A DNA stretch of 27,624 nucleotides from the IMG/VR virus record IMGVR_UViG_3300037847_006625, positions 1 to 27,624 of that record; one strand, 5' to 3'. This document shows positions 1 to 27,624 of the stretch, piece after piece. A program made the translations under genes and the position numbers. Within the stretch, counting starts at the first letter, position 1. The number at the start of each line of letters is the position of its first letter. The stretch comes from a virus. The notes below the pieces were generated by a model. That model saw only the letters and a list, made by a program, of their open reading frames with translations. It was not told the DNA's origin and did no database searches.

Positions 1-2
1 CT

Positions 3-926
3 ATAGGAGCAGTAGATGAAATAGAATATGACAAATTGATATTTGGAGTTGGTAAATCAGGTATTGATTTTACTTCTGAAATAATGAAAAAATATGATTT
101 ACCAACAGAAGAAAAACCAGCTCAAGTAGGTGTTAGATTTGAAGCACCACAAAAACATTTTCAAAAATTAATTGATATTGCTTATGATTTTAAATTATAT
201 AGAAAATATGAAGATAAAGGAGTATCACTCAGGAGTTTCTGTACTAATAACAATGCTGCCTACGTTGCAGTTGAGGAAACTTATGGAGACCACAGCTATA
301 ATGGACACGCTAAAAAAGATGAATCGTTCAGAAATGATATGACTAATTTTGGTATTCTAATGGAAATTAGAGGTATTGATAAACCATTTAAATGGGCTAG
401 AGAAGTAGTAGGTAAAGTACAAGATAATAGTACAGGTTTGTTTTATAGTCCTAGTAGGGAACCATCAACAACATCAGAAGGTGTTGATGTATCAGCTACT
501 AAAATTGATAATTTAGATGTAGTTAAAGATGCATTTCAAGGATATTATCAATATATAGAAGATTTTATTAACGATATGAAAAAAGTATTTCCAACACTTA
601 AAGATGATTGGGGAATTTATGTACCTGAAGTTAAATACTTAGCTCCTGAGCCATTAGTTAATTATAAAGATCTCTCACTAACAAAATATCCTAATGTTCA
701 CTTTGTAGGTGATGCATTATCCGCTAGGGGTATTTCAGTATCAGGAGCTCATGGTACATTAGTAGCAGAGCAAATATTAGTGGATCAAAAAGAATGGGAT
801 GATTTTGTAGAAGCTGAAGATAATTCAACAGTTTGGAGTGAAGAAGATAATAAAATTAAAACTATAGCTGGTTTAACATATGATAAGGATAATAGTTTTA
901 TGAAATTTATAAATAGAAATGGTTAA
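3..926 (+). CDS. FAD-dependent oxidoreductase, COG2509-like (5' end outside window)
   Basis: The reading frame is open to the left edge, so this is the C-terminal ~307 residues of a longer flavoprotein; the TTG at 36 is internal. Three blocks match the COG2509 family of uncharacterised FAD-dependent dehydrogenases: an FGVGKSG stretch just inside the edge (like the family's ApGRSG), an RSFC motif at 231-242 followed by an NGH motif at 300-308, and a C-terminal FAD-contacting segment with VGDA then GISVSGAHG at about 702-758. The N-terminal dinucleotide-binding GxGxxG is not in the window. The substrate is unknown for the family. It heads an accessory cluster with a cupin and a small kinase upstream of the terminase. 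Family assignment is fairly safe; the reaction is not known. Confidence 0.75.
   Translation: MGAVDEIEYDKLIFGVGKSGIDFTSEIMKKYDLPTEEKPAQVGVRFEAPQKHFQKLIDIAYDFKLYRKYEDKGVSLRSFCTNNNAAYVAVEETYGDHSYNGHAKKDESFRNDMTNFGILMEIRGIDKPFKWAREVVGKVQDNSTGLFYSPSREPSTTSEGVDVSATKIDNLDVVKDAFQGYYQYIEDFINDMKKVFPTLKDDWGIYVPEVKYLAPEPLVNYKDLSLTKYPNVHFVGDALSARGISVSGAHGTLVAEQILVDQKEWDDFVEAEDNSTVWSEEDNKIKTIAGLTYDKDNSFMKFINRNG
908..915 (+). promoter_or_regulatory. T4-type late promoter box TATAAATA
   Basis: Exact TATAAATA inside the last codons of the flavoprotein gene, 30 nt before the ATG at 938. In T4 this octamer is the only conserved element of late promoters and is read by the phage sigma factor gp55. It would drive the small gene, cupin and kinase genes. 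It overlaps coding sequence, so it could be chance. Confidence 0.5.
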
Positions 927-937
927 AAATAAAAAAA

Positions 938-1213
938 ATGAGTAAAAGTAAAAAATTATTTGAAGAAAAAGTAATAAAATATAAAGGTGCAAGACATTAT
1001 TTAATAAAAATGGAAGGTGAAGAACATTTTAAACATCATAGATGGGACGCACCAGCAATAGTTCCATTATCAAGACAAAGTGAGTTTAAAAAAAGCTATT
1101 TTTTAAGTGGTATAGAATATTCAGAAGCAGATTTTCAAGAAATTATGCGAGAAAGAGAAGGATTACCTTGGTATAAAACATCTGCACCTAAAGGAGAAAC
1201 ATATAGAAACTAA
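938..1213 (+). CDS. small unknown protein with a DGPA-repeat-like segment
   Basis: 91 residues with a lysine-rich N-terminus. The middle (HRWDAPAIVP, then a YFLSGIEYS segment, then LPWYK) resembles one unit of the short repeats (HRxDGPAxx...WYxNGxxxS) common in phage and bacterial hypothetical proteins, here as a single divergent copy. No signal peptide or membrane segment is seen. The ATG follows an A-rich stretch with no Shine-Dalgarno sequence, and the cupin gene starts one base after its stop, so the two are probably co-transcribed. Function not recognised. Confidence 0.7.
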   Translation: MSKSKKLFEEKVIKYKGARHYLIKMEGEEHFKHHRWDAPAIVPLSRQSEFKKSYFLSGIEYSEADFQEIMREREGLPWYKTSAPKGETYRN

Positions 1214-1214
1214 T

Positions 1215-1625
1215 ATGAGGGAACATACACTACAAGCAATGCCTTATAAAGGAGAAATCCATAAAAAAGCTTGGGGTCATGAGTTATGGATTATTAATAA
1301 TGAAAAATACTGTGGTAAATTACTAGTATTTAAAAAAGGTAAAAAATTCTCTATGCACTATCATCTACTGAAAGATGAAGCATGGTATATTTCTGAAGGT
1401 GAATTTCAATACAGTTGGATTGATACTGAAACAGCAGAAATAAAAGAACAAATAGTTAGAGTAGGTGATTGTATACACTTAATGCCAGGACAACCTCACC
1501 AAATGTTGGCTCTTGAAGAAGGAAGTTGTATATTCGAGGTGTCAACTCAACATTTTGACAGTGATAGTTATAGGGTTTTACCTGGATCATCACAAGAAGA
1601 TAATAGTAATAATTTACCATTTTAA
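1215..1625 (+). CDS. single-domain cupin, mannose-6-phosphate isomerase-like
   Basis: 136 residues forming one cupin barrel. Cupin motif 1 is intact: G42, then H48-x-H50, E55 and G62 with canonical spacing. Motif 2 is present as G84-D85, P91-G92 and H95. H48, H50, E55 and H95 are the expected divalent-metal ligands. The N-terminal WGHELW and the C-terminal FEVSTQHFDSDSYRV segments resemble the cupin domains of type II phosphomannose isomerases and similar sugar-phosphate enzymes, so a role in sugar or surface-polysaccharide metabolism is possible. It is not proven, since many cupins share this core. It sits three bases before the kinase gene in a tight accessory operon. Confidence 0.8.
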   Translation: MREHTLQAMPYKGEIHKKAWGHELWIINNEKYCGKLLVFKKGKKFSMHYHLLKDEAWYISEGEFQYSWIDTETAEIKEQIVRVGDCIHLMPGQPHQMLALEEGSCIFEVSTQHFDSDSYRVLPGSSQEDNSNNLPF

Positions 1626-1627
1626 TT

Positions 1628-2158
1628 ATGAAAATAGGATTTTGCGGAACAATGTCAGTAGGTAAAACAACTTTAGTTAATGCTTTAGCTGAATTACCTG
1701 AATTTAAAGATTATAAATCAACAACAGAACGATCTAAATATTTAATGGAGTTAGGTATTCCTTTAAATACTGATTCTACTGTTAAGGGTCAAGCTGTATT
1801 TTTAGCTGAAAGGGCAAGTGAATTAATGAATGATAATATTATTACTGATAGAACAATTATTGATGTAATGGCATTTGCTAAATGTTCTAAATCAATGTAT
1901 TATTTTGAAGCTGATGATTTTTGTCAATTTGCATCTTATATGTTAGAGGAATATGATTATATATTTTATGTTTCACCTGAAGGGGTTGATATAGAAAATA
2001 ATGGTGTTAGAGAAACTAATGCAGAATATAGAAAAGAAATTGATGATACAATTCAATTATTACTTAGTAAATATAGACATAGAATTAAGAATTTAATTGA
2101 AATTAAAGGATCAACAGAGGAACGTATAAAATCAGTTAAATTATCAGTTCTTTCGTGA
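1628..2158 (+). CDS. P-loop NTPase, AAA_28/NadR-kinase-like
   Basis: 176 residues. The Walker A motif is G7-TMSV-GKTT near the N-terminus. D74-R75 and D79 (ITDRTIID) match the acidic/basic cluster of small nucleoside and nucleotide kinases. The C-terminal NNGVRETNAEYR segment is typical of the AAA_28 family, which includes the ribosylnicotinamide-kinase domain of NadR. It may phosphorylate a nucleoside, nucleotide or NAD precursor to supply phage DNA or cofactor synthesis, but the substrate cannot be read from sequence. It is the last gene before a late-promoter-like box at 2163. Confidence 0.75.
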   Translation: MKIGFCGTMSVGKTTLVNALAELPEFKDYKSTTERSKYLMELGIPLNTDSTVKGQAVFLAERASELMNDNIITDRTIIDVMAFAKCSKSMYYFEADDFCQFASYMLEEYDYIFYVSPEGVDIENNGVRETNAEYRKEIDDTIQLLLSKYRHRIKNLIEIKGSTEERIKSVKLSVLS

Positions 2159-2162
2159 TATT

Positions 2163-2170
2163 TATAAATA
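2163..2170 (+). promoter_or_regulatory. T4-type late promoter box TATAAATA
   Basis: Exact TATAAATA in the context ATTTATAAATAAAA, in the 24-nt gap between the kinase stop codon and the ATG at 2183. With T4 geometry (start about 13 nt after the first T) the leader would be about 7 nt. The context is almost the same as at 4822 and 19257. Confidence 0.7.
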
Positions 2171-2182
2171 AAATATTCTACT

Positions 2183-2545
2183 ATGAAATTATCAGAATTT
2201 AAAGCTCAAATTAAAGAGGAAATTATTGAAATATTAAGCGAAGTTTCTAAATCAGAACTCGATGATATATCAGCTCAAGTTGATGATATTAAAAATAAAA
2301 TAGACGCTATTGACTTGTCAGAAATTAATGAAGTTGATGATGATGAAATGGATAAACAAGCATCTAAGGCAGCTAAAAAAGGAGATTCTGTATCTAAAAT
2401 AGCTAATAAACTTCAACAGACTACTAAAGAAATGAAACAAGTAGTTAAAAAATGGAAAGACTCAGAAGGTGAAGAAAAAGCTAAATTAACAGATCGTTTA
2501 AGAGAATTAACAAAAATAAAGAAAGAATTAGAATCTTTATTGTAA
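2183..2545 (+). CDS. small charged coiled-coil protein
   Basis: 120 residues, rich in Lys, Glu and Asp, with predicted coiled-coil stretches at about residues 20-45 and 75-120 and a more flexible middle. No enzyme motif, signal peptide or membrane segment is visible. It directly follows a late-type promoter and heads the run leading into the terminase gene. A small-terminase role would suit the position, because small terminases are short and helical, but nothing in the sequence proves it. Confidence 0.65.
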   Translation: MKLSEFKAQIKEEIIEILSEVSKSELDDISAQVDDIKNKIDAIDLSEINEVDDDEMDKQASKAAKKGDSVSKIANKLQQTTKEMKQVVKKWKDSEGEEKAKLTDRLRELTKIKKELESLL

Positions 2546-2555
2546 ACCCACATTT

Positions 2556-2858
2556 ATGAAAACAATTTGGAAAGTTATATTAGGAATTGGAGGTGCAATA
2601 GCCGGTATACTAGCTATATTTGCATCTACGAAACAAAGTCAAAGTAAAAAAGATTTTAACAGAAGAGTTAAAGCTAACGAAGACAAATTAGATTTTATTA
2701 CTAAAAGTGCTGATAAAGTAAATAAAGAAAAAGAAGTAACAAAATCAAATATTAAAAAAACTTCTGCTAAAATTAAAACTACTAAATCTAAAGTTAAAAG
2801 CACTAAAGATGCTAAAAAAACAATTGACAGTTTCGAGAAAAAATATAGAAAAAAATAA
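2556..2858 (+). CDS. small membrane-anchored basic protein
   Basis: 100 residues. Residues about 5-24 form one hydrophobic segment rich in Ile, Gly and Ala (a transmembrane helix or uncleaved signal anchor). The rest is a strongly basic, lysine-rich helical tail. The start follows a gap of only ten bases after the previous stop. One N-terminal transmembrane helix plus a helical tail is the general layout of inner-membrane spanins, and the next gene is exported, so a lysis or envelope function is possible. This is inference from topology only. Confidence 0.65.
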   Translation: MKTIWKVILGIGGAIAGILAIFASTKQSQSKKDFNRRVKANEDKLDFITKSADKVNKEKEVTKSNIKKTSAKIKTTKSKVKSTKDAKKTIDSFEKKYRKK

Positions 2859-2859
2859 T

Positions 2860-3240
2860 ATGAAACATATTTTATTAGTGTTACTCATGACTGTAACTTT
2901 AAATTGTTATAGTCAAGAGATAATTGAAATCCCTCAGGAAGAACTTAATGAGTTCTTTTTAGCTATTGATACTCTTAAAGAACAAGATTCAATAAAAACT
3001 ACTTTAATTTATGATTTAGAGTCACAAATTAGAAACTATGAAATGTTATCTAAACAAGATAGTATAATTTTAAATTACAGGCTCCAACAAGTAAAAATTC
3101 TTAATGAACAAATTCAGTTGTATGATGATAGATTAAAAGTTGTAGATAAATGGTATAAAAAACCATGGGTTGGAGTTGTAGGAGGGGTAGTAGGTACTCT
3201 AATTACAATCCATGTAATAGATTACTCATTACCTAGATAA
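2860..3240 (+). CDS. exported coiled-coil protein with C-terminal membrane segment (spanin-like topology)
   Basis: The ATG at 2860 is chosen because it places a signal peptide (hydrophobic residues 4-14) at the N-terminus; the in-frame ATG at 2809 would bury it behind a charged extension inside the preceding gene. This gives 126 residues. The signal ends in CYSQE, typical of Bacteroidetes signal peptidase I sites; Cys16 makes a poor lipobox (TLNC), so lipidation is uncertain. A helical, probably coiled-coil central part is followed by a glycine-rich hydrophobic segment near the C-terminus (WVGVVGGVVGTLITIHVI). A signal peptide plus coiled coil plus C-terminal membrane helix is the topology of unimolecular spanins. 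The stop overlaps the terminase ATG by one base. Confidence 0.6.
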   Translation: MKHILLVLLMTVTLNCYSQEIIEIPQEELNEFFLAIDTLKEQDSIKTTLIYDLESQIRNYEMLSKQDSIILNYRLQQVKILNEQIQLYDDRLKVVDKWYKKPWVGVVGGVVGTLITIHVIDYSLPR

Positions 3241-4817
3241 TGGCAGATAAGGATTTAAAAAAAATAATAAGACAAGAGTATTTAAAATGTGCTAAGGATC
3301 CTGCTCATTTTATGAAAAAATACTGTTTTATACAACACCCACAAAGAGGTAGAATCCAATTTGGTTTATATCCATTTCAAGAAAAATCATTACATTTATT
3401 TAGAGATAATCCCTACTCAATTATTCTTAAATCTAGACAGTTAGGTATTTCTACCTTAACGGCTGGATATTCTCTATGGTTAATGTTATTTCATAAAGAT
3501 AAAAACGTACTTTGTATTGCAACAAAACAAGAAACAGCCCGTAACATGGTTACGAAAGTTAAATTTATGTATGATAATTTACCTTCTTGGTTGCAAATTA
3601 AAGCAGAAGAAAATAATAAATTATCACTTCGGCTTAGTAATGGATCAATAATTAAAGCAACATCTGCAAGTAGTGATGCTGGTAGATCAGAAGCAGTATC
3701 TTTACTACTAATTGATGAGGCAGCTTTTATTGATAATATTGGAGAGATTTGGGCCTCATCACAACAAACATTAGCAACTGGGGGTGGAGCTATAGTATTA
3801 AGTACACCTTATGGTACTGGAAATTGGTTTCACAAAACATGGGTTAATGCTGAATCAGGTGAGAATCAATTCTTACCAATTAAATTACCTTGGTGGGTAC
3901 ATCCTGAAAGAAATCAAGAATGGAGAGATTCACAAGATTCACTACTAGGTGATCCTAGATTAGCAGCCCAAGAATGTGATTGTGATTTTAGTACTTCAGG
4001 TGATATAGTATTTTACTCTGAGTGGATTGAATTTATTAAAGAATCTACTATTCAGGATCCAATGGAAAGAAGAGGTGCAGACCAAAATTTATGGGTTTGG
4101 GAAGCAGCTGATTATTCTAGAGAATATATGGTAGTAGCTGACGTAGCTAGAGGTGATGGTAAAGACTTTTCTGCATGTCATGTAATGGATATTGAAACTA
4201 ATACACAAGTAGCAGAGTATAAAGGACAATTACCACCTAAAGAATTTGGTTATTTTTTAACTGGTTTAGCTACAGAGTATAATAATGCTATGTTAGTAGT
4301 TGAAAATGCTAATATTGGTTGGGCAGCATTAGATGCAATTAGAGAAAGGGGTTATAGAAATTTATACCAATCTCCAAAATCAGATGCACTTACAGCAGAG
4401 TCATTTTTAAGAGTATATGAAGGTAATTCTGAAATGGTTCCTGGTTTTACTATGTCAATGAAAACAAGACCACTTTGTATTAATAAATTTAGAGAATTTG
4501 TTGGTGATAAATCAGTAACTATTCGTTCAAAACGTTTATTAGAAGAAATGAAAGTATTTGTTTGGAAAAATGGAAGACCAGAAGCTCAAACAGGCTACAA
4601 CGATGACTTGGTTATGTCATTTGGGATTGGTATGTTCCTACGTGATACTTCATTGAAGTTTCAACAACAAAGTTTAGATATGGCAAGAGCAGCATTAAGC
4701 GGTATAAAAAGTAATAAATCAACACAAACAGGTGCATTTACTGGCGCAAGTAGGGTAGCAAATCCATATGAAGTAAAAATAGATGGAAAAACCCATGACA
4801 TAAAATGGTTATTATAA
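3240..4817 (+). CDS. 17: terminase large subunit (T4 gp17-like)
   Basis: 525 residues, the packaging motor that drives DNA into proheads and cuts concatemers. The N-terminal ATPase has an adenine-binding YPFQ (44-47), a Walker A-like KSRQLGIST (64-72, the same lysine- and arginine-bearing variant as T4 gp17) and Walker B LLLIDEAAF with D159-E160. The coupling motif region (VLSTPYGTGNWF) follows. The C-terminal RNase H-fold nuclease shows its metal-binding acids: D301 (VADVARGDGKD), the ENANIGW segment, and D455-D456 (YNDD). Length is somewhat shorter than T4 gp17. All key residues are present. It starts one base inside the previous stop (TAATG). Confidence 0.95.
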   Translation: MADKDLKKIIRQEYLKCAKDPAHFMKKYCFIQHPQRGRIQFGLYPFQEKSLHLFRDNPYSIILKSRQLGISTLTAGYSLWLMLFHKDKNVLCIATKQETARNMVTKVKFMYDNLPSWLQIKAEENNKLSLRLSNGSIIKATSASSDAGRSEAVSLLLIDEAAFIDNIGEIWASSQQTLATGGGAIVLSTPYGTGNWFHKTWVNAESGENQFLPIKLPWWVHPERNQEWRDSQDSLLGDPRLAAQECDCDFSTSGDIVFYSEWIEFIKESTIQDPMERRGADQNLWVWEAADYSREYMVVADVARGDGKDFSACHVMDIETNTQVAEYKGQLPPKEFGYFLTGLATEYNNAMLVVENANIGWAALDAIRERGYRNLYQSPKSDALTAESFLRVYEGNSEMVPGFTMSMKTRPLCINKFREFVGDKSVTIRSKRLLEEMKVFVWKNGRPEAQTGYNDDLVMSFGIGMFLRDTSLKFQQQSLDMARAALSGIKSNKSTQTGAFTGASRVANPYEVKIDGKTHDIKWLL

Positions 4818-4821
4818 TATT

Positions 4822-4829
4822 TATAAATA
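4822..4829 (+). promoter_or_regulatory. T4-type late promoter box TATAAATA
   Basis: Exact TATAAATA between the terminase stop and the portal ATG, whose A is only 16 nt after the first T. With T4-like spacing the portal mRNA would have a leader of only a few bases. Confidence 0.7.
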
Positions 4830-4837
4830 AATAAAAC

Positions 4838-6748
4838 ATGGCAGATACAGGTTTATTTTCAAGGTTAAGACGATTATTTTCTACAGACGTAATTATTCGT
4901 AATGTAGGGGGCAATCAACTTAAAGTTTTTGATGTTAACAAGATACAACAGTCAGGTGAAATTGAAACAAATACTTTAATAGATAGATTTAATAGAATAT
5001 ATTCAAATTCATCAACATCATTATACGGACAACAATCACATTTTAATTACCAATATTTAAGACCACAATTATACTCAGAGTATGATTCAATGGATACAGA
5101 TGCTATTATTGCATCTGCATTAGATATTATAGCAGATGAGTCTACACTTAAAAATGATATGGGTGAAGTATTACAAATTAAATCTGCTGATGAAGATATA
5201 CAAAAAATCTTATATAATTTATTTTATGATGTTTTAAATATTGAATTTAATTTATGGCCTTGGGTTAGAAATTTAGCTAAATATGGTGATTTTTTCTTAA
5301 AGTTAGAAATTGCAGAAAAATTTGGTGTTTATAATGTTATTCCTTACACAGCATTTCATATTGAAAGATTAGAAGGTTTAGATAAAGATAATCCAACTGA
5401 AATTCAATTTAGATTCTCCCCAGATGGTGTATCTGCTTCTGATTATGGATACTATAATGTACCAAATCAAGGCACATTCCCAGATGCTATTATATTTGAT
5501 AATTATGAAATGGCTCACTTTAGATTATTAACAAATATGAATTTCTTACCTTATGGTAGATCATATATTGAGCCAGCTAGAAAATTATTTAAGCAGTATG
5601 TGTTAATGGAAGATGCAATGTTAATTCACAGAATTGTACGTGCACCTGAAAAACGTATTTTCTATATGAATGTTGGAGCTATTCCTCCAAATGAAGTAGA
5701 TGCGTTTATGGAAAAAACATTAAGTAAACTTAAACGTACTCCTCACGTAGATGAAAAAACTGGTGAGTATAATTTAAGATATAATATGCAAAATCTACTT
5801 GAAGATTATTACATCCCAGTTAGAGGTAATGATGCAAGTACTAAAATTGAAAGTGCAAATGGAATGCAGTGGGATGGTATTGCTGACGTTGAGTACTTAA
5901 GAGATAAATTATTTGCAGCTCTTAAAGTACCAAAAGCATTTATGGGTTATGATGAAAATACAGATGGTAAAGCTACACTAGCTGCTCAAGATATTAGATT
6001 CGCTCGTACAATTGAAAGAATACAAAGAATTGTAGTTTCAGAATTATATAAAATAGCATTAGTTCATTTATATACTCAAGGTTATAAAGATGAACAATTA
6101 TCTAATTTTGAATTATCACTAACAACACCTTCAATTATTTATGATCAAGAAAGAGTAGCATTAATGAAAGAAAAAATGGATTTAGCTGCTCAAATGGTTG
6201 AAACAAATATGTTCCCAACAGACTTCGTTTACGATCATCTATTCCATTTAAGTGAAGACCAATATGATGACTTTAGAGATTTAGTTAGAGAAGATGCTAA
6301 ACGTAAGTTTAGAATAGCTCAAATTGAAGCTGAAGGAAATGACCCAGTTGAAACAGGCCAGTCATATGGTACACCTCATGATTTAGCTACATTATATGGT
6401 AAAGGAAGAATGTATTCAAATCCTGGTGATATACCTCCACATAATGAGGATAACCAATATATAGGTAATAGAAAAACAGTTTTAGGAAGACCAAAAGAAA
6501 AAGCATCTAAGCGAAATACTCAAGATGATAATTTTGGAAAAGATAGATTAGGGGCAAAAGGTATGAAACGAGATTACAATGATCCTAAAAAAAGTTCTTT
6601 AGCATTAGAAAGTAATGCAAATTATATAAAGCATCAATCTATGTTAAAATCAATTCCAAGTGAATTTACACCTGGAAAAAAGTTAGTATTTGAGCAGGAT
6701 AACGCAAAAAGTTCGTTACTTGACGAATCAAATATTAAGGAACAATAA
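4838..6748 (+). CDS. 20: portal vertex protein (T4 gp20-like)
   Basis: 636 residues; twelve copies form the ring through which DNA enters and leaves the head. Similarity to T4-like portals runs through most of the length: an N-terminal SALDIIADEST region, the WPWVRNLAKYGDFFLKL segment, IERLEG, an RLLTNMNFLPYGRSYIEPARK block, RAPEKRIFYMNVG, and the KVPKAFMGYDENTDGKATLAAQ region leading to the crown. The C-terminal ~120 residues are hydrophilic and low in recognisable motifs. The gene follows terminase directly and has its own late promoter box. In T4 the sheath and tube genes 18 and 19 lie between genes 17 and 20; here they do not. Confidence 0.93.
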   Translation: MADTGLFSRLRRLFSTDVIIRNVGGNQLKVFDVNKIQQSGEIETNTLIDRFNRIYSNSSTSLYGQQSHFNYQYLRPQLYSEYDSMDTDAIIASALDIIADESTLKNDMGEVLQIKSADEDIQKILYNLFYDVLNIEFNLWPWVRNLAKYGDFFLKLEIAEKFGVYNVIPYTAFHIERLEGLDKDNPTEIQFRFSPDGVSASDYGYYNVPNQGTFPDAIIFDNYEMAHFRLLTNMNFLPYGRSYIEPARKLFKQYVLMEDAMLIHRIVRAPEKRIFYMNVGAIPPNEVDAFMEKTLSKLKRTPHVDEKTGEYNLRYNMQNLLEDYYIPVRGNDASTKIESANGMQWDGIADVEYLRDKLFAALKVPKAFMGYDENTDGKATLAAQDIRFARTIERIQRIVVSELYKIALVHLYTQGYKDEQLSNFELSLTTPSIIYDQERVALMKEKMDLAAQMVETNMFPTDFVYDHLFHLSEDQYDDFRDLVREDAKRKFRIAQIEAEGNDPVETGQSYGTPHDLATLYGKGRMYSNPGDIPPHNEDNQYIGNRKTVLGRPKEKASKRNTQDDNFGKDRLGAKGMKRDYNDPKKSSLALESNANYIKHQSMLKSIPSEFTPGKKLVFEQDNAKSSLLDESNIKEQ

Positions 6749-6760
6749 TTTTAATATATT

Positions 6761-6768
6761 TATAAAAA
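6761..6768 (+). promoter_or_regulatory. late promoter-like box TATAAAAA
   Basis: One mismatch from TATAAATA, in the same ATATTTATAA context as the exact boxes, in the 31-nt gap before the ATG at 6780. Confidence 0.5.
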
Positions 6769-6779
6769 AATAAGTATTG

Positions 6780-7637
6780 ATGTATATAAAACATTCAAAA
6801 TTCAGGAATACAGGTATTTTATTTGAAGTAGTGGTAAGAAAAATTACCTCCGAAACCCTGTCAGGAAAAAATTCCCCTGCAATCGACATTCTAAAATCAC
6901 ACTTTGTTAACACTGAGTTAGGCAAAGAATATAAATTATATGAAACTATATTTAAATCTAGTAAATTAGATGATTCTAAAGCAAATGCTGTATTAGACAC
7001 TGTATTAGAACAATCTAAAAAACTAAATAGATCTAGAATTAGAAAAGAAAAATATAATTTAATAAGTGAATTAAAAAAACACTATAATGTAGAAGATTTG
7101 TTTAAAACAAAAATGAATGACTATAAAGCTCAGGCTTCTTTATATACATTAGTGGAGGCATACAATACTACTAAATTAATAGATCCTAATCAAATTATAG
7201 ATAATAAAGTAACTATTTTAGAATATTTAACATCTGGAAAAATAGTTAGAGACAATGTTAAAGATAATATAATTGAAGAATTTAAGTCTCAAGATAAAGA
7301 TATTCGTACACTTACTTATTATGTCTTATTAGAAAAATTTAATGATAAATATTCTTCACTTAACTCTAAACAAAAAAGTATACTTAAAGAATTTATTGAG
7401 TCTGTAGATAATACTTCTAGATTAAAAGAATTTTATAATAATGAAGTTAATTTGATTAAAAAAACAATCAAAGAAGAAATAAAAAGAACAAAAAGTGAAG
7501 TTGTTAAAATTAAGTTAAACGAAGTTTCTTCTTTAATTAAAGAATTAGATAAAAGAAAAGTTATCAAAAGTGATCATTTAGTTGATTTATTACAATATCA
7601 TTCATTACTAGAAGAATTACGTAAGGCAAATGGATAA
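6780..7637 (+). CDS. unknown helical protein between portal and protease
   Basis: 285 residues from the ATG at 6780; a TTG at 6777 would add one residue but the ATG is preferred. Mostly helical and lysine-rich, with heptad-like stretches at about residues 205-270. No catalytic motif, signal or membrane segment is seen. In T4 the interval between genes 20 and 21 holds the small prohead core genes 67 and 68, so this may be a core or structural protein, but no sequence similarity to those was recognised. Its 3' end overlaps the next gene by 8 nt. Confidence 0.65.
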   Translation: MYIKHSKFRNTGILFEVVVRKITSETLSGKNSPAIDILKSHFVNTELGKEYKLYETIFKSSKLDDSKANAVLDTVLEQSKKLNRSRIRKEKYNLISELKKHYNVEDLFKTKMNDYKAQASLYTLVEAYNTTKLIDPNQIIDNKVTILEYLTSGKIVRDNVKDNIIEEFKSQDKDIRTLTYYVLLEKFNDKYSSLNSKQKSILKEFIESVDNTSRLKEFYNNEVNLIKKTIKEEIKRTKSEVVKIKLNEVSSLIKELDKRKVIKSDHLVDLLQYHSLLEELRKANG

Positions 7638-8670
7638 AAGCAAAATTGAAGAAATTGTTAAGGGATTAGTTAAGGAGATGGCTAAAGCAGGTACTGCTGA
7701 AGACGCTGCTGAGGATACAGGTATACCAAAAAGAAGCATACAAGTAGGAAAAGTAACTTTTAGCAAAGATGGTGATACAAAATACACTGTAACTGACATT
7801 GATAGTGAAACAGGAAAAGTTTCATGGACTGTAGAAAGATTACCTTCATTTGAAGAATTATTTAGTACAGCTACTGACTTAGTTAACGTAGCTAAAGGTG
7901 TTAGAAATGAAACTAAAGGTGATAATTTCTTTAGAGAAATATATGAAACATCAAAATTATTAAGAAATAAAATTCGTACACACCTTAGAAATGAATATCC
8001 TGATGAGTATAATAGGATAGTAATGAGGTTAAGTGAAAATGAATTACCTAGTGTTTCTGATATATCTGACCTTCAAGATAGAAGAGTTGACGCAGTAGCA
8101 AAAGCAATATCAGAGAAATATGATATTAAAGATGATGGTATGTTAAGAGGTACTATTAGAATGGCTTTAGCGGATCATTTATTTGAAGATGAAGTAGAAG
8201 AAATTTCAACGTCAGGTGCAGCGGGAGCTTATTTAACACCTTATGCTTTTAGATTAAAAGGATCTAAACCAAATGATAAAGCATATAAAGAATTAGGATA
8301 TAAAGAAGTTAAAGAGGGAGTAGGTGCTACATTAGGTCCAGGCCCTAAAGCAAGTAGTGATGGGGTAAAAGATAATAGTTATGTAAAACAATTTGGGTAT
8401 AAATTAGTACCTAAAAAAATTAAAGGATCAGGTTTAGAAGTAAAACAATTATTTGAAGATAATTCTGTTGAATCATTTCAACAAGGTAGAGTATTAGCGT
8501 TTGATCGCATTGAACAGGAAATGAATGATATTTATAAGATGTTGAGCAATGCTAAAAATGAAACTAGTGATTATTATAAAGAAAATCCTGGTTCATACTC
8601 TGTTGTTAAACCAACAGATCTAGTTTTAGACTATATAAAAGATATTAAAGACTTATTAAAAGGCGAATAA
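7630..8670 (+). CDS. unknown phage structural or core protein
   Basis: 346 residues starting in the last codons of the previous gene, a typical overlap of translationally coupled phage genes. The N-terminus is a helical segment (MDKSKIEEIVKGLVKEMAKA), then a compact domain. At about residues 192-215 is a small-residue stretch, ISTSGAAGAYLTPYAFR. I associate such stretches with proteins near capsid genes of marine T4-like phages, from memory only. The C-terminal half contains KELGYK and a helical end. No enzymatic motif is visible. Probable prohead or virion component by position. Confidence 0.6.
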   Translation: MDKSKIEEIVKGLVKEMAKAGTAEDAAEDTGIPKRSIQVGKVTFSKDGDTKYTVTDIDSETGKVSWTVERLPSFEELFSTATDLVNVAKGVRNETKGDNFFREIYETSKLLRNKIRTHLRNEYPDEYNRIVMRLSENELPSVSDISDLQDRRVDAVAKAISEKYDIKDDGMLRGTIRMALADHLFEDEVEEISTSGAAGAYLTPYAFRLKGSKPNDKAYKELGYKEVKEGVGATLGPGPKASSDGVKDNSYVKQFGYKLVPKKIKGSGLEVKQLFEDNSVESFQQGRVLAFDRIEQEMNDIYKMLSNAKNETSDYYKENPGSYSVVKPTDLVLDYIKDIKDLLKGE

Positions 8671-8671
8671 A

Positions 8672-9772
8672 ATGGCAAAAACATTACAAGAACAATATAA
8701 CCAAATAAAAAAAGGAAAAGGTAGCAAACATATCTTCCTTAAAGAAGCTAAAGCAAAATACCCTAATCTAGTTCGTAACGCAGCTGGATTTGAGGAGGCA
8801 TCAACTATCTTAGCAAAAAGAAATATTATATCAGAAAACTTATATGTAGCTACTGGTAAAACTAACCAACCAGATTGGTTTAAGTTATTTGATGAGAACA
8901 TGAATTTAATTTCTGAAGAAGATGTTAAAGCTGTTTCTAAAAAAGTTTCTAAAGAAGTAACAGATTTAGAATCACCTAACAGAGGATATGATTATAAAAA
9001 TGATAAATTGCTTGATAATGTATCTGGTGAGCAATTCCGTCAAGGATATTATACAGAACTTACAAATGAAGCTAATGCAGATAAAACTAAACAAGAATTA
9101 ATTGATTTAGTTATCAAAAATATAGATAAAAACCCTTTATATTATGTTGAAGATGCTCAATTTGGTATTGAAGGAATTGGCTATACAGAAGAGGCTCCTG
9201 GATTAGGAAAAGGAAAACAAATTAAAGACGGTGGTGTTGGAGGCGGATATGGTGAAGCTACAACAAAAGACTTCCCAGAAGGTGAAGTTGGAACCGGTTA
9301 CGTAGAACTAAAAGAAAATAAAATGATATCATTAGTAAATATTTTAAATGAAACTCCATTAGGAGAAAAACCAAAAAGAAAACCAAGAGTTAAAAAAGAA
9401 ACTACAGAATCTAAATTAGCTGAAATTGAAAAAAATGGTAAAATTGCTACTATGGAACTTCAAATTGAAGCATTATCTGACATAATCGAAGGTAAAAAAG
9501 AAAGAATTTCTATGGTTACTGAAGATGATAGTCTATCAGAATTAGTTGATAAAGCTAAAATGAAAGAAATGCAACGTGAAGTTAAAATTCTTGAAAAAAG
9601 AAAATTAAAAATGGAAAAGGTTTACGAAAAAATGAGTGGTAAATCTTATAAAAAAGTTGTTGATGAGGGAAGTAATGACAATTCAAATCTAGGATCTAAC
9701 GATAATAGTAATGAAAATTCAAATGACAACCCAGAAACTTACTCAGGACAAGAAAAGTTCAGAGGAGAATAA
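8672..9772 (+). CDS. unknown phage protein with coiled coil and Asn/Ser-rich C-terminus
   Basis: 366 residues. The N-terminal TLQEQYNQIKKGKGSKHIFL opening looks like a widespread family in marine myovirus capsid clusters (from memory, unverified). The middle has a glycine-rich run (residues about 175-205, with GVGGGYG). Residues about 235-310 form a charged coiled coil, and the C-terminus holds low-complexity repeats of Asn, Ser and Asp (SNDNSN, twice in varied form at about 335-353). The gene follows the previous stop by one base and precedes the prohead protease, suggesting a core or scaffold-associated role. No function is assigned. Confidence 0.6.
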   Translation: MAKTLQEQYNQIKKGKGSKHIFLKEAKAKYPNLVRNAAGFEEASTILAKRNIISENLYVATGKTNQPDWFKLFDENMNLISEEDVKAVSKKVSKEVTDLESPNRGYDYKNDKLLDNVSGEQFRQGYYTELTNEANADKTKQELIDLVIKNIDKNPLYYVEDAQFGIEGIGYTEEAPGLGKGKQIKDGGVGGGYGEATTKDFPEGEVGTGYVELKENKMISLVNILNETPLGEKPKRKPRVKKETTESKLAEIEKNGKIATMELQIEALSDIIEGKKERISMVTEDDSLSELVDKAKMKEMQREVKILEKRKLKMEKVYEKMSGKSYKKVVDEGSNDNSNLGSNDNSNENSNDNPETYSGQEKFRGE

Positions 9773-9780
9773 TATTAAGT

Positions 9781-10383
9781 ATGAGTCAATTATTAATAGA
9801 AACCCACGTATTTAAACCTAAAGGAGTACGTTTGAATGAGGTACGTTCAAAACGAGGATTACCTTTAGTTGAAGGAATATTAGCTACTGCTGAAGTAAAA
9901 AACGGTAATGGTAGGTATTATTCTAAAGATTTATGGAAAAGAGAAATTGACAAGTATCAAACACTAGTTGATGAAAACAGAGCAATGGGTGAATTAGACC
10001 ATCCTGAATCATCAGTTATAAACTTACAAAATGTATCTCATAACATTACAGATATGTGGTGGGATGGAGATAATGTAATGGGTAAAATAGAAATCCTACC
10101 TACCCCAAATGGTAATATACTTAAAGCGTTAGTTGAAAGTGGAATTACAGTTGGTGTTTCTTCTAGAGGAATGGGTTCATTAGAAGATAGAGGTGGTGTA
10201 ATGGAAGTACAAGATGACTTTGAATTACTATGTTGGGATTTTGTTTCAACACCTTCAAACCCAGATTCATTTATGCATTTAGTAAGAGAAAATAAAGAAT
10301 TTAAGGCGCAAGATAGTTATAAAAATGTAAATGAAATACTACGTGAAATATTATGTTCACATGGTTCTTGCCCTATTATATAA
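9781..10383 (+). CDS. 21: prohead maturation protease (T4 gp21-like, S80 family)
   Basis: 200 residues. The protease cleaves scaffold and capsid proteins inside the prohead before DNA packaging. Herpes-assemblin-fold catalytic elements are present: H74 in GELDHPES, the NLQNVSH segment around residues 81-87, and S127/S128 in TVGVSSRGMGS, followed by a DFVSTPSNPDS motif typical of the family. The AGAGGAG 14 nt upstream of the ATG is one of the few Shine-Dalgarno-like sequences in the window, but it is distant. The gene ends at a TATAAATA box and a terminator, so it closes the portal-protease transcription unit. Confidence 0.9.
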   Translation: MSQLLIETHVFKPKGVRLNEVRSKRGLPLVEGILATAEVKNGNGRYYSKDLWKREIDKYQTLVDENRAMGELDHPESSVINLQNVSHNITDMWWDGDNVMGKIEILPTPNGNILKALVESGITVGVSSRGMGSLEDRGGVMEVQDDFELLCWDFVSTPSNPDSFMHLVRENKEFKAQDSYKNVNEILREILCSHGSCPII

Positions 10384-10386
10384 ATA
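10379..10386 (+). promoter_or_regulatory. TATAAATA box overlapping the protease stop codon
   Basis: Exact TATAAATA spanning the gp21 stop codon, but in a TTATATAAATA context unlike the other boxes. If active, its transcript would start near 10392 and meet the terminator at 10410-10444 almost at once. It may be a promoter for the scaffold-capsid unit, a source of a short RNA, or chance. Confidence 0.35.
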
Positions 10387-10570
10387 AAAATTTACCCCTG
10401 ATTCCTGGTAAAAAGGCGTTTTCAATTTTTTGGAGCGCCTTTTTGTATTTTAATATCTTTACATATACGTATAATTGATAATATGCCATCTTCTATATGG
10501 CATTAATTGAATATAAACCCCCTATTACGTTTCTTAATAAACGTAGTTTCCCAACAAAAATTTAGGAAAA
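10384..10570 (+). other. 187-nt intergenic region with terminator and hairpins, leader of scaffold/capsid unit
   Basis: This is the largest gene-free stretch of the window. In order it holds a terminator (10410-10444), a perfect 10-nt palindrome TATACGTATA (10464-10473), a 7-bp hairpin ATGCCAT/ATGGCAT (10483-10489 with 10497-10503), a TATAAACC box (10512-10519) and a 7-bp hairpin TACGTTT/AAACGTA (10526-10532 with 10539-10545). AGGA lies 6 nt before the ATG of the scaffold gene. Confidence 0.6.
10410..10444 (+). terminator. rho-independent terminator after prohead protease
   Basis: Perfect 9-bp stem AAAAAGGCG (10410-10418) with CGCCTTTTT (10436-10444) around a 17-nt loop. The stem is only four GC pairs with a short U run, so it may be partial. 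Confidence 0.65.
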
Positions 10571-11803
10571 ATGAACAGAGACTTTTTAAAAGAGGCTATT
10601 GCCGATGCTAAAGCTGTTAAAGAATCAGCTATAGCAAATGCTAAAGTTGCTTTAGAAGAAGCTTTTTCTCCACAAGTTCAAGCCATGTTTGCTAGTAAAC
10701 TAGAAGAAATGGAAAAAGAAGATGTGAAAGAAGAAGATGACAAAGTAAAAGAAGCAAAAGACGATGCTGAAATGAAAGAGGAAATGTCTAATCCTGTAAT
10801 GCGTAAAGGCCTCAAAGGTGATGGCCCAGCAGAAAAAGAAACAGAAAAAATGAGATTCAAAGAAGAAGACGATAAAAAAGTTGACGAATCAAAAGAAGAC
10901 GTTTCTGAGGAAGACAAAGAACTTGATGAAATTTTAGCTGAGTTGGAAAAAGAAGATCTTAAAGAAGATGCTCGTACTGACGCTGAAGAGGAAGGCTACA
11001 AGGACGGCATGAAGGACGCTAAAAAAGATATGGAAGATAAACTTGACGATATCAAACTTGAAGAAGATGAGCGTACTGATGCTGAAGAGGAAGGCTACCT
11101 TGATGGTGAAAAAGACGAGAAAGAAGATGAGGAAGATGAGGATATAGACCTTGACGACTTATCTGAAGAAGACCTTAAGAAGTTCATCGAAGACGTAATT
11201 GAAGATATGGTTAAAGCTGGAGAAATCGAAGCTGGAGAATCATTCGAAGATGACGTTGATGTAGATGTAAGCGACGAAGGTGAAATTGAAGTAGAAGATG
11301 ATGAGGAGACTTCGGTTGACATATCAGAAGATGCGAGAACAGATGCTGAGGAAGAAGGATACAAAGATGGTATCAAAGATGCTAAAGCAGATGCTAAAAA
11401 AGCAATTGACAAAATTAAACTTGAAGAAAAAGAGAAAGAACTAGACGAAGCTTATGCTACAGTTAAAGCTCTTAGAACTGAGTTAAATGAAATTAATTTG
11501 CTAAACGCAAAACTACTTTACACGAACAAAGTGTTCCGAGGCAAAAACTTAACTGAAGCACAGAAAGTTAAAGTATTAGGTGCATTTGATAAAGCTGAAA
11601 CAATAAAAGAAGTAAAACTTGTGTTTGAAACTATCGATGGTAGTGTAGCAACTAAAGTTTCCAATAAATCTATAAGCGAAAGCTATAGAGCTAAAGGAAG
11701 TGCTTCTAATATGAAAGCTAATACAAATGTAGCTAAGAAACAACCGATTGTTGAATCAGATGAAATGGTCGCACGCTTTAAAAAATTAGCTGGAATAATC
11801 TAA
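10571..11803 (+). CDS. 22: prohead scaffold/core protein (T4 gp22-like), acidic and enlarged
   Basis: 410 residues against 269 in T4 gp22. It assembles the inner core of the prohead and is expected to be degraded by the gene 21 protease. Identification rests on position between protease and capsid genes, the helical C-terminal third (ELNEINLLNAKLLYTNK, then LTEAQKVKVLGAFDKAETIKEVK) and the terminal MVARFKKLAGII, all typical of T4-like scaffolds. The extra length is an extremely acidic middle (residues about 40-280) with three copies of RTDAEEEGYxDGxKD at residues 135, 168 and 256. AGGA sits 6 nt before the ATG. Confidence 0.85.
   Translation: MNRDFLKEAIADAKAVKESAIANAKVALEEAFSPQVQAMFASKLEEMEKEDVKEEDDKVKEAKDDAEMKEEMSNPVMRKGLKGDGPAEKETEKMRFKEEDDKKVDESKEDVSEEDKELDEILAELEKEDLKEDARTDAEEEGYKDGMKDAKKDMEDKLDDIKLEEDERTDAEEEGYLDGEKDEKEDEEDEDIDLDDLSEEDLKKFIEDVIEDMVKAGEIEAGESFEDDVDVDVSDEGEIEVEDDEETSVDISEDARTDAEEEGYKDGIKDAKADAKKAIDKIKLEEKEKELDEAYATVKALRTELNEINLLNAKLLYTNKVFRGKNLTEAQKVKVLGAFDKAETIKEVKLVFETIDGSVATKVSNKSISESYRAKGSASNMKANTNVAKKQPIVESDEMVARFKKLAGII
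10970..11385 (+). repeat. three acidic repeats inside the scaffold gene
   Basis: Copies of a ~45-nt unit encoding RTDAEEEGYxDGxKD begin near 10973, 11072 and 11336 (residues 135, 168, 256). The third copy differs from the first two by several synonymous changes, so selection appears to act on the protein. Confidence 0.8.
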
Positions 11804-11847
11804 TTTAGAACTTAAAAATTATTATTAACAAAACAAAATTGAAAAAA

Positions 11848-13515
11848 ATGTCACAATTAAATTCACTTTTAGAAAGCGCTAATCCGTACAAATCACTACA
11901 GAGTGATGCTGCTAGATTAGCTGCTAAATGGAATAAGACAGGTCTTTTAGAAGGAATCGGAAACGAAACTGAAAAGAACAATATGTCTATGATTCTAGAA
12001 AACCAAGCTAAGCAATTAGTGATGGAAGAAACTAACACTGGCGGTGGTGCTGGTGCTGGTTCATTTACTCCTGGTACAGGTCCTGCTGGACAATGGGCTG
12101 GAGTTGCTTTACCATTGGTAAGAAAAGTATTTGGACAGATCGCTGCTAAAGAATTTGTTAGCGTTCAGCCAATGAACTTACCTTCTGGTCTAGTATTTTA
12201 TTTAGATTTCCAATACGGTACTACTAAAGAGCCATTTACTGCTGGTAATTCTCTTTATGGAAACGAAGGTACTGATCCTTCAACTGCTCCTTTCGGGAAC
12301 ACTAACGCAGGTGGTCTTTACGGTGCTGGTAGATTTGGTTACTCTATTAACAACACACAATCTACTGCATATACAGTAGTTTCAAAATCAGTTGACTGGT
12401 ATATTGATTTACAAGCTGATTCAGATGTATCTCAATCTTATGTTGCTGGTGCTACAGGACAGATCGTTGCATTAGATGTTCCTGTAACTAATACACCTGA
12501 TTATGATACTAGAGCTGTAAAAGGATTTAGATTATCAGGTTCAGCTGCTGACTTACCAACAGATGGTACTGCAGTACAATACCCAGAGTTTACAAGAGTA
12601 ACTCAATCAGCTGGTAATGACGTAATCAGATTCTTCGTAGGTGCAGGTGTTAATGAAGGTGGTTCATTAAAAGTAGTATATACACTACAAACTAATGATG
12701 CTGAAAGAGGTGATTTCGAAGAAGGTAACACAAACCTAAACGGAAATAATAACCCAATCACAATTCCTGAAATTAACATTCAGATGCAATCAGAAGCTAT
12801 TGTTGCTAAAACTAGAAAGTTAAAAGCTGTTTGGACTCCTGAGTTCGCTCAAGATTTAAATGCTTACCATTCTCTAGATGCTGAAGCAGAATTAACTTCT
12901 ATCATGAGTGAGTACATTTCATTAGAAATTGACTTAGAAATTCTTGATATGTTGATCGAATCTGCAGCTGCAGGAGATGAGTATTGGTCAGCTCAAAACA
13001 ACTTAGCTTTAGCTTCAACAGGTGTTGTAGATGATGATTTAGGATTCTATAACTCTCAAGGACAATGGTTCCAAACTTTAGGAACTAAAATCCAAAAGTT
13101 AAGTAACATCATTCACCAGAAAACTCTTAGAGGTGGTGCTAACTTCTTAGTATGTTCTCCAACTGTAGCTACTATTATCGAATCTATTCCAGGATTTGCT
13201 AGTACTTCAGACGGTGATGCTGCTAAAGCAAGCTACGCATTTGGTGTACAAAAAGCAGGTACTATCAACTCAAGATACACTGTTTATAAGAACCCTTACA
13301 TGACTGAAAACGTAATCCTATTAGGATTTAGAGGAGGTCAGTTCTTAGAAGCTGGTGCTGTATTTGCTCCATATATTCCATTAATTATGACTCCATTAGT
13401 ATACGATCCAGACACTTTCACACCAAGAAAAGGTCTATTAACAAGATATGCTAAGAAAGTTGTAAGACCTGAATTCTATGGTAAGATCTTCGTTAACGGT
13501 TTAAATACACTGTAA
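11848..13515 (+). CDS. 23: major capsid protein precursor (T4 gp23-like)
   Basis: 555 residues from the ATG at 11848; an in-frame TTG at 11839 would add three residues (MKK) but the ATG is preferred. It forms the head shell. The N-terminal ~60 residues are helical and charged, as in T4 gp23 where this part is removed by the gene 21 protease; LLE-G (cut after E35) and the VMEE pair (E60/E61) are candidate sites. The mature part opens with a glycine-rich linker, then WAGVALPLVRKVFGQIAAKEFVSVQPM, which aligns with the T4 gp23 start (GPAVMGMVRR...GVQPM). The C-terminal region has the RYTVYKNPYM and LLTRYAKKVVRPEFYG segments typical of the family. Codons are less AT-biased than neighbours, fitting high expression. 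Confidence 0.93.
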   Translation: MSQLNSLLESANPYKSLQSDAARLAAKWNKTGLLEGIGNETEKNNMSMILENQAKQLVMEETNTGGGAGAGSFTPGTGPAGQWAGVALPLVRKVFGQIAAKEFVSVQPMNLPSGLVFYLDFQYGTTKEPFTAGNSLYGNEGTDPSTAPFGNTNAGGLYGAGRFGYSINNTQSTAYTVVSKSVDWYIDLQADSDVSQSYVAGATGQIVALDVPVTNTPDYDTRAVKGFRLSGSAADLPTDGTAVQYPEFTRVTQSAGNDVIRFFVGAGVNEGGSLKVVYTLQTNDAERGDFEEGNTNLNGNNNPITIPEINIQMQSEAIVAKTRKLKAVWTPEFAQDLNAYHSLDAEAELTSIMSEYISLEIDLEILDMLIESAAAGDEYWSAQNNLALASTGVVDDDLGFYNSQGQWFQTLGTKIQKLSNIIHQKTLRGGANFLVCSPTVATIIESIPGFASTSDGDAAKASYAFGVQKAGTINSRYTVYKNPYMTENVILLGFRGGQFLEAGAVFAPYIPLIMTPLVYDPDTFTPRKGLLTRYAKKVVRPEFYGKIFVNGLNTL

Positions 13516-13540
13516 TCGAATAACTTAACAATTAGTAATT

Positions 13541-13569
13541 AAAACCCCGCATTAGCGGGGTTTTTTTTT
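13541..13569 (+). terminator. strong rho-independent terminator after major capsid gene
   Basis: Perfect 10-bp stem AAAACCCCGC (13541-13550) with GCGGGGTTTT (13555-13564), a 4-nt loop ATTA, and a run of nine T. It separates the capsid unit from the metabolic cassette that follows. Confidence 0.92.
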
Positions 13570-13600
13570 CTTTGGATACCTAGTTAGTAATTATTATATT

Positions 13601-13608
13601 TATTAACG
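13601..13608 (+). promoter_or_regulatory. weak late promoter-like box TATTAACG
   Basis: Shares the ATATTTAT context of the other boxes but departs from TATAAATA. It lies 31 nt before the ATG at 13632 and just after a strong terminator, where a promoter is needed. Confidence 0.3.
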
Positions 13609-13631
13609 AATATTAATTAAAAGTTATTAAA

Positions 13632-14546
13632 ATGAAAGAAACTCCCTCGCAGTTGCCAATTCAAAGTTACGTAATGAACTTTCCTCATACATTTTCAACA
13701 GATGATCCTAATAATATCTGGATGAAAGAAATGTCAAATGAAGAATTACAAATTAACAGACCAAAAGCATATAAACAATTTATGGACCTCTATAATTTTA
13801 TAGCAGGTCAATCATTAGTACATCTACTCCCAGCGGAAGGTAATTTTCAAGATTTAATTTATGTAGCAAATTTAGGTTTACAATTACCTCATATTTGTGA
13901 TGAAAATCATATTTTACTTTCAAATTATACTTCACCACCAAGGCAAGGTGAAGAGTATGTAGGTGAAAAATTCTTTAATCAAATGGGTTATAAAACTCAC
14001 ATTTCTCCTCATAAATGGGAAGGTGAAGCTGATATAAAATATTTAAGTGATAATGTTTATATAGGTGGTTATGGTATCCGTTCCGATATTGAAACTTATA
14101 AATGGATGGAAGAAAACTTTGATATGAATATAATTAAAGTTAAAATGGTAGATGAATATATGTACCATTTAGATTGTAGTATTTTCCCGTTAAATCCAAA
14201 TGCAACTATGGTTTGTACAGAATTATATGATAAATCAGAGTTAGCACAAATAAACAAATATACAGATATAGTAGACATAGATGTAGAAGATTCTATGTAT
14301 GGAATGGCCAACTCAGTTAGATTAGGTAATATGATTTTATGTGCTTCAAACATTTCAGAACTTAAAAAATCAGATGAGTTTTATGAAGGTGAAAAACATA
14401 AAATTGAATCACTAGAAAAAATATGTTCACAACAAGGTATGGAACCTGTAATATTTAATTTATCAGAATATATGAAATCAGGAGCTATGTTATCTTGTAT
14501 GGTAATGCATTTAAATAGAGTTGATCATTTTAAAACCCTATTATAA
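13632..14546 (+). CDS. DDAH/arginine-deiminase-like hydrolase (guanidino-modifying enzyme superfamily)
   Basis: 304 residues covering the whole beta/alpha-propeller fold of the COG1834 dimethylarginine dimethylaminohydrolase/amidinotransferase group. Catalytic elements are in order: D in FQDLIYVAN (residues about 73-81), a PPRQGEE segment, E130 in WEGEAD, GGYGIRSD (residues about 143-150), H179 in YHLD and the nucleophile C289 in MLSCMV. All three expected catalytic residues (Glu, His, Cys) are kept, so it is probably active. Such enzymes hydrolyse or transfer from guanidino groups of arginine, methylarginines or agmatine; the substrate here cannot be told. Its stop shares one base with the next start codon, so it is coupled to the decarboxylase gene. 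Confidence 0.82.
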   Translation: MKETPSQLPIQSYVMNFPHTFSTDDPNNIWMKEMSNEELQINRPKAYKQFMDLYNFIAGQSLVHLLPAEGNFQDLIYVANLGLQLPHICDENHILLSNYTSPPRQGEEYVGEKFFNQMGYKTHISPHKWEGEADIKYLSDNVYIGGYGIRSDIETYKWMEENFDMNIIKVKMVDEYMYHLDCSIFPLNPNATMVCTELYDKSELAQINKYTDIVDIDVEDSMYGMANSVRLGNMILCASNISELKKSDEFYEGEKHKIESLEKICSQQGMEPVIFNLSEYMKSGAMLSCMVMHLNRVDHFKTLL

Positions 14547-15313
14547 TGGCTGAAAAATTAGAAGATTGGTTAAATGGTGAAGTAGCAGAATTGTCAAAAT
14601 TATCAGTTGGGGAATTAAGCAATACTTTCTTTTTTAGGGATCCCTTAAGATCAACTTATATAGATCATGAACATTTTTACAGCCCAGCAGATGGAACTAT
14701 TTTATATCAAAAAGTAGTTCAACCTGGTGAGCAAGTTTTAGAAATAAAAGGTATTGATTACACTATTCAAGATGTAATGGGTGATAGTGATTATGATAAA
14801 CCTTCTTTAGTTATTGGAATATTTATGTCGTTTTATGATGTACACATCAATAGAATTCCTTATGGAGGAGTTTTAAATTATAAACGTTTAGAACCTATTG
14901 AGTCTACAAATAAGCCAATGTTAGCGGTAGAGAAGGATATTTTAAATAAAGTAATCAATCCAAATAACATGGCATACTTAAAGTATAATGAAAGAATGTC
15001 TAACCAAGTGTATGTTCCTTCTTTAAATTACACATACCATATAATACAAATAGCAGATGAAGATGTAAACGTAATAGCCCCTTTTAAACAACAAGGGGAT
15101 CTTTGCGCTCAAAACGAAAGATTCAGTTTGATTAGATGGGGGTCACAAGTAGATTTAGTTCTACCTCTGGATTCTAGATATAATTTTGAGACCATTCTAG
15201 ATGATACAATGCATGTAAATGCTGGTCTTGATAAATTAGTAAAAATTAAAGAAACAAATAATGCCATCAAACCATCACGAGGACGAAATATTCAGACAAA
15301 AACGAATAGTTAA
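14546..15313 (+). CDS. psd: phosphatidylserine decarboxylase-type pyruvoyl enzyme
   Basis: 255 residues. The family converts phosphatidylserine to phosphatidylethanolamine, using a pyruvoyl group made by self-cleavage. Family features: FFRDPLR (residues 29-35), YSPADG with D49, DVHINRIPYGG with H100, and the cleavage site WGSQVD with S200. D49, H100 and S200 match the Asp-His-Ser triad of bacterial enzymes. The WGS-Q-VD site resembles the short soluble (archaeal-type GSRVD) branch rather than the LGST of E. coli. Cleavage would give a beta chain of 199 and an alpha chain of 56 residues. No membrane segment is seen. The gene overlaps PhoH by 53 nt. Confidence 0.85.
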   Translation: MAEKLEDWLNGEVAELSKLSVGELSNTFFFRDPLRSTYIDHEHFYSPADGTILYQKVVQPGEQVLEIKGIDYTIQDVMGDSDYDKPSLVIGIFMSFYDVHINRIPYGGVLNYKRLEPIESTNKPMLAVEKDILNKVINPNNMAYLKYNERMSNQVYVPSLNYTYHIIQIADEDVNVIAPFKQQGDLCAQNERFSLIRWGSQVDLVLPLDSRYNFETILDDTMHVNAGLDKLVKIKETNNAIKPSRGRNIQTKTNS

Positions 15314-15995
15314 AAACCCAATAAAATTTAAATTACAATTAAATGAAGAACAAAAACAAGCTAAAGCAAAAATATTAATTAATACTTTAACAGTATTAGC
15401 TGGAAAAGCAGGATCAGGAAAAACATTATTAGCATGTAATGTAGCTTTAGATGGGTTATTAAGAAGACAATATTCAAAAATTATAATTACAAGACCAACT
15501 GTTTCAAAAGAAGAAATAGGATTTCTACCAGGAGATTTGAGAGAAAAAATGGATCCCTGGATTCAACCTATTTACCAAAATATGTATTCACTTTATGATA
15601 AAGTAAAGATAGAAAAATTAATTGAAGATGGTAAAATTGAAATTGTACCTTTAGCATTTATGAGAGGTAGAACGTTTTTAGATTCATGTATAATTGTAGA
15701 TGAAGCACAAAATGTTACTCATGAACAAATGGAAATGATTTCAACTCGTATAGGTTTAAGATCAAAAATGATAGTATGTGGTGATGATCATCAAGTAGAT
15801 TTAAGAAGTAAAGCTGATTCTGGATTTAGATTTTTATATGCAGCAGCAAGAAAAATTAAAAATATGACAGGAATAACTTTAAATAAAAACCATAGGGATC
15901 CTATTGTTGATGATTTAATTGTAGTTTATGAAGAAGCTGAAGAAAGGGGTATATTTAAGGGTACATCTGGGAGTAGTGGAAGATCCCGAAAATAA
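15261..15995 (+). CDS. phoH: PhoH-like ATPase
   Basis: 244 residues. Walker A is GKAGSGKT (48-55), Walker B is CIIVDEAQN (D147-E148), and the family blocks ITRPTVSKEEIGFLPGD, PLAFMRGRTF and GDDHQVDL are all present, as is the NHRDPIV C-terminal motif. PhoH proteins are cytoplasmic ATPases, frequent in marine phages; their role is unsettled (RNA metabolism or phosphate stress). The ATG lies 53 nt inside the decarboxylase gene. It is used because the next in-frame ATG lies beyond Walker A and because the N-terminal residues look genuine. No Shine-Dalgarno is seen, so translation may be coupled to the upstream gene. Confidence 0.92.
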   Translation: MPSNHHEDEIFRQKRIVKNPIKFKLQLNEEQKQAKAKILINTLTVLAGKAGSGKTLLACNVALDGLLRRQYSKIIITRPTVSKEEIGFLPGDLREKMDPWIQPIYQNMYSLYDKVKIEKLIEDGKIEIVPLAFMRGRTFLDSCIIVDEAQNVTHEQMEMISTRIGLRSKMIVCGDDHQVDLRSKADSGFRFLYAAARKIKNMTGITLNKNHRDPIVDDLIVVYEEAEERGIFKGTSGSSGRSRK

Positions 15996-16022
15996 ATAAT
16001 TGGGAATAATTTTTTATATATT

Positions 16023-16030
16023 TATAACAA
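16023..16030 (+). promoter_or_regulatory. weak late promoter-like box TATAACAA
   Basis: Lies in the same ATATATTTATAA context as the box at 6761, 19 nt before the ATG at 16042. A second TATAAAT string directly touches the start codon and is too close to act. Confidence 0.4.
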
Positions 16031-16041
16031 AAATATAAATT

Positions 16042-16503
16042 ATGGCATCAACATTAAATCCAACGAAATTTCAAATAAAAATTAAGGAGGAGCATATTGT
16101 TAAGGATATTAAAACTCTTAATGAAACATTTTTTACAATTAATAATGTAACTAATGTAGATAGAAGGTTTGTTACTATACCTCAAACAACATCTATTGCT
16201 TTAATTGACGTTAATGGTGTAGACCCAGGTGCAGGTACTTTCCCTTCCAGTAGTATGAAATACGTAAGGATTACTAATCTTGATAACTCAGCCTCTTTGG
16301 CAGTTAATTTTACATCATCTGATGATGGTGGTGGAGCTAAATATTGGACTATGCATTGTTTACCTACATCATCTATAATGTTTTCAAGTCCTGATGTGAC
16401 AAGTAGTTTATTTGATGGAACTTTTGGTCAAGATATAGAATTTATATCTGTTTATTCTTTAAGTTCTAGTATTGATGTTGAGTACGTAGTAGTTAACGCT
16501 TAA
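16042..16503 (+). CDS. small beta-rich protein, probable virion component
   Basis: 153 residues, mostly predicted beta strands with Ser, Thr and Asp loops (KYVRITNLDNSASLAV, DIEFISVYSLSSS). No signal, membrane or catalytic motif is seen. The composition and position directly before the neck genes suggest a structural or decoration protein, possibly a head or neck accessory. Not recognised as any named T4 protein. Confidence 0.65.
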   Translation: MASTLNPTKFQIKIKEEHIVKDIKTLNETFFTINNVTNVDRRFVTIPQTTSIALIDVNGVDPGAGTFPSSSMKYVRITNLDNSASLAVNFTSSDDGGGAKYWTMHCLPTSSIMFSSPDVTSSLFDGTFGQDIEFISVYSLSSSIDVEYVVVNA

Positions 16504-16517
16504 AAAATAATAACAAT

Positions 16518-17684
16518 ATGGCAAATATACCAATATGGCCCGGCTCTAGTTCATTTCACCCAGGAGATACTCCTTTTGGGTTTTATGATAACGACATAGA
16601 GTTTCAAAAAGATGCAGATAAATTTGCAAAGTTTGCAGCACAAAGATTAGGTTATCCTTTAGTTGATATTGAATTACAAAAATATAATTTTTACACTGCA
16701 TTAGAAGAAGCCGTAACTGATTATGCAAATGAGATTTATGCTTATAAGGTTAGAGATGGATATCTAACTTTAGAAGGAGCAGATGCAGCTAAGATGGATA
16801 TTGAAAGATCAGTTGTTGTTCCTAATTTAGGTAGAGTAATTCAAATATCAGAACAATATGGTGTTGAAGCAGGTACAGGTGGTAATGTAACATGGCATAC
16901 TGGTAAAATTCCTATGACCAAATCTGTACAAGATTATGATTTAGAAGCTTGGGCTAAAGAAAATATACCTCATTATAAAGATCATGATATAGAAATAATG
17001 AGAGTATTTTATGAAGCACCACCTGCAATATTAAGATTTTTTGATCCATATATAGGATCAGGAATGGGTACTATGAATTTGATGGATACATTTGGTTTTG
17101 ATGGTTATTCGCCTGCAGGTGTAGATTTCTTATTGATGCCTATTAATTATGATTTACAAGTAATACAACAAATAGAATTTAATGATCAAATTAGAAGAGC
17201 TAATTATTCATTTGAAATGCATAATAATAATTTAAGATTATTCCCAATCCCAGATGGAGTAAATCCAGATAATATTTTCTTTGAATATATTCTTAACTCA
17301 GAAAGATCATCAGCATCATTTGTAGTAGGTGGAAGCAGTACTATAGCTAATATTTACGATGTACCTTATAAGAATCCAAATTATGATAAAATTAATTCTA
17401 TAGGTAGAGCTTGGATATTTGAATACGCTTTAGCTTTATGTAAAGAAATGTTAGGTTATGTTAGAGGTAAATATCAGGTAGTACCAATACCTGGAGATAA
17501 TGTCACACTAAATGCAAATGATTTAATTACAGCAGCAACAGGTGAAAAAGAAAGATTAATTGACAGATTAAGAGCCTATTTAGGTGAAATGTCAAGAGAA
17601 AAACTACTAGAAAGAAGAGCAGTAGAAGGAGATTACCTGGAAAAAGAACTTGGAAAAGTTCCATTTCCAATTTATATAGGATAA
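16518..17684 (+). CDS. 13: neck protein (T4 gp13-like)
   Basis: 388 residues against 309 in T4 gp13. The neck joins the filled head to the tail. The most telling part is the C-terminal helical block FEYALALCKEMLG, GKYQVVPIPGDNVTLN, followed by an acidic helix pair and ERLIDRLRAYLGEM, which parallels the gp13 arrangement of YA-x-ALxKxxWG then PGGxxLNG and a long helix. The N-terminal half is less similar. Position before gp14-like and gp15-like genes supports the call. No clear Shine-Dalgarno precedes the ATG. Confidence 0.65.
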   Translation: MANIPIWPGSSSFHPGDTPFGFYDNDIEFQKDADKFAKFAAQRLGYPLVDIELQKYNFYTALEEAVTDYANEIYAYKVRDGYLTLEGADAAKMDIERSVVVPNLGRVIQISEQYGVEAGTGGNVTWHTGKIPMTKSVQDYDLEAWAKENIPHYKDHDIEIMRVFYEAPPAILRFFDPYIGSGMGTMNLMDTFGFDGYSPAGVDFLLMPINYDLQVIQQIEFNDQIRRANYSFEMHNNNLRLFPIPDGVNPDNIFFEYILNSERSSASFVVGGSSTIANIYDVPYKNPNYDKINSIGRAWIFEYALALCKEMLGYVRGKYQVVPIPGDNVTLNANDLITAATGEKERLIDRLRAYLGEMSREKLLERRAVEGDYLEKELGKVPFPIYIG

Positions 17685-17685
17685 T

Positions 17686-18282
17686 ATGGCACTATTTGGA
17701 GGAGCAAGAGACATAAGCCTATTTAGACACGTAAATAGGGAGTTGATGGCAGACGTCATTACCCAACAGTGTTCGTTTTATAAATTTAAATTAGAAGAAA
17801 CTAAAGTAAATTTGTATGGTGAAGCTGCTGAGGAAAAATACTATATGGGTCCTGTTTTATTAAATTGTTTAGTTGAAAGATTAAATGAGGAATTTCCTGA
17901 AACTGATTTAGGTACTGATTATTCTTGGGGTGCCACTTTTAAATTCTTAAGAGATGATTTATTAGGTAAAATGGAAGAGTTTAATTTAGACTTTGAACCA
18001 ACTAATTATCAATATGGAGCTGATTTAGTTCCTCAAGTTGGTGATATCATTTTATATAATGAGGGATATTATGAAGTAGATAATGTAAATACTAACCAAT
18101 ATTACATGGGTAAAAATCCAGATTATCCAAATGATGTAAACCCAATAAACCCAGGATTAGAAGAATTTGGTTATAACGTTTCAGTTATTTGTGAAACACA
18201 TTATGTACCAGCTGATAAAGTAGGAATAACACAAGAAAGATTATATACAGGAAACAATTCAAACCCATCATTAAATGGCTAA
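17686..18282 (+). CDS. 14: neck protein (T4 gp14-like)
   Basis: 198 residues. The segment VPQVGDIILYNEGYYEVDNV followed by NQYYMGKNPDYP matches the pattern of T4 gp14 (PKEGDLVYFP...LFEIKFVE...PFYQLGK), where the family is best conserved. The order 13-14-15 is as in T4. The C-terminus (HYVPADKVGI) is short. AGGA lies 6 nt before the ATG, and the next gene starts 8 nt inside this one. Confidence 0.6.
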   Translation: MALFGGARDISLFRHVNRELMADVITQQCSFYKFKLEETKVNLYGEAAEEKYYMGPVLLNCLVERLNEEFPETDLGTDYSWGATFKFLRDDLLGKMEEFNLDFEPTNYQYGADLVPQVGDIILYNEGYYEVDNVNTNQYYMGKNPDYPNDVNPINPGLEEFGYNVSVICETHYVPADKVGITQERLYTGNNSNPSLNG

Positions 18283-19237
18283 TAGAGGAAAAAAACCAAT
18301 ACCAAAAACGCAAAGAGAGATTTTAAATTCTCAAATTGAACCATTTAACCCTCCACCGGGTTCACCTGGTTTTTCTGAGACTGGTAATCCTAATAATGCT
18401 AATACCGTAAATAGAGCAACTCAAGTATCTTTTAGAGATGATACAACAAAACCATTTACTTTAGGTATTAAAGACATTGATGAAGCTATAATGTATTATA
18501 TGGAAGAAGTAATTAAACCTACTGTAATCCAAAATGGTGTAGTTCAACAAGTACCTTTTATATATGGTTCACCTGAAAGATGGAAGCAAGTTCAAAAAGA
18601 TGGTTACTACAGAGATAAAAAAGGTAAAATTATGCTACCTTTAATTACATTTAAACGTAATAATATAGAAAAAGTAAGAAATGTAGCAAATAAATTAGAT
18701 GCTAACAGTCCCCACCTTGTATATAATTTTCAAAAGAAATATAGCATAAAAAATGCATATGATAATTTTGCCTTACTTAATAATATAAAACCATTAAAAA
18801 CAAACTACGCAGTAGTAGTTCCGGATTATGTTAATATGACTTATGATTTTATTATTGCTACTTATTATGTAGAACAATTAAATAAAATTATTGAAGCTAT
18901 AAATTATGCTTCTGACTCATATTGGGGTAATCCTGAAAGATATCAATTTAGAGCTAGAATTGATAATTTTGCAACTCCCGTACAAGTAGAACAAAGAGGA
19001 GAAAGATCAGTTAAGGCAACATTTTCATTAAAACTTTATGGATATTTAGTCCCTGATGTAGTTCAAAAACAATTAAGTAAATTAACTAAGAAATTTAACA
19101 CACCCGCACAAATTATATTTAATATGGAAACAGTAGAAAGTATAGAAAAACTAAATGAGCAAAACAGAATTGATAATTCACGTTTGAGTATTCAATCTAA
19201 CAATGATTTTACGGAATTTGACGATAGTGCTATATAA
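18275..19237 (+). CDS. 15: tail sheath stabilizer/terminator (T4 gp15-like)
   Basis: 320 residues against 272 in T4. T4 gp15 caps the finished tail and stabilises the sheath. Shared features in order: an N-terminal part ending in VPFIYGSPERW (T4 VPITYASKEHF), a LPLITFKRN segment (T4 LPRINLHL), VNMTYDFIIATYYVEQLNKI (T4 KMIYELSIFTRYEDDM), then a YQFRARIDNF strand and a SVKATFSLKLYGYLVPD block (T4 EWSLTFEVNGWMYPP). The C-terminal ~50 residues are unrelated and hydrophilic. Overlap of 8 nt with the previous gene suggests coupled translation. Confidence 0.75.
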   Translation: MANRGKKPIPKTQREILNSQIEPFNPPPGSPGFSETGNPNNANTVNRATQVSFRDDTTKPFTLGIKDIDEAIMYYMEEVIKPTVIQNGVVQQVPFIYGSPERWKQVQKDGYYRDKKGKIMLPLITFKRNNIEKVRNVANKLDANSPHLVYNFQKKYSIKNAYDNFALLNNIKPLKTNYAVVVPDYVNMTYDFIIATYYVEQLNKIIEAINYASDSYWGNPERYQFRARIDNFATPVQVEQRGERSVKATFSLKLYGYLVPDVVQKQLSKLTKKFNTPAQIIFNMETVESIEKLNEQNRIDNSRLSIQSNNDFTEFDDSAI

Positions 19238-19256
19238 TAATTGATTTCATAATATT

Positions 19257-19264
19257 TATAAATA
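19257..19264 (+). promoter_or_regulatory. T4-type late promoter box TATAAATA
   Basis: Exact box in the ATATTTATAAATAAAA context. Its first T is 15 nt before the ATG at 19272, so T4-like spacing would give a leader of about two bases. Confidence 0.7.
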
Positions 19265-19271
19265 AAATTAA

Positions 19272-22055
19272 ATGGGTATAATATTAAGACAGAACAAAGG
19301 TTCCGAACTTACGTTTGCAGAAGTAGATGGCAATTTTCAGTCGCTGTTTTACTCTAGTTCTATATCTGCATCTGTTTTATCATTTTTCTTTCCTAGTAGT
19401 AGTGTTACCCAAAGTGTAGATTTAGCACTAGCATCAGGAGATGTTTCTCAAATCGTAGCAGGATCTAATATTACAATATCCCCAGCTGACGGAAAAGGTG
19501 TAGTAACTATCAACTCAACAGGTGGTGGTGGTGGTGGAAGTGGTATATTTGTTCAAACAGGTTCATTTTATGCTACTACAAATGATTTACAGATAACAGG
19601 TTCTCTTAATGTAACAGGAAATGTTGATTTATCATCTTCTTTATACGTAAATAATAATATAACTGCATCTGGTATTATTAGCTCCAGTGCTCAAGTAGTT
19701 GCTAGTGAAATAACAGCATCAGGTAATATAAGCACATCAGCATTTTTACAAATAAGTGCATCTCAAAACCCAGGACAAACATACGGAGTATTAGTAAGAG
19801 ATGAATCTACAGGATTAGTTTATTATACAGGTTCATATGGAAGTGGAGGTAGTTCTACAGTAGATGGTATTTTTAATGTTGTAACAGGTGATATATTTGG
19901 TACAACTTCTTCATTACAAGTAACAGGAAGTACAATACAACAATCACCATTTACAACCACAGGAGCTAATATAACAGCTTCTAATGCAGGAACAGGAGGA
20001 GGTGTAGATAAATATGCAATGACTATAAGTCAATCAGTATGGCATTATACAGATAATGTAGGTATTCCTACATCAAAAGCATGGAAAACAGATTTAGATG
20101 GTTCATATTTTAACAATTTTGACCACAATACGGACACAGCAGAAATTTTAAGATTTATGGCTGGTTTATTAAGTGCTTCTGCACCAGATGCATCACCTAA
20201 TACACGTACTTACGCGAGTTTAGGCGTAACAAATACAAATGCTGGTACAGGTACAGCACCTAGCGGACGTGTACCTCAATCAAGTACTAACGACACAATT
20301 AATTATTTACAATCCAAAGGATTTGCAACAGCAGGTCAAACTATATTTAGTGGAATATCACCTATTGCAAATGAAACTACATATAATAGAGCTTATAGCT
20401 CTGTAGCTGGTGGTTCAACTACAGTATCATCATCTGTTGATTCACAATTATTTGGATTAGGAGCTATTAATTCAGCATTTAATGTATCTGGTTCACAAAT
20501 GAATAGATGGGCTGATAATAGTTCAAAAACATTAACAGTATCATCAGCATCAGTACACTTTTTAACAAGAACAGGAGCAGGAACATCTGATGGTTTAACT
20601 GTTGGAGATATATCAACTGGAAATCCTTTAATTCCTGATGCTTTTCAAGATGGTAAATTTGTAAATATATTTGATCAAGGTTGGTATAATGGTGGAGTAT
20701 CATTAACCTCTCCATCATCATCAGGATATTATTATTTATCATCATCTGTAGGCATACAATCTGGATCTTCTAATTATTCAACATTTTTTGAAAATAATAC
20801 AGAAGTATTTTATGCTCCAACAACACAAATTAATACAAATGTACCAACAAATACTCCAACTATAGGATATTATGGTAGTCAATCATTAACTGCAACATCA
20901 AGATCATTATCAGGTGCTCCTTATTTAGCAACAGCTACTTGGGCATCCTCAGCTTCAATTACAAATGCATTTGATCCTTTATATGCAGCAAGTTCTACAT
21001 TTGCTAGAATATTTGAGTCAACAGGTATATTAACTGTTGCAAATGGTGGAACAGGAGTTGCAGAAGGTTCTACAAATGGTGGTACAGTACAAACATCTAA
21101 TTTTATATATGATTCTACAGGAACAACTGCTAGAACAATTGGAACAATTCCAACCGAAGATGATTTAGTAAAATTAACAGGAAGTTTAACAGTAGATGCT
21201 GGTAGTAGTGGTACAACTAATATAGGACAAGCTACTATAACTCCAACAACATTTACTGCTCAAGATAGATGTAGAAGAAGAAATGGTGTTGATGTAACAA
21301 CAAATACAAATACATATGAGTATTTTAGAGCAGGAACATTTGGTCAGGATGCAGCATCAGGTTCAATGGCTTACTACGGAAGAGCTCAAGGATATGATGG
21401 TAGTTCATTAACAGGAACTACTTCATTCTCAGAAAACTTTTCAGGTGAAAAAAGTAGAATTAAAATAAATGATAACTTATTAAGTGGATCATATACTAAT
21501 GGTGATAAATTTACTACAGGTTCACATGATGAGTATGTACAACAACCTTTAGAGTTACAAGTAAAACCAGGATATTTGGTTGAACCAGGTGGTACATATG
21601 GTTATTGGTCCCCTGCTAATGGATCATCAGGAGATTATATTTACTATGCTAGAGCATTTCAAAGAACTTTAGGAACAGGAGCAGGTAGTGTAACTATGAG
21701 TTTAGGTACTACTTTACAATCTTGGCAATCGACATCAGATGGAGTAGCGGCAGCAATATTATTTGAAAGTTCAGGAGTAGATAATTACGCAACTCCAAGA
21801 ATTTTTGATCCTACAAATACAGTAGATAATGTAATATCTTCTAGTATGGTAAATGATGACTTTAAAAATCCATTTACTGACGCTATTGCATTATATGGTA
21901 ATGTGGGTGGTAGTGTAAGTGGAAATAATTATAATATACCTCTTCGTAATGGTGATGGTATGGTTTTGGATGGATCCGATCAGGATTTTATAGTTATAAT
22001 AAGATATAAAAATGATCCAACACCAGTAGAAGATATAACAATAACAATTGCATAA
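19272..22055 (+). CDS. large tail-fibre or baseplate-associated protein
   Basis: 927 residues. The N-terminus has the KGSELTFAEVDGNFQSL motif (residues 9-25), a signature of fibre and baseplate-associated proteins in marine phages, and a run of six glycines from residue 84 acts as a flexible hinge. Residues about 105-160 hold short beta repeats (ITGSLNVTGNV, ITASGIISSSAQV, ITASGNISTS) typical of trimeric fibre stalks. The rest is Ser/Thr/Gly/Asn-rich beta structure with no catalytic motif seen. It is led by a late promoter box and followed within 14 nt by the collagen-like gene, so the two are probably made together and may be parts of one fibre. Confidence 0.75.
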   Translation: MGIILRQNKGSELTFAEVDGNFQSLFYSSSISASVLSFFFPSSSVTQSVDLALASGDVSQIVAGSNITISPADGKGVVTINSTGGGGGGSGIFVQTGSFYATTNDLQITGSLNVTGNVDLSSSLYVNNNITASGIISSSAQVVASEITASGNISTSAFLQISASQNPGQTYGVLVRDESTGLVYYTGSYGSGGSSTVDGIFNVVTGDIFGTTSSLQVTGSTIQQSPFTTTGANITASNAGTGGGVDKYAMTISQSVWHYTDNVGIPTSKAWKTDLDGSYFNNFDHNTDTAEILRFMAGLLSASAPDASPNTRTYASLGVTNTNAGTGTAPSGRVPQSSTNDTINYLQSKGFATAGQTIFSGISPIANETTYNRAYSSVAGGSTTVSSSVDSQLFGLGAINSAFNVSGSQMNRWADNSSKTLTVSSASVHFLTRTGAGTSDGLTVGDISTGNPLIPDAFQDGKFVNIFDQGWYNGGVSLTSPSSSGYYYLSSSVGIQSGSSNYSTFFENNTEVFYAPTTQINTNVPTNTPTIGYYGSQSLTATSRSLSGAPYLATATWASSASITNAFDPLYAASSTFARIFESTGILTVANGGTGVAEGSTNGGTVQTSNFIYDSTGTTARTIGTIPTEDDLVKLTGSLTVDAGSSGTTNIGQATITPTTFTAQDRCRRRNGVDVTTNTNTYEYFRAGTFGQDAASGSMAYYGRAQGYDGSSLTGTTSFSENFSGEKSRIKINDNLLSGSYTNGDKFTTGSHDEYVQQPLELQVKPGYLVEPGGTYGYWSPANGSSGDYIYYARAFQRTLGTGAGSVTMSLGTTLQSWQSTSDGVAAAILFESSGVDNYATPRIFDPTNTVDNVISSSMVNDDFKNPFTDAIALYGNVGGSVSGNNYNIPLRNGDGMVLDGSDQDFIVIIRYKNDPTPVEDITITIA

Positions 22056-22068
22056 TTGAAAATAAAGA

Positions 22069-25000
22069 ATGGCATTAGATAAAACTAAAAAATCAAATAG
22101 GTTACTCCAGAGTAGAAGATATACAATGGAGTCAAGTACGGATGCACAAGAAGCATTCACACGAGTACTTGACCTCAATGCTACTGAAATCTACATAGAT
22201 CAAGCAGAAATTCCTGCTACTGGGTTACCATATTCTGGTAGTAGTCAAAATGAACAATTTGTTTTATCTGGAAGTGCTAATTTATTAAAATATTACCATC
22301 AATTTCAATTAACACCTTCAAATGTTGTAAATGGTAGTAAAACAGAAGTATTCTTCTTTATATCAGCTTCGGGACATGATCCAACAACAGCAGTAACACC
22401 TCAAATTATACAATCAGGTCAACAAGGAAGTTTTATTTCACCAAAATATTCAGATCCTTCTTTAACAAATGCAGATACAGAAGATGCAACACCTGGTTAT
22501 AATGTAACTATTAGAGTAAATGGTACTAAACAAAATGCTGCAAATTATCAATTTGATTATAAAACTGGTGTTATACAATTTAATGACTCAGATGTAGCAC
22601 CTACTACAGGTGATACGGTAAGATGTTCGGCTTATCAATATGTAGCTAGAACATTAAATGATGGATTAGGTGCTAGTGGAGCAGGTTTTCCATTTTCAGG
22701 ATCAGCTCAAATAACAGGATCTGATGATGGTGGATTTGCTGTAACAGGTAGTAGTACATTTGATATAAGTGGAACAGGAAAAGAATTTCAAATAAAATCT
22801 GCACCAGTTCAAGATTTTCCTTTTGTATTAACATATGCAACAGGATCAGGTAAAATAGGATATGTTGAAGTATCAAGTGGTACTAGTGGTATAGCAGGTT
22901 CTAGTGGTACAGCTGGTCAATCAGGTACTTCTGGTTCTTCAGGTTCTTCAGGTTCAAGCGGATCTTCTGGTTCTTCTGGTGTAGCAGGAGCTTCAGGATT
23001 AAGTAATACAGCAGGATCCTCAGGTTCATCAGGTGAAGATGGTACTTCAGGACAAGGAGGAACTAATGGTTCAAGTGGTGCTTCAGGTACTTCAGGTTCT
23101 TCAGGTTCTTCAGGTACTAGTGGAGCTACAGGTACAACTGGATCTTCAGGTGAAAGTGGAGCAAGCGGAACTAACGGTTCAAGTGGTTTAAGTAGAACTA
23201 CAGGTACATCTGGTTCCTCAGGTACTTCAGGTTCAAGTGGTGGTAATGGTACTTCTGGAACAAGTAGAACATCAGGTTCATCAGGTACAACAGGTTCATC
23301 AGGTTCAGCAGGTAATGCAGGAGCAAGTGGGTTAAGTAATACATCAGGTTCAGCAGGTTCAAGTGGTGAGGATGGTACTTCAGGACAAGGTGGTACAAAT
23401 GGTTCAAGTGGGGCTTCAGGAACTAGTGGATCATCAGGTACATCAGGATCAAGTGGTGAAGCAGGAGCTGCAGGTTCATCAGCTTCAAGTAATACTTCCG
23501 GTACTTCAGGATCTAATGGTTCAAATGGTGAAGCAGGAGGAGCTGGATCTAGTGCATCAAGTAACACTTCTGGTTCTTCAGGTACATCAGGATCAAATGG
23601 TGAAGATGGAGCAGCAGGAGCTAGTGCATCAAGTAATACTTCAGGTACTAGTGGTTCAAGTGGTTCTTCTGGTAACGCAGGTGCTGCTGGTTTAAGTAAT
23701 ACTTCTGGTTCAAGCGGTTCATCTGGAGAAGATGGTACTTCAGGACAAGGTGGTACAAATGGTTCAAGTGGAGCTTCAGGTACAAGTGGATCTTCAGGTT
23801 CAAATGGATCCTCAGGTGCAACAGCAACAGCTGGTCAAAGTTCATCAAGTGAAACTTCAGGTACAAGCGGATCAAATGGTTCTAATGGAGCTGAAGCTAC
23901 TGCAGGTGGAAGCACAGCAAGTGCTACTTCAGGTTCATCTGGTACATCAGGTTCAAATGGAGAAGCAGGTGCAGCAGGAGCTAGTGCATCAAGTAACACT
24001 TCAGGTACTTCAGGATCTAATGGTTCAGCTGGTAATGCAGGAGCTGCTGGTTTAAGTAACACCTCAGGTTCAAGTGGTTCATCAGGTGCAGACGGTACTT
24101 CAGGACAAGCCGGTACTTCAGGTTCTGCAGGTACAGCAGGAGCATCAGGTTTAAGCAATACTTCAGGATCTTCAGGAACTAGTGGTTCATCAGGAGCAGC
24201 TGGTAATGCAGGTGAAAGTGCATCTTCAAATACTTCAGGTTCATCAGGTACTTCAGGTTCTAATGGAGAAGCGGGAGCTGCTGGTTCAAGTGCTTCTTCA
24301 AATACAAGTGGTACTTCAGGTTCAGCAGGTTCAAATGGAGAAGCAGGTGCAGCCGGTTCATCAGCTGCAAGTAATACTTCAGGTACTTCTGGTTCTAGTG
24401 GTTCAGCAGGAAATGCAGGTGCTGCTGGTTTAAGCAATACATCAGGTTCTTCAGGTTCATCAGGTGCAGACGGTACATCAGGCCAAGCTGGTACTAGTGG
24501 TTCAGCAGGTACAGCAGGAGCTTCAGGATTAAGTAATACATCAGGTTCATCAGGTACATCAGGATCAAGTGGTGCGGCAGGAGCAGCAGGTGAAAGTGCA
24601 TCTTCAAATACTTCAGGATCTTCAGGTACAGCGGGTTCAAATGGTGAAGCGGGTGCTGCAGGGTCTTCAGCTTCAAGTAACACATCAGGAACATCAGGTT
24701 CAGCAGGTTCAAATGGTGAAGCAGGTGCAGCCGGTTCATCAGCTGCAAGTAATACTTCAGGTACTAGTGGTTCAAGTGGTTCTTCTGGTAATGCAGGAGC
24801 AGCTGGTTTAAGTAACACTTCTGGTTCTTCAGGTTCAAGTGGTGCAGATGGTACTTCAGGTCAAGCTGGTACTTCAGGATCTTCAGGTACAGCAGGAGCA
24901 TCAGGATCAAGTAATACTTCTGGTTCATCTGGTACATCAGGTTCAAGTGGTGCAGCTGGAGAAGCAGGAGCAAGTGCATCTTCAAATACTTCAGGTTCAT

Positions 25001-27624
25001 CTGGTACATCAGGTTCAGCAGGTTCAAGTGGTGAAGCAGGGGCAGCAGGTTCAAGTGCAGCAAGTAATACATCAGGAACATCAGGTTCGGCAGGTTCAAA
25101 TGGAGAAGCAGGAGAAGCAGGTTCAAGTTCAGCAAGTGCGACTTCAGGATCTTCTGGTACTAGTGGTTCGTCAGGAACAGAAGCAACTGCAGGTGCTAGT
25201 ACGGCATCAGCAACTAGTGGATCATCAGGTACATCAGGTTCAAATGGTGAGGCAGGAGCTGCTGGTTCATCGGCTTCAAGTAACACATCAGGAACATCAG
25301 GTTCAACAGGTACTAGTGGTTCAGCAGGTAATGCAGGAGCATCAGGCTTAAGTAACACTTCTGGTTCTTCAGGTTCATCAGGTGCGGATGGAACTTCAGG
25401 TCAAGCTGGTACTAGTGGTTCATCAGGTACAGCAGGAGCTTCAGGTTCAAGCAATACATCAGGTTCATCAGGTACTTCTGGTTCAACAGGAAATGCAGGT
25501 AATGCAGGTGCTAGTGCATCTTCAAATACAAGTGGTTCATCAGGAACTTCAGGTTCGAGTGGTGAAGCAGGAGGAGCTGGTTCAAGTGCTTCAAGTAACA
25601 CATCAGGAACATCAGGTTCGGCAGGTTCAAATGGAGAAGCAGGAGAAGCAGGTTCTAGCGCAGTAAGTAGTACTTCAGGTACTTCAGGTTCAAATGGTTC
25701 AAATGGTGCTGCAGGTGAAGCAGGTGCTAGTGCAGCAAGTAATACATCAGGTACTAGTGGTTCTAATGGTTCATCAGGAGCAGCTGGTAATGCAGGTGCA
25801 AGTAATACATCAGGAACATCAGGTTCATCAGGTTCAAATGGTGAAGGAGGAGCAGCAGGTTCAAGTGCTTCAAGTAATACATCAGGTACTAGTGGTTCAA
25901 ATGGTTCATCAGGAAATGCAGGAGCTTCAGGATTAAGCAATACATCAGGTTCAGCTGGTTCAAGCGGTAATGATGGAACTTCAGGACAAGGTGGTACTTC
26001 AGGTTCTAGTGGTGCTTCTGGAGGATCAGGAACAAGTGGATCTTCAGGTACTTCAGGTTCAAGTGGTGCAGCAGGAGCAGCAGGTGAAAGTGCTTCAAGT
26101 AATACTTCAGGTACTAGTGGTTCAAGTGGTTCAAATGGTGAAGCAGGAGCAGCAGGAGCAAGTTCAGCAAGTGCAACTTCAGGATCTTCTGGTACATCAG
26201 GTTCAAGCGGTGCAGAGGCAGATGCAGGTACAAGTTCAGCAAGTGCAACATCAGGTTCAACAGGTACTTCAGGTTCAAGTGGTACAGAAGCAGAAGCAGG
26301 TGCTAGTACGGCATCAGCAACTAGTGGATCATCAGGTACATCAGGATCAAGTGGTGAAGCAGGTGCTGCAGGTTCATCAGCTTCAAGTAATACTTCAGGT
26401 ACTAGTGGTTCTAATGGTTCAAATGGTGCTGCGGGTAATGCTGGAGAAAGTGCAAATTCAGGTACTTCAGGAACAAGCGGATCAAATGGTTCAAATGGAG
26501 AAGCAGGAGGAGCTGGATCTAGTGCAGCAAGTAACACTTCTGGTTCATCAGGTACATCAGGTTCAAGTGGAGCAGCTGGTGGATCAGGTGCAAGTAAAAC
26601 TTCAGGTACTTCTGGTTCTACAGGTTCATCAGGTAATGCAGGGGCGTCAGGATTAAGTAATACATCAGGTTCAGCAGGTTCATCTGGTAATGATGGTACT
26701 TCAGGACAAAGTGGTACTTCAGGTTCAGCTGGAGCTTCAGGTTCAAGTAATACATCAGGATCTTCAGGAACTAGCGGTTCATCAGGAGCAGCTGGAGAAG
26801 CAGGAGCAAGTGCATCATCAGCTACTTCAGGAACAACTGGATCAAGTGGTTCAAGTGGTGAAGCAGGTGCAGCAGGTTCTTCAGCTTCAAGTAATACTTC
26901 AGGTACTTCAGGATCTAGTGGTTCTAATGGTGAAACAGGAGCAGCAGGTTTAAGTAGGGCTTCAGGTACTTCAGGTTCATCAGGTACAAATGGTTCTTCA
27001 GGTGTAACAGGTTCAGCAGGAGCAAGTAAAGCTTCAAATACAAGTGGATCTTCAGGTACGTCAGGTTCTAATGGTGCTGATGGAGAAGCAGGATCTTCAG
27101 CTTCAAGTAAAACTTCAGGTACTTCTGGTTCAACAGGTACTTCAGGTTCAAGTGGTGATGCTGGTAACTCAGGTCAAAGTTCAGGATCAGGTACATCAGG
27201 AACAACAGGATCAAACGGATCCTCAGGTGCAGAAGCAGATTCAGGTTCAAGTACAGAAAGTGGAACTTCAGGTACTTCAGGATCAAATGGTTCTAGTGGT
27301 GAAACAGGTGGTTCAGGTTTAAGTAGAGCTTCAGGTACTTCGGGATCAAGCGGAACAAATGGTTCTTCAGGTGTAACAGGTTCAGCGGGTGCAAGTAAAG
27401 CTTCAAATACAAGTGGTTCATCTGGTACTTCAGGTTCTAATGGTGCAGATGGTGAAGCAGGTTCTTCAGCTTCAAGTAAAACTTCAGGTACTAGTGGTTC
27501 AAGTGGTTCAAGTGGAGTAGATGGAGAAGCAGGAACAAGTGGTAATGCAGGAACTTCTGGAGCAAGTGCAACATCAGGTTCAGTTGGTTCAAGTGGTAAT
27601 AGTGGTACTTCAGGTAATGCTGGT
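22069..27624 (+). CDS. giant collagen-like fibre protein (3' end outside window)
   Basis: The frame opens with ATG at 22069 and runs without a stop to the right edge: 1852 codons. Residues 1-270 are a globular N-terminal part: ARTL, TGVIQF and FDYKTG segments resemble the beta-sandwich N-domains of marine tail fibres and may bind the baseplate. From residue 271 (22879) the protein is an almost unbroken series of Gly-X-Y triplets, about 527 in the window, using mainly Ser, Thr, Ala, Asn and Glu, with no proline or aromatic residue seen. Glycine is replaced at regular places by Ala, Asn, Lys or Arg (GSSASSNTS, GLSNTS), while the triplet register is kept. It probably forms a long shaft; the receptor-binding end lies outside. 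Confidence 0.88.
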   Translation, partial: MALDKTKKSNRLLQSRRYTMESSTDAQEAFTRVLDLNATEIYIDQAEIPATGLPYSGSSQNEQFVLSGSANLLKYYHQFQLTPSNVVNGSKTEVFFFISASGHDPTTAVTPQIIQSGQQGSFISPKYSDPSLTNADTEDATPGYNVTIRVNGTKQNAANYQFDYKTGVIQFNDSDVAPTTGDTVRCSAYQYVARTLNDGLGASGAGFPFSGSAQITGSDDGGFAVTGSSTFDISGTGKEFQIKSAPVQDFPFVLTYATGSGKIGYVEVSSGTSGIAGSSGTAGQSGTSGSSGSSGSSGSSGSSGVAGASGLSNTAGSSGSSGEDGTSGQGGTNGSSGASGTSGSSGSSGTSGATGTTGSSGESGASGTNGSSGLSRTTGTSGSSGTSGSSGGNGTSGTSRTSGSSGTTGSSGSAGNAGASGLSNTSGSAGSSGEDGTSGQGGTNGSSGASGTSGSSGTSGSSGEAGAAGSSASSNTSGTSGSNGSNGEAGGAGSSASSNTSGSSGTSGSNGEDGAAGASASSNTSGTSGSSGSSGNAGAAGLSNTSGSSGSSGEDGTSGQGGTNGSSGASGTSGSSGSNGSSGATATAGQSSSSETSGTSGSNGSNGAEATAGGSTASATSGSSGTSGSNGEAGAAGASASSNTSGTSGSNGSAGNAGAAGLSNTSGSSGSSGADGTSGQAGTSGSAGTAGASGLSNTSGSSGTSGSSGAAGNAGESASSNTSGSSGTSGSNGEAGAAGSSASSNTSGTSGSAGSNGEAGAAGSSAASNTSGTSGSSGSAGNAGAAGLSNTSGSSGSSGADGTSGQAGTSGSAGTAGASGLSNTSGSSGTSGSSGAAGAAGESASSNTSGSSGTAGSNGEAGAAGSSASSNTSGTSGSAGSNGEAGAAGSSAASNTSGTSGSSGSSGNAGAAGLSNTSGSSGSSGADGTSGQAGTSGSSGTAGASGSSNTSGSSGTSGSSGAAGEAGASASSNTSGSSGTSGSAGSSGEAGAAGSSAASNTSGTSGSAGSNGEAGEAGSSSASATSGSSGTSGSSGTEATAGASTASATSGSSGTSGSNGEAGAAGSSASSNTSGTSGSTGTSGSAGNAGASGLSNTSGSSGSSGADGTSGQAGTSGSSGTAGASGSSNTSGSSGTSGSTGNAGNAGASASSNTSGSSGTSGSSGEAGGAGSSASSNTSGTSGSAGSNGEAGEAGSSAVSSTSGTSGSNGSNGAAGEAGASAASNTSGTSGSNGSSGAAGNAGASNTSGTSGSSGSNGEGGAAGSSASSNTSGTSGSNGSSGNAGASGLSNTSGSAGSSGNDGTSGQGGTSGSSGASGGSGTSGSSGTSGSSGAAGAAGESASSNTSGTSGSSGSNGEAGAAGASSASATSGSSGTSGSSGAEADAGTSSASATSGSTGTSGSSGTEAEAGASTASATSGSSGTSGSSGEAGAAGSSASSNTSGTSGSNGSNGAAGNAGESANSGTSGTSGSNGSNGEAGGAGSSAASNTSGSSGTSGSSGAAGGSGASKTSGTSGSTGSSGNAGASGLSNTSGSAGSSGNDGTSGQSGTSGSAGASGSSNTSGSSGTSGSSGAAGEAGASASSATSGTTGSSGSSGEAGAAGSSASSNTSGTSGSSGSNGETGAAGLSRASGTSGSSGTNGSSGVTGSAGASKASNTSGSSGTSGSNGADGEAGSSASSKTSGTSGSTGTSGSSGDAGNSGQSSGSGTSGTTGSNGSSGAEADSGSSTESGTSGTSGSNGSSGETGGSGLSRASGTSGSSGTNGSSGVTGSAGASKASNTSGSSGTSGSNGADGEAGSSASSKTSGTSGSSGSSGVDGEAGTSGNAGTSGASATSGSVGSSGNSGTSGNAG
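24058..24813 (+). repeat. two tandem 378-bp super-repeat copies, a third starting at 24814
   Basis: Copies at 24058-24435 and 24436-24813 each encode 126 residues arranged as blocks of 11, 8, 8, 8 and 7 triplets, each block opening with Asn-Thr-Ser. By hand the two copies differ at three residues. The next block set begins at 24814 and soon diverges in length. Confidence 0.88.
25189..25238 (+). repeat. 50-nt exact direct repeat, copy 1
   Basis: Identical to 26296-26345, 1107 nt downstream, in the same frame (369 codons apart). Both encode Ala then GASTASATSGSSGTSG. Confidence 0.85.
26296..26345 (+). repeat. 50-nt exact direct repeat, copy 2
   Basis: Exact match of 25189-25238; points to a fairly recent duplication or gene conversion within the fibre gene. 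Confidence 0.85.
26932..27480 (+). repeat. 369-bp spaced repeat near right edge
   Basis: A module encoding GETG, GLSRASGTSG, GTNGSSGVTGSAGASKASN and GADGEAGSSASSK starts at 26932 and again at 27301, a 369-nt step (123 codons). Protein is nearly identical; DNA differs at several synonymous sites. Confidence 0.85.

Follow-up and report, generated by a model that had tools for sequence, protein, structure and literature searches.

Phosphatidylserine decarboxylases (PSDs) of the Pfam family PF02666, such as E. coli Psd and the small bacterial and archaeal enzymes, share the residues of a common maturation, and mutagenesis of the E. coli enzyme has established that D90, H144 and the G253-S254 pair drive its auto-cleavage (PMC7952604). 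In the same enzyme Tyr137, Ser166 and Val167 contact the phosphate, the sn-1 acyl chain rests on Leu13, Leu18 and Thr204, and acyl-free analogues are not acted on (PMC7952604), an indication that the lipid chains are important to the genuine enzyme. PsiD, the PSD-like L-tryptophan decarboxylase of psilocybin synthesis (PMC6121855), uses a free amino acid as its substrate; it offers a precedent for enzymes of this family changing to free amino acids, although its description as fungal, type II PSD-like, bearing a GGSS motif and using an aromatic substrate sets it apart from the proteins considered here. Pyruvoyl-dependent ornithine and arginine decarboxylases derived from SpeD (SpeDC and SpeDA) occur in phages and bacteria (PMC9992855, PMC10407285), and resemble the enzyme proposed below in reaction, cofactor and presence in phages, but come from AdoMet decarboxylase (PF02675) rather than from the PSD family. 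A survey of polyamine metabolism in the virosphere reports no phage arginase and mentions neither phosphatidylserine decarboxylase nor arginine dihydrolase (PMC9992855). Phage genes bearing the PSD name are already on record, as Fletchervirus genomes list a 'phosphatidylserine decarboxylase' and an 'amidinotransferase' (e.g. gp085 and gp044 of NCTC12673), and psd has been listed among the auxiliary metabolic genes (AMGs) of ocean viruses with a phospholipid interpretation (PMC11360552). What is new here is the pairing of the two genes and the functional reassignment that we propose; no published link between dihydrolase and PSD-type genes was found in the literature searched.

The stretch of DNA analysed here (the window, 27,624 nt) is a fragment of a T4-like phage genome with genes for terminase, portal, prohead protease, gp23, PhoH and neck proteins. 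The gene for the gp23 major capsid protein lies 5′ of the decarboxylase ORF, and PhoH follows directly on its 3′ side, then a head-tail adaptor-like gene. A one-base overlap, absent from the preliminary description of this DNA, joins it to an upstream dihydrolase-like gene (13632-14546), and the two genes form one unit with the following features:

13541..13570, + strand: intrinsic terminator that follows the gene for the major capsid protein; hairpin ACCCCGCATTAGCGGGGT and a T run (terminator scan)
13577..13603, + strand: promoter/operator-like element TACCTAGTTAGTAATTATTATATTTAT, sole copy in the window, 5′ of the two-gene unit; putative function
13632..14546, + strand: ArgZ-like arginine dihydrolase gene, 304 aa (NCBIfam Arg_dihydro, 1.5e-25; matches to structures 6jv0 and 6lrf)
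13869-13871, + strand: dihydrolase N80 codon
13941-13943, + strand: dihydrolase R104 codon
14019-14021, + strand: dihydrolase E130 codon
14079-14081, + strand: dihydrolase R150 codon
14166-14168, + strand: dihydrolase H179 codon
14496-14498, + strand: dihydrolase C289 codon
14544..14548, + strand: TAATG, dihydrolase stop codon overlapping the decarboxylase start codon (read from the sequence; 151 of the 158 viral loci share this spacing)
14546..15313, + strand: PSD-fold, pyruvoyl-type decarboxylase gene, 255 aa, ATG start (PF02666, 5.3e-24; phrog_12670, 7.5e-42; profile comparison)
14690..14692, + strand: decarboxylase D49 codon, aligned with D90 of E. coli PSD
14843..14845, + strand: decarboxylase H100 codon, aligned with H144 of E. 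coli PSD
15056..15058, + strand: decarboxylase D171 codon, subfamily-specific invariant Asp, equivalent to A203 of E. coli PSD, beside T204 of the acyl pocket
15140..15145, + strand: decarboxylase G199-S200 codons, predicted self-cleavage site and pyruvoyl-forming Ser, aligned with G253-S254 of E. coli PSD

PF02666 is the only Pfam family matched by the decarboxylase ORF, at E = 5.3e-24 and 85.4 bits, far above the curated cut-off of 22, over residues 27-227 (profile positions 6-193 of 198). Profile-profile comparison (hhalign) with four ordinary PSDs gave a probability of 99.8% (E = 1.3e-27) over 186 aligned columns that include the Ser site; identity to a reference PSD is about 28%. The protein also matches phrog_12670, a family annotated as of unknown function, at 7.5e-42. 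A profile search of the PDB matched the E. coli PSD structures 6l06 and 7cnw, and a phmmer search of the PDB with the decarboxylase sequence returned no matches. Two AlphaFold runs on 18-row alignments yielded weak models (pTM 0.71-0.72, mean pLDDT 66-72), for which Foldseek against the PDB retrieved neither a PSD nor any other confident match. With the ordinary enzymes the phage protein shares, besides the profile family, the D/H/S residues, the NER motif and the GS site. D49, H100 and G199-S200 are invariant in 78/78 distinct relatives and dN/dS between close relatives of the decarboxylase is 0.03-0.12, which together indicate that the gene is under strong purifying selection. The decarboxylase is very probably self-cleaving, at the bond that joins G199 to S200, and would thereby form a pyruvoyl group. 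The preliminary description had assigned the gene to the PSD family, had pointed out the retained D49, H100 and S200, and had placed it inside a phage structural cluster; our analysis bears out all three statements, the gene lying between gp23 and the PhoH and neck genes. An assignment to the SpeD-type pyruvoyl ornithine decarboxylases was also considered and rejected, as the protein has homology to PF02666 only and none to PF02675.

Compared with ordinary PSDs, the phage type has no membrane segment, no PG loop, an insert of about 20 residues, an invariant Asp and a dihydrolase partner. All 15 NCBIfam PSD equivalog models were missed, the best match reaching 78.9 bits where the cut-off is 183; this cut-off is strict, since an ordinary Bacteroidota PSD also falls short of it (166.8 vs 183), but the gap is far larger for the phage type. 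The N-terminal 19-residue hydropathy maximum is at most 0.6 in the phage type versus 2.2-2.9 in four small PSDs, a test that is weaker against the E. coli type of PSD, whose amphipathic helices score 0.7 and are not separated by it. The phosphate-binding Tyr137 of the E. coli enzyme has a retained counterpart in Tyr97. The PG loop of all compared PSDs is lost, its Gly being present in 7/7 PSDs and 0/8 phage-type proteins, and the insert, as judged relative to the small PSDs, follows this loop. The A/G/S found in PSDs next to the acyl pocket is replaced by D171 in 78/78 phage-type sequences, and a second acidic residue stands at position 173 in 74 of these 78. A carboxylate at D171, which sequence alignment places where the lipid chain would lie, would suit a cationic side chain. 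The case for a departure from lipid binding is strong, and the best explanation of these sequence features is that the decarboxylase, although of the PSD superfamily, is a soluble protein and would no longer act on phospholipid.

The upstream protein matched the NCBIfam models for arginine dihydrolase (1.5e-25) and dimethylargininase (1.8e-24), and its gene (13632-14546) had no Pfam match. By sequence it matches the N-terminal domain of cyanobacterial ArgZ and AgrE, whose structures are solved (6jv0, 6lrf), and keeps their catalytic residues, but it is devoid of the ornithine cyclodeaminase domain and scores below both the curated ArgZ cut-off (89.9 vs 450 bits) and the DDAH cut-off, so that its own product is not certain. 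C289, H179, E130, R150, N28 and N80 are conserved in 76/76 sequences and R104 in all aligned rows. We take C289, H179 and E130 to be the catalytic residues, R104 and R150 to be the pair that binds the α-carboxylate of the substrate, and N28 and N80 to be the dihydrolase-type asparagines that mark ornithine-releasing dihydrolases and set them apart from DDAH. Retention of the Arg pair argues against agmatine as the dihydrolase substrate and for ornithine as the product handed on.

The dihydrolase accompanies the decarboxylase nearly without exception. INPHARED contains 45 phage records that encode the PSD type, 39 of Campylobacter and 6 of Bacteroides phages, and all 45 also have the dihydrolase. 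One further Campylobacter record, PP921807, has the dihydrolase, in pieces, without the PSD type; with 619 short features in 132 kb it appears frameshift-ridden and was given no weight. The three other dihydrolase matches in INPHARED are remote and DDAH/deiminase-like. In IMG/VR, both genes are present in 158/158 viral loci with room for them, and the TAATG spacing recurs in 151. Since the phage records represent few lineages, these counts are not independent events, and the changed positions of the genes are the stronger point: the two genes are adjacent in Bacteroides phage SJC03, and both are kept in Campylobacter phage NCTC12673, where they are found at 33.7 kb and 76.6 kb, separated by about 42 kb. 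The Fletchervirus proteins belong to these two families, with identities of about 37% and 39-40%, and are always both present, but their genes are far apart and their annotation makes no functional connection between them. The pair also occurs in bacteria. A PSD-type gene, a dihydrolase gene and an ABC exporter gene follow one another in this order on a contig of a Methylococcaceae MAG, where the neighbours are MiaB- and RecD-like, and again in a second genome from the Pseudomonadota; the order of the pair is opposite to that in phages, and the two exporters are 32% identical to each other. A wider search for bacterial copies found only one more among 399 Pseudomonadota. Among 346 Bacteroidota it found, apart from ordinary PSDs that are distant, just one MAG contig, which is probably viral. 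The pairing is thus near-obligate, and the link between the two genes is strong.

These findings make a coupled small-molecule module a well-supported reading of the two genes. Because the pairing with a dihydrolase coincides with the loss of lipid-handling features, a role from arginine to putrescine is likelier than remodelling of the host membrane, and we give a slight preference to a two-gene arginine-ornithine-putrescine route that would employ a repurposed PSD-fold pyruvoyl decarboxylase. According to this model, the dihydrolase would convert L-arginine into L-ornithine, ammonia and CO2, and putrescine would arise when the PSD-fold enzyme decarboxylates ornithine, a substrate assignment suggested by genomic pairing and residue chemistry. 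Infected cells would then contain more putrescine and, by the action of the host's own enzymes, more spermidine, while the host agmatine route would be bypassed. The polyamine could serve translation and charge neutralisation of the packaged DNA. B. thetaiotaomicron makes putrescine by the SpeA-AIH-NCPAH route, through agmatine and N-carbamoylputrescine, and its NCPAH is inhibited by agmatine, spermidine and putrescine; the same putrescine route is cited for C. jejuni, and both species make spermidine via carboxyspermidine (PMC10135574). These cultured hosts are consistent with the proposal, and a phage ornithine route would evade the feedback control of NCPAH. SpeD (PF02675) was absent from the seven phage genomes in which it was sought, and neither classical ornithine/arginine decarboxylases nor the saccharopine-dehydrogenase families were found in the large phage genomes. 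More broadly, a separate pyruvoyl ornithine decarboxylase may have arisen from a lipid-enzyme family and may form, with the dihydrolase, a complete pathway in a few bacteria and in T4-like phages that infect Bacteroidota and Campylobacter; the odds of this proposition appear to us evenly balanced.

The same kind of module could act on a different amine, the PSD-fold enzyme decarboxylating another amino acid or an ornithine or arginine derivative, with the dihydrolase acting before or after it; candidate substrates are arginine (which would give agmatine), citrulline, and amino-acyl groups attached to a nucleoside or to some other metabolite. Both the pairing and the lost lipid features would fit any such substrate, and the presence of an exporter in each bacterial operon suggests that the product is a dedicated one; export of an amine that is not putrescine would fit these operons as well. 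The dihydrolase nevertheless keeps both of the Arg residues expected to bind a carboxylate, and we consider this alternative possible but rather unlikely.

The arginine-to-putrescine route must also be weighed against a genuine decarboxylase of phosphatidylserine or another serine phospholipid that shifts the host membrane, as the Fletchervirus annotation would have it. Pfam membership, the intact D/H/S residues and the retained Tyr97 agree with such an activity. Against it stand the missed equivalog cut-offs, the absent membrane segment, the lost PG loop, the Asp beside the acyl pocket, the need of the E. coli enzyme for lipid chains (PMC7952604), and a conserved partner that is an enzyme of arginine. 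Moreover, a PssA-type gene was sought in nine large phage genomes and found in none (0/9), unlike the situation of two plasmid PSDs that adjoin pssA. Both bacterial genomes with the operon hold a separate, genuine E. coli-like PSD (about 210 bits), which makes the operon copy unlikely to be their phosphatidylethanolamine-making enzyme. Taken together, the equivalog misses, the absence of a membrane segment, the rebuilt acyl and phosphate-loop region, the dihydrolase partner and the separate bacterial PSDs leave phospholipid action unsupported, and we regard it as improbable. Consequently, the earlier proposal of phospholipid head-group synthesis with a shift towards phosphatidylethanolamine is not upheld, the partner being a dihydrolase and not a PS synthase; its other suggestion, a serine-like substrate, comes nearer than a phospholipid, but the genomic evidence points to ornithine. 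The description of the gene as an unusual AMG holds in that it is probably metabolic, but the Fletchervirus gene names and the ocean-virus AMG list (PMC11360552) are precedents for it. Finally, a virion or assembly protein with no enzymatic role, kept beside the capsid genes, is very improbable, for while the gene adjoins gp23 in the marine phages, it does not in Campylobacter phages, it occurs in bacterial chromosomes, and all its maturation residues are invariant.

If the arginine-to-putrescine route is correct, it would supply the arginine-to-ornithine enzyme of phages that is missing from the virosphere polyamine survey, add another protein family to the known phage routes to putrescine, and represent the recruitment of a phospholipid-enzyme fold for polyamine synthesis. 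It would also correct an annotation shared by numerous Campylobacter phage records and an ocean-virus AMG survey. The proposal is directly testable, as the pair is present in cultured phages that infect C. jejuni and B. thetaiotaomicron.

We also examined the region between gp23 and the pair. Of 70 distinct upstream regions, 57 have a hairpin with a T run and 68 keep the TATRTnTAT part of the promoter-like element; the T4 late-promoter motif TATAAATA was sought just upstream of the pair and not found there. The conserved terminator and the window-unique promoter-like element make a separate transcription unit probable, and the overlapping stop and start codons suggest that the two genes are probably translationally coupled. 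In several relatives (L118-L196), the element upstream of the dihydrolase, after the gp23 terminator, has inverted ACCTA...TAGGT halves.

Further observations concern the relatives and the remainder of the window. One viral locus (L091) carries a GIY-YIG homing endonuclease-like gene (4997-5998) between the dihydrolase and the decarboxylase. Several loci (L060-L070) have a PhoH type of 47-50% identity 3′ of the pair while the pair itself is 80-89% identical, a replacement that marks a module boundary there. The Flavobacteriales MAG contig NZWA01000018.1 (L085) encodes at its end a window-type protein, 100% identical over 213 residues, and is probably phage DNA binned into the MAG. The Methylococcaceae MAG encodes a third PSD-family protein (L202, contig G001:C428) of 446 aa, with a long N-terminal domain and an FGGST motif reminiscent of the GGSS of PsiD. 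At its start, the window (+ strand) encodes the C-terminal part of an FAD/NAD-type dehydrogenase (36-926; phrog_12409, 1.3e-7), cut by the window edge; the flanking sequences retrieved for relatives showed no counterpart of it. Next to the terminase side are a cupin that is weakly WbuC-like (1215-1625) and a small P-loop kinase-like protein that is weakly NadR-like (1628-2158), both on the + strand. At the other end, an open frame of at least 1852 aa runs off the window (22069-27624, + strand) and consists mostly of Gly-X-Y triplets (GTSGSSGTSGSNGEAGAAG...), a composition that makes it a probable collagen-like tail-fibre gene.

Follow-up and report, generated by a model that had tools for sequence, protein, structure and literature searches.

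We identify a pair of adjacent genes in a T4-like phage that probably provides a previously undescribed route from arginine to putrescine, a DNA-binding diamine. The pair lies in a stretch of viral DNA of 27,624 nt (IMG/VR record IMGVR_UViG_3300037847_006625, hereafter the window) and consists of ADH, encoding an arginine dihydrolase-like guanidino-group enzyme, and PSD, encoding a soluble pyruvoyl enzyme of the phosphatidylserine decarboxylase type. In the proposed pathway, ADH would hydrolyse arginine to ornithine, two NH3 and CO2. The PSD-type protein would cut itself at Gly199-Ser200 to generate a pyruvoyl group, and the cut enzyme would decarboxylate ornithine to putrescine; PSD would then be an ornithine decarboxylase derived from the phosphatidylserine decarboxylase fold. 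Expressed late from the kind of promoter box that precedes virion genes, the pathway would supply putrescine that neutralises DNA during replication and packaging, and perhaps aids its condensation, with ammonia as a by-product. We favour, at slightly better than even confidence, such a soluble two-enzyme pathway from arginine through ornithine to putrescine, operating late and used on DNA.

The window represents part of a T4-like phage and includes a terminase (position 3240), a portal-like gene (4838) and the major capsid protein gp23 (11839; Gp23 profile, E = 5e-77). A scan located an intrinsic terminator after gp23, at 13541-13564 on the plus strand, with a 10-bp stem, a 4-nt loop and a T run (AAAACCCCGC-ATTA-GCGGGGTTTT-TTTTT). 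It is the top scorer among six terminator-like sites (2.3 expected from shuffles), and in the gp23-ADH gaps of relatives a terminator stands in the same position with a compensated stem, both sides being altered. A late-type promoter box (TATATTTATTA, 13595-13605, plus strand) lies 37 nt ahead of the ADH start, and TATATTTATA/TATATGTATA upstream of ADH are also retained in relatives. ADH (13632-14546, 304 aa), PSD (14546-15313, a 255-aa pro-enzyme) and a PhoH-like ATPase gene (15261-15995, 244 aa; PF02562, E = 3.2e-62) follow on the same strand, before the next late-type box (TATATTTATAA, 16017-16027, plus strand), which is placed 25 nt ahead of the gene at 16042. The open reading frames bear out the initial annotation of three overlapping genes behind a strong terminator: ADH and PSD share 1 nt (TAATG), and PSD and PhoH share 53 nt.

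The promoter-like box described in that annotation also proved to be real. TATTTATWA occurs seven times in the window, and six of these copies (at 2159, 4818, 6757, 13597, 16019 and 19253) are placed 19-35 nt ahead of a start codon (binomial P = 2e-9). The relative G001 (158 kb) has 28 copies, of which 17 fall in start-proximal zones (P = 3e-19), and several copies precede tail and baseplate genes. TATTTATWA thus likely serves this phage group as its late promoter. Since the block opens with its own late-type box, we propose that the ADH/PSD product is made late.

All three genes share a transcription unit, yet the functional unit is ADH and PSD. Their 1-nt overlap is retained in 71 of 74 distinct T4-like phage pairs from IMG/VR, and translation of the two is probably coupled via TAATG. 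The PSD/PhoH spacing, in contrast, takes 19 different values across 69 loci, and some relatives carry a PhoH that is just 46-50% identical, with ADH and PSD at roughly 75-89%. Because both the spacing and the PhoH type vary, PhoH cannot be regarded as a constant member of the block, and the three-gene cassette originally described reduces to its first two members. PhoH is judged a bystander; a role as pathway partner was rejected on account of the variable junction and PhoH type. Median dN/dS is 0.10 for ADH, 0.076 for PSD (computed with the overlap region excluded), 0.14 for PhoH and 0.27 for gp23, and this comparison of relatives revealed no internal stops. Relaxed selection, which had been named as an observation that would count against the pair, was not seen, dN/dS being about 0.1 or lower for both enzymes.

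Sequence and model comparisons suggest that ADH works like an arginine dihydrolase of the ArgZ/AgrE type. ADH has its best sequence matches among the arginine dihydrolases ArgZ and AgrE, with hits to NCBIfam NF052232 (E = 1.5e-25) and PDB entry 6lrf (E = 1.7e-16). Its 89.9 bits against NF052232 are far under the equivalog cut-off of 450, hence the wording "works like", and the predicted activity is best called arginine dihydrolase-like. An AF2 model (pLDDT 87) matched ArgZ (PDB 6jv0) with a Z score of 34.0, followed by AstB (27.2), DDAH (26.1), arginine deiminase (26) and agmatine deiminase (21). DDAH, amidinotransferase, AstB and arginine deiminase were rejected as identities of the hydrolase, their structural scores being lower than that of ArgZ. 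The domain calls of the initial annotation are therefore kept for the Psd-type decarboxylase and for PhoH (PF02562, 210 bits against a cut-off of 27), whereas "DDAH-like" is better replaced by arginine dihydrolase-like (Z 34 against 26).

The ArgZ active-site positions that could be mapped, D65, N71, R90, E118, R139, H168, D170 and C264 in ArgZ numbering, are all found in the window ADH. These eight positions are kept in 27-28 of 28 ADH homologues; L208, a distant ADH, carries Ser in place of N71. In ArgZ, N71 and C264 mutants trap substrate or intermediate (PDB titles). ADH thus shares its fold and active-site residues, including N71 and C264, with ArgZ and the N-terminal domain of AgrE (6jv0, 6lrf), at about 22-23% identity across 265 residues. 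It differs from them in being a stand-alone protein of 304 aa that lacks the ornithine cyclodeaminase part, in having a decarboxylase partner and in scoring under the NCBIfam cut-off.

The steps could also run in another order, with PSD acting first, on arginine, and the resulting agmatine being hydrolysed towards putrescine by the ADH-family enzyme or by an agmatine deiminase. Arginine decarboxylases exist among the pyruvoyl enzymes derived from AdoMetDC (PMC9992855), and on one IMG/VR contig, L291 (IMGVR_UViG_3300021182_000126, 3134-5726), the genes run ADH, an agmatine-deiminase-family gene (PF04371, E = 1.7e-24) and PSD in that order. In structure, however, ADH matches arginine dihydrolase (Z 34) more closely than agmatine deiminase (Z 21). 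ADH also retains R90 and R139 in 28/28 homologues, and these residues presumably hold the carboxylate of the substrate, a group that agmatine lacks. We therefore consider the agmatine-first order unlikely and take ornithine as the probable product of ADH.

PSD matches PF02666 (E = 5.3e-24; 85.4 bits against the curated Pfam cut-off of 22), and its best score against the NCBIfam equivalog for phosphatidylserine decarboxylase is 78.9 bits, under the cut-off of 183. It resembles the short phosphatidylserine decarboxylases (PF02666, PRK05305 group) in the motifs FFRDPxR, PADG, DVHxNR and GS(R/Q)VD and in being a predicted pyruvoyl enzyme, and the catalytic residues D49, H100 and Gly199-Ser200 are present in 34/34 sequences. 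The Gly199-Ser200 codons (ggg tca, 15140-15145, plus strand) align with the Gly-Ser site at which E. coli PSD is cut to give a pyruvoyl group (PMC7952604), from which we infer that the phage protein would cleave itself in the same way. D171 and E129 are likewise invariant in all 34 sequences, D171 standing where other PSDs have G, A or T, and PSD carries an acidic motif, IADxDV, against IAGLVARRI in the short phosphatidylserine decarboxylases. An assignment of E129 to the phosphate-binding site of E. coli PSD was dropped, as the alignment puts N122 nearer to that site.

Unlike the short phosphatidylserine decarboxylases, PSD is linked to ADH and has no hydrophobic N-terminus. No N-terminal hydrophobic stretch was found across 29 sequences (peak KD19 at most 0.45), compared with a peak of 2.17 in L194, a short PSD of the membrane type; the KD19 test has less power for long PSDs, whose membrane binding is by amphipathic helices (PMC7952604). 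The PSD copies also form their own clade, with support of 100/99, apart from other PSDs. A further PSD-family gene, whose Pfam match is much stronger, is present in 16 of the 20 operon-bearing genomes, which makes it probable that house-keeping lipid synthesis is not the task of the operon copy.

These features bear directly on a role in lipid metabolism, in which PSD would make phosphatidylethanolamine from phosphatidylserine or act on a related lipid, ADH would scavenge nitrogen and the two genes would share regulation only. Such a role would agree with the PF02666 match above cut-off and with the presence of E. coli PSD among the top structural matches (Z 9.8), and a MATE carrier found by the bacterial operon might in principle transport lipid. 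It is at odds with the separate clade, the lack of a membrane-type N-terminus, the second PSD-family gene and the retention of the ADH partner in unrelated phages and bacterial phyla, and we judge it quite unlikely. Of the amines or amino-lipids initially envisaged as substrates, an amino-lipid head group is the less likely, given the missing hydrophobic N-terminus and the additional PSD-family gene.

The PSD model is of moderate quality (pLDDT 78), and its structural matches are moderate as well. Unrelated phosphocarrier folds outscore both E. coli PSD and PsiD, so the fold search by itself would not settle the identity of PSD; cleavage at the Gly-Ser site in the solved PSDs depresses their scores. 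PsiD (PDB 8x4q and 8zia, named L-tryptophan specific decarboxylase) resembles PSD in its PSD-type fold and comparable structural score (Z 9.1), and works on a free amino acid. It differs in its much larger chain, in an identity of 8-11% and in having no link to arginine metabolism.

The retention of an ornithine-making enzyme together with a soluble decarboxylase of the amino-acid type points to putrescine as the end product. Putrescine is packed with T4 DNA. If nitrogen salvage were instead the purpose, ADH would be central, releasing two NH3 per arginine, and PSD would drain ornithine or act on an unrelated amino acid. According to PDB titles, ArgZ belongs to the ornithine-ammonia cycle of cyanobacteria, but the conservation of PSD equals or exceeds that of ADH and its site residues are invariant, which argues against an accessory enzyme and makes nitrogen salvage, in our view, very unlikely.

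The putrescine pathway has a precedent in pyruvoyl enzymes of another fold, derived from AdoMetDC, which gave rise to phage and bacterial ornithine decarboxylases; PsiD, as a PSD relative named for tryptophan, is a second precedent. Li and colleagues reached the AdoMetDC-derived enzymes by similar reasoning, and in phages they reported neither an arginase nor an ornithine decarboxylase dependent on PLP (PMC9992855, PMC10407285). Like PSD, these AdoMetDC-derived ornithine and arginine decarboxylases are phage or bacterial genes with a pyruvoyl cofactor, leading to putrescine or agmatine; unlike PSD, they belong to another fold and family and lack an arginine dihydrolase partner (PMC9992855, PMC10407285). 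If the proposed activities are correct, PSD would add an ornithine-decarboxylase fold to those of Li and colleagues (PMC9992855), and phages would be able to synthesise putrescine themselves, needing neither arginase nor a PLP enzyme.

The view that a hydrolase and a pyruvoyl-type decarboxylase form a real functional pair is strengthened by their recurrence, without PhoH, in unrelated phages and in bacteria; absence of the pair elsewhere, which had been named as counting against it, was not seen. ADH and PSD are adjacent in Bacteroides phage DAC16 and its kin. About 40 records of Campylobacter phages carry both genes; in NCTC12673 they are unlinked, about 42 kb apart, and in phages of this type each has its own annotation, amidinotransferase for ADH and phosphatidylserine decarboxylase for PSD. 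The absence of any phage precedent, as first supposed, thus does not extend to the individual genes, and our literature search found no paper linking the two. The two proteins fall in the families PHROG 12759 and PHROG 12670, both listed as of unknown function. The proposed pathway, if true, would explain these two families, which are carried by many marine, Campylobacter and Bacteroides phages, and would caution that viral genes labelled "phosphatidylserine decarboxylase" or "amidinotransferase" by the automatic annotation of catalogues may be assigned to the wrong metabolism.

Further phage-like loci were recovered from metagenomic records. Contig L291 also carries a YqaJ recombinase, and a 956-aa ORF with no Pfam match lies ahead of its three-gene cassette. 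A 121-kb contig of a Verrucomicrobiota MAG (C341 of G549; L293/L208) has ADH followed by PSD and looks like phage DNA; its ADH, L208, has an added zinc-ribbon-like N-terminus. L170 (NZWA01000018.1), a contig of a Flavobacteriales MAG, shows protein-level identity to the ADH and PSD of the window; it is probably phage DNA binned into that MAG, hinting at a flavobacterial host. Xanthomonas phage phiXF1 has a lone DDAH/arginine dihydrolase-like gene (L161:4977-5795, 23% identity), and no match to PSD was found in this phage.

In bacteria, one genome scan returned 22 cellular PSD relatives at 44-53% identity. ADH lies directly downstream of PSD at 20 of these loci, the reverse of the phage order, and was not found nearby at one KSB1 locus and one broken locus. 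The operons are distributed over at least six phyla, namely Verrucomicrobiota, Actinomycetota, Campylobacterota, Pseudomonadota, Latescibacterota and Eiseniibacteriota. The arrangement is rare, with one further match among 395 Actinomycetota and one among 386 Verrucomicrobiota, the latter being the phage-like contig C341. A plasmid search gave just PSDs at 27-30% identity, which were taken as ordinary PSDs. We suggest tentatively, and at somewhat less than even confidence, that the PSD-family fold is new for ornithine decarboxylation, that it is paired with an arginine dihydrolase in a system common to unrelated phages and sporadic bacteria of several phyla, that the two genes have moved together by gene transfer, and that phages use the system late.

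The genomic surroundings of the operon are also in line with a polyamine product, as is the agmatine-deiminase-family gene between ADH and PSD on L291. A PotD-type polyamine-binding protein is encoded near seven operon loci and a MATE exporter at 13; few lineages, Verrucomicrobiota for the most part, contribute these neighbours, so common ancestry might account for them. In each of nine Verrucomicrobiales genomes (G008, G012, G013, G016, G017, G019, G021, G023 and G024) one full-length PF02784 protein is encoded, LysA-sized at about 440 aa. Full-length OKR_DC, arginase/agmatinase and any other arginine or ornithine decarboxylase were not found in these nine genomes; as the operon-bearing genomes are mostly MAGs, such absences are weak. 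Several other operon-bearing bacteria encode one or two further PF02784 proteins, some of which are SpeA-sized, and OKR_DC is present in two Saccharothrix with the operon; in such bacteria the putative pathway would be redundant. AdoMetDC (AdoMet_dc, PF02675) was not detected in the seven phage genomes or records searched, which implies that no classical spermidine step would follow putrescine in these phages. The search for spermidine synthase with PF01564 matched many large fused proteins, as did PF03435 in most genomes.

Finally, the pair might serve DNA hypermodification, with PSD decarboxylating ornithine or another amino acid after its attachment to a base. QueC was present in 8/8 large marine relatives searched, and G001 has ORFs resembling, by eye, QueD, QueE and GTP cyclohydrolase. 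QueC was not found, however, in the pair-bearing records of DAC16, NCTC12673, L290 and L291 (the L290 and L291 records are perhaps fragments), and the bacterial pair forms an operon with transport genes; a hypermodification role is, on this evidence, exceedingly unlikely. An obligate tie to 7-deazaguanine modification was rejected on the same four records, in which QueC was not found. The marine T4-like relatives themselves likely have 7-deazaguanine DNA modification. The QueC neighbourhood of G001 (L162-L169, about 88-95 kb) also includes a TGT/DpdA-like ORF. Elsewhere in the window, positions 22069-27624 are occupied by a very long ORF of collagen-like Gly-Ser-Thr repeats, which continues past the window end and whose homologue in G001 is 2467 aa long.
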